A stretch of 64,000 nt of DNA, taken from assembly GCF_030812675.1 (NCBI RefSeq), contig NZ_JAUSTE010000002.1, forward strand, positions 186,001 through 250,000, read 5' to 3'. Shown piece by piece: positions 1-64,000 of the stretch (its first letter is position 1; every line of letters begins with the position of its first letter). Below the pieces are notes generated by a model that worked only from the letters and a program-made list of their open reading frames with translations, had not been told where the DNA came from and searched no databases. The DNA is from Sinomonas atrocyanea (GTDB taxonomy: Bacteria > Actinomycetota > Actinomycetes > Actinomycetales > Micrococcaceae). The position numbers and the translations under genes were made by a program.

Positions 1-122
1 GGTCGGGCAAGATCATGCGCCGCCTGCTCAAGGATGTGGCCGAGGGGCGCGACCCGGGCGACGCCACGACGCTGGCGGACCCGACGGTCATGCACAAGAT
101 CGCCCAGGACCTGCGCAAGTAG
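1..122 (+). CDS. acsA: Acetyl-CoA synthetase, C-terminal end (partial)
   Basis: The reading frame enters from the left edge and ends at the TAG at 120-122. The visible 39 residues contain SGKIMRRLLKDVAEGR and end in a LADPTVMHKI-like stretch. This matches the C-terminal domain of AMP-forming acetyl-CoA synthetases, in which the lysine of SGKIMRR is the catalytic and acetylation-regulated residue. The enzyme activates acetate to acetyl-CoA through acetyl-AMP in the cytoplasm. A propionyl-CoA synthetase paralogue cannot be excluded from this fragment. Confidence 0.85.
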   Translation, partial: SGKIMRRLLKDVAEGRDPGDATTLADPTVMHKIAQDLRK

Positions 123-223
123 GCCCGGCGGCGCGGACGGCAAACCGTGCACGACGGCGGCGCCTCGCCCGAGCGGGCGGGGCGCCGCTGCGGTCGTTGC
201 CGTGCAGTGCCCGGCGGTCCCCG

Positions 224-1168
224 CTAGGACCTCACGGCGATGTCCCCGACCATGCCCATCTCGTCGTGGAACTGGCAGATGTAGTGCCAGGTGCCGGCCG
301 TGCCGAACGTCCACGTGAAGTGGTCCGGGCCCCCGCCCGCCTTGGGGAGGAGCGTGCCGGAGTCGACGGGCTTGCCGCCGGCGCGGGTGAGCTTGGTGAA
401 CGTCACCGTGTGCGGGACGACCCCCTGATTGGCGCTCATGTCGAACGTCACCGTGGTCCCGGCCCTGATGTGGTCCAGGGACGGCATGAACCGCATGACC
501 ATGGCTGTGTCGTCCATGGCCCCGACGAACACGTGCGTGGAGGTCGCCCTCTCCATCGTCTCGTGCATGAGGGCGTACCCGTCGCGGATGATGTGCCTGC
601 TCTCCACGTGGGCGCGCCGGTCGTAGTAGGCCTGGCTGTGCGGGAGCGGGGACCCCTGGTGCCGGACGTGGACCACGATGTTCATCATCTGGCCGTGCAG
701 GATGCAGTAGAAGGTGAAGGTTCCGTATTCGGCGAACTTGAGCTGGTACGTCCGCACGGTCGGGATCCCCGGCGTGGGCGGCGCGATCACGCCGGAGTTC
801 ATCCACCGGGCCTTCGGGTCGAACAGGGGCCCGCCGACCGGCTTGAACGCGTCGGCCTCGAGGTTCGCGATCGAGGTCGGGGGCAGCGGCGGCGTGCCGT
901 AGCTGACCGTATGGAGTTCGGCGCTGTTGGAGAGGAACCGGATCGAGTCTGCCTGGTGGATCCAGATCTCTCCCGGCAGGAACCGCATGCCCTGGATGGC
1001 CATGTCCTTGGACTGTTCGCCCACGAGGACGTTCCACGTCTGCGGGGCGGCCGCGGAGCCCGCCCCGGCCTGCGCCGGTGCGGTGCCGAGGAGGCCGATG
1101 AGCAGGGTGAGCAGGGCCGTGGCAACCACGGCGGGCGCCCGGAGCCGGGCGCGGGATGACGGTGACAT
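224..1168 (-). CDS. Secreted two-domain cupredoxin protein
   Basis: This is a 314-residue protein with a Sec signal peptide: basic N-terminus, a hydrophobic run around residues 12-28 and cleavage near AQA. Two cupredoxin-like halves follow. Each has an early His (ELHTVSYG, VPHTVTF) and a late Cys-x2-His-Met cluster (YCILHGQMM and YICQFHDEMGM, the latter at about 298-306), the ligand set of a type-1 copper site. Both copper sites look complete, so a periplasmic or extracellular electron-transfer role, or a multicopper-oxidase relative, is likely. The trinuclear-centre histidine motifs of true laccases are not visible. An ATG at 1168 followed directly by the signal peptide fixes the start. The substrate is unknown. 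Confidence 0.75.
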   Translation of the reverse strand: MSPSSRARLRAPAVVATALLTLLIGLLGTAPAQAGAGSAAAPQTWNVLVGEQSKDMAIQGMRFLPGEIWIHQADSIRFLSNSAELHTVSYGTPPLPPTSIANLEADAFKPVGGPLFDPKARWMNSGVIAPPTPGIPTVRTYQLKFAEYGTFTFYCILHGQMMNIVVHVRHQGSPLPHSQAYYDRRAHVESRHIIRDGYALMHETMERATSTHVFVGAMDDTAMVMRFMPSLDHIRAGTTVTFDMSANQGVVPHTVTFTKLTRAGGKPVDSGTLLPKAGGGPDHFTWTFGTAGTWHYICQFHDEMGMVGDIAVRS

Positions 1169-1443
1169 TGGACTGCTCCCATGGTGAAGCAGTGGGCCCG
1201 GGCCCTTCCAGCGAGGGCTCCGGCTCGGAAGCGCCGGCGGGCGGAGGGCGCGGGCCGGCCACGCGGCGTCGTGCACCTCCAGCGGGGGTGCCGCCGCCTC
1301 GGCGCCGAGACTGCGCCGATCCAGGGTGCTGTCCTCCGGCCCCCTCGACCTCTGGCCCCCGCGAGGACACGCCACAGGATAGACCTCCGCGGCCTGCCGG
1401 GGAAGGCCAGTCCGGCGCGGCGCGGACGCCCTAGAGTGAAGCC
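1169..1443. other. Intergenic region, nothing clear beyond a promoter
   Basis: This is a 275-bp divergent intergenic stretch between the cupredoxin gene and aroQ. I see no convincing small gene or strong hairpin. The only recognisable signal is the -10 element directly before aroQ, listed separately. Confidence 0.5.
1432..1437 (+). promoter_or_regulatory. -10 box of leaderless aroQ
   Basis: TAGAGT (TANNNT type) lies 6 nt upstream of the aroQ ATG. Transcription would therefore begin at or next to the start codon. No Shine-Dalgarno sequence is present between them. Confidence 0.6.
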
Positions 1444-1911
1444 ATGGCACAGACCCGCGGCACCGTCCTCGTCCTCAACGGCCCCAACCTGAACCTGCTG
1501 GGCACGCGCGAGCCGGAGAAGTACGGCACGCACACCCTCGCCGACATCGAGCGCCTCTGCACCGATGCGGCCCAGGCCCAGGGGCTGGACGCGCAGTGCT
1601 TCCAGTCGAACCATGAGGGCGCGCTCGTGGACGCGATCCACGCCGCCCGCGGCACGGCCCTCGGGATCGTGCTCAACGCCGGCGCCTACACCCACACCTC
1701 GGTGGCGATCCGCGACGCCGTCGCGGCCGTCCAGCTGCCGCTCGTCGAGGTGCACATCACGAACGTGCATGCCCGGGAGCCGTTCCGGCACCACTCCTAC
1801 CTCAGCGACATCGCCAAGGCCGTGATCGCTGGCGCCGGGGTGCTCGGCTACCGGTTCGCGATCGAGTACCTCGCGGACCTCACGGCGACCCGCAGGCCCC
1901 TGGACGTCTAG
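1444..1911 (+). CDS. aroQ: 3-dehydroquinate dehydratase, type II
   Basis: AroQ converts 3-dehydroquinate to 3-dehydroshikimate, step three of the shikimate pathway, as a cytoplasmic dodecamer. The 155 residues carry the family signatures: [13 protein letters not shown] near the N-terminus, with the catalytic tyrosine following in [30 protein letters not shown]; and [16 protein letters not shown] containing the catalytic His. The length is normal for type II enzymes (about 145-155). The gene appears leaderless. Its stop abuts that of the convergent marP gene, with no intergenic space. Confidence 0.96.
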
Positions 1912-3084
1912 CTACTTCCGGGTGCAGACGCCGGGCTGGACCTGCTGGCTGAGGCCGGGAGCCTTGGTGGCCACGGGGGCCAGCTCCTCCATGGTGATCG
2001 CGTAGCCGACGTTCGCCGTGGAGTCGCTCTTGGCGAAGACCACGCCCGTCACGCGTCCGTCGAGGGTCATCAGCGGGCCGCCCGAGTTGCCCTGCTGGAC
2101 GTTCCCGGAGATCTGGTAGACGTTCTTGGGCACCTCGTTGGTGCCGTAGATGTCCGGGGCGAGCACCGTCGTCGTGCCCTGCACCACCGCGGGGCGGAGC
2201 TGGTAGGGGCCGCCGAGGGGGTAGCCGCCGAACGCTGCGGAGGTGCCGGCCGGGCTCGTGCCGGTCAGCTGGAGGGGCGCCACGCCCAGGCCGTCCACCG
2301 CGACCACCGCGAGGTCGTGCACCGCGTCGAAGTAGACCACGCGCCCGCTGCGGGCGCCCCCGCCGGGAAGCTCGACGACGGGCTCGCTCACCCCGGCCAC
2401 GACGTGCGCGTTGGTGACGATCCTCCCCGGGGACACCACGAAGCCGGAGCCGGTCTGGTTCTGGCCGCACTGGTATGCGGTGCCGGTGATCCTGAGGATG
2501 GACGGCGCGGCGCTGCGGAGCTGGGCGGTGTCCACCGAGTCCGGGACCTTGACGGGCTGGGCCGGGGCGATGCCCTCGATCAGCTTGGGCAGGCCGTCGC
2601 CGATGACGAACGCGCGGAGGGCGGCCGCCTGCTCCTTCACGGGATCCGGCGTCGCGTCGTCGAGCGCCCGGACCACCGTGGAGCCGGCGATCTGCTGGGT
2701 GAGCAGCGGCACGCCCATGCTTGAGACGGTGAACGCCGTCATCGAGATGACGAGCGCTGCGACCACCACGCTGACCACTCCGCCGAGGCCGCGGTCGATC
2801 GCGGTGGCCCCCTTCCAGCGGATCCCCCGCCGGATGCGCTGGCCGAGCGCCGAGCCCACGGCATTGCCCGCGGCCATGAGGAGGACCGCGGTGATGATGA
2901 TGCCGGCCGCGCGCCAGCCGCCGGGCGCAAGCCAGCTGCTCACGATCGGGACGGCGAAGAAGGCGGCCACCCCGCCGGCGACGAAGCCGAGGATGCCGCT
3001 CAGGCTCACGACGAATCCCGCCCGGATCCCGTTGAGGAGGTAGCCCACGAGAACGAGCACGAGGAGGACGTCGAGGAGATTCAC
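1912..3084 (-). CDS. marP: MarP-type membrane serine protease (CvpA + trypsin domains)
   Basis: This is a 390-residue protein. The first roughly 160 residues are four hydrophobic segments of the CvpA/colicin V production type. They are followed by a trypsin-like protease with the His of TNAHVVAG, the Asp of AVHDLAVV and the Ser of QQGNSGGPLM, so the catalytic triad is complete. In Mycobacterium tuberculosis the homologue (Rv3671c) protects against acid and oxidative stress by acting in the periplasm. A GTG at 3084 is preferred because a TAGACT -10 lies 7 nt upstream, indicating a leaderless transcript; longer upstream extensions read through low-complexity sequence. The gene is divergent from crp. 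Confidence 0.9.
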   Translation of the reverse strand: MNLLDVLLVLVLVGYLLNGIRAGFVVSLSGILGFVAGGVAAFFAVPIVSSWLAPGGWRAAGIIITAVLLMAAGNAVGSALGQRIRRGIRWKGATAIDRGLGGVVSVVVAALVISMTAFTVSSMGVPLLTQQIAGSTVVRALDDATPDPVKEQAAALRAFVIGDGLPKLIEGIAPAQPVKVPDSVDTAQLRSAAPSILRITGTAYQCGQNQTGSGFVVSPGRIVTNAHVVAGVSEPVVELPGGGARSGRVVYFDAVHDLAVVAVDGLGVAPLQLTGTSPAGTSAAFGGYPLGGPYQLRPAVVQGTTTVLAPDIYGTNEVPKNVYQISGNVQQGNSGGPLMTLDGRVTGVVFAKSDSTANVGYAITMEELAPVATKAPGLSQQVQPGVCTRK

Positions 3085-3091
3085 CCTCGGG

Positions 3092-3097
3092 AGTCTA
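3092..3097 (-). promoter_or_regulatory. -10 box of leaderless marP
   Basis: On the minus strand TAGACT spans 3097-3092 and is followed by 7 nt and then GTG at 3084. The spacing fits leaderless initiation and supports the chosen start. Confidence 0.6.
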
Positions 3098-3263
3098 CCG
3101 ACGGGTTCTGGCGCCAGACTGGGAGGCCGGCGCGCCCCTCCCGCGCGTCCCCGCGCGGGCTGTGTGCTGTGTCGCCTGCCAAGTTCGTCACAAAAGGTCC
3201 GCGGTATCTGAAACAATGAGCCCAGCGCAAGCAAGCGAATGCAACTGACACTAGGAGACTGAA

Positions 3264-3941
3264 TTGGACCTCGAGGTACTGCGCCGCGCACCGCTCTTCG
3301 CCACGCTCGACGACGAAGGGTTCCGCCTGCTGACGGATGAGCTCACCGAGGTGGACCTGTCGCGGGGCGCGTCGGTGTTCCGCGAAGGCGACCAGGGCGA
3401 CCAGCTCTACTTCATCGTCTCCGGCAAGGTGAAGCTGGGCCGCACCTCCCCCGACGGCCGTGAGTCCCTCGTGGCGATCCTCGGCCCCGGCGAGCTCTTC
3501 GGCGAGATGGCCCTGTTCGATCCGGCCCCCCGCAACGCCACGGCGACCGCTGTGTCCGAGACCCGCCTCGCCGGCCTGAAGAACGAGGCCCTCGTCGCGC
3601 TCCTGCGGTCCCGCCCGGAGGTCTCCGCGCAGCTGCTGCAGGCCCTGGCCCGCCGCCTGCGCCGCACCAACGACTCGCTCTCGGACCTCGTGTTCTCGGA
3701 CGTCCCCGGCCGCGTGGCGAAGGCCCTCCTGGACCTCGCCGACCGCTTCGGCCGCCCGGCGACGGACGGCGTGCTCGTGGCCCACGAGCTCACCCAGGAG
3801 GAGCTGGCCCAGCTCGTGGGCGCGTCCCGCGAGACGGTCAACAAGGCCCTGGCCGAGTTCGTCCAGCGCGGCTGGATCCGCCTCGAGGCCCGCGCTGTGG
3901 TGATCCTGGACATGCAGCGGCTGCGCCAGCGCTCCCGCTGA
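3264..3941 (+). CDS. crp: Crp/Fnr-family regulator (GlxR-like cAMP receptor protein)
   Basis: This is a global transcription regulator of the CRP/GlxR type, 225 residues. A cyclic-nucleotide-binding domain (about 1-120) includes the phosphate-binding cassette around PGELFGEMALFDPAPRNATA. A dimerisation helix and a winged helix-turn-helix follow (ELTQEELAQLVGASRETVNKAL, about 170-195). Translation starts at TTG (3264), with TAGGAGA at 3252-3258 as ribosome-binding site. Position and divergent orientation to marP match the crp locus of other actinobacteria. The nth gene, commonly next to crp, is not here. Target operons cannot be assigned from the sequence alone. Confidence 0.95.
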   Translation: MDLEVLRRAPLFATLDDEGFRLLTDELTEVDLSRGASVFREGDQGDQLYFIVSGKVKLGRTSPDGRESLVAILGPGELFGEMALFDPAPRNATATAVSETRLAGLKNEALVALLRSRPEVSAQLLQALARRLRRTNDSLSDLVFSDVPGRVAKALLDLADRFGRPATDGVLVAHELTQEELAQLVGASRETVNKALAEFVQRGWIRLEARAVVILDMQRLRQRSR

Positions 3942-3954
3942 GCCCCCGCTATGT

Positions 3955-3990
3955 GGAAGGAGCCGGACCCCTGCGGGTCCGGCTCCTTCC
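3955..3990. terminator. Bidirectional hairpin after crp
   Basis: A perfect 16-bp stem (3955-3970 with 3975-3990) closes a CTGC loop. It lies between the convergent crp and Nudix genes and can stop transcription from both sides. There is no long T-tract. Confidence 0.85.
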
Positions 3991-4033
3991 GTCTGTGCGC
4001 GGCTGCGTGCGCCTGCCTCAGGCCATCCCTGCG

Positions 4034-4972
4034 CTATGCCTGCTCGGCGGGACGGCCGACGGCGCGCAGCGCCTCGGTCGGCGGCGCGACGGCTCCCGGG
4101 GCGCTCACCTCGAGGTAGAGCTGGCCGCCCTCCTCGACGAGCTCGGCCTGGTAGACGTGGTTGCTGCGCTTGATGTTGAGGTAGGCGATACAGCCCCTGG
4201 CCTTGGCCATCTTGGCGAGGATGATCTCGGTGGCCGGGACGAGGAGTTCCGGCAGCGCGAGCCCGCGCGTGTCCGGCTGGCCCACCTCGTCGCCGAGGGC
4301 GCTCGTCTCCTTCTCGGCCATGAGCGTGGCGGCGCTCACCCACTGGCCCCACACGCCCTTGCTCGGCAGGAGGGTGGGGGTCTGCCCGACGGGAAGCGTG
4401 GCCGCGAAGTAGCGGGTGTCGAACCGCCGGTGCGCGAAGTCGGGCGTGACCCAGTGCACGAGGGACCGCAGCAGGTCCGTCCGCAGTCCCAGGCCGCGCT
4501 TGGCGAGCAGCTCGGCGAAGCCGATCTCCTGGCCGGCGAGCGCCTCGCGGGCGCGGACCCAGTCCGCCGTGCTCGTGCCCTCGACCACGAGCGATTCGTC
4601 GGAGCCGGCCAGGAGCACGCCGGTCTCCTCGAACAGTTCGCGGATGGCGGCGACGACGTGGACCCGGGCGAGGGCGTAGTCCTCAGTCCCGAGGACCTCG
4701 GCCCACTGGCCCACGCTCGGCCCGAACCAGTCGAAGGAGTCCTGGTCGGCGTTCTCGACCGAGCCGCCCGGGAACGCGACGACTCCGAGGGGCGAGTCGC
4801 CCGTGCGGTAGGTCAGCCAGGTCTCGGTGCCGTCGGGGGCGTCGCGCACGAGGGCGACGGACGAGGCGAGACGGGGCTTGCGCGGTGCCCGGTCGGCTTC
4901 ATCGAGCCAACTGCGGGCCGCGCCCTGCAGGCGCTTGGGCAGCGTGAAACGGCGCCTATGCGAAATCGGCAA
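4034..4972 (-). CDS. Nudix hydrolase (split Nudix box)
   Basis: This 312-residue protein is a probable hydrolase of a nucleoside-diphosphate-linked compound. FPGGSVE supplies the first half of the Nudix box. The second half, RELFEETGVLL, comes about 35 residues later, so the box is interrupted by an insertion, as in NUDT19/NUDT7-like CoA-diphosphatase relatives. The glutamates of REL-EET are the metal ligands. It is the last gene of an operon with ridA and a DUF4177 gene. Its ATG lies inside the 3' end of ridA (17-nt overlap), implying translational coupling. The substrate is not determinable here. Confidence 0.85.
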   Translation of the reverse strand: MPISHRRRFTLPKRLQGAARSWLDEADRAPRKPRLASSVALVRDAPDGTETWLTYRTGDSPLGVVAFPGGSVENADQDSFDWFGPSVGQWAEVLGTEDYALARVHVVAAIRELFEETGVLLAGSDESLVVEGTSTADWVRAREALAGQEIGFAELLAKRGLGLRTDLLRSLVHWVTPDFAHRRFDTRYFAATLPVGQTPTLLPSKGVWGQWVSAATLMAEKETSALGDEVGQPDTRGLALPELLVPATEIILAKMAKARGCIAYLNIKRSNHVYQAELVEEGGQLYLEVSAPGAVAPPTEALRAVGRPAEQA

Positions 4973-5468
4973 TCAGCTCAACCTCCACTGGGGCGTCGAG
5001 CGGCAGGACCGCGACGCCGACGGCGGAGCGGGCGTGCGTGCCGGCCTCGCCGAAGATCTTGCCGAGCAGCTCCGAGGCGCCGTTGACCACCCCGGGCTGC
5101 CCCGTGAACTGCGGGTCGGAGGCGACGAACCCCACGACCTTGACGATGCGCGTGACGCGGTCGAGGTCCCCGATCTGGGCCTTGACGGCGGCGAGCGCGT
5201 TGATGACGCACACCTCGGCGTGCTTCTTGGCGTCCTCGGCGCTGACCTCGGCGCCGACCTTGCCGGTCGCGGGGAGCTTGCCGGAGACGAACGGCAGCTG
5301 GCCGGAGGTGTAGACGGTCGAGCCGCTCACCACCGCCGGGACGTAGGCCGCCACGGGCGCGGCGACCTCGGGCAGGCTCAGGCCCAAGTCCGCGAGGCGG
5401 CGCTCGACGGCGCTGCTCACCTCGGCCTCGGCGGCCCCTTCCGCTGGTGCGGCCTGGTCGTGGCTCAT
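4956..5468 (-). CDS. RidA/YjgF family protein
   Basis: This protein has 170 residues, longer than classical RidA (about 130) because of an Ala/Glu-rich N-terminal extension. The body shows the family pattern: SGSTVYTSGQLPF, an INALAAVKAQIGDLDRV helix, and the end SAVGVAVLPLDAPVEVELIA. The usual enamine/imine deaminase arginine position reads THARSAVG, so catalysis is plausible. RidA proteins hydrolyse reactive enamines formed by PLP enzymes. The ATG overlaps the TGA of the upstream DUF4177 gene as ATGA. Confidence 0.88.
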   Translation of the reverse strand: MSHDQAAPAEGAAEAEVSSAVERRLADLGLSLPEVAAPVAAYVPAVVSGSTVYTSGQLPFVSGKLPATGKVGAEVSAEDAKKHAEVCVINALAAVKAQIGDLDRVTRIVKVVGFVASDPQFTGQPGVVNGASELLGKIFGEAGTHARSAVGVAVLPLDAPVEVELIADFA

Positions 5469-5623
5469 GCCTGCTTCTCCCTCTTCATGTACGCGACGAG
5501 TCCGTTGCCCCCGGGGCCCGGGACCACCTGGACGAGCTCCCAGCCGTCCTCTCCCCACTGGTCGAGGATCTGCTTCGTCGCGTGGACGATGAGCGGCACG
5601 GTCGCGTATTCCCAGGCGGTCAT
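5465..5623 (-). CDS. DUF4177 small protein
   Basis: This short gene (52 residues) begins MTAWEYATVPLIVH and continues through QWGEDGWELVQV and GLVAYMKR, a pattern typical of DUF4177 proteins (function unknown). It ends in an ATGA overlap with ridA. The same gene pair (RidA plus a DUF4177 peptide) sits beside crp in mycobacteria, so the association is old. It is the first gene of the minus-strand operon; the divergent PBP promoter lies immediately upstream. Confidence 0.8.
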   Translation of the reverse strand: MTAWEYATVPLIVHATKQILDQWGEDGWELVQVVPGPGGNGLVAYMKREKQA

Positions 5624-5646
5624 GAGGCCAGATTAGCCCCTCCCGT

Positions 5647-5652
5647 TAGACT
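5647..5652 (+). promoter_or_regulatory. -10 box of leaderless PBP gene
   Basis: TAGACT lies 7 nt upstream of the ATG at 5660, with no Shine-Dalgarno sequence between. Confidence 0.6.
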
Positions 5653-5659
5653 GGCACAC

Positions 5660-8005
5660 ATGGCGTCTGGCAAGAACCCTGTCTTTGACACGGCCACCAC
5701 TCTGGGCAAGATCTTCGCATTCCTCGGCGTGAGTGCGGTCTGTGGCGTGCTGGTTGCGGGGCTCCTCGTGCCCGCCGCGGCCGTCACCGGCAGCGCAGCG
5801 AACGGCTCGGTCCAGTTCTTCGACAGCCTGCCCAGCGAGCTCACCGTCGAGCCGCCCGGGCAGGTCACGAAGATCCTGGCCTCGGACGGCTCGCAGATCG
5901 CCACGCTGTTCTCGGAGAACCGCACCAAGGTCTCGCTCGACCAGATGTCCCCGTACATCAAGGACGGGATCGTCGCCATCGAGGACTACCGCTTCTACGA
6001 GCACGGCGGCGTGGACACGACCGGCATCCTGCGCGCGCTCGCGGCCAACTTCCGGGGCGGCCGGCAGGGCGCCTCGACCCTCACGCAGCAGTACGTCAAC
6101 AACGTGATCAACGAGAACCTCGTGGCGCAGGGCAAGGCGAACGAGGTGCTCCTGAACGGCCTGAACAAGGGCGTCGGGGACAAGCTGCGCGAGATGAAGC
6201 TGGCCATCGCCCTCGAGAAGAAGTTCAGCAAGGACCAGATCCTCGAGGGCTACCTCAACATCGTGTTCTTCAACGCCAACGCCTACGGGATCGAGGCGGC
6301 GAGCCAGTACTTCTTCTCGACGGACGCCAAGAGCCTGACGCTGCCGCAGGCGGCGCTCCTCGCCGGCCTCGTCAACAGCCCCTCGATGTACGACCCGATC
6401 GCGCACCCGGAGGCGGCGAAGAAGCGCCGCGACCTGGTGCTCGACGCGATGCTGCAGCACGGCAAGATCAACCAGAAGCAGCACGACGACGCCGTGGCCA
6501 CCCCGGTGAAGACCAAGGTCAACCCGCCCAAGCAGGGCTGCCAGTACGCGCAGTCCGCGCAGTACTTCTGTGACTACGTGCTCCACCAGATCCTCAACGA
6601 TCCCGCCTACGGCGCCGACGAGAACGAGCGCACGTCCCGGATCATGCGCGGGGGCCTGACCATCAAGACCACGCTCGACCCGCGCCTCCAGGCGCCGGCC
6701 CAGCAGCAGGTCGACTCGACGGCCGGGGCGAACCCGCTCAAGTGGGCGGCGTCCCTCGTGACCGTCCAGCCCGGCACCGGCAAGATCGTCTCGATGGCCC
6801 AGAACTCCCGCATGCTGGACGGCCAGGGATCGAGCTTCGTGACCTCGTACAACGTCAACGTCGAACGCAGCGACCCCTCCGGCAACCCCCTCGGCGGCGC
6901 GGGCGGCATGCAGCCCGGATCGACGATGAAGCCCGTGACGCTCGCGGCGTGGCTCAACGAGGGCAAGTCCACCAACGCCATCGTGAACGCGGCCCAGCGC
7001 CGCTACCCCAAGGGCTATCCGTGGAAGACGACCTGCGACCCGGTCGTCGGCTGGTACGACGACACGGTGGAGGGCTCCACCGACCTCCAGAACGACGAGC
7101 CGAACTGGTACCGGCCGATGACGGTGCGCGAGGGCATCTACCAGTCGATCAACACGGCCACCTTCGCCTCCGCCGCGGGCCTGAACGACTTCTGCGACAT
7201 CCAGCGGGCTGCCGATGCGCTCGGGATGCACGATGGCGAGGGCAACGGCAAGAAGCTCGACCTCCATTACCTCGGCAATCTGCTCGGCGGCATGAACGTG
7301 GCACCGCTGACCATGGCGAGCGCCTTCGCGACCTTCGCGGCGGACGGCACCTACTGCACCCCGATCTCCATCACGGACGTGACGGACGCGCAGGGGAAGC
7401 GGATCGGGGGCCAGGCACCGACCTGCCAGCAGAACGCGATCAAGCCCGAGGTAGCGAGGGCGGCCACGAACGTGCTCCAGGACGTCCTGACGAAGGGCTC
7501 CGGCTACAACATCAAGGACGCCTCCGGCCAGACCATCAAGCTGCCCTATCCCGACGCGGCCAAGACCGGTACCAACAACTTCAACAACCAGACCTGGGTG
7601 GTCGGGTACACGAAGGGCCTCGCGACCGCGTCCTTCTTCGGAGAGGCGCTGAAGGATCCCGCGTCCTCCACCATGGGACGGGAGATCACCATCAACGGCC
7701 GGTTCTACAAGTCAGTGGACGGCGCGTTCATCGCCGGTCCGCAGTGGGCCTACTTCATGCAGAAGGCCGCGCCGCTCTACGACAACGGCAGCTTCGAGGC
7801 GCCGCCGCAGAATCTGATCACCGGCGCCAACACGGACTCCACCCCGTCCACGTCGCAGCAGGGCGTGCAGCAGCAGCAGAATCCGCAGCCCGCGCCCGTG
7901 GCCCCCGCGCCGAAGCCGCAGCCCGCCCAGCCTCCGGCCCAGAAGCCGGCCCCCTCGCCCGCGCCCCAGCCCACCTCGGGCAAGGGCAAGGGCGGGAACG
8001 GCTGA
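5660..8005 (+). CDS. Class A penicillin-binding protein (PonA2-like)
   Basis: This is a bifunctional peptidoglycan glycosyltransferase/transpeptidase of 781 residues. It has a single N-terminal membrane anchor (about 15-45). The GT51 domain shows EDYRFYEHGGVD, the segment around GASTLTQQ and the KFSKDQILEGYLNIVFF helix. The transpeptidase domain has GSTMKP (SxxK nucleophile), QSINTA (SxN) and AKTGTN (KTG). The tail of about 60 residues is rich in Pro, Gln and Ala with a terminal KGKGGNG; no PASTA domain is visible, unlike mycobacterial PonA2. It acts at the outer membrane face in cell-wall synthesis. The metallophosphoesterase gene follows within 3 bp. Confidence 0.94.
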   Translation: MASGKNPVFDTATTLGKIFAFLGVSAVCGVLVAGLLVPAAAVTGSAANGSVQFFDSLPSELTVEPPGQVTKILASDGSQIATLFSENRTKVSLDQMSPYIKDGIVAIEDYRFYEHGGVDTTGILRALAANFRGGRQGASTLTQQYVNNVINENLVAQGKANEVLLNGLNKGVGDKLREMKLAIALEKKFSKDQILEGYLNIVFFNANAYGIEAASQYFFSTDAKSLTLPQAALLAGLVNSPSMYDPIAHPEAAKKRRDLVLDAMLQHGKINQKQHDDAVATPVKTKVNPPKQGCQYAQSAQYFCDYVLHQILNDPAYGADENERTSRIMRGGLTIKTTLDPRLQAPAQQQVDSTAGANPLKWAASLVTVQPGTGKIVSMAQNSRMLDGQGSSFVTSYNVNVERSDPSGNPLGGAGGMQPGSTMKPVTLAAWLNEGKSTNAIVNAAQRRYPKGYPWKTTCDPVVGWYDDTVEGSTDLQNDEPNWYRPMTVREGIYQSINTATFASAAGLNDFCDIQRAADALGMHDGEGNGKKLDLHYLGNLLGGMNVAPLTMASAFATFAADGTYCTPISITDVTDAQGKRIGGQAPTCQQNAIKPEVARAATNVLQDVLTKGSGYNIKDASGQTIKLPYPDAAKTGTNNFNNQTWVVGYTKGLATASFFGEALKDPASSTMGREITINGRFYKSVDGAFIAGPQWAYFMQKAAPLYDNGSFEAPPQNLITGANTDSTPSTSQQGVQQQQNPQPAPVAPAPKPQPAQPPAQKPAPSPAPQPTSGKGKGGNG

Positions 8006-8008
8006 GCC

Positions 8009-8992
8009 GTGGGTCCTGCACTCGAGAGCGCCCCGGTGCGCGCCGGGGGCCGGGTCGGTCCCGCGGTGGCCAGGGCGGCGCGGCGTGCCGCCCTCCTCGC
8101 CGGCCTGGGCCTGAGCGCGGGCGCCGCAGCCGCGGCGTACGGATGGTGGGAGAAGGACCAGTTCACGGTCCGCGAGGAGACCGTGCCCGTGCTCCCTCCG
8201 GGCGCGGGGCCCCTCCGGGTTCTGCACCTGAGCGACATCCACTTCGTGCCCGGCCAGGCCGCGAAGGTCCGCTGGCTCGCCGGGCTCGCCGCCCTCGAGC
8301 CCGACCTCGTGGTCAACACCGGCGACAACCTGAGCCACCCGGACGCGGTGCTGCCGCTCGTCACGGCCCTGAAGCCGCTCCTGCGGTTCCCGGGCGTGTT
8401 CGTTCCCGGCTCCAACGACTACTACGCGCCGGTCGCGAAGAACCCGGCGGCCTACCTCCTCGGGCCCTCGAACCGGAAGCCCCTCCCCCGCCGCATCGAG
8501 CTGGACTGGCGCAGCCTCTTCACGGCATTCGGCGCCGCGGGCTGGCTGGACCTGACGAACCGGGCGCAGTCGATGAGCGTCGGCGGCGTCCGGCTCGACC
8601 TCTCCGGGGTGGACGATCCGCACCTGCGGCGCGAGCGCTACGCGGGCTGGCCGGTGCCGGCCCCCGGCCCTTCGGAGGGGCCCGCGCTCAAGGTCGCCGT
8701 CATCCATGCCCCGTACCAGCGGGTGCTCGACCACTTCGCCGACTCCGGCGCCGAGCTGATCCTCGCGGGCCACACGCACGGCGGGCAGATCTGCCTTCCC
8801 GGCTACGGCGCCCTCGTCTCCAACTGCGACCTGCCGACGTGGCGCGCCAAGGGCCTCACCCTCTGGGAGGAGGGCGGCCGTTCGGTGCCGCTGAACGTCT
8901 CCGGCGGAATCGGCACCTCGCGCTTCGCCCCAGTGCGGATCGCCTGCCGCCCGGAGGCGGTCCTGCTCACGCTCACCGCCCGCCCGGCGTAG
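8009..8992 (+). CDS. Membrane-anchored metallophosphoesterase
   Basis: This is a 327-residue calcineurin-like phosphoesterase. A hydrophobic N-terminal segment (about 25-45) anchors it. The metal-binding blocks appear in order: LHLSDIHF, NTGDNLS, GSNDYY, VIHAPYQR and AGHTHGGQ. The family often hydrolyses phosphodiesters such as UDP-diacylglucosamine or nucleotides, but the substrate is not evident. A GTG 3 nt after the PBP stop is the likely start, so the two genes are probably cotranscribed; this order (ponA2, then phosphoesterase) recurs in actinobacteria. Confidence 0.88.
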   Translation: MGPALESAPVRAGGRVGPAVARAARRAALLAGLGLSAGAAAAAYGWWEKDQFTVREETVPVLPPGAGPLRVLHLSDIHFVPGQAAKVRWLAGLAALEPDLVVNTGDNLSHPDAVLPLVTALKPLLRFPGVFVPGSNDYYAPVAKNPAAYLLGPSNRKPLPRRIELDWRSLFTAFGAAGWLDLTNRAQSMSVGGVRLDLSGVDDPHLRRERYAGWPVPAPGPSEGPALKVAVIHAPYQRVLDHFADSGAELILAGHTHGGQICLPGYGALVSNCDLPTWRAKGLTLWEEGGRSVPLNVSGGIGTSRFAPVRIACRPEAVLLTLTARPA

Positions 8993-9028
8993 GGTAGTTG
9001 CCACAGCTAACTACTCCTCCCCAGGTGT

Positions 9029-10939
9029 GTGAACCCCGGCATGCCACAGCGCGCCCCCGTTGACCCCACGGCACCGATCCCGCAGCAGAGCCCGTACTGG
9101 GCCTCCATCGCGCGTCTCGGCCCGATCGTGCGCCCCATCGTGCCGCGCCTCGTGATGGGCCTCGTCGTCGCCCTGGCCGCCTCGGCACTCGCCCTCGCCG
9201 TCCCGCAGGTGCTGCGGCTCGTGATCGACGAGCTGCTCCGCAGCGGAACCCAGCCAGCGGCGGTGTGGGGAGCGGCCGGCGTCGTGCTCGTCCTCGGGGT
9301 GCTCGAGGCGACGATGATCTACCTGCGCCGCGTCCTCGTGATCGAGCCGAGCATCACGCTCGAGCGGCGGATGCGCACCTCCATGTACGACCACCTCCAG
9401 GACCTGCCCGTCTCGTTCCACGACCGCTGGGGCTCGGGGCAGCTGCTCTCGCGGTCCGTCGCGGACCTGGGGTTCCTGCGGCGGTGGCTCGCGTTCGGGG
9501 CGATCTTCCTCGTGGTCTCGATCAGCACGGTGGCCCTCGGCGTGGTCCTGCTGTTCACGCTCTCGTGGCAGCTCGCGCTGATCTTCCTCGCGGCCGCCGT
9601 GCCGATCATGGTCTACGGGGCGATCTTCCGCCGCCGCTTCTCGCTCGCCACCCGGCGCAGTCAGGACCAGGCCGGCGACCTCGCGACCGCGGTCGAGGAA
9701 TCTGTGCACGGCATCCGCGTCCTCAAGGCCTTCGGCCGCGCCCGCGAGGCGCTCGAGGGCTTCACCGAGCAGGCGCGGCACCTGCGCGAGACCGAGGTGG
9801 CCAAGGCCCGGCACCAGGCCCTGTTCAGCCTCGTCGTGACCCTGCTGCCCGAACTCGCGCTCGGCACGGGCCTCGTCACCGGCATCTGGCTCACTGCCGC
9901 CGGGCACCTGAGCATCGGCTCGCTCGCCGCCTTCTTCGCGACGGCCGCGGCGGTCGCGCAGCCGGTCGAGGCCAGCGGCATGCTCGTGGGCATGGCGCTC
10001 ACGGCGAAGACTGCCGTGGACCGGCACTTCGAGGTCATGGATGCCACGAACACGGTGGCCGACCCGGAGCACCCGCGCCACCTCGTCGCCCCCCGCGGCG
10101 AGCTGGCCTTCCGCGGCGTCCGCTTCTCCTTCGGAGCCCCCGGGGCGCCCGACGCCGGCCGTCCGCCCCGGGCCGCCGGCCCACGGTCGGAGGTCCTGCG
10201 CGGGGTGGACCTGCAGGTGCGGCCCGGCGAGACTATGGCGCTCGTGGGCGCGACGGGCTCCGGCAAGAGCACGCTGCTCCAGCTCGTGCCGCGGCTCTAC
10301 GACGTGGGCACGGGCGCCGTGGAGGTCGACGGCGTGGACGTCCGGGACCTCCCGCTGGCCGAACTGCGCCGGCTCGTCGCCGTCGCGTTCGAGGACACCA
10401 CCCTGTTCTCCTCCTCGGTGCGGGAGAACGTGCTCCTCGGCGCCCCCGCCCAGGAGGGCCCGGAGGCGGACGCCGTGCTGGCCGAGGCCCTCGAGGTCGC
10501 CCAGGCCCAGTTCGCGTACTCGCTCCCCGACGGCCTCGCCACCCGCATCGGCGAGGAGGGCCTGAGCCTCTCGGGCGGCCAGCGCCAGCGCATCGCGCTG
10601 GCGCGCGCGATCGCAGCCCAGCCGTCCGTGCTGGTCCTCGACGATCCGCTCTCCGCCTTGGACGTCGCCACCGAGGAGCGCGTGTCCGAGGGCCTGCGCG
10701 CGGCGCTCGCCCACACGACCACGCTCATCGTGGCCCACCGCCCCTCGACCGTGGCCCTCGCGGACCGCGTGGCGCTCCTGCGCCACGGCGTGGTCGAGGA
10801 CGTGGGCACCCACGCCGAGCTGCTCGCCCGCAGCGACCACTACCGCTGGGTCATCGCGAGCCTGCCCGGGGAGCCGCGGGACCTTGACCGGGACGAGGAA
10901 CCGGACCTGGACACCGTCTTCTCCGAGGAGGCCCGATGA
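9029..10939 (+). CDS. ABC exporter half-transporter A (permease-ATPase)
   Basis: This is a 636-residue type IV ABC exporter subunit: six membrane helices in residues about 35-320, then a nucleotide-binding domain. Walker A is GATGSGKST, the signature is LSGGQ, Walker B is [12 protein letters not shown], and the H-loop is AHRPST. The Walker B region has Asp after the LVLDD pair where a catalytic Glu is usual, the degenerate-site pattern of heterodimeric exporters. It overlaps the next gene by 4 nt (ATGA). The start is uncertain between GTG 9029 and ATG 9041. Substrate unknown; drug or lipid export is typical. Confidence 0.9.
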
Positions 10940-12825
10940 GCCGCACCCGCAGCAGCACCTCCCCCCGCCCCGTGCAGCCCGGCGAGCCGGTGCGGGACCA
11001 GGGCGGGCGGGGGACCCGCGGCGAGGACGCGGTGGACCTCACGCGGGAGGCGAGCCGCGCCGTCCGCCGTCGTTCGCTCAGGCTCCTCGGGGACCTCGTC
11101 CGGCCCGTGCGCGGGCGCCTGTGGGCGACCCTCGCGATGGTCGTCGTCTCCCAGGCGTCCCGCGCGGCGGGCCCTGCGATCATCGCCTTCGGGATCGACC
11201 GCGCGCTGCCGGCCCTCGTCTCCGGCGACCCGGCGCAGATGTGGCTCGCCGGGGCGGCGTACGTCGCGGCGGCCCTCGTCACCGGCGTGCTCACCGCCGG
11301 CTACGTGACCTCGACCGCGAAGCTGAGCCAGGCCATGCTCCTGGACCTGCGCGTCTGGGTCTTCCGCCACACGCAGCGGCTGAGCCTGGACTTCCACGAG
11401 ACCTACATGTCCGGGCGCATCATCTCGCGGCAGACCTCGGATCTCGAGGCGCTGCGCGAGCTGCTCGACTCGGGCATCAGCTCGCTCGCCTCCGGCCTGC
11501 TGTTCATGGCGTTCACCGCGATCACGGTCTTCGCGCTCGACTGGCCCTCGGGACTCATCATGCTCGCCGCCGCAGTCCCCATGCTCTTCCTCGCCCGCTG
11601 GTACCAGGTCCGGTCCCAGCGGGCCTACCGCTCCTCCCGGGTCGTCTCGGCGCGGCTGATCGTGCACTTCGTCGAGACGATGACGGGCATCCGCGCGGTC
11701 AAGGCCTTCCGGAAGGAGCGCGCCAACAGCGCCGAGTACGGCCGCCTGGCCGACGACTACGCCGCCGCCACCCAGCGTTCGGTGATGCTCAACGGCGTCT
11801 TCCAGCCGGGCCTCGTGCTCATCGGCAACGTAACCGTGGCCGTGATCCTGCTCGTCGCGGCGTTCCGCGTGCTCGACGGCGGCCTCGCCGTGGGCATCCT
11901 GCTCGCCGTGGTGCTCTCGACCAAGCGGTTCTTCTCACCGCTCGAGCAGATGGCCATGTTCTACAACTCCTTCCAGAGCGCCCAGGCGGCCCTCGAGAAG
12001 GTCTCCGGGCTGCTCGAGGAGGTCCCCAGCGTGCAGCCGCCGCAGGAACCGGTGCCCCTGCCGCACGCCCGCGGCGCGGTCGCCTTCGAGGCGGTCTCCT
12101 TCTCCTATGCGTCCGGGCCCGAAGTCCTGCCCGAATTCACCCTGCGGATCCCTGCGGGCCAGACGGTGGCGCTCGTCGGGGCGACGGGCGCGGGGAAGTC
12201 GACGATCGCCAAGCTCGTGGCCCGGTTCTACGACCCCACCTCGGGGGCGGTGACGCTCGACGGCGTGGACCTCCGGCGGCTCTCGACGAAGGACCTGCGG
12301 CGTGCGGTCGTCATGGTGACGCAGGAGGCCTACCTGTTCTCGGGCTCGGTCGCGGACAACATCGCGCTCGGGCGGCCGGACGCCGCGCGGGAGGAGATCG
12401 AGGCTGCGGCCCGCGCGGTGGGCGCCCACGAGTTCATCGCGGCGCTGCCCGCCGGCTACGACACGGACGTCACCAAGCGCGGCGGGCGGGTCTCGGCCGG
12501 GCAGCGCCAGCTCATCTCCTTCGCGCGGGCCGTGCTGGCGAACCCGTCGGTGCTGATCCTGGACGAGGCGACGAGTTCCCTCGACATCCCGTCCGAGCGG
12601 CTCGTGCAGTCCGGGCTGGCCAGGCTGCTGGGCTCGGGCCCGGGCCGGGAGGCTGGCAGGACCGCCGTGATCATCGCCCACCGGCTCTCGACCGTGGAGA
12701 ACGCGGACCGCGTGCTCGTGGTGGACGGCGGGCGCATCGTCGAGGACGGCTCCCCGGCCGAGCTCCTCGCCGGCGGAGGGCGATTCGCGGCCCTCCACGG
12801 AGCGTGGCGGGACTCCCTCGTCTAG
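10936..12825 (+). CDS. ABC exporter half-transporter B (permease-ATPase)
   Basis: This is the 629-residue partner of the preceding subunit. It has a polar N-terminal extension of about 50 residues, six membrane helices, Walker [10 protein letters not shown], the variant signature VSAGQ, and Walker [12 protein letters not shown] with the catalytic Glu present. Complementary degeneracy (normal Walker B here, altered in subunit A) supports an obligate heterodimer with one active ATP site. The ATGA overlap ensures coupled translation. Confidence 0.91.
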
Positions 12826-12881
12826 CTCGGGCCGCCCGGGTGGAGGGCCCTCCCCGATTTCATCTTCGCCCCCCGATCGGG

Positions 12882-12887
12882 TACTCT
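12882..12887 (+). promoter_or_regulatory. -10 box of tRNA-Pro promoter
   Basis: TACTCT lies about 35 bp before the mature tRNA 5' end and is the best -10 candidate in the short gap after the ABC exporter genes. No strong -35 was identified. Confidence 0.4.
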
Positions 12888-12922
12888 GGATGAGTTGCTT
12901 CGGGGAGACTCGGGTGACGGAT

Positions 12923-12999
<77 letters not shown>

Positions 13000-13003
13000 T
13001 GTG

Positions 13004-13036
13004 AAGGCCCCACGGCATGAGCCGTGGGGCCTTTTT
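13004..13036 (+). terminator. Rho-independent terminator of tRNA-Pro
   Basis: A 13-bp stem (13004-13016 with 13021-13033) closes an ATGA loop and runs into TTTTT. This is the most canonical intrinsic terminator in the window. Confidence 0.9.
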
Positions 13037-13094
13037 GTCGTGCGTCGTCGTCGTCCTGCGTTCTCCCGTGCTGGCCCTCCGCAGGGTGGCGCCC

Positions 13095-15818
13095 TCAGTG
13101 GTGCGGGAGGACTGGGTGTGTCCTCCCGGCGCCCCAGCGGTGCCGGAGCATCTTGTGGAACGCGTCTCCGGCCAGCACGCCCGGGATCGCGAAGGCGGCG
13201 ACGGCCAGACCCTCGAGGGGCGGCGGCGCCTGGCCCAGCAGCGTGGCCACCGGGCCGATGAAGAGGAAGACCGCGAGCAGCACGAGTTCGGCGGCGATGG
13301 CTCCGAGCAGCATGCGGTTGGTCCCCCACGGGAGCCGCCACGCCGGCCGGCTGGCGCTGCGGCAGGCGTAGGCATTGGCCAGCTGGCCTAGCACCACCGC
13401 CGTGAAGGCCGCCCCGGAGGCCGCCGCGACCGTCGCGGCGTCGGGGAGGGCACCGCCGGGGTGCCAGCCCGCGAGCCAGAGCACCGTGGCGAAGGCCGCC
13501 ATCTCGACCACGACCTCGGCCGGACCCAGCACCGCGAACACCCGGAACAGCAGGCTCGCGTCCATGAGGTGGCGCCGCTCCGGCGGCCGCCTGAGGACGC
13601 CCGCGCTCGGGTTCTCCCCGCCGAGTGCGAGCGCGGGCAGGAGGTCCGTGCCGATGTCGAGGCAGAGGATCTGCAGCACCCCGAGGGCCAGCGGGAAGTG
13701 GCCTGCGGACAGGGCCCACACGACGAACGGGGTCAGCTCGGCCACGTTGTCCGTGAGGTGGTAGGTCAGGAAGCGCCGGATGTTCGCGTAGGTCGCCCGG
13801 CCCTGCTCCACCGCCACGATGATCGTCGCGAAGTCGTCGTCGAGCAGGACGAGGTCGGCGGCGTTCCGCGCCACGTCGGTGCCGCTGCGCCCCATCGCCA
13901 CCCCGATGTCGGCGGCCTCGAGGGCCGGACCGTCGTTGACGCCGTCGCCCGTCATGGCGACGCAGTGGCCCCGGGCCTGCAGGGCGTGCGCGACGCGCAG
14001 CTTCTGTTCCGGGGTGACCCGCGAGATCACCACGCCGTCCCGGTCCAGGAGCGCGCCGAGCACCTGGAGGTCTTCAGGGAGCGCGGCCCCCTCCAGTACC
14101 GCCTCCGTCCCCGTGCCGCGCCCGATCAGCCCGATCTCCCGGGCGATCGCCGCGGCCGTCACGGGGTGGTCCCCCGTGACCATCGCGACCCGGATCCCGG
14201 CCTCGCGTGCCTGCCGGATCGCGTCGGCGACGGCGGGGCGCGGTGGGTCGTGCAGTCCGATCAGGCCGCGCAGCACGAGCTCCCGCTCGAGGACGACGGC
14301 GTCCGCCTCGCCGCGCGACGCGGCGGCCGCCTCGGCGGCCGTGAGCTCGCGCGACGCGACCGCCAGCACCCTCAGGCCCCGCGCGGCCAGCTCCGCGAGC
14401 GTCAGGCGTGCTCGGTCCAGCCATGCCCCCTCACCGCCGCCGGGCCCGGGGCTGGGTGAGCCGTCACCCACGCACAGGGCGAGGAGCGTCTCCGGGGCGC
14501 CCTTGACCCACAGTTCCGTCCTCCCGCCCGCGCCGGCGGGGAGGACCGCGCTCTGCCGTTTGCGCTCCTCGTCGAACGCGAAGCCGGCCAGCGCCGCGGG
14601 GCCCTCTGCTGCCCCGCCGAGCCTGCGGTCGAGCGCCGCGAGGGCGCCCTCCATCGGATCGCCGACGGCGCGCCACTCGCCGTCGTGCTCCTCGATGTCC
14701 CCCTGGGAGGCGGCCCGGGAGCCGGCGGCGAGGCGCGAAGCCGCCGCGACCGCGGGCGGAGTGCCCGCGACCGCGGCCTCGGGCGCGTACCCGCGCCCCT
14801 CGAGGCGGACGGAGCCCTGCGGGGTCCACACCTCGACGGCGCTCATCCGGTTCTGCGTGAGGGTCCCGGTCTTGTCGGTGCAGATGAATGTTGTGGAGCC
14901 GAGCGTCTCGACGGCCTGGAGGTTGCGCACGAGCGCATGGCGCCTGCTCATGCGCTGGGCTCCCATGGCCAGGGAGAGCGTGACGGTGGGCAAAAGCCCC
15001 TCGGGCACCAGGGCCACAGTGACCCCGATCGCGAACAGGAAGGCCCCCGCGAGGGGATTGCCGATGAGGAACGAGATGACGAAGAACACCGCACCGACGG
15101 TCACGGAGACCATGGCGATCACCTTCACCACGCGCGTGAGCTCGAGGTCGAGCGGGCTGGGCGGCGCCTCGGCCCGGGTGGTCAGGCGGGCAATCTCGGC
15201 CAGCCGCGTGGACACGCCGGTCGCGCTGACGCGCCCGACGGCGTCTCCCGTCGCGACGAAGGTGCCGCCGGTCGCCGCCGTGCCCGCCTCCCTGACCACG
15301 GGCAGGCTCTCCCCGGTGAGCATGGACTCGTCGAGGGACAGCCCTGATGCGTGGAGGATCTCGAGGTCTGCGGGCACGCGGTCCCCGGCGGCGAGCAGGA
15401 CGATGTCCCCTGGGACCAGCTCGACGGCACCGACTACGGTGGTCCGGCCGCCGCGCCGGACCTGGACGTTGCTCGGCAGCAGGTCGCGCAGCTTGGCCGA
15501 CGCCCGCTCCGCACGGGCCTCCTGGACGAAGGCGAACAGCCCGTTGATGATGACCACCGCGGCGATCGCCCAGCCGAGCTGCGGCATCCCCGCAACGAAC
15601 GCGAGGATGGCGGCCGTCCACAGCATGAGGGCGAAGAAGTGCGCGAGCTCAGCGCCGAGCCGGACCCACCAGGGGCGCACCCTCTCGCGCGGCAGGCTGT
15701 TGGGGCCGTAGCGGGCCCTCAGCTCCGCGACCTCCGCATCTGCGAGCCCCGCGGGGGCCGCAGGCCCCGGCACGCCCGGGCGCGGCGGCCCGGTGGGAAG
15801 GCGGGGGGTGACGCTCAC
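13095..15818 (-). CDS. Cation-transporting P-type ATPase (P2 class)
   Basis: This is a 907-residue membrane pump. An N-terminal cation-ATPase domain (ARYGPNSLPRE) comes first, then TGES in the actuator domain, the phosphorylation motif DKTGTLTQ, VTGDHP, and TGDGVNDGPAL. The fourth membrane helix reads ALVPEGLLPTVT, close to the PEGLLATVT of Na/K- and Ca-type P2 ATPases, so a Ca2+, Na+ or K+ related substrate is more likely than a heavy metal (no CPC motif). The GTG start at 15818 has GGGAG about 10 nt upstream. The next gene on the same strand is separated by a hairpin. Confidence 0.9.
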   Translation of the reverse strand: MSVTPRLPTGPPRPGVPGPAAPAGLADAEVAELRARYGPNSLPRERVRPWWVRLGAELAHFFALMLWTAAILAFVAGMPQLGWAIAAVVIINGLFAFVQEARAERASAKLRDLLPSNVQVRRGGRTTVVGAVELVPGDIVLLAAGDRVPADLEILHASGLSLDESMLTGESLPVVREAGTAATGGTFVATGDAVGRVSATGVSTRLAEIARLTTRAEAPPSPLDLELTRVVKVIAMVSVTVGAVFFVISFLIGNPLAGAFLFAIGVTVALVPEGLLPTVTLSLAMGAQRMSRRHALVRNLQAVETLGSTTFICTDKTGTLTQNRMSAVEVWTPQGSVRLEGRGYAPEAAVAGTPPAVAAASRLAAGSRAASQGDIEEHDGEWRAVGDPMEGALAALDRRLGGAAEGPAALAGFAFDEERKRQSAVLPAGAGGRTELWVKGAPETLLALCVGDGSPSPGPGGGEGAWLDRARLTLAELAARGLRVLAVASRELTAAEAAAASRGEADAVVLERELVLRGLIGLHDPPRPAVADAIRQAREAGIRVAMVTGDHPVTAAAIAREIGLIGRGTGTEAVLEGAALPEDLQVLGALLDRDGVVISRVTPEQKLRVAHALQARGHCVAMTGDGVNDGPALEAADIGVAMGRSGTDVARNAADLVLLDDDFATIIVAVEQGRATYANIRRFLTYHLTDNVAELTPFVVWALSAGHFPLALGVLQILCLDIGTDLLPALALGGENPSAGVLRRPPERRHLMDASLLFRVFAVLGPAEVVVEMAAFATVLWLAGWHPGGALPDAATVAAASGAAFTAVVLGQLANAYACRSASRPAWRLPWGTNRMLLGAIAAELVLLAVFLFIGPVATLLGQAPPPLEGLAVAAFAIPGVLAGDAFHKMLRHRWGAGRTHPVLPHH

Positions 15819-15891
15819 GGGGGCATTCTCCCGGACCCCGAGGCGGCCGTGGAAGGGAAGGAAGGCCCCGCTCTGGGCCCGCGGACGCAGA

Positions 15892-15919
15892 AGTGCCCCG
15901 GACCGGAGTCCGGGGCACT
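15892..15919. terminator. Hairpin between repeat-peptide gene and ATPase gene
   Basis: A 12-bp perfect stem (15892-15903 with 15908-15919) closes a CGGA loop. It lies about 80 bp downstream of the peptide gene's stop on the minus strand and would isolate it from the P-type ATPase gene. No T-tract is present. Confidence 0.65.
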
Positions 15920-15999
15920 CTCCGACTGGCGTCAGCACTCCCCCACAGGTGTACTGGGCTGACGGGCCGGTCAGCGTGAAGCGGCTGCGCCGCGTCCGG

Positions 16000-16269
16000 T
16001 CAGAGGCTGCTGCCCGTGGCCTTCATCGGGTCGGGCCAGTTGCCGATCGCGGTGGCCTTCATCGGGTCGGGCCAGTTGCCGATCGCCGTGGACTTCATCG
16101 GGTCGGGCCAGTTGCCGATCGCCGTCGACTTCATCGGGTCGGGCCAGTTGCCGATCGCCGTCGACTTCATGGGATCCGGCCAGTTGCCGATCGCCGTGGG
16201 GGCGCCGGCAACCCCGGACACTGCGAGCGCGCCGCCAAGTGCGAGGGCCGCAATCAGTTTCTTCAGCAT
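16000..16269 (-). CDS. Secreted tandem-repeat peptide precursor (candidate pheromone)
   Basis: This 89-residue protein matches no family I recognise. Residues 1-23 form a Sec signal peptide (LKK, a hydrophobic core, SGVAGA before the likely cut). The rest is almost only five head-to-tail copies of a 12-residue unit, AIGNWPDPMK(S/A)T, at 26-37, 38-49, 50-61, 62-73 and 74-85, then GSSL. Only position 11 of the unit varies. A ribosome-binding AAGGA precedes the ATG at 16269. A divergent XRE-TPR regulator gene begins 210 bp away. This layout suggests a multi-copy signalling-peptide precursor cut after export. A surface-binding or bacteriocin-like repeat protein is the main alternative. Confidence 0.75.
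   Translation of the reverse strand: MLKKLIAALALGGALAVSGVAGAPTAIGNWPDPMKSTAIGNWPDPMKSTAIGNWPDPMKSTAIGNWPDPMKATAIGNWPDPMKATGSSL
16015..16194 (-). repeat. Five 36-bp in-frame tandem repeats
   Basis: Five exact-length copies lie at 16194-16159, 16158-16123, 16122-16087, 16086-16051 and 16050-16015. Copies 2-5 are identical over 29 bp. Copy 1 differs in that block by three substitutions, all synonymous (the codons for Pro-Asp-Pro). Other differences fall in the Ser/Ala-Thr linker codons. Confidence 0.95.
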
Positions 16270-16358
16270 GAGCTTGTCCTTCGTCTTTAGTCCCGTTGGA
16301 AGGTGGGACAGGGTGCGTCTAACTGGGCAGAGCGTGCTTTGTCATGATTGACATTCCC

Positions 16359-16387
16359 AGTAAAATATCTCCCACATTGCCTGTCAA
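16359..16387 (-). promoter_or_regulatory. Promoter of the repeat-peptide gene
   Basis: On the minus strand a perfect -35 TTGACA (16387-16382) is followed after 17 bp by TTTACT (16364-16359). The start site would be near 16352, giving a leader of about 80 nt. A small palindrome, TGTCA-TGAT-TGACA (16340-16353), sits at that start site and could be an operator. Confidence 0.6.
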
Positions 16388-16404
16388 GGAATACCGTCGC
16401 CCTC

Positions 16405-16431
16405 TTGACGGCCCATGATGGATATTAAAGA
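16405..16431 (+). promoter_or_regulatory. Probable promoter of the XRE-TPR regulator
   Basis: TTGACG (16405-16410) points towards the regulator gene, with an AT-rich stretch at 16421-16433 where TAAAGA (16426-16431) is a possible -10. The -35 elements of this promoter and of the peptide gene are back to back, 17 bp apart, and form an inverted repeat GTCAAG...CTTGAC (16383-16388 and 16404-16409). Confidence 0.45.
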
Positions 16432-16479
16432 CAAACGCGCTCCGGTTCACGAGGTTCCGGGCCGGGCCAGGAGGTCATC

Positions 16480-17775
16480 GTGGGGAGTGGATTCGGCGAG
16501 AAGCTGCGTGCCGAGCGACTGGAGCGCGGACTCACTCAGGCCGAACTCGGCAAGGACCTCTACTCGCCCAGCTACATCTCGCTGCTCGAGACCGGGCGGC
16601 GCGAGCCCACCGCGGAAGTGATCCAGGAGCTGGCACGCAGGCTGCAGCTTGCCCCGAAGGCCCTCGAGGCGTGGAGCCAGCCCGTGAGCGCCAACGACGC
16701 GGAGTACGTGCTCGCGGGGCTCTACGCGCGGCAGGCCTGGGACCTCCGCGACTACGCGCAGGCCGCGACCCATGCCGCGACGGCGGCGCAGTTCGCCCTC
16801 GACGGCAAGAACAACAGCGCGTGGTGGAACATGACCTACATGCAGGCCGAGTGCCTCATGAAGCAGGGCGAGCTGGCGGAGTGCCAGCGGATCGTCCAGC
16901 ACCTCCTCGAGCATCCGATCGTCGCCGAGTCGGCCGGCCTCGCGGTGCGCGCGCGCCAGATGCTGGCGGCGGTCTGCCACGGGCTCGGACAGCTCAGCAC
17001 GGCGGTCGAGCACGCCCGGGAGGCGGTGCGGCTCGCGTCCCAGCTTCCCGCGGGGTCCACGATCTACATCGGCGCCCTGCGCGCGCTCATCGGTGCCCTC
17101 GCGGAGAGCGGGAAGCTCGACGAGGCCTGGGAGCAGTGCCGGATCCTCGAGACCCTCGTCGACGAGGAATCCATGGGCCAGCTCGCGGGCGAGATCGAGT
17201 GGGTGATCGGCAACGTCGCGTTCATGCGTGCCGACTACGCCGAGGGCGTCAAACACCACGAGCGGGCCGCCAAGCTCCTCTCCCCCGCCAACGACATCGA
17301 GCTCTGGGCCCGCTTCAACAAGGCCTCGGCGGCCGTGCGGCTCTCGGGCGGCATCATCGAGCCCGAGACCCTCGCGGCGATCGAGCGCGCCGAGCTGGCC
17401 CTGAGCATCGTGGGCGGCTCGCGCTCGGAGCAGCTTGAAGTGAGCTTCATCCGTGCCCGGTGGCTGTACCTCAACGGCCAGATCCCGGAGGCCATCGAGC
17501 TCCTGCGCACCATCCACGCCGAGAAGGCGGTGCTCGGCCGCCACACCGCCGGGGAGGTCGCCCTCCTCTACGGCCGGGCGCTCAAGGCGCTGGGCCGCAA
17601 CGACGAGGCCCTCGAGCTCCTCGCCGACGCCCGTGAGCAGTTCAGCTACGCCGGGGCCTCGGACAAGGTCCAGCAGGTCATGGACGCGATCCTCGAGATC
17701 CGGCTCGCCACCCAGCGCGCCGCGAAGGAGTCCTCGGCCGGGGCCAAGGCCCCCGCGAAGGACGGCGTCAGCTGA
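16480..17775 (+). CDS. XRE-HTH / TPR regulator (RRNPP-like)
   Basis: This 431-residue protein has an N-terminal Cro/CI-type helix-turn-helix (about 7-62: LRAERLERGLTQAELGKDLYS, SYISLLETGRREP). It is followed by an alpha-solenoid of about eight TPR-like repeats over residues 75-410, for example AGLYARQAWDLRDYAQAATHA, AVCHGLGQLSTAVEHAREAV and ALKALGRNDEALELLADA. The architecture and length resemble NprR/PlcR/Rgg (RRNPP) receptors, which bind imported peptides in the TPR groove. AGGAGG at 16469-16474, 5 nt before the GTG at 16480, fixes the start. It is divergent from the repeat-peptide gene and overlaps purC by 8 bp tail to tail. Peptide sensing is inferred. Confidence 0.8.
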   Translation: MGSGFGEKLRAERLERGLTQAELGKDLYSPSYISLLETGRREPTAEVIQELARRLQLAPKALEAWSQPVSANDAEYVLAGLYARQAWDLRDYAQAATHAATAAQFALDGKNNSAWWNMTYMQAECLMKQGELAECQRIVQHLLEHPIVAESAGLAVRARQMLAAVCHGLGQLSTAVEHAREAVRLASQLPAGSTIYIGALRALIGALAESGKLDEAWEQCRILETLVDEESMGQLAGEIEWVIGNVAFMRADYAEGVKHHERAAKLLSPANDIELWARFNKASAAVRLSGGIIEPETLAAIERAELALSIVGGSRSEQLEVSFIRARWLYLNGQIPEAIELLRTIHAEKAVLGRHTAGEVALLYGRALKALGRNDEALELLADAREQFSYAGASDKVQQVMDAILEIRLATQRAAKESSAGAKAPAKDGVS

Positions 17776-18682
17776 AGGCGCGGCCGGTGAGCCGCTCGTA
17801 CGCCTCGATGTAGCGGTCCCGGGTGCGCCCGACGACCTCGGCCGGCAGGGCCGGCGGCTCCTGCCCCGAGGCACGGTCCCAGCCGGACTCCGGGGATGTG
17901 AGCCAGTCGCGCACGAACTGCTTGTCGAACGAGGGCTGCGCGTGCCCCGGCTCCCAGGTGGCCGCGTCCCAGAAGCGCGAGGAGTCCGGGGTGAGCACCT
18001 CGTCGCCGAGGGTGATGTACCCGGTGGTCGGGTCGACGCCGAACTCGACCTTGGTGTCCGCGAGGATGATCCCCCGCTCGCGGGCGATCCGCTCCGCCTC
18101 CCGGTAGATCTCGAGCGTGAGGTCGCGCAGCTGCGCCGCGGCCTCGTCGCCGACCATGCCCGTGACGTCCTCGTAGGTGATGTTCACATCGTGCTCGCCG
18201 AACTCGGCCTTGGCCGAGGGCGTGAAGACCGGCTCGTGGAGGCGGGACCCGTCAACGAGGCCCGGAGGCAGCGGGATCTCGCACACCGTTCCGGACTCCC
18301 GGTACTCGGCGAGGCCGGAGCCCGTGAGGTAGCCGCGGGCAATGCACTCGACCGGGTACATCTCGAGCCTGCGGCAGACCATGGCGCGCCCGGCGACCTC
18401 GGCGGGAACGCCGTCGTCGACCGTCGCGGCCACCACGTGGTTGGGCACGTTGAGCTGCTCGAACCACCACAGGCTCAGCTGGGTGAGGATCCGGCCCTTG
18501 TCCGGAATGGTGCTCGCGAGGACGTAGTCGTAGGCGGAGATGCGGTCGCTCGCGACGACGAGCACCTGGTCCGCCGGCCCGTCGACGGGCTCGTACAGGT
18601 CCCGGACCTTGCCGGAGTAGATGTGCCTCCAGCCCGGCAGCTCGAGAACCTCGGCGGAGAACCCTGCCTTGTCGATGCTCAT
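17768..18682 (-). CDS. purC: SAICAR synthetase
   Basis: PurC is phosphoribosylaminoimidazole-succinocarboxamide synthase. It joins CAIR and aspartate with ATP in de novo purine synthesis. The 304 residues include SGKVRDLYE at the nucleotide-binding start, VASDRISAYD, ECIARGYLTGSG, and DTKVEFG with TLGDEVLTPDSSRFW. The length is typical of the longer bacterial/actinobacterial form. The ATG overlaps the purD stop (ATGA, 18679-18682), giving a purD-purC operon. Confidence 0.97.
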   Translation of the reverse strand: MSIDKAGFSAEVLELPGWRHIYSGKVRDLYEPVDGPADQVLVVASDRISAYDYVLASTIPDKGRILTQLSLWWFEQLNVPNHVVAATVDDGVPAEVAGRAMVCRRLEMYPVECIARGYLTGSGLAEYRESGTVCEIPLPPGLVDGSRLHEPVFTPSAKAEFGEHDVNITYEDVTGMVGDEAAAQLRDLTLEIYREAERIARERGIILADTKVEFGVDPTTGYITLGDEVLTPDSSRFWDAATWEPGHAQPSFDKQFVRDWLTSPESGWDRASGQEPPALPAEVVGRTRDRYIEAYERLTGRAFS

Positions 18683-19989
18683 CGCTCTGCTCCCGTTCCG
18701 GCGCCGTTGCGCACCCCCGGCACGCTGATTTCCCCGCGTGCTGCCTTGGCCGCGATGTCGCGGCGGTACTGCCCGCCCTCGAGCCTGATGAGGCCCATGC
18801 CCTCGTAGGCCAGCTCGCGCGCCTGGGCCAGTCCTTCGCCGAGGGCCACAACCGCGAGCACGCGGCCGCCGGCGGAGACCACCTTGCCGTCCTCGTCGGC
18901 CGCGGTGCCGGCGTGCAGGACGTGGACGCCCTCGAGCTTCTCCGCCTTCTTCAGCCCACGGATGCGGTCGCCGGTGCGCGGCGTCCCGGGGTAGTTGTGC
19001 GACGCGAGGACGACGGCGACCGCGGCCTCGGGCGCCCAGCGCAGGTCCCCGGCCGTCTCGAGCTGGCCGGTCGCGGCGGCCAGCAGCAGGCCGCCGAGCG
19101 GCGTCCTGAGCCTGGCGAGCACGGCCTGCGTCTCGGGATCGCCGAACCGGGCGTTGAACTCGATGACACGGGTGCCCCGGGAGGTGAGCGCCAGGCCGCA
19201 GTAGAGCACGCCCACGAACGGGGTGCCGCGCTTGGCCATCTCGTCGATGGTGGGCTGCGCGACGCGCTCGACGACTTCCTCGACGAGCCCGGCGGGGGCC
19301 CACTCGAGCGGGCTGTAGGCGCCCATGCCGCCGGTGTTGGGGCCCCCGTCGCCGTCGAAGATGCGCTTGAAGTCCTGGGCGGGGGCGAGCGGGACGACCG
19401 TGTGGCCGTCGGAGAGGACGAACAGGGAGACCTCGGGGCCGTCGAGGTACTCCTCGACGACCACGGTGCCGCCGGCCTCGAAGCAGGCCTGGGCGTGGGC
19501 GAGGGCCTCGCTGCGGTCCGAGGTGACCACCACGCCCTTGCCGGCGGCGAGACCGTCGTCCTTGACCACGTAGGGCGCCCCGAAGGCATCCAGCGCGTCG
19601 GCGGCCTCGCCGGGGTTGACGGCCACGCGCGCCATAGCCGTGGGAACGCCGGCCTCCGCCATGACCTGCTTCGCGAAGGCCTTGGAGGCCTCGAGCTGGG
19701 CGGCGGCCCGACTGGGGCCGAACACGGGGATCCCGGCGGCCCGGACGGCGTCGGAGACGCCCGCAGCGAGGGGCGCCTCGGGGCCCACCACGACGAGGTC
19801 CGCCGCGAGGGTCCGCGCGAGGGCCGTGACCGCGTCCGGATCGTTCGCGTTGACCGGATGGGTCGGGACGATCTGGGCGATTCCGGCGTTGCCGGGCGCG
19901 GCGTGCACCTCGGAGACGGCCGGATCGGCGAGGAGGGAGCGGACGATGGCGTGTTCGCGGCCACCCGGGCCGATCACGAGAACCTTCAC
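18679..19989 (-). CDS. purD: Phosphoribosylamine-glycine ligase
   Basis: PurD joins phosphoribosylamine with glycine using ATP, the second step of purine synthesis. The 436 residues begin VKVLVIGPGGREHA and show ATP-grasp features: VKDDGLAAGKGVVV, EEYLDGPEVSLFV, GGPNTGGMGAYSP and RVIEFNARFGDPETQ. The GTG at 19989 lies 6 nt after a minus-strand TACCCT -10, so the operon's transcript appears leaderless. It is divergent from the asparaginase gene. Confidence 0.97.
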   Translation of the reverse strand: MKVLVIGPGGREHAIVRSLLADPAVSEVHAAPGNAGIAQIVPTHPVNANDPDAVTALARTLAADLVVVGPEAPLAAGVSDAVRAAGIPVFGPSRAAAQLEASKAFAKQVMAEAGVPTAMARVAVNPGEAADALDAFGAPYVVKDDGLAAGKGVVVTSDRSEALAHAQACFEAGGTVVVEEYLDGPEVSLFVLSDGHTVVPLAPAQDFKRIFDGDGGPNTGGMGAYSPLEWAPAGLVEEVVERVAQPTIDEMAKRGTPFVGVLYCGLALTSRGTRVIEFNARFGDPETQAVLARLRTPLGGLLLAAATGQLETAGDLRWAPEAAVAVVLASHNYPGTPRTGDRIRGLKKAEKLEGVHVLHAGTAADEDGKVVSAGGRVLAVVALGEGLAQARELAYEGMGLIRLEGGQYRRDIAAKAARGEISVPGVRNGAGTGAER

Positions 19990-19995
19990 GCCCCA

Positions 19996-20001
19996 AGGGT
20001 A
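19996..20001 (-). promoter_or_regulatory. -10 box of leaderless purD-purC operon
   Basis: The minus strand reads TACCCT (20001-19996), then 6 nt, then the purD GTG at 19989. Confidence 0.55.
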
Positions 20002-20058
20002 TCGGCCAGCCCGTGCGCGGCGCACCCAGGCATCCCCGGCAACCCGGCCCCGCCCACC

Positions 20059-20064
20059 TAGACT
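20059..20064 (+). promoter_or_regulatory. -10 box of leaderless asparaginase gene
   Basis: TAGACT lies 6 nt upstream of the ATG at 20071. Confidence 0.6.
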
Positions 20065-20070
20065 GAGGCC

Positions 20071-21078
20071 ATGGCCCACGCAACCTTCACCGCGGACGAC
20101 GCCGTCGAGCTCGCCGTGATCGAGCGCAGCGGCTTCATCGAGTCCCGCCACCTCGGCTCGGCCGTGGTGCTCGCCGGCGACGGCTCCGTGGTCACCGAAC
20201 TCGGGGACATCCGCACCCCCGTGCTCGCCCGCTCCACGCTCAAGCCCTTCCAGGCGCTCGCGTCCATGCAGGCCGGCGTGCCGCTGCGGGGCACCCAGGT
20301 GGCCCTCGCGTGTGCCTCCCACACGGGCTCGCTGGACCACATGGATGTGGTCGAGGGGATGCTCCACGCCGCGGGCCTGGGCGAGGCGGACCTGGGCTGT
20401 CCGGCCGAGTGGCCTGCGGACGAGAACGCCCGGGCCTGGCTGGTCCGCTCGGGCCAGGGTCGGCGGAAGCTCGCGTACAACTGCTCCGGCAAGCATGCGG
20501 CCTTCCTGTGGGCCTGCGTGGAGAACGGGTGGGACCGGCGCAGCTACCTCGAGCCGAACCACCCGCTCCAGCAGCGCGTCCGGACCACGATCGAGGAGTA
20601 CGCCGAGGAGCCGATCGCGCACCTCGGGATCGACGGCTGCGGGGCCCCCGTCGCCGCGCTGTCCCTGCGCGGGCTCGCCCACGCCTACTCGCGGCTCGCG
20701 AAGTCGCCCGGGAACGACGCCGCCAACGCCCGCGCCGCGACCATCGCCACCTCGATGCTCGACTACCCGTGGGCGGTCCAGGGCCACGACAAGGAGAACA
20801 CGATCGTCATGGAGGAGCTGGGGATCCTCGCCAAGGTCGGCGCCGAGGGCCTCCTCGTGCTCGCCACCCCGCAGGGGGCCACGGCGGCCGTGAAGGTCCT
20901 CGACGGCAACGTCCGCGCCACGACCCTCGTGGGCCTGACGATGCTCGCAGCGGCCGACGCCGTGGACGTCCCCGAGGTCGCCCGGGTCCTCGAGCGGGTG
21001 GTCGACCCCGTGCTGGGCGGTGGACGCCAGGTGGGCCGCATCCGGCTGGGGCGCGCCGTCTCGGCGCTGCTGGACTGA
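20071..21078 (+). CDS. L-asparaginase II (AnsA family)
   Basis: This 335-residue protein belongs to the Rhizobium etli-type asparaginase family, unrelated to the classical AnsA/AnsB fold. Recognisable blocks are [35 protein letters not shown] and [14 protein letters not shown]; the conserved Ser, Lys and Cys residues in these blocks belong to the active site. It hydrolyses asparagine to aspartate and ammonia in the cytoplasm. The sterol-carrier-like gene follows after 11 bp, probably in one operon. Aspartate supply for neighbouring purC is possible but not shown. Confidence 0.88.
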
Positions 21079-21089
21079 GGGAGGCCGCC

Positions 21090-21527
21090 ATGGCTGTCCG
21101 CCGCAGGATCGCGCACGACGCCGGGCGCGCCGCCGTCGCTGCCTGGCTCGCCGCACGCCGGGGCCACGCCGCCGCCGGGGGGAACGCCTCGGGCGAGGCC
21201 GCGGCGGAGGGCGGCCAGGCCGGCGTCGTCCGCGGCGCCGTGGACCGGCAGACGACCGCCACCGCGGTGCGCTACCTGCTCGAGGAGCTCGCGGAGCGGG
21301 CCCCCGGGAACTCGGTCGAGGTGCGCGTGCCGCCGTTCGGGGTGGCGCAGTGCGTCGAGGGTCCGCGGCACACGCGCGGGACGCCCCCGAACGTTGTCGA
21401 GACGGATGCCGAGACGTGGCTCGCCCTCGCCACCGGCACGCTGGAGTGGCCCGGGGCCGTCGCCTCCGGCCGGCTCACGGCCTCCGGGATCAGGACGGAC
21501 CTGAGCGAGTTCCTGCCGCTCGCGTAG
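21090..21527 (+). CDS. Sterol carrier family (SCP2-like) protein
   Basis: This is a 145-residue actinobacterial protein of unknown biochemical function. The C-terminal part ([19 protein letters not shown], then [16 protein letters not shown] and the end LSEFLPL) matches the SCP2/MDMPI-like proteins encoded just before purF in Mycobacterium (Rv0807 type). An ATG with GAGGGAGG upstream sets the start. In this genome purF lies 23 kb away, beyond the catabolic island. A lipid- or thiol-ligand-binding role is only suggested by the fold. Confidence 0.75.
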
Positions 21528-22298
21528 CTACCCCCGGCCTACGAAGGGCATGCCCGCGGCGGTGATGAGCAGGGTGCCGACGCTGGCCTCTGCCGGGAGC
21601 GAGGCCATGAAGGCCACGGCCGCGGCGGCCTCCTCGACGGCGAAGGTGGGCTCGACCCGGCGCGAGCCGTCCGCCTGGAGGGCGCCCTCGCCGACGCCCA
21701 CCGTGTAGTTGAGCTGCTCGACGAGCTCGGTGCGGGTGTTGCCGATGTCGATCTGCCCGCACGTGATCCCCCACGGCCGCCCGTCGAGCTCGATGCTCTT
21801 GGTCAGGCCCGTGATGGCATGCTTCGTGGCCGTGTAGGCGACGGACCGCGGCCGCGGCGAGTGCGCCGAGATCGAGCCGTTGTTGATGATCCTGCCTCCC
21901 TGCGGCTCCTGGGCCTTCATGGCCCGGAACGCCGCGGCCGCGCACAGGAAGCTCCCGGTGAGGTTCACGGCCACCGTGGACTCCCATGCCGCAGGGTCGA
22001 TCTCGCCGACATCGCCGGAGGGGCCGAACGTCCCGGCGTTGTTGAACAGCACGTCCACGCGCCCGAACGCCTCGACGGCGTCCGCGAAGAGCCGCTCGAC
22101 GTCGGCCGGCACGGTGACGTCGCAGGGCACCACGAGCGCGGCCGGGGCCGCCCCCGCCGTCTCCTCCAGCGGCGCCCGCCGCCGGCCCGCGAGGGCCACG
22201 CTCCACCCGTCGGCGAGGAGCCGGCGGCCCACGGCCCGGCCGATCCCGCTGCCGGCCCCGGTCACCACGGCGACGCCGGGTGCTTCGCGCTTGCTCAT
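21528..22298 (-). CDS. SDR-family oxidoreductase
   Basis: This is a 256-residue short-chain dehydrogenase. It has the cofactor motif TGAGSGIG near the N-terminus, NNAG, a catalytic Ser in [17 protein letters not shown] (Tyr-x3-Lys), and a basic AGRRR after strand 2 that suggests NADP(H). The substrate is unknown. GGAGG 5 nt before the ATG at 22298 supports the start. It is divergent from aceE. A palindrome at 22319-22340 and IclR-type boxes lie in the shared promoter region, so it may belong to the purine-degradation regulon. Confidence 0.85.
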
Positions 22299-22318
22299 TG
22301 CTGCCTCCATTCCGTCAT

Positions 22319-22340
22319 GGACTTGACGCGCGTCACGTCC
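22319..22340. promoter_or_regulatory. 22-bp palindromic operator candidate
   Basis: GGAC-t-TGACGCGCGTCA-c-GTCC is a palindrome with one mismatched pair, 21 bp upstream of the SDR start codon. The TTGACG within it could also serve as a -35 for aceE. Confidence 0.5.
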
Positions 22341-22354
22341 ACAGGCCACGCTAG

Positions 22355-22390
22355 TTTCACATTACAGTATTTCTCTTCCGCTATATGGAA
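22355..22390. promoter_or_regulatory. Paired IclR-type operator boxes upstream of aceE
   Basis: TTTCACATTACAGTA (22355-22369) and TTCCGCTATATGGAA (22376-22390) start exactly 21 bp apart. The second is a near-palindrome with TTCC/GGAA arms. The same pair recurs before other catabolic operons in the window. Confidence 0.6.
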
Positions 22391-22473
22391 TATAGCCATC
22401 GGGCGGAGGAGCGGCGGGGACGTCCCGCCGACGCTCGACGCGCGGCACCAACGCGCGCAGAAGGAGGTTGGCC

Positions 22474-25227
<2,754 letters not shown>

Positions 25228-25269
25228 ACCCTTCCCGCAGCACGGCCGGCAGGCGCCGGCCCACACGCT

Positions 25270-25313
25270 GCCCCCGCACCGTCCCCTGGGGCCTGGTTGG
25301 ACGGTGCGGGGGC
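25270..25313. terminator. Terminator hairpin after aceE
   Basis: A 15-bp perfect stem (25270-25284 with 25299-25313) encloses a 14-nt loop 42 bp after the aceE stop. Confidence 0.75.
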
Positions 25314-25343
25314 CGGCGGCCGATCCACAGGTGGCCGCCACCG

Positions 25344-25375
25344 GGCGGCCCTCCTCGCGCAACGGGAGGGCCGCC
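25344..25375. terminator. Second hairpin, between convergent genes
   Basis: An 11-bp stem (25344-25354 with 25365-25375) encloses a 10-nt loop. It lies just beyond the stop of the minus-strand membrane protein gene and probably terminates that transcript. Confidence 0.65.
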
Positions 25376-25397
25376 GTCGTCGTGTCGGGCGGCCGCC

Positions 25398-25868
25398 TCA
25401 GACGTGCCAGCGGGGCCCCGCCTGCCGCCCGGGGCCGGGCCGACGGCCGAGGTGCATCACAGCGCGCACGAAGGCGACCAGCTGGGCCAGGATCCCGATC
25501 AGGGCGCCCACGATGCCGAGCACGAGCAGGACGCGGACCAGGAGGGCCCAGTCGGGCGCCCCGCCGGGAAAGGCGAACGGGAACACGTTCCAGACTCTGA
25601 CTGTGGCCACGATCCCGAAGACGAGCACCACGATCTCCCCGACCGCGCGGAGTGCAGGGGTGCCGGCCACCAGGTAGACGGCGTTGGCCACGAGCCCCGC
25701 GATCCAGGCGGCATTGACCGCCCCTATGACCTCGGAGGCCTGGGGGGTCACGAACGGCACGGCCCACCAGCCCGGCCAGACATTCGCGGCGTAGAGCAGG
25801 ACGCCGATCACGACGATCGACGGGACGGCGCCCTCGCGCCCCGTGCTCCTCCGCTCAGCCCGCTCCAT
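25398..25868 (-). CDS. Four-helix membrane protein, unknown
   Basis: I do not recognise this 156-residue protein. It has four predicted membrane segments (about 16-33, 48-68, 75-97 and 107-131), separated by short polar loops, and a basic C-terminal tail (RRPGPGRQAGPRW). No catalytic or ligand motif is visible. No strong ribosome-binding site precedes the ATG at 25868. It lies convergent to aceE and upstream of nothing obvious. Confidence 0.65.
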   Translation of the reverse strand: MERAERRSTGREGAVPSIVVIGVLLYAANVWPGWWAVPFVTPQASEVIGAVNAAWIAGLVANAVYLVAGTPALRAVGEIVVLVFGIVATVRVWNVFPFAFPGGAPDWALLVRVLLVLGIVGALIGILAQLVAFVRAVMHLGRRPGPGRQAGPRWHV

Positions 25869-25937
25869 GGCCCCATCACATCCTTCTCCCCGCCGCCGCG
25901 CGAGAGGCTTTCGTCCCGGGCGCCCCGAAACGGCAGC

Positions 25938-25966
25938 GGCCCCGCTCCCGGAGAGGGAGCGGGGCC
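25938..25966. terminator. Terminator hairpin after the 63-residue gene
   Basis: A 12-bp perfect GC stem (25938-25949 with 25955-25966) closes a GGAGA loop, 44 bp past the stop of the minus-strand 63-residue gene. Confidence 0.75.
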
Positions 25967-26009
25967 ATTCGGCCGGTGAGCGGCGGGGCTGGAGCCGCGG
26001 AGGCCCGGG

Positions 26010-26201
26010 TCAGCGCCCCAGGAACCAGTTCAGCACGGGGACGCGCGCGGCCCAGCCGCGGCGCTCCCCCTCACGGGCGGGCCGGAGCGCCAGATCCGGA
26101 TCGATGTGCGTGACCTTCGGGATGTAGCGCTCGGCGGGCTGCTGGGCGAGGCGGGACGCCTCCGTGGCAGATGGACGCGCGACGGTCGTGCTGGTGGACA
26201 T
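26010..26201 (-). CDS. Small protein of unknown function in the catabolic regulon
   Basis: This is a 63-residue protein without a family I can name. It starts MSTSTTVARPSATEASRLA, has a central KVTHIDPDLALRPA segment, and ends in a basic-hydrophobic RGWAARVPVLNWFLGR that could form an amphipathic membrane-binding helix. GGGGAG lies 5 nt before the ATG at 26201. Its promoter is strong (TTGACC-N18-TAGAAT) and carries two IclR-type boxes directly over the -10 and start site, so it is very likely controlled with the allantoin/glyoxylate genes. Confidence 0.7.
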   Translation of the reverse strand: MSTSTTVARPSATEASRLAQQPAERYIPKVTHIDPDLALRPAREGERRGWAARVPVLNWFLGR

Positions 26202-26297
26202 CTCTCTCCCCTTTCCGGGCTCCTGGTCGGCGATCATGCTCGCAGCTCCTCCTCGTGGGCTGGCTCCGCAGAGCGCGGCACTTTCCACCCTTGGTTC

Positions 26298-26362
26298 TTC
26301 CACTTCGTGGAAGAATTTTATTGATATATGGAATTCTACCGGGATACCAGAGAAGGGGTCAA
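26298..26362 (-). promoter_or_regulatory. Promoter and operators of the 63-residue gene
   Basis: The minus strand reads -35 TTGACC (26362-26357), 18 bp, then -10 TAGAAT (26338-26333). Two operator boxes follow 21 bp apart: TATTGATATATGGAA (26319-26333) and TTCCACTTCGTGGAA (26298-26312). The latter is the core of a perfect palindrome with 9-bp arms at 26295-26315. Confidence 0.7.
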
Positions 26363-26385
26363 GAGCTGCAGCCCCACAAGACGAC

Positions 26386-26423
26386 GAAGCGGGGGCGCGC
26401 CGCGGACGGCGCACCCCCGCTTC
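26386..26423. terminator. Terminator of iclR-type gene
   Basis: A 10-bp outer stem (26386-26395 with 26414-26423) and a 5-bp inner stem (26397-26401 with 26408-26412) stack across a single mismatch, 41 bp after the regulator's stop on the minus strand. Confidence 0.75.
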
Positions 26424-26463
26424 GGGTGCAGGTCAGCCGGGCGCCCTCCGCGGGCGCGCCGGC

Positions 26464-27219
26464 TCAGGTCCGATTGAGCTCGGCCGAGATCTTCGCGGCC
26501 GCCTCGCGCAGGAGCGGCACGGCCCGCTCGCCGAACGACTCGTCGACGCGGGACACGGGGCCCGAGACGGAGATGGCCGTGGGCGTCGGGGCGTGGGGAA
26601 CGGCCATGGAGAAGCAGCGCACGCCGATCTCCTGCTCCTGCTCGTCGATCGCGTACCCGCGCGCCCGGATCTTGTCGAGGTCGGACAGCAGCGACTCGAT
26701 GTCGCCGAGGCTGTAGGCGGTCGGCGTCGGCATGCCCTGGCGCGCCACGATCGAGCGGACCTGCTCGTCGTCGAGCTGGGCGAGGATGGCCTTGCCGACG
26801 CCGGTGTCATGGGTATGGGCGCGCCGGCCCACCTCGGTGAACATGCGCATCGCGTGGGGCGAGGGGACCTGGGCGACGTAGATGACCATGTCCGAGTCGA
26901 GGACGGCCATGTTGGCGGTCTCCCCGAGCCGCTCGACGAGCATCGCGAGCTGCGGCGCCGCCAGGGCCCCGAGCTGCTTGTTCGCGCCCTCGCCGAGCCG
27001 GATCAGCCGCGGGCCGAGCGCATAGCGCCGGTTGGGCAGCTGGCGCACGTAACCGAGGCTCACGAGTGTCCGGAGGAGCCGGTGGATCGTGGGCAGCGGG
27101 AGTTCTGTCGAGGACGAGAGCTCGCTGAGGGTGACGTCGCCGCCCGCATCCGTGATGAGCTCGAGGAGCTCGAAGACCCGCTCGACGGACTGGACGCCGC
27201 CGGACGCCTTCTCTGCCAT
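26464..27219 (-). CDS. IclR-family regulator of allantoin/glyoxylate genes
   Basis: This is a 251-residue IclR-type regulator. The N-terminal winged helix-turn-helix (about 12-72) contains LSELSSSTELPLPTIHRLLRTLVSLGYV. The C-terminal effector domain shows GETANMAVLDSDMVIYVAQV, HDTGVGKAILA and GYAIDEQEQEIGVRCFSMAV. Related AllR/GclR proteins sense glyoxylate or allantoin intermediates and repress gcl and all genes; the same role is inferred here. AGGAGG 5 nt before the ATG at 27219 fixes the start. It is divergent from the malic enzyme operon. Boxes resembling its likely targets overlap its own promoter, suggesting autoregulation. Confidence 0.88.
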   Translation of the reverse strand: MAEKASGGVQSVERVFELLELITDAGGDVTLSELSSSTELPLPTIHRLLRTLVSLGYVRQLPNRRYALGPRLIRLGEGANKQLGALAAPQLAMLVERLGETANMAVLDSDMVIYVAQVPSPHAMRMFTEVGRRAHTHDTGVGKAILAQLDDEQVRSIVARQGMPTPTAYSLGDIESLLSDLDKIRARGYAIDEQEQEIGVRCFSMAVPHAPTPTAISVSGPVSRVDESFGERAVPLLREAAAKISAELNRT

Positions 27220-27258
27220 AGTTCCCTCCTGGGTGCCGCCGGACCTGTTCCGGCAAAA

Positions 27259-27302
27259 ATTATCCGCATCCCGGAAACTTGCGGCATTTCCACGATACCC
27301 CA
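27259..27302 (-). promoter_or_regulatory. Promoter/operators of the IclR-type regulator gene
   Basis: The minus-strand -10 GATAAT (27264-27259) is overlapped by the box ATCCGCATCCCGGAA (27262-27276). A second box, TTCCACGATACCCCA, lies at 27288-27302. Here the spacing is 26 bp, not the 21 bp seen elsewhere. Confidence 0.5.
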
Positions 27303-27353
27303 CCCGGCACTCGCCGACTAGGCAGGCGCAGATCCCGAGCTCGGTACTTGTTT

Positions 27354-27389
27354 TTCCAAGATACAGAGAATAATATCCGTAGTACGGAA
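27354..27389 (+). promoter_or_regulatory. Operator boxes upstream of the malic enzyme operon
   Basis: TTCCAAGATACAGAG (27354-27368) and ATCCGTAGTACGGAA (27375-27389) are 21 bp apart. The second contains the perfect palindrome TCCGTA-G-TACGGA. No clear -35 was found upstream. Confidence 0.6.
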
Positions 27390-27433
27390 AAAGAGCCACT
27401 GAGGCGTATGCCTCCCGATCCAAGGACGATTCA

Positions 27434-28816
27434 ATGGCGAGTCCCAGCCCCGGCAACTCCATCACCCTGCGCGTGGATGCCCCCAGCCGCATCAGCATCA
27501 CGAGCGAGCTCGCGGCCGCCGTCGCGGCGGCCGGCGCGCCCGTCACTGCGCTGGACATCAGCGAATCCCACCACGATCAGCTCGTGGTGGACATCACGTG
27601 CAACACCACGTCCGAGCAGCACGCGGAGCAGGTCGCCGCAGCGCTCGAGGCCCTCGACGGCGTGACCGTCCGCAAGGTGTCCGACCGCACCTTCCTCATG
27701 CACCTCGGCGGCAAGCTCGAGGTCGTCCCGAAGGTTCCCCTCCGCAACCGCGACGACCTCTCGCGCGCCTACACACCCGGCGTCGCCCGCGTGTGCCGCG
27801 CCATCGCCGAGAACCCCGACGACGCCCGCCGCCTGACCATCAAGCGCAACACGGTCGCGGTGGTCACGGACGGCACCGCGGTGCTCGGCCTCGGCGACAT
27901 CGGCCCCGCAGCCGCCCTTCCCGTGATGGAGGGCAAGGCCGCGCTGTTCAAGCAGTTCGCCAACGTCGACGCGTGGCCCGTCTGCCTCGACACCAAGGAC
28001 ACCGAGGAGATCATCCGGATCGTCAAGGCCCTCGCCCCCGTCTACGGCGGCGTGAACCTCGAGGACATCGCCGCGCCGCGCTGCTTCGAGATCGAGGCCC
28101 GCCTCCGCGAGGAGCTCGACATCCCGGTCTTCCACGACGACCAGCACGGCACCGCGATCGTCACGCTCGCGGCCCTCGTGAACGCCCTCAAGATCGTCGA
28201 GAAGGACATCGCGGACGTCCGCATCGTCGTCTCCGGCGTCGGCGCGGCCGGCAACGCGATCATCCAGCTCCTCAAGGCCCAGGGCGCCCGCAACATCATC
28301 GCGTGCGACCGCAAGGGGGCCATCCACCGCGGCCAGCAGCACACGGATGCGCACCGCGTGTGGATCGCGGAGAACACGAACCCGGAGGCCTTCTCCGGCA
28401 CGCTCATCGAGGCACTCAAGGGCTCGGACGTGTTCATCGGAGTCTCGGCCCCGAACCTGTTCGGGCCCGAGGAGGTGGCCACGATGGCCGAGAAGGCGAT
28501 CGTCTTCGCGATGGCCAACCCGGACCCCGAGACCGACCCGGTCGCTGCCGCGGACCACGCCGCCGTCGTCGCCACCGGCCGCAGTGACTTCCCCAACCAG
28601 ATCAACAACGTCCTCGCGTTCCCGGGCGTCTTCCGCGGCCTGCTCGATGCTGGCGTGGCAGACATCACCCCTGAGATGCTGGTGGCCGCGGCCCGGGCCA
28701 TCGCCGCCCGCGTCTCCGACGAGGAGCTCAACCCCAGCTTCATCGTCCCGAGCGTGTTCGATCCGCACGTCGCCCAGGACGTCGCCGCCGCCATCGTCGC
28801 GGCCGTGCAGGCGTAG
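27434..28816 (+). CDS. NAD-dependent malic enzyme with N-terminal ACT-like domain
   Basis: This enzyme decarboxylates malate oxidatively to pyruvate. The 460 residues begin with an ACT-like regulatory stretch (about 8-80), then [12 protein letters not shown], the substrate and metal region [17 protein letters not shown], and a Rossmann domain with [12 protein letters not shown]. Near the end, [11 protein letters not shown] and [20 protein letters not shown] are typical of short bacterial malic enzymes. Whether it uses NAD or NADP is not certain. AAGGA lies 7 nt before the ATG. It heads an operon with malate synthase, the DUF6986 gene and allE. Confidence 0.93.
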
Positions 28817-28880
28817 TTCCCCAGCTGCAGAACAACCAGGCCCCAGGGAGAGACCCGGATACCGGGAGAAGGAGGATGGC

Positions 28881-30478
<1,598 letters not shown>

Positions 30479-30479
<1 letters not shown>

Positions 30480-31843
30480 TGAGCGAGCCCCGCGCGGCCC
30501 TGGGCCTGACGGCCCGAGTGCTCGACGACACCGACCTCGCCCGCATCGACGCGAGCCTCGCGGACACCGACCGGCTGCTCCACGAGGGCTACCCCGGTGA
30601 CTCGGGGACCCGCCAGCCCGTCCACACGGTGTACGTGCCCGCCGACCGCGTCACTGTGCAGCTCGCTGCAGAGTGGGGCGCCGCGGCGCTCGCCGCCGCG
30701 GACGAGGTCGGCGGACTCGAGGCCCTTGCCCGCCGCGTGGGGCTCGCCCCCGACCTCGCCGCCCAGATCGCCCCCAGGGTCGAGGCCAAGCTGCGCACCG
30801 AGCCCATCGAGGACCTCCGGATCGACTTCGAGGACGGCTACCTCGCCCCCGCCAGGGCGGCGAAGGCGGGCGGCGACGCGGAGGGGACGGAGGACGCCGA
30901 GGCGGTCCGGGCGGCGGACGGCGTCGCCGACGCGCTCGCGGCTGCGGCCAGCGGCAAGGGAACTGCCACGCCGTTCGTCGGCATCCGCTTCAAGTGCTTC
31001 GAGGAGCCCACCCGTAGGCGGGGCCTGCGCACGCTCGACCTGTTCGTGGCCCGCCTCGTGGCCCGCCTCGGGACCGAGGGCCTCCCCGAGGGCCTCATCC
31101 TGACGCTGCCCAAGGTCACCACGGTCGACCAGGTGAAGGCGATGGTGTTCGCGCTCGAGCGCCTCGAGTCCTCCCTCGGACTCGCCCGGGGCCGCCTCGG
31201 CTTCGAGGTCCAGGTCGAGACGCCCCAGCTGATCATCGGTCCGGACGGCTCGCACCCGGTCGCACAGCTGCCCCACGTGGCAGACAAGCGCATCACCGCC
31301 CTGCACTACGGCACCTACGACTACTCGGCGTCGCTGCAGATCGCCGCGGCCTACCAGTCGATGGAGCACCCGGCCGCGGACTTCGCCAAGGAGGTCATGC
31401 AGCTGGCCGTCGCCGGCACGGGCATCCGCCTCTCCGACGGCTCGACCAACATCCTCCCGCTCGGGGACGCCGACCAGCGCCTGGCGGCGTGGGAGCTGCA
31501 CGCGCGGCTCGTCCGCCGCTCCCTCGAGCGCGGCTACTACCAGGGCTGGGACCTCCACGCCCACCAGCTGCCCACCCGGTACATCGCCACCTACGCGTTC
31601 TACCGCGAGGGTCTCGATGCCGCCACAACCCGCCTGCGCAACTATGTGCAGCAGACGGTGGGCGCCGTCCTCGACGAACCGGCGACGGCCCGGGCGCTCG
31701 CGGCCTTCGTGCTCCGCGGCGTCCAGTGCGGGGCCGTCGGCGCCGACGAGGTCCTGGCCTCGACCGGCCTGGGCGAGCTCGAGCTCACGCACCTGGCGCA
31801 CCCGCGGCTGGCCGAGACGCATCCGGCCGCCGCCCCGAACTGA
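30479..31843 (+). CDS. DUF6986 / HpcH-HpaI aldolase-like protein
   Basis: This 454-residue protein belongs to the aldolase/citrate lyase/malate synthase-like TIM-barrel superfamily (DUF6986-type, assigned from memory). Visible features are LRIDFEDGY (acidic metal or substrate site), FVGIRFKCFEEPTRRR, LILTLPKVTTVDQV, FEVQVETPQLI (metal-binding Glu position) and HYGTYDYSASLQI. Its ATG shares one base with the aceB stop (TGATG), so translation is coupled. It might cleave or form a C-C bond with glyoxylate, or act on ureidoglycolate; neither is demonstrated. Confidence 0.7.
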
Positions 31844-31859
31844 CCCAAGGAAGGGACTC

Positions 31860-32672
31860 ATGGGCAAGTACTACTACCCCGAAGGCGGCCTGCCGCCCCA
31901 GACGCACCTGACCACCGAGCGCGCCATCGTCACCGAGGCGTACACGGTCATCCCGAAGGGCGTCCTGACCGACATCGTCACGAGCAACCTCCCGGGCTTC
32001 ACCAACACCCGCTCGTGGATCATCGCCCGGCCCATCTCAGGGTTCGCCACGACCTTCTCGCAGCTGATCGTGGAGATCAGCCCGGGCGGCGGCGCCCCCA
32101 AGGCCGAGTTCGAGGCCGGCGTCGAGGGCGTCGTGTTCGTGGTCAAGGGCACCGTGAACCTCACCCTGGGCGGCGAGGTCCACGAGCTCGGCGAGGGCGG
32201 CTACGCCTACCTGGCCGCCGGCGACGCGTGGGGCCTCGAGAACGTCTCGGACGACATCGTCTCGTTCCACTGGGTCCGCAAGGCGTACGAGCGGCTCGAG
32301 GGCTACGAGGCCAAGAGCTTCGTCACCTCGGACGCCGAGGTCGCTCCCCGCGAGATGCCGAACGTGGACGGCGTGTGGAAGACGACCCGCTTCGTCGACC
32401 CCGAGGACCTCGCGCACGACATGCACGTGAACATCGTGACGTTCCAGCCCGGCGGGGTCATCCCCTTCCCCGAGACCCACGTCATGGAGCACGGCCTCTA
32501 CGTCCTCTCGGGCAAGGCCATGTACCTGCTCAACAACGACTGGGTCGAGGTCGAGGCCGGCGACTTCATGTGGCTGCGCGCGTTCTGCCCCCAGGCCTGC
32601 TACGCCGGCGGCCCGGGCGAGTTCCGCTACCTCCTGTACAAGGACGTCAACCGCCAGGTGAAGCTCACCTGA
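31860..32672 (+). CDS. allE: (S)-ureidoglycine aminohydrolase
   Basis: AllE releases ammonia from ureidoglycine to give ureidoglycolate in allantoin degradation. It is a 270-residue bicupin. The C-terminal cupin has the manganese ligands in the pattern FPETHVMEHGLYVLSGKA (Glu, His, His) and the Gln of CPQACYAG, as in the Escherichia coli enzyme. The N-terminal cupin (FEAGVEGVVFVVKGTVNL) lacks a full ligand set. AAGGAAGGG precedes the ATG. It is the last gene of the malic enzyme operon. Confidence 0.93.
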   Translation: MGKYYYPEGGLPPQTHLTTERAIVTEAYTVIPKGVLTDIVTSNLPGFTNTRSWIIARPISGFATTFSQLIVEISPGGGAPKAEFEAGVEGVVFVVKGTVNLTLGGEVHELGEGGYAYLAAGDAWGLENVSDDIVSFHWVRKAYERLEGYEAKSFVTSDAEVAPREMPNVDGVWKTTRFVDPEDLAHDMHVNIVTFQPGGVIPFPETHVMEHGLYVLSGKAMYLLNNDWVEVEAGDFMWLRAFCPQACYAGGPGEFRYLLYKDVNRQVKLT

Positions 32673-33110
32673 GGCTCTCCTCGCACCACCCTTGAGCACG
32701 ACGGCGCACTCCGCCGCCCGTGCCCCTTGAGCGCGACGGCGCTGGTCTGCCTGGCACTGAGCCGGCCGGCGCCGTCGTATCCACTCCCGGGCCCCCGGAC
32801 GCTTCGAGCGACCGGGGGCCCGGTGATGCATTGACCGCCCCTCCCCCTCCGTTTCGGGTACGCATCTCGTCGCCGATCCGGCGTTCCGGGTACGCATCTC
32901 GTCGCCGATCCGGCGTTCCGGGTACGACAGCAGTGATGCAGTGCCGCCGTCACCGAGGGGCAGGGAGGCGAGGGGCGGCCTCGTGCGTCCGCTCCGCGCA
33001 CCCGGAATGCGCAGAACCCGACGAGATGCGTACCCGAGACGGGCAGAACCCGACGAGATGCGTACCCGAAACGGGTGGACGGGAGGGCGGCCCGGAGCGG
33101 GGTGGGCGGG
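32673..33110. other. 438-bp convergent intergenic region with repeats
   Basis: There is no gene in this stretch. It holds two imperfect copies of CCTTGAGCrCGACGGCGC near 32690-32745, then two tandem 32-bp repeats at 32851-32926 (with a third partial copy) and their inverted counterparts at 33011-33074, listed separately. Confidence 0.8.
32851..33074. repeat. Inverted arrays of a 32-bp repeat (GGGTACGCATCTCGTCG family)
   Basis: The left arm, 32851-32926, holds two full copies and a 12-bp third start of a unit beginning GTTyCGGGTACGCATCTCG, period 32 bp. The right arm, 33011-33074, holds two tandem copies in the opposite orientation (CGACGAGATGCGTACCCGA), also 32-bp period. The arms can pair across 84 bp. 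The same core recurs at 47536-47632. Confidence 0.85.
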
Positions 33111-33416
33111 TCAGCCGCCCCGGCCCGAGCCCTCGACGGCCTCGGAGGCCCCGTCGTCGACCACGGGCGCCCTGTCGTCGTCGTCCTGGGGGGCGTCCTC
33201 CTGGTTCTGCGGCCTCCAGCTCAGGTGCACGCAGGCGCCGCCCTCCTCCGCCTCGATGCGCATGACGATGTCCTGGTCGATCAGGTGCTGGTGATCGAGG
33301 TAGCTGCGGTCGGCCTGTGCGGACTCGAGCAGCCGCTTGAGGGCGACCGCCATCGCGCGCCCCCAGTCATGCGGATCCTTGCTCGATGCGTGCTCCATTG
33401 CTCTGTACGTGACCAT
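33111..33416 (-). CDS. Hypothetical acidic protein, 101 residues
   Basis: I cannot assign a family. The N-terminal half is helical-looking (DWGRAMAVALKRLLESAQADRSYLD). The C-terminal third is strongly acidic and disordered (NQEDAPQDDDDRAP), ending in GSGRGG. It could start at 33416 or at the internal ATG at 33398; neither has a strong ribosome-binding site. It lies antiparallel between the allE and hyi operons, divergent from hyi. The coding assignment is moderate. Confidence 0.5.
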   Translation of the reverse strand: MVTYRAMEHASSKDPHDWGRAMAVALKRLLESAQADRSYLDHQHLIDQDIVMRIEAEEGGACVHLSWRPQNQEDAPQDDDDRAPVVDDGASEAVEGSGRGG

Positions 33417-33490
33417 GTCCCCATCTTTCCCCGAGGTCGCCTCTGTTAACCAGAGCCCGAGGACTCATCCCCATCTGGTATCCAAAAGAG

Positions 33491-33555
33491 TTGACCGCGG
33501 TCACACTCGCGCCCTACACTTTCATTCAGAGAGAATTTATTTCCACTATCTGAAA
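33491..33555 (+). promoter_or_regulatory. Promoter and operators of the hyi-gcl operon
   Basis: -35 TTGACC (33491-33496), 18 bp, -10 TACACT (33515-33520). Operator boxes TTTCATTCAGAGAGA (33520-33534) and TTCCACTATCTGAAA (33541-33555), 21 bp apart, cover the start site. TGACCGCGGTCA (33492-33503) is a perfect palindrome over the -35. Confidence 0.7.
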
Positions 33556-33585
33556 TACAGTGGACCGATCGAGAGGGACCCGACG

Positions 33586-34377
33586 ATGACCTACACGGTG
33601 AACTGCTCCATCCTGCTGACCGAGCTGCCCCTGCTCGAGCGCCCCGCCGCCGCGAAGGCCGCAGGCTTCGACGCCGTGGAGTTCTGGTGGCCGTTCAGCG
33701 AGGCCGTGCCCGCGGACAAGGACGTCGACGCCTTCATCGGCGCCCTCGAGGACGCGGGCGTGGCGCTCTCCGGGCTGAACTTCTTCGCCGGCGACATGCC
33801 CGCCGGGGACCGGGGCCTCGTCTCGTGGAAGGGCCGCTGCGGCGAGTTCAAGGACAACATCGACGTGGTGGTCGGCATCGCCGAGCGCACCGGCACCAAG
33901 GCGTTCAACGCCCTCTACGGCAACCGCCTCGACGGCTTCACCCCCGAGGAGCAGGACGAGCTCGGGCTGAAGAACCTCGTCGCGGCCGCCCAGGGCGTCG
34001 CCAAGGTCGGCGGCACGGTCCTCCTCGAGCCGGTCTCCGGCACCCCGGCCTACCCGCTCAAGACCGCGGCCGACGCCCTCGCCGTGATCGCCAGGACCCA
34101 GGACGCCGGCGTCGAGAACGTCAAGCTCCTCGCCGACTTCTACCACCTCGCGGTCAACGGCGACGACGTCGCCGCCGTGATCGAGGAGCACGCCAAGGAC
34201 TTCGGCCACATCCAGATCGCCGACAACCCCGGCCGCGGCGCCCCCGGCACCGGCAGCCTCCCGCTCGGCGAGTGGATCAGCCGCTCCCGCGAGCTCGGCT
34301 ACACCGGCTACATCGGGCTCGAGTACAAGGCGCCCCGGGCCGAGGCCTTCAGCTGGGCCATCCGTCCCGTCGCCTGA
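33586..34377 (+). CDS. hyi: Hydroxypyruvate isomerase
   Basis: Hyi interconverts hydroxypyruvate and tartronate semialdehyde beside glyoxylate carboligase. It is a 263-residue xylose-isomerase-like TIM barrel: NCSILLTELPLLERPAAA, AVEFWWPF, GLNFFAGDMPAGDRG, LLEPVSG (metal Glu), LLADFYHLAVNGDD, HIQIADNPGRGAPGTG and GYIGLEYKA. GAGAGGG before the ATG at 33586 sets the start. First gene of the operon hyi-garR-gcl-glxK-allB-bcp. Confidence 0.94.
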   Translation: MTYTVNCSILLTELPLLERPAAAKAAGFDAVEFWWPFSEAVPADKDVDAFIGALEDAGVALSGLNFFAGDMPAGDRGLVSWKGRCGEFKDNIDVVVGIAERTGTKAFNALYGNRLDGFTPEEQDELGLKNLVAAAQGVAKVGGTVLLEPVSGTPAYPLKTAADALAVIARTQDAGVENVKLLADFYHLAVNGDDVAAVIEEHAKDFGHIQIADNPGRGAPGTGSLPLGEWISRSRELGYTGYIGLEYKAPRAEAFSWAIRPVA

Positions 34378-34417
34378 CCGGCCGCCCCACCCCTTCCAGA
34401 GACTTCAGGAGAACAGC

Positions 34418-35296
34418 ATGAGCAACGTCGCAGTCATCGGCCTCGGCATCATGGGCCTCCCCATGGCCATCAACCTCGTCAAGGCCGGCCACGCCGTCAC
34501 CGGCTACAACCGCAGCGAGGACAAGGTCAACAAGCTCGCCGCCGAGGGCGGCACGGGCGCCAAGAGCATCGCGGAGGCCGTCAAGGACGCCGAGGTCATC
34601 ATCACGATGGTCCCGGACTCCCCCGACGTCGAGGGCGTCGTCAGCGGACCCGACGGCGTCTTCGCGAACGCCCCGAAGGGCGCGCTCTGGATCGACGCGT
34701 CCTCGATCCGCCCCGACGTCTCGGGGCGCCTGGCCGCCGACGCCCGCGAGGCCGGCATCCGCCCCCTCGATGCCCCCGTCTCCGGCGGCGAGCAGGGCGC
34801 GATCGACGCCGTCCTGTCCATCATGGTCGGCGGCGAGAAGGCGGACTTCGAAGCCGCCCTGCCGATCCTCGAGGCCGTCGGCCGGACCATCGTCCACGTC
34901 GGCCCCTCCGGCTCCGGCCAGACCGTCAAGGCCGCGAACCAGCTCATCGTCGCCGTGAACATCCAGGCCCTCTCCGAGGCCGTCGTGTTCCTCGAGGCCT
35001 ACGGCGTGGACACCGACGCCGCGCTCAAGGTCCTCGGCGGCGGCCTGGCCGGCTCGAAGGTCCTGGACCAGAAGGGCCAGAAGATGCTGGACCGCAACTT
35101 CGACCCCGGCTTCCGCCTGGCCCTGCACAACAAGGACCTCGGCATCGTCACCTCCGCCGCCCGCGAGGCCGGCGTGGTGGTCCCGCTCGGCGCCGCGGTC
35201 GCCCAGCTCGTCTCGGCCCTCGTGGCCCGCGGCGACGGCGGCCTCGACCACTCGGGCCTCTTCAAGCTCACCGCCGAGCTCTCCGGCAAGAGCTGA
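34418..35296 (+). CDS. garR: Tartronate semialdehyde reductase (2-hydroxy-3-oxopropionate reductase)
   Basis: The enzyme reduces tartronate semialdehyde to D-glycerate with NAD(P)H. It has 292 residues of the beta-hydroxyacid dehydrogenase family: VIGLGIMGLPMAINLVKAGH (cofactor binding), DAPVSGGEQGA (substrate loop), GSGQTVKAANQLIV with the catalytic Lys, and DPGFRLALHNKDL. A 3-hydroxyisobutyrate dehydrogenase would look similar; the gcl/hyi/glycerate kinase context decides. AGGAG lies upstream of the ATG. Confidence 0.92.
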   Translation: MSNVAVIGLGIMGLPMAINLVKAGHAVTGYNRSEDKVNKLAAEGGTGAKSIAEAVKDAEVIITMVPDSPDVEGVVSGPDGVFANAPKGALWIDASSIRPDVSGRLAADAREAGIRPLDAPVSGGEQGAIDAVLSIMVGGEKADFEAALPILEAVGRTIVHVGPSGSGQTVKAANQLIVAVNIQALSEAVVFLEAYGVDTDAALKVLGGGLAGSKVLDQKGQKMLDRNFDPGFRLALHNKDLGIVTSAAREAGVVVPLGAAVAQLVSALVARGDGGLDHSGLFKLTAELSGKS

Positions 35297-35300
35297 CCGC

Positions 35301-35322
35301 CGACGGCGACCACTCGCCGTCG
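35301..35322. terminator. Hairpin after garR
   Basis: A perfect 9-bp stem (35301-35309 with 35314-35322) closes a CCAC loop 5 bp past the garR stop. It may act as a partial terminator or processing site within the operon. Confidence 0.5.
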
Positions 35323-35356
35323 TGCGTCCCGCACCAGCGGCGCGCACCCACAGACA

Positions 35357-35388
35357 GCCGGCCCCGGGCGCGCAACCTCGGGGCCGGC
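35357..35388. terminator. Second hairpin between garR and gcl
   Basis: A 10-bp stem (35357-35366 with 35379-35388) encloses a 12-nt loop and is followed by CCCTTTCC. With the preceding hairpin it separates garR from gcl, so downstream expression could be attenuated. Confidence 0.55.
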
Positions 35389-35437
35389 CCCTTTCCCCGC
35401 CTCTTCCACCCCACCTCACCACCAAGGAGCTTCCGAC

Positions 35438-37225
<1,788 letters not shown>

Positions 37226-37235
37226 GGCAGACCCG

Positions 37236-38381
37236 ATGAAGATCGTCCTCGCCCCCGACAAGTTCAAGGGCTCCCTCACCGCCCCCGAGGTGGCCGAGGC
37301 GCTCGCGGAGGGCATCGCCGAGGTGCTTCCGGAGGCCGAGCTCGTCCTGGTCCCCGTGGCCGACGGCGGCGAGGGCACCGTGACGGCGGCGCTCGGCGCG
37401 GGCTTCACCCCGCGCCGGGCGGCCGTGGCCGGACCCACGGGTGCCACGCTCACGGCGGAGTTCGCCGTGTCCGGCACCCGGGCGGTCATCGAGATGGCCG
37501 CCGCGTCCGGCCTCGACGTCCTCCCGGGCGGCGCCAAGGACGCGCGCGGCGCGACGAGCCTCGGCACGGGCCAGCTCATCCGCGCGGCCCTCGACGCCGG
37601 CTGCCGGGACATCGTGCTCGGCGTCGGCGGCAGCGCCTGCACCGACGGCGGGGCGGGCATGCTGGCCGGCCTCGGCGCGCGCTTCACGGACGACGCCGGC
37701 GCGGACCTCCCGCTCGGCGGCGCGGCCCTCGCGCGGATCGCCGCGGCGGACCTGTCGGACCTGGACACGCGCCTCGACCGGGCGCACCTGACCCTTGCGG
37801 CCGACGTCGACAATCCCCTCACGGGACCCCGCGGCGCCGCCGCGGTGTTCGGCCCGCAGAAGGGGGCCACGCCGTCGGACGTCGAGGAGCTCGACGCCGC
37901 CCTCGAGACGTTCGCCGCCGTCCTGGGGGCGGCGATGGGGCCGGCCGCCGCGGCAGCGAAGGGCCTGCCCGGCGCGGGCGCGGCCGGCGGCGTCGGCTAC
38001 GCGGCCCTCGCCCTGGGCGCGAGGCGGCGGCGCGGGATCGACGTCGTGGTCGAGTTCACGGGCCTGCGCGGCAAGCTCGCCGGGGCCGACCTCGTGGTGA
38101 CCGGCGAGGGCAGCCTCGACGCCCAGAGCCTGTCCGGGAAGGCGCCAGTGGGCGTCGCGGCCGAGGCCCGGGCGCTGGGCGTGCCGGTGGCGGCGGTGTG
38201 CGGCCGCAGCCAGCTCGCGGATCCCGCCGCGGCCGGCTTCGACGCCGTGCACGCGCTCACGGACCTCGAGCCGGACGTCGAGGCGTGCATCCGCGGGGCG
38301 CGCAGCCTCGTGCGGCAGGTCGGGATCGATCTGGCCGCATCTATCGTTGGAGACAAGAGCGGAAGGGAACCTGTGCGGTGA
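37236..38381 (+). CDS. glxK: Glycerate kinase
   Basis: The enzyme phosphorylates D-glycerate (to 2-phosphoglycerate in the GarK/GlxK family), completing the glycerate route into central metabolism. The 381 residues show APDKFKGSLTAPEVAEAL, VADGGEGTV, LGVGGSACTDGGAGML, GAGAAGGVGYA and VTGEGSLDAQSLSGKAPVGVA. It starts 10 bp after gcl and overlaps the allantoinase start as GTGA. Confidence 0.94.
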   Translation: MKIVLAPDKFKGSLTAPEVAEALAEGIAEVLPEAELVLVPVADGGEGTVTAALGAGFTPRRAAVAGPTGATLTAEFAVSGTRAVIEMAAASGLDVLPGGAKDARGATSLGTGQLIRAALDAGCRDIVLGVGGSACTDGGAGMLAGLGARFTDDAGADLPLGGAALARIAAADLSDLDTRLDRAHLTLAADVDNPLTGPRGAAAVFGPQKGATPSDVEELDAALETFAAVLGAAMGPAAAAAKGLPGAGAAGGVGYAALALGARRRRGIDVVVEFTGLRGKLAGADLVVTGEGSLDAQSLSGKAPVGVAAEARALGVPVAAVCGRSQLADPAAAGFDAVHALTDLEPDVEACIRGARSLVRQVGIDLAASIVGDKSGREPVR

Positions 38382-39721
38382 CTGATATCGAATACGACCT
38401 CGTGGTCCGCGGGCAGCGGGTCCTCACGGACGAGGGCATCCACCCGCGCGAGGTGGGCATCTCCGGCGGCCGGATCGCCGCCGTCGAGCGCCTCGGGGCC
38501 GGCCTCGCCGGCCGGGACGTCGTCGAGCTGGCCGAGGACGAGACCCTCATCCCCGGCCTCGTCGACTCCCACGTGCACGTCAACGAGCCCGGCCGCACGG
38601 AGTGGGAAGGCTTCGCCTCCGCCACCAAGGCCGCGGCCGCGGGCGGCGTCACGACCATCATCGACATGCCGCTCAACTCGATCCCGCCCACCGTCAGCGT
38701 GGACGCGCTCAACGTCAAGCGCCGCTCGGCCGAGACGCAGTCCTTCGTGGACGTGGGCTTCTGGGGCGGGGCGATCCCGGGCAACACCGGGGACCTGCGC
38801 CCGCTCCACGAGGAGGGCGTGTTCGGCTTCAAGTGCTTCCTCCTCCACTCCGGCGTGGACGAGTTCCCGCACCTGGAGATCGACGAGCTCGAGAAGGACC
38901 TCGCCGAGATCGCCTCGTTCGACGGGCTCATGATCGTCCACGCCGAGGACTCCCAGTCGATCGACCACGCCCCCGCCCCCGAGGGCGCCGTCTACGAGCG
39001 CTTCCTGCACTCGCGTCCCCGCGGGGCCGAGAACGTCGCGATCGCCGCGGTCATCGAGCGGGCACGCTGGACCGGGGCGCGGGCCCACATCCTGCACCTG
39101 TCGTCCTCCGACGCGCTCGCGATGATCGCCAGCGCCAAGCGCGACGGCGTGAAGCTCACCGTGGAGACCTGCCCGCACTACCTGACGCTGCTCGCGGAGG
39201 ACATCCCCGACGGCGCCACGGCATTCAAGTGCTGCCCTCCGATCCGCGAGGCCTCCAACCGGGAGCTGCTGTGGAAGGGCCTCGAGGACGGCGTCATCGA
39301 CTGCATCGTCTCGGACCACTCCCCCTCCACCGTGGACCTCAAGGACCCCGAGCACGGCGACTTCGGCGTGGCCTGGGGCGGGGTCGCGTCGCTCCAGCTC
39401 GGGCTGCCGCTCATCTGGACCGAGGCGAGGCAGCGCGGCATCCCGCTCGAGCGCGTGGTCGAGTGGATGGGGCGCAGGCCGGCCGAACTGGCCCGGCTGG
39501 AGCGCAAGGGCCACCTCGCGCCGGGCTTCGACGCGGACCTTGCCGTGTTCGCCGCGGAGGAGACGTTCGTCGTCGACGCGGAGAAGCTGCACCACAAGAA
39601 CCACATCACGCCGTACCAGGGCAAGTCCCTCTCCGGCGTGGTCCGGCGCACGTTCGTGCGCGGCACCGAGGTGGACTTCAGCGCGCCCCACGGCCAGCTG
39701 CTCCGCCGCGGCTCCGCGTGA
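38378..39721 (+). CDS. allB: Allantoinase
   Basis: AllB opens allantoin to allantoate. It is a 447-residue cyclic amidohydrolase with the binuclear metal ligands DSHVHVNEPGRTEWEGF (HxH), the carboxylated Lys of GFKCFL, His in AHILHLSSS and Asp in VSDHSPST. HVNEPGR, without the Tyr typical of dihydropyrimidinases, favours allantoinase. The GTG at 38378 overlaps the glxK stop (GTGA); GGAAGGG lies about 10 nt upstream. Confidence 0.95.
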   Translation: MTDIEYDLVVRGQRVLTDEGIHPREVGISGGRIAAVERLGAGLAGRDVVELAEDETLIPGLVDSHVHVNEPGRTEWEGFASATKAAAAGGVTTIIDMPLNSIPPTVSVDALNVKRRSAETQSFVDVGFWGGAIPGNTGDLRPLHEEGVFGFKCFLLHSGVDEFPHLEIDELEKDLAEIASFDGLMIVHAEDSQSIDHAPAPEGAVYERFLHSRPRGAENVAIAAVIERARWTGARAHILHLSSSDALAMIASAKRDGVKLTVETCPHYLTLLAEDIPDGATAFKCCPPIREASNRELLWKGLEDGVIDCIVSDHSPSTVDLKDPEHGDFGVAWGGVASLQLGLPLIWTEARQRGIPLERVVEWMGRRPAELARLERKGHLAPGFDADLAVFAAEETFVVDAEKLHHKNHITPYQGKSLSGVVRRTFVRGTEVDFSAPHGQLLRRGSA

Positions 39722-39753
39722 GCCGGCTCGCCGATCTGCCTACAGGAGGAACC

Positions 39754-40227
39754 ATGACAGGACCCACGAAGCTCAGCGCGGGGCAGCAGGCCCCCGCGTT
39801 CACCCTGCCCGACGCCACCGGCACGCCGGTCTCGCTCGAGGACTACCGCGGCGGCCGGGTCGTCGTGTACTTCTACCCCAAGGCGGCCACCCCCGGGTGC
39901 ACCACCGAGGCGTGCGATTTCCGGGACAGCCTCGACGCGCTGAACGCCGGCGGGGTCAAGGTCATCGGCATCTCGCCCGATCCCGTCGAGGACATCGCGA
40001 AGTTCGCCGAGGACTATTCGCTCACCTTCCCGCTCCTTGCGGACGACGGCGCGGCCGTCGCCAGGGCGTGGGGGGCCTGGGGGGAGAAGATCGTCAACGG
40101 CGAGGTCCGCGAGGGCATTCTCCGGTCCACGGCCGTGGTGTCCCCCGGGGGCGAGATCGAGTCCGTCGACTACAACGTGCAGGCCGACGGCCACGTGGCC
40201 GCGCTGCGCACTCGCCTCGGCCTCTGA
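39754..40227 (+). CDS. bcp: Thioredoxin-dependent peroxiredoxin (BCP type)
   Basis: This is a 157-residue atypical 2-Cys peroxiredoxin reducing peroxides. TPGCTTEACDFRD contains the peroxidatic Cys and, five residues on, the resolving Cys; YFYPKAATPG is typical of BCP. AGGAGGA precedes the ATG. As last gene of the hyi-gcl-allB operon it may protect against H2O2 made by uricase (inference). Confidence 0.94.
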   Translation: MTGPTKLSAGQQAPAFTLPDATGTPVSLEDYRGGRVVVYFYPKAATPGCTTEACDFRDSLDALNAGGVKVIGISPDPVEDIAKFAEDYSLTFPLLADDGAAVARAWGAWGEKIVNGEVREGILRSTAVVSPGGEIESVDYNVQADGHVAALRTRLGL

Positions 40228-40266
40228 GCCGGCGGACCGCGCGGGCGCTGAGCCGCTGAACCACGA

Positions 40267-40308
40267 GGGAGGGCCCCGGACCGGCAGCAGCTGGTCCGGG
40301 GCCCTCCC
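40267..40308. terminator. Terminator after bcp
   Basis: A perfect 16-bp GC stem (40267-40282 with 40293-40308) encloses a 10-nt loop, 39 bp after the bcp stop. Confidence 0.8.
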
Positions 40309-40514
40309 GCGTCCCGCCTACACCCCCTCCCCTCGCCGAGGCCACCCGCAGGAGCGCCGAGGTCACCCGCAGGAGCGCCAGATCACGCCGCCGGGGCGCG
40401 AGCTCGCCCCTGGCGGCCTGGAGTCATCAGCGGTCTCGCGGAGCCGGCTCGCCGGCCCCTCGGCCGCCCGCCCCCGCTGTGGCAGAATTCTGTATCCCAG
40501 ATCACCCCGACGTG

Positions 40515-40582
40515 TTGACAGTCACATCGTCCATGGGTGAGAATAATTGCACATGCTGAAATAACAGTTCCACGATGCGAAA
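40515..40582 (+). promoter_or_regulatory. Promoter and operators of the uraD-uraH-uricase operon
   Basis: -35 TTGACA (40515-40520), 18 bp, -10 GAGAAT (40539-40544). Boxes TTGCACATGCTGAAA (40547-40561) and TTCCACGATGCGAAA (40568-40582) lie 21 bp apart over and just after the start site. Confidence 0.7.
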
Positions 40583-40615
40583 CCTAAGAAACCGACGTTC
40601 CGCATAGCCGTCACC

Positions 40616-41179
40616 GTGGATGCCAGCATTGAGCAGTTGAGGACCCGACAAGCCATGTTGCTTGAACAGTTCAATGCCGCCCCCGCCCCCGAGGCACGAG
40701 AGCTCCTGAAGCCCTGCCTCGACATCGACCGCTGGGTCGAGGAGATCACCGAAGCACGCCCGTTCGCGGGCGTCGGGGAGCTCCTGGCAGCAGCGCGCCG
40801 CGCGGCGGACCCCTTCACCCCCGAGGAGCTGGAGGGCGCACTGTCCCACCACCCCCGCATCGGGGAACGGGCGTCCGGTGCGTCGGCCGAGGCATCGATG
40901 TCGCGCAGCGAGCAGGCCGGCGTCGACCCCGGCGACCAGACCGTCGCCGCGGCCCTGGCAGAGGGGAACCGGGCCTACGAGGAGAAGTTCGGCCGGGTCT
41001 TCCTGATCCGCGCCGCCGGCCGCAGTGCCGAAGAGATGCTCTCTGCCCTCCGGGAACGCCTGGGCCACACGCCCGAGCAGGAGGAGCCCATCGTCGCCGA
41101 GCAGCTCCGCGAGATCGCGGTCCTGCGCCTGCAGCAGAGCGTGCAGGAGAGCGCGTCCCGAGAGGAGCTGAGCGCGTGA
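40616..41179 (+). CDS. uraD: OHCU decarboxylase
   Basis: UraD decarboxylates 2-oxo-4-hydroxy-4-carboxy-5-ureidoimidazoline to S-allantoin. The protein contains LLEQFNAAPAPEARELLKPCLDIDRWVEEI, the catalytic His/Glu block LSHHPRIGERA, and AAALAEGNRAYEEKFGRVFLIRAAGRS. A GTG start at 40616 gives 187 residues. The ATG at 40655 gives 174 and aligns better with typical family starts, but neither has a clear ribosome-binding site, so the start is uncertain. The 3' end overlaps uraH (GTGA). Confidence 0.93.
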   Translation: MDASIEQLRTRQAMLLEQFNAAPAPEARELLKPCLDIDRWVEEITEARPFAGVGELLAAARRAADPFTPEELEGALSHHPRIGERASGASAEASMSRSEQAGVDPGDQTVAAALAEGNRAYEEKFGRVFLIRAAGRSAEEMLSALRERLGHTPEQEEPIVAEQLREIAVLRLQQSVQESASREELSA

Positions 41180-41517
41180 GCGTCTCACATGTGACCACCC
41201 ACATTCTGGATACCGCTGCCGGGAAGCCGGCCGCAGGTGTCGCCGTCGAACTCTACGCCCGCGACGGCGAGGCATGGTCCCAGATTGGAGCGGGCATCAC
41301 CGATGCTGACGGGCGGGTGAAAGAGCTTGGCCCCGAGCGGCTGGACAGCGGCGAGTACCGCCTCACGTTCGCCACGGGCGCCTACTTCGCCGGCATCGGG
41401 CAGGACACCTTCTTCCCGGAGGTATCGCTGGCCTTCACGGTCAACGCAGCCGAGGCGCACTACCACGTGCCGCTTCTGCTGAGTCCTTTCGCCTTTTCCA
41501 CGTACCGAGGGAGCTAA
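41176..41517 (+). CDS. uraH: 5-hydroxyisourate hydrolase (transthyretin-like)
   Basis: UraH hydrolyses 5-hydroxyisourate, the uricase product, to OHCU. The 113 residues have all family signatures: SHVTTHILDTAAGKPAAGV at the N-terminus, a central Arg in EYRLTFATG, FFPEVSLAF, HYHVPLLLSPF, and the C-terminal YRGS tetrapeptide of active hydrolases. GTGA overlap with uraD. Confidence 0.97.
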   Translation: MSVSHVTTHILDTAAGKPAAGVAVELYARDGEAWSQIGAGITDADGRVKELGPERLDSGEYRLTFATGAYFAGIGQDTFFPEVSLAFTVNAAEAHYHVPLLLSPFAFSTYRGS

Positions 41518-41523
41518 GTACCC

Positions 41524-42456
41524 ATGAGCACCGAGAACACCAAGATCGTCCTGGGCAAGAACCAGTACGGCAAGGCCGAGGTCCGCGTCGTCAAGATCAC
41601 CCGCGACAGCGACCGCCACGAGATCGAGGACCTCAACGTCACCTCGCAGCTGCGCGGCGACTTCGAGGCCGCCCACCTCGACGGCGATAACGGCCACGTG
41701 GTCCCGACGGACACCCAGAAGAACACCGTCTACGGTTTCGCCCGCGAGGGCGTCGGCTCGCCCGAGCAGTTCCTCATCCGCCTCGCGAACCACTTCACGT
41801 CCGAGTTCGGCTGGGTGACCGGCGGCCGCTGGGAGGCCGAGCAGTACGCCTGGGAGCGCATCTCCGCCCCGGGCCAGGGCAAGGCCGAGGGCCACGACCA
41901 CTCGTTCGTCCGCAAGGGCCAGGAGGTCCGGAACGCGGTCGTCGTGAAGGACGGAGACGCCATCCAGGTGATCTCCGGCCTCAACGACCTCACGGTCCTC
42001 AAGTCCACGCAGTCCGGCTTCGTGGGCTACCCGAAGGACCGCTTCACCACGCTCGCGGAGACCACGGAGCGCATCCTCGCCACCGACGTCTCGGCCCGGT
42101 GGCGCTACAGCCCGGAGGCGGTCGCCAACGGCTCGGTTGACTTCAACAAGTCCTACGACGACGTCAAGGCGCTCCTGCTCGAGGGCTTCACCGAGGGCTA
42201 CTCGTACGCCCTCCAGCAGACGCTCTTCCAGATGGCCCAGAAGGTCCTGGACGCGCACGCCGAGATCGAGGAGATCCGCTTCTCGACCCCGAACAAGCAC
42301 CACTTCCTCGTCGACCTGACCCCGTTCGGCCTGGACAACCCCAACGAGGTCTTCTACGCGGCCGACCGCCCGTACGGCCTGATCGAGGCCAACTTCCAGC
42401 GGGAGTCGATCTCGTCGGACAACGACGCCTGGGACGGCATCACCGGCTTCTGCTGA
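41524..42456 (+). CDS. pucL: Urate oxidase (uricase)
   Basis: Uricase oxidises urate with O2 to 5-hydroxyisourate and H2O2 without a cofactor. The 310 residues resemble the Arthrobacter globiformis enzyme in length and motifs: GKNQYGKAEVRVVKI, VVPTDTQKNTVYGFA (catalytic Thr), LKSTQSGFVGYPKDRFTTL, SARWRY and NKHHFLVDL (catalytic His). The gene starts 6 bp after uraH. Confidence 0.97.
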   Translation: MSTENTKIVLGKNQYGKAEVRVVKITRDSDRHEIEDLNVTSQLRGDFEAAHLDGDNGHVVPTDTQKNTVYGFAREGVGSPEQFLIRLANHFTSEFGWVTGGRWEAEQYAWERISAPGQGKAEGHDHSFVRKGQEVRNAVVVKDGDAIQVISGLNDLTVLKSTQSGFVGYPKDRFTTLAETTERILATDVSARWRYSPEAVANGSVDFNKSYDDVKALLLEGFTEGYSYALQQTLFQMAQKVLDAHAEIEEIRFSTPNKHHFLVDLTPFGLDNPNEVFYAADRPYGLIEANFQRESISSDNDAWDGITGFC

Positions 42457-42505
42457 GCCGGCGCCGCCACCCTTCGGCGTCCGCCCTCCCACCCCCACGG
42501 CGGGA

Positions 42506-42541
42506 AGGACGACGGCGGTGAACTCCGGCCGCCGTCGTCCT
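42506..42541. terminator. Hairpin after uricase
   Basis: A 13-bp perfect stem (42506-42518 with 42529-42541) encloses a 10-nt loop, 50 bp after the uricase stop. Confidence 0.7.
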
Positions 42542-42596
42542 CCCTCCGACTCGCCTCACCCGAGGCGGGACCGCCCCCGCGAGGGGGCCACAGACT

Positions 42597-42638
42597 GCCG
42601 CGGGCGGCCCCGCACTCCCTGGGCCGGCCGCCCGCGGC
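42597..42638. terminator. Second hairpin, upstream of the purine permease
   Basis: A 13-bp stem (42597-42609 with 42626-42638) encloses a 16-nt loop. It ends 48 bp before the permease ribosome-binding site, so it may be an attenuator if the permease is expressed by read-through. Confidence 0.55.
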
Positions 42639-42699
42639 ACACCACCCCACCCAAGAGAAGTTGCGCACTCGGAATATCCAGCTGACAAGGAGGTCCGCT

Positions 42700-44193
42700 A
42701 TGTCCCGAAATCAAGCGCCCGCACCCGGCCATCACAGCGCCGAGGCGGCACGCCCGGAAGATACGAAGCTGCCCATCGGCACTGCCTTCGCCTACGGCTT
42801 CCAGCACGTCCTGACGATGTACGGCGGCATCATCGCCCCGCCGCTCATCATCGGCTCCGCCGCGGGCCTGAAGGGCCCTGACCTCGCCCTCCTGATCACG
42901 GCCTGCCTCTTCATCGGCGGCCTCGCGACGCTCCTGCAGACGCTCGGGATCAAGTGGTTCGGCTCGCAGCTGCCGCTCGTCCAGGGCACCTCGTTCGCCT
43001 CGGTGGCCACGCTGCTCGCGATCGTCAGCGGGGGCGGCGGGCTCCCCGCGGTCTTCGGCTCGGTCATGGCCGCGTCGGTGATCGGCCTCATCGTCGCCCC
43101 GTTCTTCGCCCAGATCATCCACTTCTTCCCGCCGGTGGTGACCGGCGTGGTGATCACCACGATCGGGCTCTCGCTGGTCCCGGTCGCGGCGGGCTGGGCC
43201 CTCGGCGGCAACGCCAAGGCCCCGGACTACGGCAGCATGGCCAACATCGGCCTCATGGCCCTCACCCTCGTGATCATCATGCTGCTGAGCAAGCTCGGCA
43301 GCGGCGCGATCTCCCGCCTGTCGATCCTGCTCGCGATCGTCATCGGGACCGTCATCGCGGCGATCCTCGGCAAGGCGGACTTCTCCCAGGTGGCCAACGG
43401 TCCGATCTTCGCCTTCCCGGACCCCTTCCACTTCGGCCTGCCGACGTTCCCGCCGGCAGGGATCATCTCGATGGTGATCGTGGTCCTCGTCATCCTCACC
43501 GAGACCACGGCGGACATCCTCGCCGTGGCCGAGGTCACCGGGGCCACCGTCGACTCGAAGCGCATCGCGAACGGCCTCCGCGCGGACATGCTCTCCTCCG
43601 CCGTGTCGCCCGTGTTCAACGGCTTCACCCAGAGCGCGTTCGCCCAGAACGTCGGCCTCGTGGCCGTGACCGGCATCAAGAGCCGCTTCGCGGTGGCGGC
43701 AGGCGGCGGCGTCCTGATGATCCTGGGCCTCCTGCCGGTCCTCGGCCGTGTCGTCGCCGCGATCCCGATGCCCGTCCTCGGCGGCGCCGGCATCGTCCTC
43801 TTCGGCACCGTGGCGGCCTCCGGCATCCGGACGCTCTCGAAGGTCGACTACCGGGACAACATGAACCTGATCATCGTGGCGACCTCGATCGGCTTCGGCC
43901 TCATCCCCGTGGTGAGCCCGACGTTCTACGCGAGCTTCCCCTCGTGGTTCCAGGTCATCTTCGACTCGGGCATCTCCTCCGCGGCGATCATGGCGGTCCT
44001 GCTGAACATCATCTTCAACGTCATCAAGCGGGGCACCCCGCACGACCCGTCGGTGTTCGCCGCCGCCCCGACCCGGATGATCCCGATCCAGGTCCTCGAC
44101 TGCCTCGAGGAAGGCGACCGCTGCGAGAACGGCAAGGTCCTCGACAAGCACGGCAACGAGCTGCCCGTGAAGGAGACCAACGGGGCCCACTGA
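42700..44193 (+). CDS. NCS2-family purine (urate/xanthine) permease
   Basis: This is a 497-residue nucleobase:cation symporter-2 with about 12-14 membrane segments. GFQHVLTMYGGIIAPPLIIG and the PLVQGTSFASVATL half-helix near the substrate site are visible, and the family signature region reads FNGFTQSAFAQNVGLVAVTGIKSR. The last motif places it in the urate/xanthine (UacT/PucJK/XanQ) branch. AAGGAGG 6 nt before the ATG fixes the start. It follows uricase on the same strand beyond two hairpins. Uptake of urate or xanthine fits the context. Confidence 0.92.
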   Translation: MSRNQAPAPGHHSAEAARPEDTKLPIGTAFAYGFQHVLTMYGGIIAPPLIIGSAAGLKGPDLALLITACLFIGGLATLLQTLGIKWFGSQLPLVQGTSFASVATLLAIVSGGGGLPAVFGSVMAASVIGLIVAPFFAQIIHFFPPVVTGVVITTIGLSLVPVAAGWALGGNAKAPDYGSMANIGLMALTLVIIMLLSKLGSGAISRLSILLAIVIGTVIAAILGKADFSQVANGPIFAFPDPFHFGLPTFPPAGIISMVIVVLVILTETTADILAVAEVTGATVDSKRIANGLRADMLSSAVSPVFNGFTQSAFAQNVGLVAVTGIKSRFAVAAGGGVLMILGLLPVLGRVVAAIPMPVLGGAGIVLFGTVAASGIRTLSKVDYRDNMNLIIVATSIGFGLIPVVSPTFYASFPSWFQVIFDSGISSAAIMAVLLNIIFNVIKRGTPHDPSVFAAAPTRMIPIQVLDCLEEGDRCENGKVLDKHGNELPVKETNGAH

Positions 44194-44223
44194 CCCCGAC
44201 CCGAGGCTCGCACACCCTCCCCG

Positions 44224-44263
44224 CGCCGCCCCGTCACCGCCATCCGCCGGTGACGGGGCGGCG
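44224..44263. terminator. Terminator after purine permease
   Basis: A 15-bp perfect stem (44224-44238 with 44249-44263) encloses a 10-nt loop. It marks the right end of the catabolic island. Confidence 0.8.
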
Positions 44264-44286
44264 TCGTGCGCGGGGCCGGCGGCCGA

Positions 44287-44292
44287 TAGGCT
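44287..44292 (+). promoter_or_regulatory. -10 box of leaderless membrane-protein gene
   Basis: TAGGCT lies 6 nt before the ATG at 44299, with no ribosome-binding site between. Confidence 0.55.
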
Positions 44293-44298
44293 TGTCCC

Positions 44299-44715
44299 AT
44301 GCCCTCCCAGCGCCAGATCAGCGTCCGCCGCGCCCCCAAGTACGTGCCGTTCCTCGTGGCCGGCGGCCTGCTCGGGGCCATCGCCGCGGCGGTGACCTCC
44401 TTCGCGGAGCCCGCGCCGCAGAACTACACGCAGGGCTCGGTGTTCGGCTACTTCATGGTCCTCTTCGCCGCCGGCGGCGTGCTCCTGGGAGGCCTCACGG
44501 CCCTCATCCTCGACCGCGTCTCGCTGCGACGGGCCGAGCGCGCGACCCTCGAGGAGGTCGAGGAGCCCACGGAAGCGCCTTCGGCGCCCGCTGCCGAGGG
44601 TTCCCGGGCGCACGACGGCGGCCACTCGCCGTCGTCCGCCGACGCCCCCGCGGCGCCCGGCACGTCATCCACCGGCGAGGACGGCCCCGAGGCCGGCGCC
44701 ACCCCGGCTCCGTGA
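44299..44715 (+). CDS. Two-helix membrane protein, unknown
   Basis: This 138-residue protein has two membrane segments (about 15-36 and 49-70) and a cytoplasmic tail rich in Ala, Pro, Glu, Ser and Asp. No family was recognised. The body RRAPKYVPFLVAGGLLGAIAA with a charged N-terminus suggests an N-in topology. It sits 12 bp before purF and could share regulation, although purF has its own leaderless start signal. Confidence 0.7.
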   Translation: MPSQRQISVRRAPKYVPFLVAGGLLGAIAAAVTSFAEPAPQNYTQGSVFGYFMVLFAAGGVLLGGLTALILDRVSLRRAERATLEEVEEPTEAPSAPAAEGSRAHDGGHSPSSADAPAAPGTSSTGEDGPEAGATPAP

Positions 44716-44721
44716 GACAAT
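44716..44721 (+). promoter_or_regulatory. -10 box of leaderless purF
   Basis: GACAAT lies 6 nt before the GTG at 44728. It overlaps the end of the preceding gene region and is a weaker match to TANNNT. Confidence 0.4.
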
Positions 44722-44727
44722 CGACCA

Positions 44728-46320
44728 GTGGTACGTGGTGACGGACTCCTCTCTCTCGACTTAGACACAGACGACAAAGGTCCCAAGGACGCCTGTGGCG
44801 TCTTCGGGGTGTGGGCACCCGGCGAAGAAGTCGCCAAGCTCACCTATTACGGCCTCTATGCGCTCCAGCATCGCGGGCAGGAATCCGCGGGCATCGCGAC
44901 GAGCGACGGCTCCCGGATCAACGTGTACAAGGACATGGGCCTCGTCTCCCAGGTGTTCGACGAGTCCACGCTCAACACGCTCACGGGCCACCTCGCGGTC
45001 GGCCACTGCCGCTACTCGACGACCGGCGCGAGCCACTGGGCCAACGCCCAGCCCACGCTCGGCGCGACCGCGAACGGCACCGTGGCCCTCGCCCACAACG
45101 GCAACCTGACCAACACCGCCGACCTGCGGGACATGCTCGAGGAGCTCACCGGCGGCGAGCTCACCGGCGAGATGAAGCAGGGCAACACCTCGGACACGGC
45201 CCTCGTCACCGCGCTCCTGCAGGGCCAGAAGGGCCAGACCCTGGAGCAGACCGCGGTCGAGCTGCTGCCGAAGATCCGCGGCGGCTTCTGCTTCGTCTTC
45301 ATGGACGAGGGCACGCTCTACGCCGCGCGCGACACCTACGGCGTGCGCCCGCTGTGCCTGGGCCGGCTCGAGCGCGGCTGGGTGGTCGCGTCCGAGCAGT
45401 CCGCCCTCGCCACCGTCGGCGCGAGCTTCATCCGCGAGATCGAGCCCGGCGAGTTCATCGCCATCGACGAGAAGGGCGTCCGCTCCCAGCGCTTCGGCGC
45501 GGCCACCCCCGCGGGCTGCGTCTTCGAGTACGTGTACCTCGCCCGCCCGGACGCCTCGATCGCGGGCCGCTCGGTCTACGAGTCCCGGGTCGAGATGGGC
45601 CGCCAGCTGGCGCGCGAGAACACGCACGAGGCGGACATCGTGATCCCGGTCCCCGAGTCGGGGACCCCGGCCGCGGTCGGGTACGCCGAAGAGTCGGGCA
45701 TCCCGTTCGCGCACGGCTTCGTCAAGAACTCCTACGTGGGCCGCACCTTCATCCAGCCGTCCCAGACGCTGCGCCAGCTCGGCATCCGGCTCAAGCTCAA
45801 CGCACTCGAGTCAGTGATCCGTGGCAAGCGCGTGGTCGTGGTGGACGACTCGATCGTGCGCGGCAACACGCAGCGGGCGATCGTGCGCATGCTGCGCGAG
45901 GCCGGGGCCAAGGAGGTCCACATCAAGATCTCGTCGCCTCCGGTGAAGTGGCCGTGCTTCTACGGGATCGACTTCGCCTCCCGCGCCGAGCTCATCGCCA
46001 ACGGCGCGACCATCGAGGAGATCGCCCAGGCGATCGGCGCGGACTCCCTCGGATACATCTCCGAGGACGGCATGATCGCGGCCACCCAGCAGCCGCGCGA
46101 GCGCCTCTGCACCGCCTGCTTCACAGGCACGTACCCGATCGAGCTGCCGAGCGCCGACAGGCTCGGAAAGAACCTCCTCGAGCGCGAGACCGCCGCGGCC
46201 ACCGCGGACGGCGCCACCGCCGACCCGGCCGAACGCCCCGGCGCCGCCGGCTGCGACCCGGGCCCCGGATCCGAACTCGAGTCCCTGCTGACCCCGGCCG
46301 ACAGGAATGAAACCGCATGA
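44728..46320 (+). CDS. purF: Amidophosphoribosyltransferase
   Basis: PurF makes phosphoribosylamine from PRPP and glutamine, the first step of purine synthesis. The 530 residues carry a short propeptide before the Cys23 nucleophile (DACGVFGVWA), LYALQHRGQESAGIA, the PRPP loop VVVVDDSIVRGNTQ, and Cys residues in CFYGIDF and CTACFTGTYP, which fit an iron-sulfur (Bacillus-type) enzyme. The GTG start is leaderless. The 3' end overlaps purM as ATGA. Confidence 0.97.
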   Translation: MVRGDGLLSLDLDTDDKGPKDACGVFGVWAPGEEVAKLTYYGLYALQHRGQESAGIATSDGSRINVYKDMGLVSQVFDESTLNTLTGHLAVGHCRYSTTGASHWANAQPTLGATANGTVALAHNGNLTNTADLRDMLEELTGGELTGEMKQGNTSDTALVTALLQGQKGQTLEQTAVELLPKIRGGFCFVFMDEGTLYAARDTYGVRPLCLGRLERGWVVASEQSALATVGASFIREIEPGEFIAIDEKGVRSQRFGAATPAGCVFEYVYLARPDASIAGRSVYESRVEMGRQLARENTHEADIVIPVPESGTPAAVGYAEESGIPFAHGFVKNSYVGRTFIQPSQTLRQLGIRLKLNALESVIRGKRVVVVDDSIVRGNTQRAIVRMLREAGAKEVHIKISSPPVKWPCFYGIDFASRAELIANGATIEEIAQAIGADSLGYISEDGMIAATQQPRERLCTACFTGTYPIELPSADRLGKNLLERETAAATADGATADPAERPGAAGCDPGPGSELESLLTPADRNETA

Positions 46321-47489
46321 GCGCCAGCACCCCTGAGCAGTCCCAGCCCGCACCGGGCGCCACCGGCATCACGTATGCCGCCGCCGGTGTCGACGTCGAG
46401 GCCGGGGACCGCGCCGTCGAGCTCATGAAGGACGCCGTCAAGGCCACGCACACCGACTCGGTGCTCGGCGGCGTCGGCGGCTTCGCGGGCCTGTTCGACG
46501 TCTCGCGGCTGCTCACCTACCGGCGGCCGCTCCTGGCGACCTCGACCGACGGCGTCGGGACCAAGGTCGCGATCGCGCAGGCCATGGACGTGCACGACAC
46601 GATCGGCTTCGACCTCGTGGGCATGGTCGTGGACGACATCGTCGTGGTCGGCGCCGAGCCGTTGTACATGACCGACTACATCGCGTGCGGCAAGGTCGTC
46701 CCCGAGCGCATCGCGGACATCGTGCGCGGCATCGCGGCTGCCTGCTCCGTGGCGGGGACCGCCCTCGTGGGCGGCGAGACCGCCGAGCACCCGGGCCTGC
46801 TGGGCGAGAACGAGTACGACGTCGCGGGCGCGGCCACCGGGGTCGTCGAGGCGGACGCCCTGCTCGGCCCCGACCGCGTGCGCGCGGGCGACGTCGTCAT
46901 CGGCATGGCCTCCTCCGGCATCCACTCGAACGGCTACTCCCTCGTGCGGCGCGTCATCAACCACGCCGGCTGGGCGCTCGACCGGCAGGTCTCCGAGCTC
47001 GGCCGGACGCTCGGCGAGGAGCTGCTCGAGCCGACCCGCGTGTACGCCGCCGACTGCCTCGACCTCGTGCGGCAGCTCAACGGTGCGGCCGGCGGCGAGG
47101 AGCTCGCGCTGCGCGGCTTCTCCCACGTCACGGGCGGCGGCCTGGCCGCCAACCTCGCCCGGGTGCTGCCGAAGGGCCTCCTCGCGACCGTGGACCGCTC
47201 CACGTGGGAGCTCCCGGCGATCTTCAAGCTCGTCGCCGAGCTCGGCGGCGTGCCGCAGGCCGACCTCGAGCGGACGCTGAACCTCGGCGTGGGCATGGTC
47301 GCGATCGTCGCCCCCGACGCCGCCGACGCCGCGCTGGCGCGCCTCGCCGAGCGCGGGCTCCCCTCGTGGGTCATGGGCCAGGTCTCGGACGACGACGCGT
47401 CCCTCGCCCGGGCGGGCGGTCCCGACTACGTCCAGGGCGCCAAGGGAGTGGACGGCGGCGCCGTCCGCCTCGTCAACGCCTACGCCTGA
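46317..47489 (+). CDS. purM: Phosphoribosylformylglycinamidine cyclo-ligase
   Basis: PurM closes the imidazole ring to AIR with ATP. The 390 residues include ITYAAAGVDVEAGDRAVELMK, TSTDGVGTKVAIA, DLVGMVVDDIVVVGAEPLYMTDYIA, GGETAEHPG, SSGIHSNGYSLVRRV and SHVTGGGLAANLARVLP. The ATGA overlap with purF couples translation. Confidence 0.97.
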   Translation: MSASTPEQSQPAPGATGITYAAAGVDVEAGDRAVELMKDAVKATHTDSVLGGVGGFAGLFDVSRLLTYRRPLLATSTDGVGTKVAIAQAMDVHDTIGFDLVGMVVDDIVVVGAEPLYMTDYIACGKVVPERIADIVRGIAAACSVAGTALVGGETAEHPGLLGENEYDVAGAATGVVEADALLGPDRVRAGDVVIGMASSGIHSNGYSLVRRVINHAGWALDRQVSELGRTLGEELLEPTRVYAADCLDLVRQLNGAAGGEELALRGFSHVTGGGLAANLARVLPKGLLATVDRSTWELPAIFKLVAELGGVPQADLERTLNLGVGMVAIVAPDAADAALARLAERGLPSWVMGQVSDDDASLARAGGPDYVQGAKGVDGGAVRLVNAYA

Positions 47490-47535
47490 CCCGGAGCCTC
47501 ACCTCCGCCCCCTCCCCCGTCCCGCACCCCTCACA

Positions 47536-47632
47536 CGGTTTCGGGTACGCATCTCGTCGGCAAGATGGCGTTTCGGGTACGAGCTGTCGTACCCGAAACG
47601 CCGAAAGAGCGACGAGATGCGTACCCGAAACG
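47536..47632. repeat. Nested palindromic repeat element
   Basis: The outer arms CGGTTTCGGGTACGCATCTC...(47536-47559) and ...GAGATGCGTACCCGAAACG (47610-47632) pair over about 22 bp. Inside, 47568-47582 and 47587-47601 form a perfect 15-bp stem with a GCTG loop. The core is shared with the arrays at 32851-33074. It lies between convergent purM and the sirtuin gene. Confidence 0.85.
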
Positions 47633-47702
47633 GAAGGGGTAAGGGGGGGAAGCGGTGCGAAGGGGCAAGGGGCCGAGCGGGCGGGAGGCCGGTGCCGAGG
47701 CG

Positions 47703-48563
47703 TCAGAGTGCGCCGCTGAGGTCCTCGAGGGCCTGGCCGATGTCGGCGCGCCAGCGCCAGGCCGCGCGGGAGTCCCCGCGCGAGGGGCCCTGGTTGACGA
47801 TCCCGACCGGCTTGTGGTCTCGGCCGGCGTCGAGCACGAACCGGAAGCCGCTCATGACGGCCAGCGACGAGCCCAGCACGAGGAGGCCCTGCGCCGCGGC
47901 GAGCATCGCCGTCGCCCGCTCCTTGCGCTCGGCGGGAACGCCCTCGCCGAAGTACACGACGTCCGGCTTGAGCATGTCGGAGCCGCAGACGAGACACGGC
48001 ACCATGACGAAGCGCGCGACCCATCGGGCGTCGAGCTCGACGTCGCCGTCCGGGTTGACGGTGGCGGGATCGTGGGCGACCGCCTCGGCGTAGCCCGGGT
48101 TCGCCTGGGCGAGACGCTCGTCGAGATTGGTGCGCCCTTCGAGGTTGCCGCAGTTGAGGCACACCACCCGCTCGAGATCGCCGTGGAGCGCCACGAGGTG
48201 CTGCGTCCCGGCCGCCGCGTGCAGCCCGTCCACATTCTGCGTGACGACGCCGGCCACGTGCCCGGACGCCTCGAGACCCGCGAGGAGCCGGTGCGCCCGG
48301 TTGGGCTCGGCACGGTTCAGGTGCCGCCAGCCGATGAAGCTGCGCGCCCAGTAGCGGTGCCGCGCGGCGGGATCGTGGCGGAACTCCTGGTAGGTCATCG
48401 GCCGGTGCTTGCGCCACGACCCCTGCGGGCCGCGGTAGTCGGGGATGCCCGACGCCGTGGAGACGCCCGCTCCGGTGAGCACGAGCACGCCCCGCCCGCG
48501 CAGCATCCCGAGGATCCCCTCGCGGGCGACGTCGGGCGGCTGCGGTGTGGCGTTCTCCGTCAC
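47703..48563 (-). CDS. Sir2-family NAD-dependent protein deacylase
   Basis: This sirtuin of about 286 residues removes acyl groups from lysines using NAD. Motifs: LTGAGVSTASGIPDYRGP, VTQNVDGLH, LHGD (catalytic His), a zinc site CLNC...CLVC, and LGSSLAVMSGF. The start is uncertain: between the DUF3073 stop and the NAD-binding motif the first conventional start in frame is the GTG at 48563, which lacks a clear ribosome-binding site. It lies downstream of DUF3073 on the same strand. Confidence 0.88.
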   Translation of the reverse strand: MTENATPQPPDVAREGILGMLRGRGVLVLTGAGVSTASGIPDYRGPQGSWRKHRPMTYQEFRHDPAARHRYWARSFIGWRHLNRAEPNRAHRLLAGLEASGHVAGVVTQNVDGLHAAAGTQHLVALHGDLERVVCLNCGNLEGRTNLDERLAQANPGYAEAVAHDPATVNPDGDVELDARWVARFVMVPCLVCGSDMLKPDVVYFGEGVPAERKERATAMLAAAQGLLVLGSSLAVMSGFRFVLDAGRDHKPVGIVNQGPSRGDSRAAWRWRADIGQALEDLSGAL

Positions 48564-48636
48564 CTCGCGCGCTATGGACCGCAGTGCGGCGGCGTGCGCT
48601 CCGGCGACGGCCGGATGCTCGAAGGGGTTCAGGGCC

Positions 48637-48867
48637 TCAACCGATCCGGCGAGAGTCCTCGTCGTCGTCCTCGTCGGCAAACTGATCCGCGTACTTGTCC
48701 TCGTAGTCCGAGTAGTCCGGCTCGGGGTTGTCCGCGTAACGGTGAGACGAGTGGCCGCCCTGCGAGCCGAGTTCCCGCTCGAGAGCTGCGTAGTCAGTGC
48801 TGGGACTGTAGTACTTGATGTCCCGGGCCTGCTTGGTTGCCTTAGCCTTTTGACGGCCGCGCCCCAT
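48637..48867 (-). CDS. DUF3073 protein
   Basis: This is a 76-residue actinobacterial protein of unknown function, with the typical basic N-terminus MGRGRQKAKATKQARDIKYYSP and an acidic, tyrosine-rich C-terminal half (DYSDYEDKYADQFADEDDDED). In Mycobacterium the homologue (Rv0810c) lies directly beyond purM, as here. GAGGGGG precedes the ATG at 48867. Confidence 0.9.
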   Translation of the reverse strand: MGRGRQKAKATKQARDIKYYSPSTDYAALERELGSQGGHSSHRYADNPEPDYSDYEDKYADQFADEDDDEDSRRIG

Positions 48868-49042
48868 GGCGTGACCCCCTCTTTTGCGTCGTCCCGGAGG
48901 TTGTCGCGAAGGCACGTTCGCGAGGCCCCGGAGTGTCTGATCAATTTGTCGTAGGTCTAGACTACAGGCAATTGCGCCGTTCCGCGTATTCGATCGGCGC
49001 TGGCCACTGGCCGTGTGAGCTACAAGGAAGCGAGCCCAGTGC

Positions 49043-49663
49043 ATGAGCACGTCCAACGTCCCCGATGCCCCGCGCCGCGAGGATTTCCCGCCCCCTCCCC
49101 CGCGCCCCGCGCGGTCCCCGAGGACCGCGGCGTTCCCGTCCCTGGGGGCGGAGCCGGCAGCGGAAGGACGGCCCCTCGAACCGGTGGGGACGAGGCGCCA
49201 GGGGCGTCAAGGACGCCCTCGGCGGAAGCGCCCCTCGGGCTGGGTCCTCCTCGCGGCCGTCGCGGCCGTGGGCCTGATCATCTGGGGCATCGCCGCTCTC
49301 GCCGGGATCGGCAGGCCCGCCTCCGTCGAGGCGAGCGCGTACGCCAAGGGCGACTGCTTCGCCGACTTCGACGCCGCTGCCGCCTCCGGCAACAGGGTCC
49401 CGTGCACCGAGCCCCACTCGGCCCAGCTGGTAGGGGTCGAGAAGGCGGCCGACGGCGGGTCCTACCCGGGCCGCGACGCGCTCGAGCAGCGGGCCGGGCA
49501 GCTGTGCGAGGCCTCGGACGTGAAGCTGCCGCAGGACGTCAGCTCCCTGAAGCAGCGCTCCGCCTACCCGAACGAGGACGGCTGGAAGTCCGGCGACCGC
49601 AGGATGGACTGCTACATCGTGAGCACGAACGGCAACACGCTGACCTCGTCCTTCCTCCCCTGA
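49043..49663 (+). CDS. Membrane-anchored septum-formation-domain protein
   Basis: This 206-residue protein has a disordered Pro/Arg-rich cytoplasmic N-terminus (1-65), one membrane helix (about 66-88) and an extracellular domain with the septum formation (Septum_form-like) pattern: GDCFADFD, VPCTEPHSAQLVGV, QLCEAS and GDRRMDCYIVS, with four cysteines likely forming two disulfides. The function is inferred only from the domain. Upstream AAGGAAG is rather distant from the ATG. Confidence 0.7.
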   Translation: MSTSNVPDAPRREDFPPPPPRPARSPRTAAFPSLGAEPAAEGRPLEPVGTRRQGRQGRPRRKRPSGWVLLAAVAAVGLIIWGIAALAGIGRPASVEASAYAKGDCFADFDAAAASGNRVPCTEPHSAQLVGVEKAADGGSYPGRDALEQRAGQLCEASDVKLPQDVSSLKQRSAYPNEDGWKSGDRRMDCYIVSTNGNTLTSSFLP

Positions 49664-49711
49664 TCGCCGGACCCGCCGCGCCCTGCGGCCGAACCGCGGG
49701 GCTCGGCTCCC

Positions 49712-52345
<2,634 letters not shown>

Positions 52346-52415
52346 AGCGAGCTCCCTTCCCACAGCTTCCGGATCCATCCAACCTCGCCGACCTCATGAA
52401 GGTCAACGCATCTAA

Positions 52416-52436
52416 CTTGAGTGTAATCAACTCAAG
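52416..52436. promoter_or_regulatory. HAIR operator (HspR binding site)
   Basis: CTTGAGT-GTAATCA-ACTCAAG matches the HspR-associated inverted repeat CTTGAGT-N7-ACTCAAG at every arm position. HspR represses clpB and dnaK in actinobacteria until heat shock. hspR is not in this window. Confidence 0.95.
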
Positions 52437-52506
52437 TCTTGCGGGCAACCCGGCAGCGGCCCGCGAGCGGCGACACGGATGCCTCCACGGGTGGATGCTG
52501 GTGCCC

Positions 52507-53415
52507 ATGGCAATCCTCATCGACTCGCCCATGTGGCCGGCCCACGGGACGGTCTTCGCACATCTGGTCTCCGATGCCTCGCTTGCGGAGCTGCACGTCT
52601 TCGCTGCGGCGGCGGGAATCCCCGAGCGCGCCTTCGACGAGGACCACTACGACGTCCCCGAGCGCCGCCACGCGGACCTCGTGGCCCTCGGCGCCCGCGA
52701 GGTCACCGGCAGGGACCTGGCCCGCGCCCTCATCGCCTCCGGCCTGCGGGTCCCGGCCCGCGAGCGGTCCAAGGCCTTGGAGCGTCCGCTCGCCCACCGC
52801 TGGGAGGCGCTCCTCCCGGGCCGCGGGGAGCTCGGCCGGGAGCTGCTGGCGCGCTGGGCCGAGCCGCATCGGCGCTACCACACGCGCGCGCACCTCTTCG
52901 CGGTCCTGGGGGCCCTCGAGACGATTGCCGACGGCGGCACCCCGCCGCGCGCCGTCGTCCTCGCCGCGTGGTTCCACGACGCGGTGTACGGCGCCCCCGC
53001 AGCGGGCGGCGCCGAGCCCGGCCGGGACGAGGAGGAGTCGGCGGCCCTAGCCGAGGCCCGCCTCGCCGATGCCGGGCTCCCCGGCACGGAGGTGGAGGAG
53101 GTCGGGCGGCTCGTGCGGCTCACCGCGGAGCACGCGCCGGCGGCGTCCGACACAGCGGGGCAGCTCCTGTGCGACGCGGACCTCGCGGTGCTGGGCCGGG
53201 ACCGCCGCGGGTACCGGCGGTATGCGGCGCAGGTCCGCGCCGAGTTCGCGCACGTGCCGGACGAGGCGTTCCGCGCCGGCCGGGCCGCGGTCCTCGAACA
53301 GCTGCTCGGGCTCGATCCGCTCTTCCACACGGAGCCCGCTCGCGGCCTCTGGGCCGCGAGGGCCCGGCACAACCTGCGCGCCGAGCTCGACGCCGGCTCG
53401 TGGCTGGCGCCCTGA
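52507..53415 (+). CDS. DUF4031-HD domain protein
   Basis: This 302-residue two-domain protein has an N-terminal DUF4031 module (MAILIDSPMWPAHGTVFAHLVSD, FDEDHYDVPERRHADLVALGA; about 1-90). It is followed by an HD-type phosphohydrolase-like domain with RRYHTRAHLF, AWFHDAVYG and LCDADLAVLG, which supply the His, His-Asp and Asp ligands. The substrate is unknown; HD proteins often act on nucleotides. ATG 52507 is chosen by homology of MAILID; GTG 52501 and ATG 52495 are alternatives. It is divergent from clpB. Confidence 0.8.
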   Translation: MAILIDSPMWPAHGTVFAHLVSDASLAELHVFAAAAGIPERAFDEDHYDVPERRHADLVALGAREVTGRDLARALIASGLRVPARERSKALERPLAHRWEALLPGRGELGRELLARWAEPHRRYHTRAHLFAVLGALETIADGGTPPRAVVLAAWFHDAVYGAPAAGGAEPGRDEEESAALAEARLADAGLPGTEVEEVGRLVRLTAEHAPAASDTAGQLLCDADLAVLGRDRRGYRRYAAQVRAEFAHVPDEAFRAGRAAVLEQLLGLDPLFHTEPARGLWAARARHNLRAELDAGSWLAP

Positions 53416-53460
53416 GCCCGGGCCCCAGCGCGGGGCCGGCACCGCTGGGCGGCGGCGCGG

Positions 53461-53973
53461 TCAGGGCCAGGCGGCCAGCGTAACGCGCCAGTCGGTGTCG
53501 CCGTCCGGGGCCATGTCGACCAGGGCCACCCTGCCGAGCGTGACGACCTGCCCCGCGTGCACCCGGCGCTCGCCCTGCACCGAGACGTGCGGCCTGAACC
53601 CGTGCCCGGTGTGCTGGGGGCTGTGGATGCGGCCTCCCGCGGCCGCCACGGCCTCCCGGAGGCGGTCATGGAGGGTCTGGAGGCCCGCGTCCGGCTCCAC
53701 GAGGGAGACCCGGACCCGGGCGCGGTAGCCGAAGTCTGCGTCCTCGCCGATCCGCACCCGCAGCGGCAGGGCCACCCCGGACGCCGCGACGGCCCCGGCG
53801 ACCGCCGCGCGGGCGGTCTCCGGGGCCGTGTCGAAGCGGAGCAGGGTCACATGGAGGGGCCAGTGCCGCTTGCCGAAGCGCTGGCCGATCCCTGTGGGCT
53901 CGACGAACGCGACGGCGACGAAGGGGTGGGCCGGGCTCTCGGACTCCCCGTCCGGGCCTCCGTCAGTGCCCAC
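53461..53973 (-). CDS. 2'-5' RNA ligase / cyclic phosphodiesterase family protein
   Basis: This 170-residue protein has two HxTx-type motifs, HVTLLRF and HVSVQGE, the active-site pair of the LigT/2H phosphoesterase superfamily. It probably opens cyclic phosphates in RNA or nucleotides. The GTG at 53973 with GGGAGG 5 nt upstream is the start. It follows the YceI gene after 19 bp, suggesting cotranscription. Confidence 0.8.
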   Translation of the reverse strand: MGTDGGPDGESESPAHPFVAVAFVEPTGIGQRFGKRHWPLHVTLLRFDTAPETARAAVAGAVAASGVALPLRVRIGEDADFGYRARVRVSLVEPDAGLQTLHDRLREAVAAAGGRIHSPQHTGHGFRPHVSVQGERRVHAGQVVTLGRVALVDMAPDGDTDWRVTLAAWP

Positions 53974-53992
53974 GCCAGCCTCCCGGGGCCAG

Positions 53993-54577
53993 TCAGTCCT
54001 GCTGGGCCTGCGTCTGCCCGGTGCCCGCCGCGGACTTGATCGCGGAGATCTCGAACTCGAGCAGGATCCGGTCGGAGACGAGGACGCCGCCCGAGTCGAG
54101 CGCGGCGTTCCAGTTGACGCCGAAGTCCTTGCGGTCGATCCGGCGCGAGCCCTCGAAGCCGGCCCGCATGTTCCCGAACGGGTCAGTCTCGATGCCGATG
54201 AACTCGATGGGCACGGCGATCTCCTTCGTGACCCCGCGGATCGTGAGGTCGCCGTTGATGATGAAGCTGTTCTCCTCGACCTGGTCGATGCGCTTGGAGA
54301 CGAAGGTGATCTCCGGGTAGTGCGGGGCGTCGAAGAAGTCGTTGGTGCGCAGGTGCTCGTCGCGCTGGGCATTGCGCGTGTCGATGCTCGCGACCTTGAT
54401 GGTCACGCTCACGGACGAGTTGGTCGGCTCGTCGGCGTCAACGTTGATGACCCCGTCGACGTCGTTGAACGCCCCGCGTACCTTGGTGACCATCGCGTGG
54501 CGGGTCGAGAACCCCAGCCGGGTGTGGGCCGGGTCGATGCGCCACTCGCCGGCGAGGGAGCTGTCGAGTTCGGGCAT
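53993..54577 (-). CDS. YceI-family protein
   Basis: This is a 194-residue lipocalin-like YceI protein without a signal peptide. Typical elements are WRIDPAHTRLGFSTRHAMVTKVRGAF, VSVTIKVASIDTRNAQRDEHLRTNDFFDAPHYPEITF, GDLTIRGVTKEIAVPIEF and DFGVNWN. The family binds isoprenoid-like amphiphiles; the role here is unknown. AAGGAGG precedes the ATG. Confidence 0.92.
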   Translation of the reverse strand: MPELDSSLAGEWRIDPAHTRLGFSTRHAMVTKVRGAFNDVDGVINVDADEPTNSSVSVTIKVASIDTRNAQRDEHLRTNDFFDAPHYPEITFVSKRIDQVEENSFIINGDLTIRGVTKEIAVPIEFIGIETDPFGNMRAGFEGSRRIDRKDFGVNWNAALDSGGVLVSDRILLEFEISAIKSAAGTGQTQAQQD

Positions 54578-54655
54578 GGGTGCCTCCTTGTCGGATACAA
54601 CTTATAGTGCGCTCCCCCCGGATTCCAGATGAGAATACCCCGGCTGGGCCGCCGC

Positions 54656-55054
54656 TCAGCGGGTGTAGCTCGCGAGCAGCCTCCTGCTCGGGACGATCTC
54701 CTTGCCCAGCGGCATGAGCGAGACCGGGATGAGCTTGAGGTTCGCGATCGCCAGGGGGATGCCGACGATGGTCGCCGCCATCGCGAGGGCGGTCGCCACG
54801 TGCCCGATCGCGATCCATATCCCGGCCACGAGGAGCCAGATGATGTTGCCGAGCGCGGACGCGGCGCCGCCGCGGCCGGTGTCCACGACGGTGCGCCCGA
54901 ACGGCCACAGCGCGTAGGAGGCGATCCGGAAGGAGGCGATGCCCCACGGGATGGTCACGATCAGCGCGCAGCAGACCACGCCCGCGAGGAAGTAGCCCAG
55001 CGCCAGGGCGAAGCCGCCGAAGATGAACCAGATGAGATTCAGGATGGTCTTCAT
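54656..55054 (-). CDS. YccF-domain membrane protein
   Basis: This 132-residue membrane protein shows the YccF pattern twice: LIWFIFGGFALALGYFLAGVVCC with TIPWGIASFRIASYALWPFGR, then IIWLLVAGIWIAIGHV with TIVGIPLAIANLKLIPVSLMPLGKEIV. Inner-membrane; function unknown. A minus-strand CAGACT -10 lies 7 nt upstream of the ATG at 55054, so it may be leaderless. Confidence 0.88.
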   Translation of the reverse strand: MKTILNLIWFIFGGFALALGYFLAGVVCCALIVTIPWGIASFRIASYALWPFGRTVVDTGRGGAASALGNIIWLLVAGIWIAIGHVATALAMAATIVGIPLAIANLKLIPVSLMPLGKEIVPSRRLLASYTR

Positions 55055-55061
55055 GGGTACC

Positions 55062-55067
55062 AGTCTG
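55062..55067 (-). promoter_or_regulatory. -10 box of the YccF gene
   Basis: The minus strand reads CAGACT (55067-55062), 7 nt, then ATG at 55054; this fits leaderless initiation but is a weaker -10. Confidence 0.4.
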
Positions 55068-55266
55068 CCCTGCCGGGGCGGCGGCGGCTCCCGTCTGCCG
55101 GCAGGAGCGCGACGGGAGGCGGCGGCCGCGGCGACCCTTGGACCTCCGGCGCCTCCGGACGGGGCCACGATTCCTGTGGTCCTCCCGCCCGGCGCCGTGG
55201 CCGTGGTCGGCGCGCCGCGCCCCCTCACTCGTTGCTACCCTGACGTCCAGGGGCCGCAGCGGCCCC

Positions 55267-55309
55267 CCGGACGAGGGAGCCCAGTACCCGGAACGCGACA
55301 AGACTGGCC
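55267..55309 (+). ncRNA. Guanidine-III (ykkC-III) riboswitch
   Basis: The sequence runs CCGGACGAGG, then GAGCCCAGTACCCGG, then AACGCGACAAGACTGGCC. It shares the conserved CCGGACGAGG, GTACCCGG and GACAAGAC blocks of the known guanidine-III aptamer (recalled Thermobifida fusca example). CCGG can pair with CCGG in the pseudoknot, and CCAGT with ACTGG in the stem. It ends next to the GGAAGG ribosome-binding site of the first SMR gene. Guanidinium binding would free the site and turn on export. Confidence 0.85.
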
Positions 55310-55322
55310 GGAAGGCACTCCC

Positions 55323-55652
55323 ATGCTCTGGCTCGTCCTCATCCTCTCCGGCGCACTCGAGGCCGTCTGGGCCGCCGCCCTCGAACGGTCCGAGGGCTTC
55401 CGCCGGCCGCTCCCGGCCCTCGTATTCGTGCTCGCCCTGGCTGCGAGCATGGGCGGCCTCGCCCTCTCGCTCACCGCGATCCCCGTGGGGACCGCGTACG
55501 CGGTGTGGGTCGGGGTCGGCGTGGTCCTCACCGTCGTGTACGCCATGGCCGCCCGCGTGGAGCCCCAGGCCAGCCGACGCACGACGGCGGCCCGGACGGT
55601 CCTGCTCCTCGGCATCGCCGGGTGCGTGGCCGGGCTCAAGGCGGTGGCGTAG
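55323..55652 (+). CDS. SMR-family guanidinium exporter subunit 1
   Basis: This is a 109-residue four-helix small multidrug resistance protein. The essential Glu13 lies in SGALEAVWAAALERSEGF, and IPVGTAYAVWVGVG in helix 3 is typical of the Gdx (guanidinium/H+ antiporter) branch. It is the first gene after the guanidine-III riboswitch. GGAAGG lies upstream of the ATG. It is paired with the next gene, so a heterodimer is likely. Confidence 0.92.
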   Translation: MLWLVLILSGALEAVWAAALERSEGFRRPLPALVFVLALAASMGGLALSLTAIPVGTAYAVWVGVGVVLTVVYAMAARVEPQASRRTTAARTVLLLGIAGCVAGLKAVA

Positions 55653-55654
55653 CG

Positions 55655-56005
55655 ATGGCCTGGGCTGTGCTCCTGGCCTCCGCCGTGCTCGAGGCCGTGT
55701 GGGCCACGGCGCTCGCGGCCTCTGCGGGCTTCACCCGGCCCGGCCCCACCGCACTGTTCCTCGTGGCGACGGCCGCGAGCATGGCAGGGCTCGCGTGGAG
55801 CGTGCGGCGGATTCCGCTCGCGACGGCCTACGCCGTCTGGGTCGGCGTCGGCGCCTCGCTGACGGTCGGCTGGGCGATGCTGACCGGTGCCGAGGCCTTC
55901 AGCTGGGCCAAGCTCGCGTTCATCGCCGGGATCGTCGGCTGCTCCGCGGGGCTCAAGGCCCTCGGCGGCCGTGCTACTCCGACTGGGCGCGCCGCACGCC
56001 GGTGA
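55655..56005 (+). CDS. SMR-family guanidinium exporter subunit 2
   Basis: This is a 116-residue SMR protein paralogous to subunit 1: ASAVLEAVWATALAASAGF with the conserved Glu, and IPLATAYAVWVGVGASLTVGW. It starts 2 bp after subunit 1. The C-terminus (GGRATPTGRAARR) overlaps the convergent flavin-protein gene by 32 bp. Two-gene SMR pairs usually form heterodimers with opposite topology. Confidence 0.92.
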   Translation: MAWAVLLASAVLEAVWATALAASAGFTRPGPTALFLVATAASMAGLAWSVRRIPLATAYAVWVGVGASLTVGWAMLTGAEAFSWAKLAFIAGIVGCSAGLKALGGRATPTGRAARR

Positions 56006-56453
56006 ACTGGGAGACCCACCGCGAGGGGTCCGCCACCTCGAACTGGCGGCCGGTGACCTGGGACGGCACGATCCGGACGAAGAAGGCCTTCTCGCCCGAC
56101 TGCCACGGGAACAGCGGCAGCGCGACGGCCTCGACGATCTCGGCGGTGTCCAGCACCGGCTCGAGCGTCCCGTGCATCACCACGGACCAGGCCTCGTTGA
56201 TGTCCGGCTCGTAGCCGTCCACCTCGAACACGACCTGCAGCCGCCCCAGCGACGCGGCGAGCTTGGTGCCCGGCGCCGTCCGGAACAGCACCGTCCCGCG
56301 GTCCACGAGGTAGTTGACGGGGAACAGCTCGAGGCGCTCGCCGGAACTGAACGCGATCCGTCCCACCACCATGGTGCGGGCCCGCTCCCACGCATCCTCC
56401 GGGGAGAGGCTGCGGACGCCCTCGGACGGGGCGGAGGTCTCGTGGCTGCTCAT
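55974..56453 (-). CDS. Pyridoxamine 5'-phosphate oxidase-like flavin-binding protein
   Basis: This 159-residue split-barrel protein shows GRIAFSSGERLELFPVNYLVDRGTVLFRTAPGTKLAASL, VVFEVDGYEPDINEAWSVVMHGTLEPV and FFVRIVPSQVTGRQFEV. This matches the actinobacterial PPOX/FDOR family, which binds FMN or F420. The reaction is unknown. Tail-to-tail overlap with the second SMR gene. Confidence 0.88.
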   Translation of the reverse strand: MSSHETSAPSEGVRSLSPEDAWERARTMVVGRIAFSSGERLELFPVNYLVDRGTVLFRTAPGTKLAASLGRLQVVFEVDGYEPDINEAWSVVMHGTLEPVLDTAEIVEAVALPLFPWQSGEKAFFVRIVPSQVTGRQFEVADPSRWVSQFTGVRRAQSE

Positions 56454-56580
56454 GCGGCCAGTCTACGCACGCCGCAACAGCCGGGGTCAGTGCCCAAGGG
56501 CCCCCGCGTCGCGGGGCGCTGCGGGCGCCCCGCGACGCATGTCCAGCTGCTGGAGCGTGGTGCCCGGCGGCCCGAGCAGC

Positions 56581-58242
56581 TCAGCGGCTGTTCGACGCCG
56601 GTGCGCTCGCACGGCGGGGAGCGCGGCGCCCGCGGCCCTGGCTTCCCTGGGCTCCGCCCCGCTGGCCGGAGGACCCGGAGCCGCCGCCGTAGCTTCCGCC
56701 CGACGTGCCGCCCGTGGTCGAGCTCCACACGGGGGCGCTGCCCCCGGACGACTGCTCGGAGCGCTTCTGCCCGCGGCCCTGCTGGCTGCGGGCACGGCCG
56801 GCGCCCTCGCCACCGCGCGAGCGCTGGCCGCGCCCGGACTGGCTTCCGCCGGCCTGGCCCTGTGCGGCCGGAACGTCGTTGCGATGGCTGCCGCCGCCGG
56901 TTCCCCGGCCGCCGCGGCGGGCGACGTCGTCGTGCGCGGAGGACGCCGCGGCGCCCTGACCCGAGCCGCGGCGCGACCGCTTGCGCTGCGCATTCGAACC
57001 GGTGGACCGGCCGCCGCCCTGCTGCGGCATCTTCGCGGCCACCGCGGCGGCGCGCTCGGCCGGGTCGACGTACTCGGCGCGCTCCCCGACGAGGGCGAGC
57101 ACCTGGGGGGAGGAGGACGTCACCGGGGTGACCTCGACCTTGACGCCCGCATCCTTGAGGAGCTTGCGCACATCCTGCTTCTGCTCAGGCAGGACGATGG
57201 TCACGACGATGCCCTCCGAGCCCGCGCGGGCCGTGCGCCCCGAGCGGTGCAGGTAGGCCTTGTGCTCGGCGGGCGGGTCGACGTGGACCACGAGCTCGAC
57301 GTCGTCCACATGGACGCCGCGGGCGGCGACGTCCGTGGCGACCAGCACGCTGACCGCGCCCGAGGAGAAGTCCGCCAGGTTGCGGTCACGGGCGTTCTGG
57401 GACAGGTTTCCGTGCAGGTCCACAGCGGGGATCCCGGACTTGGTCAGCTGCTGGGCGAGCCGCTTGGCGTGGTGCTTGGTGCGCATGAACAGCACGCGGC
57501 GGCCCTTGCCGGAGGCGAGGACCTCGATGAGGTTCTTCTTGCTCGCGGCATCGGCCGTGAGGAGGACGTGGTGCTCCATCGTGCTCACCGCAGCCTGGGG
57601 CGCGTCCACGGAATGCGTGAGCGGGTCCTGCAGGTAGCGCTTGACGATCTTGTCCACGCCGTTGTCCAGGGTGGCGGAGAACAGGAGCCGCTGGCCGCCC
57701 TGGGGAGTCTGGTCGAGCAGTCGCTTGACCACCGGCAGGAAGCCGAGGTCTGCCATGTGGTCCGCCTCGTCGAGGACGGTCACGTCCACGTCCGCGAGGG
57801 ACACGAGGCCCTGCCGGCCGAGGTCCTCGAGCCGGCCGGGGCAGGCGATGACGATGTCGACGCCGGCCTTGAGCGCACGCTCCTGCCGAGCCTGGGAGAC
57901 GCCGCCGTAGATCACGGTCGTGTTCAGCCCCGCGGCCTGGGCCAGGGGTTCGACGGTCGCGTTGATCTGGGTCGCGAGCTCCCTCGTGGGGGCGAGGACG
58001 AGCCCGCGCGGGCGTCCGGCGGCCCGGCGGCCGCCGGCCTCCGCGAGACGCGCCACGAGCGGCAGTGCGAAGGCGATGGTCTTGCCCGAGCCGGTGCGGC
58101 CGCGTCCGAGGACGTCCCGGCCGGCGAGCGTGTCGGGAAGGGTCTTGGTCTGGATGGGGAACGGCGTCTCGATGCCCTGCTCCGCGAGCACGCGGGTCAG
58201 GGCGGTGGGCACGCCAAGGGAAACGAAGGTGGTGTCAGCCAT
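56581..58242 (-). CDS. DEAD-box RNA helicase with G/S/R-rich tail
   Basis: This is a 553-residue RNA helicase. The Q-motif (GIETPFPIQTKTLP), Walker A GRTGSGKT, motif Ia PTRELATQI, GG, motif II VLDEADHM, motif III SATL, motif V ATDVAARGVHV and motif VI HRSGRTARAG are all intact. After residue about 400 comes a low-complexity tail rich in Gly, Ser, Arg and Gln (RGG-like), typical of RNA-binding or condensate-forming extensions of cold-shock helicases such as DeaD/RhlE. Confidence 0.94.
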   Translation of the reverse strand: MADTTFVSLGVPTALTRVLAEQGIETPFPIQTKTLPDTLAGRDVLGRGRTGSGKTIAFALPLVARLAEAGGRRAAGRPRGLVLAPTRELATQINATVEPLAQAAGLNTTVIYGGVSQARQERALKAGVDIVIACPGRLEDLGRQGLVSLADVDVTVLDEADHMADLGFLPVVKRLLDQTPQGGQRLLFSATLDNGVDKIVKRYLQDPLTHSVDAPQAAVSTMEHHVLLTADAASKKNLIEVLASGKGRRVLFMRTKHHAKRLAQQLTKSGIPAVDLHGNLSQNARDRNLADFSSGAVSVLVATDVAARGVHVDDVELVVHVDPPAEHKAYLHRSGRTARAGSEGIVVTIVLPEQKQDVRKLLKDAGVKVEVTPVTSSSPQVLALVGERAEYVDPAERAAAVAAKMPQQGGGRSTGSNAQRKRSRRGSGQGAAASSAHDDVARRGGRGTGGGSHRNDVPAAQGQAGGSQSGRGQRSRGGEGAGRARSQQGRGQKRSEQSSGGSAPVWSSTTGGTSGGSYGGGSGSSGQRGGAQGSQGRGRRAPRRASAPASNSR

Positions 58243-58451
58243 AGCTGTCAGAACACTCCAGCGTCGGATCGGCCCCACGAGCCAAGCCGGCACGCGGGGT
58301 TCGCCGAGGAAAGGGAGCCTGGCCTCGCCGCGGTTCCGGGCGGCACCCTCCGAGGGGCGCTCGCGTCCGGGCGCGGGGCCTGTCAACGCGTTCATCGACG
58401 CAGGTGCGTCATGCGCACCGACCTACCAGTCTACCCTGTCCGGCGCCTCCC

Positions 58452-59516
58452 TCAGTCCAGCCCCGCCGGCATGGCCGCCCGCGGCATGGCCACACGCCCC
58501 TCGGCACGCCCATCGGCCCCGAGCAGGACGCCCATCCTCTTGGTCACGCGGAGGAGCACGAGGCTCTCGAGGAGCTCGATCCCGGGGACCTTCTCCTGCA
58601 GTGCCAGTTCGGCGGTCATGACGTCGGCGACCGAGCGCAGCCACATGGTCACGAGGAAGTTGGCCTGGCCGGTGATCGACGCCGCGAGGCGGACGGAGCG
58701 CAGCGACCGCACGGCGGCGGCGGCGGCCGCGTGGTGGCCGGGCGGGACCCGCGCGTACCAGGTGCACGTCACGGGGAAGCCGACCGCGTTCTGCGCGACA
58801 TCGCACCGGAACGCGACGAGCCCCGACCCGAGGACGCGCGCGAGCTGCCGCTGCACGGTGGACGGCGTCCGCCCGAGGTCCTTGGCCATCTGGGCCGCCG
58901 TCGCCCGGCCGTCCCGTGCGAGGAGCGGGAGGAGGTCGCGGGCCGCCGGTGAAAGCGGGCCCTCGACGGCCCCGCGCCCGGCGAGCGCCGCGAACGCGGC
59001 CGACTTCTTCGGGCCCAGCGCGGCGATGCGCCACGAGTGGCCGGCCTGGTGCAGCCGGCTCCCGAGCGCGGTCTGGACCCGCTCCACGCCCGGGATGGCC
59101 AGGATCGCCGGGGCGACGCGCCGGGCGTAGTCCGTGAGGGTGGCGGTGAAGACCGTGAGGACGCAGTCGTGGTGGCCGGCGGGCAGCTCGACCGTCTGGA
59201 CCTCGGGGATCGCGTTGAGCGCTTCGGCGACGTCCGCCGTGCTGCCGGGGGCACAGTCGACGTCGACGAACGCGAGCGTCATCTCCGTGGGATCACCGAC
59301 CCCGTAGCAGGTGATCCACGCCAGGCCCTGGGACTCGATGCGCTCCCACCGCGCCGCGAGCGTGGCCGGGCGCACCCCGAGGATCCGTCCGGCGTCCTGC
59401 CAGGTGACCCGGGGCGCGATCTGCAGGGCGTTGATGAGCTCGAGGTCGGCCTCCGAGAGCTGGTCCGTCGCCGGAGGCGCTGCATGTTTCTGACTGTCGC
59501 GGGAGGACTTCTGCAT
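58452..59516 (-). CDS. Double-module Lrp/AsnC-family regulator
   Basis: This 354-residue protein contains two complete Lrp/AsnC units in tandem. The first HTH is about 19-70 (LSEADLELINALQ, TWQDAGRILGVRPATLAARWERI) with a ligand domain behind it. The second HTH is about 185-235 (LSPAARDLLPLLARDGRATAAQMAKDLGRTPSTVQRQLARV), again with a ligand domain. Such fused regulators respond to amino acids or related metabolites. It is divergent from the M20 amidohydrolase/MHS transporter operon and probably controls it. Confidence 0.88.
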   Translation of the reverse strand: MQKSSRDSQKHAAPPATDQLSEADLELINALQIAPRVTWQDAGRILGVRPATLAARWERIESQGLAWITCYGVGDPTEMTLAFVDVDCAPGSTADVAEALNAIPEVQTVELPAGHHDCVLTVFTATLTDYARRVAPAILAIPGVERVQTALGSRLHQAGHSWRIAALGPKKSAAFAALAGRGAVEGPLSPAARDLLPLLARDGRATAAQMAKDLGRTPSTVQRQLARVLGSGLVAFRCDVAQNAVGFPVTCTWYARVPPGHHAAAAAAVRSLRSVRLAASITGQANFLVTMWLRSVADVMTAELALQEKVPGIELLESLVLLRVTKRMGVLLGADGRAEGRVAMPRAAMPAGLD

Positions 59517-59606
59517 GATGCTGCCGAATCTAGTCCCCTAGGCCGCCCAGAGCGACACACTGGTCTGCATCGACCGCCACGTGGCGCACGTCACAGGAAA
59601 GGAACC

Positions 59607-60830
59607 ATGGATCTCATCGCGGACGCCCGCAGCCTCCAGGACACGCTGACCGAGTGGCGGCACGCCCTCCACGAGGAGCCCGAGATCGGGCTCGACCTCC
59701 CCCGCACGCAGGAGAAGGTCCTCTCGGTGCTCGAGGGCCTCGGCCTCGAGGTGTCGACCGGCACGGACACCACCTCGGTCACCGCCGTCCTGCGCGGCAC
59801 GGCCCGGGAGTCGGCGGATCCGGCGCCCACCGTCCTGCTGCGCGCGGACATGGACGCCCTCCCGGTCCAGGAGCGCACCGGAGCCGCGTTCTCCTCCCGG
59901 ATCGACGGCGCGATGCATGCGTGCGGCCACGACCTGCACACCTCGATGCTGCTCGGCGCGGCCACGCTGCTCGCCGACGCCCGCCACCGCCTCGCCGGGG
60001 ACGTCCTCTTCATGTTCCAGCCGGGCGAGGAGGGCTTCGACGGGGCCGGGGTGATGATCCGCGAGGGCGTGCTGGACGCCGCGGGCCGCCGCCCCGACGC
60101 CGCCTTCGGCATGCACGTCTTCTCCTCGATGGCCCCGCACGGGACCTTCGTCACCCGCCCGGGCGTCATGATGAGCGCCTCCGACGGCCTGTTCGTCCGC
60201 GTCCTCGGCGCCGGCGGCCACGGGTCGGCGCCGCACACGGCCAAGGACCCGGTGACGGTCGCGGCGGAGATGGTCCTCGCGCTCCAGACCATGGTCACGC
60301 GCCAGTTCGACATGTTCGATCCGACCGTCGTCACGGTCGGCCGGCTCGCCGCCGGGACCAAGCGCAACGTCATCCCCGACACCGCGGAGTTCGACGCCAC
60401 GATCCGCACCTTCTCCGACGCGCACCGCGAGCGCATGCAGACGGCCATCCCGCGCCTGCTGACGGGAATCGCCCACGCCCACGGCCTCGACGTCGAGGTC
60501 CGCTACGAGGCCGAGTACCCGCTCACCATCACGGACACCGCGCAGACCGAATTCGCGGAGGCCGCGGTGGCCGAGCTCTTCGGCGGCGCCGCGGGCCGGC
60601 ATGCGCGGCTCGCGCAGCCGCTGAGCGGCTCGGAGGACTTCTCCCGCGTCCTGGCGGAGGTCCCCGGCAGCTTCATCGGCCTGAGCGCCGTCCCGGCAGG
60701 CGTCGACCACGGCACCGCCGCATTCAACCACTCCCCGTACGCGACGTTCGACGACGCCGTCCTCGCCGACGGCGCGGCCCTGTACGCGCACCTCGCATTC
60801 ACCAAGACCGCCCAGCTCGCTGGCCGCTGA
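59607..60830 (+). CDS. M20-family amidohydrolase/peptidase
   Basis: This is a 407-residue metal-dependent amidohydrolase of the hippurate/IAA-amino acid type. The metal and catalytic residues lie in LRADMDALPVQE, MHACGHDLHTSMLLGAA, FQPGEEGFDGAGVMI, the FGMHVFSSM block, and SGSEDFSR near the C-terminus. It cleaves N-acyl amino acids or short peptides. AGGAAAGGA precedes the ATG. It forms an operon with the MHS transporter 25 bp downstream. Confidence 0.92.
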   Translation: MDLIADARSLQDTLTEWRHALHEEPEIGLDLPRTQEKVLSVLEGLGLEVSTGTDTTSVTAVLRGTARESADPAPTVLLRADMDALPVQERTGAAFSSRIDGAMHACGHDLHTSMLLGAATLLADARHRLAGDVLFMFQPGEEGFDGAGVMIREGVLDAAGRRPDAAFGMHVFSSMAPHGTFVTRPGVMMSASDGLFVRVLGAGGHGSAPHTAKDPVTVAAEMVLALQTMVTRQFDMFDPTVVTVGRLAAGTKRNVIPDTAEFDATIRTFSDAHRERMQTAIPRLLTGIAHAHGLDVEVRYEAEYPLTITDTAQTEFAEAAVAELFGGAAGRHARLAQPLSGSEDFSRVLAEVPGSFIGLSAVPAGVDHGTAAFNHSPYATFDDAVLADGAALYAHLAFTKTAQLAGR

Positions 60831-60855
60831 CCCACCCCACCCGGAGGCCCTCCCC

Positions 60856-62157
60856 ATGTCCACCAACGCCGCTGTTGCCGGACGCGTCCGCAAGGCGCCC
60901 TCGACCCGGCAGACCCTCATGAGCACCGGGGTCGGCAACGCCGTCGAATGGTTCGACTGGAACGTCTACGCGACCTTCGCACCGTTCTTCTCGAAGCAGC
61001 TGTTCAACGGCGCCGACCCCACGTCCGCGATCCTCTCGACCCTCGCCGTCTTCGCGGTCGGCTTCCTGGCCCGGCCCTTCGGCGGGCTCGTGTTCGGCTG
61101 GATCGGCGACCGGATCGGCCGCCGGACGTCGATGACGCTGGCCGTGGCCCTCGCGGCCTTCGGGAGCCTGCTCATCGCCCTCGCCCCGACCTTCACCTCG
61201 GTGGGCGCCCTGGCCTCCCTCGTCCTCCTCGTGGCCCGGCTCATCCAGGGCCTGGCCCACGGCGGCGAGCTGCCCTCGTCCCAGACCTACCTCTCCGAGG
61301 TCGCGCCCCGCGAGAAGCGCGGGCTCTGGTCCTCGCTGATCTACGTCTCCGGCACCATGGGCGTCCTCTTCGGCACGTTCCTCGGCGTGGTCCTCACGAG
61401 CGTGCTCAGCAAGGCGCAGATGGACTCCTTCGGCTGGCGCATCCCGTTCTTCCTCGGCGCCGTGCTCGGCCTGTACGGGCTCATCATGCGGGCCCGCATG
61501 CCCGAGACCGAGGCGTTCGAGCGCCTCACGGACGGGGCCAAGAAGCCGAGGCACCCGCTCTGGCGCTCCATCGTCGAGCACCGGAAGCAGGCCCTGCAGG
61601 TCATCGGCATGACCGTCGGCCTGACGATCATCTACTACGTGTGGGGCGTGGTCGCCCCCGCCTTCGCCATCTCCAGCCTGCACATCGACCCCACCCAGGC
61701 GCTCTGGGCGGGCGTGGGCGCCAACGTGGTGTTCCTCATCGCCCTGCCGCTCTGGGGCAGGGTCAGCGACCGGATCGGGCGCAAGAAGGTCCTGATCATC
61801 GGCGGCGTGGGGGTCGCGGTCCTGCACTTCCCGATGACGTGGCTCCTCCACAACGCCGCGTGGCAGCTGTTCATCTCGATGTCCGTCATGCTGGTCTTCA
61901 TCGCCTGCTCCGCGGCGATCGTCCCGGCGGCCTACGCGGAGATGTTCCCGGCGCACATCCGCACCGTCGGCGTGGGCGTCCCGTACTCGATCTGCGTCGC
62001 ACTGTTCGGCGGCACCGCCCCCTACCTGCAGCAGCTCTTCTCCGACGTGTTCCACCAGTCGTGGATGTTCAACGTCTACGCGGTGCTCATGGTCGTGGTC
62101 TCGATCCTGACCGTGCTCGGCCTTCCCGAGACGAAGGGCAAGGACCTGCGGCGCTGA
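60856..62157 (+). CDS. MFS transporter, metabolite:H+ symporter family
   Basis: This is a 433-residue, 12-helix MFS protein. GVGNAVEWFDWNVYATFAPFF, ARPFGGLVFGWIGDRIGRR, LVARLIQGLAHGGELPSSQTYLSE and GRVSDRIGRKKVL mark the MHS (ProP/ShiA/KgtP) branch, which takes up organic acids, betaines or related compounds. Presumably it imports the substrate of the adjacent M20 enzyme under control of the divergent AsnC-type regulator. Confidence 0.92.
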   Translation: MSTNAAVAGRVRKAPSTRQTLMSTGVGNAVEWFDWNVYATFAPFFSKQLFNGADPTSAILSTLAVFAVGFLARPFGGLVFGWIGDRIGRRTSMTLAVALAAFGSLLIALAPTFTSVGALASLVLLVARLIQGLAHGGELPSSQTYLSEVAPREKRGLWSSLIYVSGTMGVLFGTFLGVVLTSVLSKAQMDSFGWRIPFFLGAVLGLYGLIMRARMPETEAFERLTDGAKKPRHPLWRSIVEHRKQALQVIGMTVGLTIIYYVWGVVAPAFAISSLHIDPTQALWAGVGANVVFLIALPLWGRVSDRIGRKKVLIIGGVGVAVLHFPMTWLLHNAAWQLFISMSVMLVFIACSAAIVPAAYAEMFPAHIRTVGVGVPYSICVALFGGTAPYLQQLFSDVFHQSWMFNVYAVLMVVVSILTVLGLPETKGKDLRR

Positions 62158-62171
62158 ACCGACCGCCGCGG

Positions 62172-62207
62172 ACGGCGCCCCGCCAGCGCAAGCCGGCGGG
62201 GCGCCGT
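62172..62207. terminator. Terminator after MHS transporter
   Basis: A 13-bp perfect stem (62172-62184 with 62195-62207) encloses a 10-nt loop, 14 bp after the stop. Confidence 0.75.
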
Positions 62208-62236
62208 CGTGCGTGCCCCGGTACCCTTGGAGGGCA

Positions 62237-63100
62237 ATGAGCGAGCACCCCGAATCCCCCGCAACCACCCCGGCCAACCCCGTCACCCCGGGCAGCCAGG
62301 CCTCTTTCGACACCTACCGCCGCCAGCCCCTCAGCTTCGTCCGGCGCGGCACCCGCCTCCAGGGCCGCCGACAGGCCGCCTGGGACGAGCACGCGGACGC
62401 GTACGTGGTGGACGTCCCCCGGCACGTGGCGGACACCTCGGTCCACCCCGACTACGTGTTCGACGCCGCGACCGAGTTCGGGCGCCGGGCGCCGCTCGTC
62501 GTGGAGATCGGCTCGGGACTCGGCGAGGCCATCGTCGCCGCCGCGGAGGCCGACCCGGAGCGGGATTTCCTCGCCGTCGAGGTCTACCGGCCCGGCCTGG
62601 CGAACACGCTGCTGCGGATCGGCCAGCGCGGACTCACGAACGTCCGGGTGGCCCAGGCCAACGCCCCCGAGGTGCTCGGATCAATGCTCCCCGCCGGCTC
62701 GGTGGACGAGCTGTGGGTGTTCTTCCCGGATCCCTGGCACAAGACGCGCCACCACAAGCGGCGCATGGTGAAGGACTCCTTCGCCGCGCTCGCCGCCCGG
62801 GTCCTCGCCCCGGGGGGCGTCTGGCGGCTCGCCACGGACTGGTCCGGCTACGCCCAGCAGATGCGGGACGTCGTGGCCGCCTCGCCGGACTTCCGCAACG
62901 CGCACGACGGCGAGCTGGCCGGCTCCGCGAGCCCGCTCACCGCGGCCTGGGCCTCCGGGGTGGACTGCGAGCCCACCGGGGAGGCCGACGCCCTGGGCGG
63001 GTGGGCCCCACGGTTCGAGGGGCGGATCCTGACGAGTTTCGAGAACAAGGCCCTCAAGGCCGGACGCGTCGTCTTCGACCTCACGGCCGTCCGGGCCTGA
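62237..63100 (+). CDS. trmB: tRNA (guanine-N7-)-methyltransferase
   Basis: TrmB methylates G46 of tRNA with S-adenosylmethionine. The 287 residues contain a disordered N-terminus, the SAM loop VEIGSGLGEAIVAAAEADP, FLAVEVYRPG, RVAQANAPEVL, the signature VFFPDPWHKTRHHKRRMV and LATDWSGYAQQM. The ATG at 62237 lies just after GGAGGG; TACCCT upstream (62222-62227) is a likely -10. Confidence 0.95.
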   Translation: MSEHPESPATTPANPVTPGSQASFDTYRRQPLSFVRRGTRLQGRRQAAWDEHADAYVVDVPRHVADTSVHPDYVFDAATEFGRRAPLVVEIGSGLGEAIVAAAEADPERDFLAVEVYRPGLANTLLRIGQRGLTNVRVAQANAPEVLGSMLPAGSVDELWVFFPDPWHKTRHHKRRMVKDSFAALAARVLAPGGVWRLATDWSGYAQQMRDVVAASPDFRNAHDGELAGSASPLTAAWASGVDCEPTGEADALGGWAPRFEGRILTSFENKALKAGRVVFDLTAVRA

Positions 63101-63109
63101 GGCGCAGGC

Positions 63110-63550
63110 TTAGGGGGCGGCGCCGCCGTCGCCCGAGGTGCGCGTGAGCGTCCAGACGTTCGCCTCGCCCTGGCGTTCGCAGCTGACGGTGCTCAGGAGC
63201 TGGCGCACCATCTGCAGGCCCCGCCCGCTGTCCGCCTCCGGGCCGGGCATGGAGTCGGGGACGTCGAGTTCGCCCATCGGGACGGCGCCGAGCTCGTAGA
63301 GCCTCGCCAGGAGCAGGTACGGGCGCACCTCCACGTCGACCTGCAGCTCCACGGAGCCGTCGTCCGGCGCCTTGGCGTGCCGCACCGCGTTGGTGGCGAC
63401 CTCCACCACGGCCAGCTCGAACGGCATGCGGTCCTCGGGGCCGAGGGTGAGGACGTCGTCCCAGAGCCGCTCGAACGTCTCGTGGAGGGCGTCGATGACG
63501 GGGGGCTCGGCCGGCCCGCGAACCGTCGCCGAAGCGAGGATCTCAGCCAC
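63110..63550 (-). CDS. Anti-sigma factor kinase (RsbW/SpoIIAB-like)
   Basis: This is a 146-residue GHKL ATPase. The N-box reads PFELAVVEVATNAVRHA and the G1/G2 region PEADSGRGLQMVRQLL. Partner-switching kinases of this type bind a sigma factor and phosphorylate a STAS antagonist on Ser/Thr. The antagonist is encoded directly upstream, overlapping by 8 bp. The GTG at 63550 lies 9 nt after GAGGAGG. The cognate sigma factor is not visible. Confidence 0.85.
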   Translation of the reverse strand: MAEILASATVRGPAEPPVIDALHETFERLWDDVLTLGPEDRMPFELAVVEVATNAVRHAKAPDDGSVELQVDVEVRPYLLLARLYELGAVPMGELDVPDSMPGPEADSGRGLQMVRQLLSTVSCERQGEANVWTLTRTSGDGGAAP

Positions 63551-63875
63551 GGCTGAACGCCTCCTCGGCGGTCGGGTAGGGGGTGAGGATGCGGTCCATG
63601 CTCGTGAGCTTGAGGACCATCTCCAGCTGCGGGCCGATGTTCGCGATGCGGAGGTCTCCGCCCGCCTGCCGCGCCGCCTTGAGGCAGCCCACGAGGGCGC
63701 CGAGGCCCGAGGAGTCCATGAAGTCGGTCTCACCGAGGTTCAGGACGATGTTGCGGTGGCCGGACTCGAGGGCAGCTGCCACCGCCTCCCTCAGCTCCGG
63801 CGCCCCGACCATGTTCAGCCGGCCGCTGCCGGCCAGTTCCGCGTAGTCGCCGCGCGGCTGAAGATCGAACTTCAC
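63543..63875 (-). CDS. STAS-domain anti-sigma factor antagonist
   Basis: This is a 110-residue RsbV/SpoIIAA-like protein. FMDSSGLGALVGCLKAAR holds the phosphorylatable serine, and RLNMVGAPELREAV the N-terminal strand-helix. It would release the sigma factor from the downstream-encoded kinase when unphosphorylated. The GTG at 63875 overlaps the stop of the upstream gene (GTGA), with GAGGAG upstream. Confidence 0.92.
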   Translation of the reverse strand: MKFDLQPRGDYAELAGSGRLNMVGAPELREAVAAALESGHRNIVLNLGETDFMDSSGLGALVGCLKAARQAGGDLRIANIGPQLEMVLKLTSMDRILTPYPTAEEAFSRG

Positions 63876-64000
63876 GTCCTGCTCCTCTCCGAGGGGAATC
63901 CCCTGTAACGGGCGGCCTTGACGAGCACGCTGAGCGCGAGCAGGTCGTAGGCCGTCCAGATGACGTTCACGAGCGTACCGAGCGGCTCCCCGATCCCCAG
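63872..64000 (-). CDS. C-terminal end of a probable membrane glycosyltransferase (partial)
   Basis: A minus-strand frame enters from the right edge and ends at 63872, overlapping the STAS gene as GTGA. The 42 visible residues include GTLVNVIWTAYDLLALSVLVKAARYRG, a final membrane helix followed by a basic tail, as in processive family-2 (cellulose synthase-like) glycosyltransferases. The assignment rests on this fragment only. Confidence 0.5.
   Translation of the reverse strand: MGIGEPLGTLVNVIWTAYDLLALSVLVKAARYRGFPSERSRT

Follow-up and report, generated by a model that had tools for sequence, protein, structure and literature searches.

The small repeat gene and the regulator gene that face each other in a Sinomonas atrocyanea genome (Micrococcaceae) raise the question of whether the repeats are the ligand of the regulator, i.e., whether the locus encodes a peptide signal next to its receptor. 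The window, by which we mean the whole stretch of DNA that was analyzed, comprises 64 kb (positions 186001–250000 of contig 2) of a 4.12-Mb genome. The parts of the locus are ordinary; what is extraordinary is their conserved arrangement.

The precursor and the regulator

The first-pass annotation of this DNA described an 89-residue precursor bearing a signal peptide and a fivefold AIGNWPDPMK(S/A)T, and a 431-residue regulator with an N-terminal XRE helix-turn-helix (HTH) followed by TPRs, the two genes diverging across 210 bp. All three statements are borne out: ORF 16000–16269 (−) matches the described precursor exactly, ORF 16480–17775 (+) and its Pfam matches agree with the described regulator, and 210 bp separates the start codons.

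15892–15919, minus strand: perfect 12-bp inverted repeat 3′ of the precursor, a terminator-like stem without a T run (sequence scan).
16000–16269, minus strand: peptide precursor, 89 aa, with five 12-residue repeats (ORF reading, tandem-repeat scan, conservation in genus and family).
16015–16194, minus strand: five repeats AIGNWPDPMK(S/A)T, residues 26–85, with the kept core (I/V)GNWPDPM (sequence, TRF, copy comparison).
16201–16269, minus strand: predicted signal peptide, residues 1–23, MLKKLIAALALGGALAVSGVAGA, with an AxA-like end (read from the sequence, the cleavage site being putative).
16480–17775, plus strand: receptor-like XRE-TPR regulator, 431 aa (ORF reading, Pfam, homologues).
16492–16671, plus strand: XRE helix-turn-helix, residues 5–64 (Pfam).
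16678–17712, plus strand: TPR domain, residues 67–411, the part in common with an HTH-less class of proteins (hhalign of alignments A1 and A3, see below).

The precursor consists of MLKKLIAALALGGALAVSGVAGAPT, three copies of AIGNWPDPMKST, two copies of AIGNWPDPMKAT, and a C-terminal GSSL; its N-terminus has a lysine, then a hydrophobic stretch that ends in AGA. TRF reports the array at 16014–16199 with a period of 36, 5.2 copies, a 94% match, and a score of 316, which is the top of 13 rows in the 64-kb window. The 89-aa product matches no Pfam or NCBIfam family above cut-off, and the intrinsic-terminator scan scored no terminator. The repeat tract is also open on the opposite strand (ORF 16016–16351, +).

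The regulator starts with GTG, with AGGAGG upstream at 16469–16474. Its Pfam matches are HTH_31 (9.5e-12), HTH_3 (2.2e-11), and several TPR models, of which TPR_14, TPR_12, and TPR_19 are above cut-off in the 431-aa protein.

Recurrence of the pair

The regulator is present in 15/15 genomes of the genus, the window's own included, at 90–100% identity, and in all 15 it is faced by a divergent signal-peptide ORF with 1–6 copies of the IGNWPDPM type. One of the precursors (L010) has a single intact copy and one degenerate copy. GTDB contigs were then scanned with the receptor alignment A1, and the best 80 of 296 relatives, which belong to Sinomonas, Arthrobacter, Paenarthrobacter, and Pseudarthrobacter, form the named set; one of these homologues, from Sinomonas atrocyanea, has 98% identity. 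A divergent precursor with 1–6 GNWPDP-type copies lies beside the receptor in 80/80 of these best homologues. GNWPDP is found in 80/80 of these precursors, GNWPDPM in 76/80, and IGNWPDPM in 60/80; the C-terminal end is WPDP(M/V/A) in 69/80.

The family sample comprised 197 genomes taken evenly from a larger group, with the best candidates of each genome (up to 8) scored. A receptor match was found in 107/197 genomes, giving 133 receptor places with E below about 1e-25, among which three broken genes are represented by a single fragment each or by their fragments joined. A precursor was defined as an antisense ORF of 14–170 aa, with xxWP after a limited residue set, starting no more than 500 bp upstream of the receptor or up to 60 bp inside it; a signal peptide was called by a simple hydropathy rule, as a hydrophobic stretch after an early K/R. 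Any WP ORF fitting the rule was found at 110/133 places. Signal-peptide-like WP ORFs occur at 91/133 (L275 and L284 being doubtful), and 11/133 have a short leaderless ORF whose motif is C-terminal or nearly so, which brings the two forms together to 102/133 places; neither form is present at 31/133.

In the opposite-strand control, signal-peptide WP ORFs were found at 0/133 places and WP ORFs of any kind at 23/133; in the dinucleotide-shuffle control, the counts were 17/2660 and 649/2660, respectively. The presence of a putative leaderless ORF is by itself not telling, since the any-kind controls are high, and the argument for this class is the conservation of its motif. The precursor–receptor pair is real and exceeds chance. 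With the pairing observed and the signal-peptide controls near zero, a ligand–receptor pair is therefore the best reading.

It had been proposed beforehand to look for a divergent signal-peptide ORF with NWPDP-like repeats beside homologous regulators; such an ORF was found in 15/15 genus genomes and in 80/80 of the best named homologues. Homologues consistently devoid of a repeat ORF had been named as evidence against the proposal, and 102/133 family places are paired. The other 31 homologues have no precursor. In the window's genus, nine XRE-TPR paralogue places have no WP precursor (L021, which with L034 is one gene, L022, L023, L025, L026, and L028–L031), and in genus group g24 no precursor was found at 9/10 places. 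The purC gene adjoins 5/5 of the precursor-less g24 places tested for it. At L265 there is a short ORF, which stops ahead of the motif.

Selection on the precursor

Copies of the core were compared in 80 precursors (79 named plus the window; 217 GNWPDP copies). Between copies within one precursor, pS of the core is 0.54, and pN is 0 since the copies were chosen by their residues; the core codons vary freely while the residues stay. Because of this choice of copies, only pairs of whole precursors constitute a fair test. For whole precursors of equal length, compared ungapped, pN/pS is 0.154 (19 pairs), and 0.161 in the 9 pairs that share no species. The precursor is under protein-level selection.

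Two receptor classes

The receptors were divided by match to the window's HTH, which classed 126/133 places; the seven unclassed places gave no match to the window protein, a longer overlapping ORF possibly having been used for some of them. Absence of an HTH accordingly means no match to the window HTH and, for two proteins, to Pfam as well. The XRE-TPR class (n = 77) has 40 places with a signal-peptide precursor, 9 with a leaderless one by a stricter rule, and 28 with none. In the TPR-only class (n = 49; receptors of about 345 aa), a signal-peptide WP precursor faces 48 receptors and none faces 1. Two TPR-only proteins were scanned with Pfam, and their TPR models stay below cut-off; they do align to the TPR part of the window regulator. 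The profile A3, built from 16 TPR-only proteins, matches A1 with an hhalign E of 7e-104 and 46% identity over columns 67–411. N245, N280, and R287 are invariant in A1, and their counterparts N184, N219, and R226 are invariant in A3.

The motif forms the exact C-terminus in 36/48 TPR-only precursors, and 30/48 have a single WP. In known pheromone propeptides, the pheromone motif is likewise located at the exact C-terminus.

A tree was computed from 114 rows (what remains of the 133 places when 13 that are short or broken and six of the seven unclassed are removed) by a quick method, unrooted and with long-branch warnings; in it, the XRE-TPR and TPR-only classes are the two sides of one branch. 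Peptide presence changes 6 times on this tree, a count in which L275 and L284 have a peptide and the stricter rule leaves L098 and L099 without one.

The same kind of precursor faces receptors that have no detected HTH, so what stays paired with the peptide throughout is the TPR domain. That the TPR domain and the WP peptide are common to both classes is the main reason to read the peptide as a ligand; as judged from these sequences, the WP peptide is probably bound by the TPRs. A residue–peptide covariation scan with phylogenetic pairing (94 rows) gave no significant sign test among those listed, and no receptor residue is claimed as a specificity determinant.

Motif diversity, leaderless and unlinked forms

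The motif differs between receptor clades. The GNWPDP core is found in groups g1, g9, and g19; the cores of g28 and g29 are GNWPDA, GNWPDS, GNWPDG, or GNWPN, that of g18 is GIWPN, and the single g24 precursor has WIWPD. GDWPH and GEWPH occur in g17 and g30, leaderless GDWPH or VNWPF in g10, leaderless GDWPD or GNWPD in g32, and GNWPD or GNWPA repeats in g15. Among the motifs of the TPR-only class are GWWPN, DNWPN, DDWPH, GNWPY, NNWPF, GLWPY, and NNWPL. Precursors carry up to 8 copies. Some of the relatives' precursors are longer, for example at 123 aa (L083), 140 aa (L133), and 164 aa (L272).

GNWPDP also occurs at unlinked sites, eight of which (L136–L143, of more) were examined: six have an in-frame short ORF and two have none. 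L136 has four IGNWPDPM copies and no signal peptide. L137, leaderless as well, holds both IGWWPN and IGNWPDPM, i.e., the motifs of the TPR-only precursor (L105) and the XRE-TPR precursor (L065) of the same genome, G132. L140 is another leaderless unlinked form, and the unlinked L141 has a signal-peptide-like N-terminus.

The intergenic element and the neighborhood

The region between the two start codons and the flanks of the pair contain the following features.

16339–16366, plus strand: sigma-70-like promoter towards the regulator, TTGTCA-16-TAAAAT (predicted by consensus match).
16348–16387, no strand assigned: element TTGACA-N6-GTAAAAT-N15-TGTCAA, a candidate operator with overlapping promoter elements, kept across the named loci.
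17768–18682, minus strand: purC, SAICAR synthetase (PF01259, 3.2e-76), a neighbor outside the signaling pair that marks the locus.
9029–12825: a pair of neighboring ABC exporter genes, each a fusion of membrane and ATPase parts, 3–7 kb from the precursor.

The full TTGACA-N6-GTAAAAT-N15-TGTCAA is present in 79/80 named loci and in the window, and TTGAC-N30-GTCAA in 80/80. The element has a −35-like TTGACA on both strands; the sole promoter scored in the window points at the regulator. Relatives of the element, often TTGACAACAATTGTAAA, are readable by eye upstream of the g18, g19, g28, and g29 receptors and of the single g24 receptor faced by a precursor; the g10 and g15 loci look different.

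In the window's own genome, the GTAAAAT-to-TGTCAA part has, beyond the locus, 0 sites at up to 2 mismatches and one at 3, a reversed-pattern control also giving one; the left half of the dyad has two matches (1 and 2 mismatches) versus 2 in the control. Thus, the search found the element once in this genome besides control-level matches, and no regulon is visible beyond the locus. The locus is predicted to be autoregulated through the dyad. Our leaning is towards repression that the peptide would relieve, since reading the loci outside Sinomonas by eye places a TACAAT-like −10 element for the precursor in overlap with the dyad.

On one side of the locus, purC lies within 3 kb in 78/80 named loci, and the remaining two (L165 and L221) end at contig edges. 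The opposite side is not conserved, its P-type ATPase being within 3 kb in 3/80. The neighbors scanned were the ABC exporter pair, the P-type ATPase, purC, and an asparaginase-II protein.

Distribution beyond the family

Among 297 genomes of the order, full-length relatives outside the family are limited to one family (f17), with four places spread over three genomes; the class sample (296 genomes) adds three genomes that match at E < 1e-20 over most of the length. Two of the f17 places have a facing signal-peptide ORF, one with three GGSWPT copies (L239) and one ending in DTWPA (L240), and that at L256 (f54) ends in NWPKCC. No signal-peptide ORF with a WP-type motif was found at L241, L260, L255, L257, or the plasmid locus L254. 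Matches to plasmids comprise 32 records, all from Streptomyces, Embleya, or Kitasatospora, at 27–48% identity, the 48% ones covering the HTH only; L254 is the one plasmid locus examined, and it shows no WP precursor. A search of phage records with the receptor gave no match.

Proposed mechanism and alternatives

We consider it likely that the two genes form a peptide ligand–receptor pair with RRNPP-like logic, acting as a density-read feedback loop; the signaling steps of this explanation are proposed. The precursor would be exported by the Sec pathway and its signal peptide removed, whereupon proteases outside the cell would release a short peptide, built around (I/V)GNWPDPM, in several copies. 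An oligopeptide ABC importer would then bring it back into the cytoplasm, where it would bind the TPR solenoid of the regulator. Binding would alter the hold of the regulator on the dyad at 16348–16387 and hence change transcription of the precursor, closing a feedback loop whose readout would follow cell density. What we infer here is cleavage, uptake, and binding, together with the direction of regulation and a wider regulon. The genome encodes three extracellular binding proteins of the SBP_bac_5 family, some members of which bind oligopeptides; the three are candidate binding proteins for peptide uptake, and we count them in favor of the explanation. The sequence of L137, with the motifs of both G132 precursors, may likewise be counted for a ligand–receptor relationship, and so may the match of A1 to PlcR over the HTH and some of the TPRs. 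Against the explanation stand the 31/133 places without a precursor, the single occurrence of the dyad in the genome, the absence of a covarying receptor residue in the scan, and the high any-kind controls for the leaderless ORFs. The failure of A3 to match an RRNPP receptor and the designed PPR repeat proteins at the top of the A1 matches are also counted against it.

The WP peptide could also be a TPR ligand that is sensed, unexported or leaderless, in the cytoplasm of the producing cell, the receptor acting as a sensor of export or translation, and not from cell to cell. This is how one might read the leaderless motif ORFs that face 11/133 receptors and the leaderless unlinked forms L136, L137, and L140. 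However, the signal peptide present at 91/133 places (two of them doubtful) would then be needless, and leaderless peptides of Streptococcus pyogenes are, according to an excerpt of PMC10518010, secreted anyway. In our opinion, sensing within the cell is unlikely.

Somewhat less probable again is that the repeats serve as an effector outside the cell (antimicrobial, surface, or metal-binding), with the XRE-TPR protein as its transcriptional regulator rather than its receptor. A secreted product rich in repeats and a dyad confined to its own locus would suit such a role, yet a precursor of this kind also lies opposite 48/49 TPR proteins in which no HTH is detected, so that the TPR and not the HTH is the partner that stays constant. 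The motif, moreover, tracks the receptor clade, and single-copy forms are common, with one WP in 30/48 TPR-only precursors.

Two readings were set aside. Tandem near-identical repeats with an ABC exporter pair 3–7 kb off (9029–12825) might be the cores of a multi-core RiPP-like modified peptide; this is very improbable, as the neighbors scanned (the ABC pair, P-type ATPase, purC, and asparaginase-II protein) include no tailoring enzyme, the ATPase side is not conserved (within 3 kb in 3/80 named loci), and a Sec-like signal peptide stands in place of a RiPP leader. That a tandem DNA repeat merely happens to be open beside a regulator, as the ORF on the other strand (16016–16351, +) might suggest, is contradicted by protein-level selection and by recurrence with divergent DNA, and has a negligible chance of being true.

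The preferred reading, a peptide ligand with its TPR receptor, can be extended to a set of statements that we offer jointly and tentatively, as possible but somewhat doubtful when taken together. The pairs would then constitute a large peptide-signaling superfamily of the Micrococcaceae's own and not a branch of the Firmicutes RRNPP proteins, with outposts in at least one other family of the Micrococcales and perhaps beyond. One TPR receptor fold, with and without an HTH, would be combined with one WP-motif code. The ligands would be delivered as Sec-exported polyproteins (up to 8 copies), leaderless minigenes, and unlinked orphans, one of the latter with the ligands of both classes. The XRE branch at purC would share GNWPDP across four genera, and the TPR-only branch would vary by genus. 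If this is true, the GNWPDP common to four genera implies an interspecies signal.

The recurrence of the pairs across the family suggests an undescribed peptide language in actinobacteria, and conserved chromosomal precursor–receptor pairs throughout a family of common soil bacteria would give this phylum a further signaling language. About 90 signal-peptide pairs in one family are a rare comparative set for the specificity of TPR–peptide recognition, and the pairs are open to direct testing with synthetic peptides.

Comparison with known systems

The literature assigns peptide quorum sensing by intracellular TPR receptors to the Firmicutes, with actinobacterial signals typically small molecules (PMC10075063); PMC4748050 names gamma-butyrolactones and cyclic or modified peptides as signals of actinobacteria. 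In the open-licence PMC literature, searched by titles and abstract starts, no description of peptide signaling through TPR receptors in Micrococcaceae was found, and several WP core motifs as text strings gave unrelated matches only. According to the first-pass annotation, no characterized actinobacterial system with this precursor is known.

The five RRNPP criteria printed in PMC10075063 include a propeptide of 10–100 aa, SEC secretion, a receptor of 250–500 aa, TPRs, and direct adjacency. The window precursor has 89 aa, and SEC secretion is predicted by the hydropathy rule at 91/133 places. The receptor lengths are 431 aa for the window regulator, whose TPR models are above the Pfam cut-off, and about 345 aa for the TPR-only class. 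Adjacency is observed in the window, in 80/80 of the best named homologues, and at 102/133 family places, leaderless forms included. By profile, A1 matches PlcR over residues 3–207 (E 6e-7), which include the HTH and part of the TPRs only, its top matches being designed PPR repeat proteins and not RRNPP proteins; A3 matched no RRNPP receptor in the PDB at E 1. Homology to RRNPP proteins by descent is thus unproven and weakly indicated by the PlcR match; by analogy, the system may work like RRNPP quorum sensing. The RRNPP likeness drawn previously stands as regards the testable printed criteria; for a common descent with Rap, Rgg, NprR, PlcR, and PrgX there is the weak PlcR match to the HTH and some TPRs. 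The earlier picture of a single regulator with secreted repeats fits this pair and has to be widened for the family, where an HTH-less TPR class and leaderless and unlinked forms also occur.

PlcR–PapR is an RRNPP system with an XRE-TPR regulator and an exported and matured peptide. The window pair resembles it in having an XRE HTH followed by TPRs and an adjoining secreted propeptide, and PlcR is the sole RRNPP receptor reached as a long match. Unlike PlcR–PapR, the present pairs occur in Actinobacteria, have a WP core in up to 8 copies, and are divergently transcribed, and the TPR-only profile has no PlcR match. In the Rap–Phr layout, an HTH-less TPR receptor is combined with a secreted propeptide. 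The HTH-less class (about 345 aa), with its short secreted propeptide mostly ending in the motif, resembles this layout; in contrast to Rap–Phr, the TPR-only profile has no Rap match in the PDB, and in the unrooted tree a single branch connects the class with same-family XRE-TPR proteins.

Phr3T and Phr105 are Bacillus phage propeptides with duplicated pheromones that are released by extracellular proteolysis (PMC11343458, in excerpt). The precursors described here likewise have more than one copy per propeptide; what that excerpt describes in Bacillus are duplications and pseudo-repeats, as against as many as 8 copies here. Leaderless communication peptides that are nonetheless secreted are reported in S. 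pyogenes, and in the LCP–RopB system of Firmicutes, as excerpted, the receptor senses a short peptide without a signal sequence (PMC10518010), as the receptors facing leaderless ORFs may do. Unlike in LCP–RopB, the leaderless forms of the Micrococcaceae end in or near GDWPD, GNWPD, GDWPH, or VNWPF, and leaderless and signal-peptide forms belong to one receptor family.

Receptors, precursors and their separation

L107 (G197:C1:1954926-1957499) and L108, two receptors of the TPR-only, HTH-less class, lie in tandem, and each has a divergent WP precursor of its own, that is, a short facing ORF with an xWP-type motif. The two precursors carry unlike motifs, DNWPN or DDWPH in one and GNWPD or GNWPG in the other.

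At nine loci of genus group g24 (L087-L089, L093-L095, L097, L106 and L264) the XRE-TPR regulator is retained and a WP precursor is absent; purC, the conserved neighbour marking this locus, was checked at five of the nine and adjoins the regulator in all five. In group g10, the leaderless precursor of L265 stops early and does not include the GIGDWPH present in its close relatives L098 and L099. This early stop may represent either an assembly difference or natural loss.

The GNWPDP motif also occurs in short ORFs unlinked to a receptor, most of them leaderless (L136, L137 and L138-L141), one of which combines the motifs associated with both receptor classes of its genome:

G132:C3, 3024-3230, minus strand: unlinked short ORF L137

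Other features of the window

Two further features of the window are:

9029-12825: adjacent pair of ABC exporter genes, ATPase and membrane domains fused, 3-7 kb from the precursor
12923-12999: tRNA-Pro (CGG), overlapped by spurious ORFs

At 32850-33075, a unit of ~20-32 bp (CGGGTACGCATCTCGTCG) recurs in both direct and inverted copies, which look like an array of regulator sites. The copies lie between two ORFs, one resembling a ureidoglycine aminohydrolase and the other a hydroxypyruvate isomerase.
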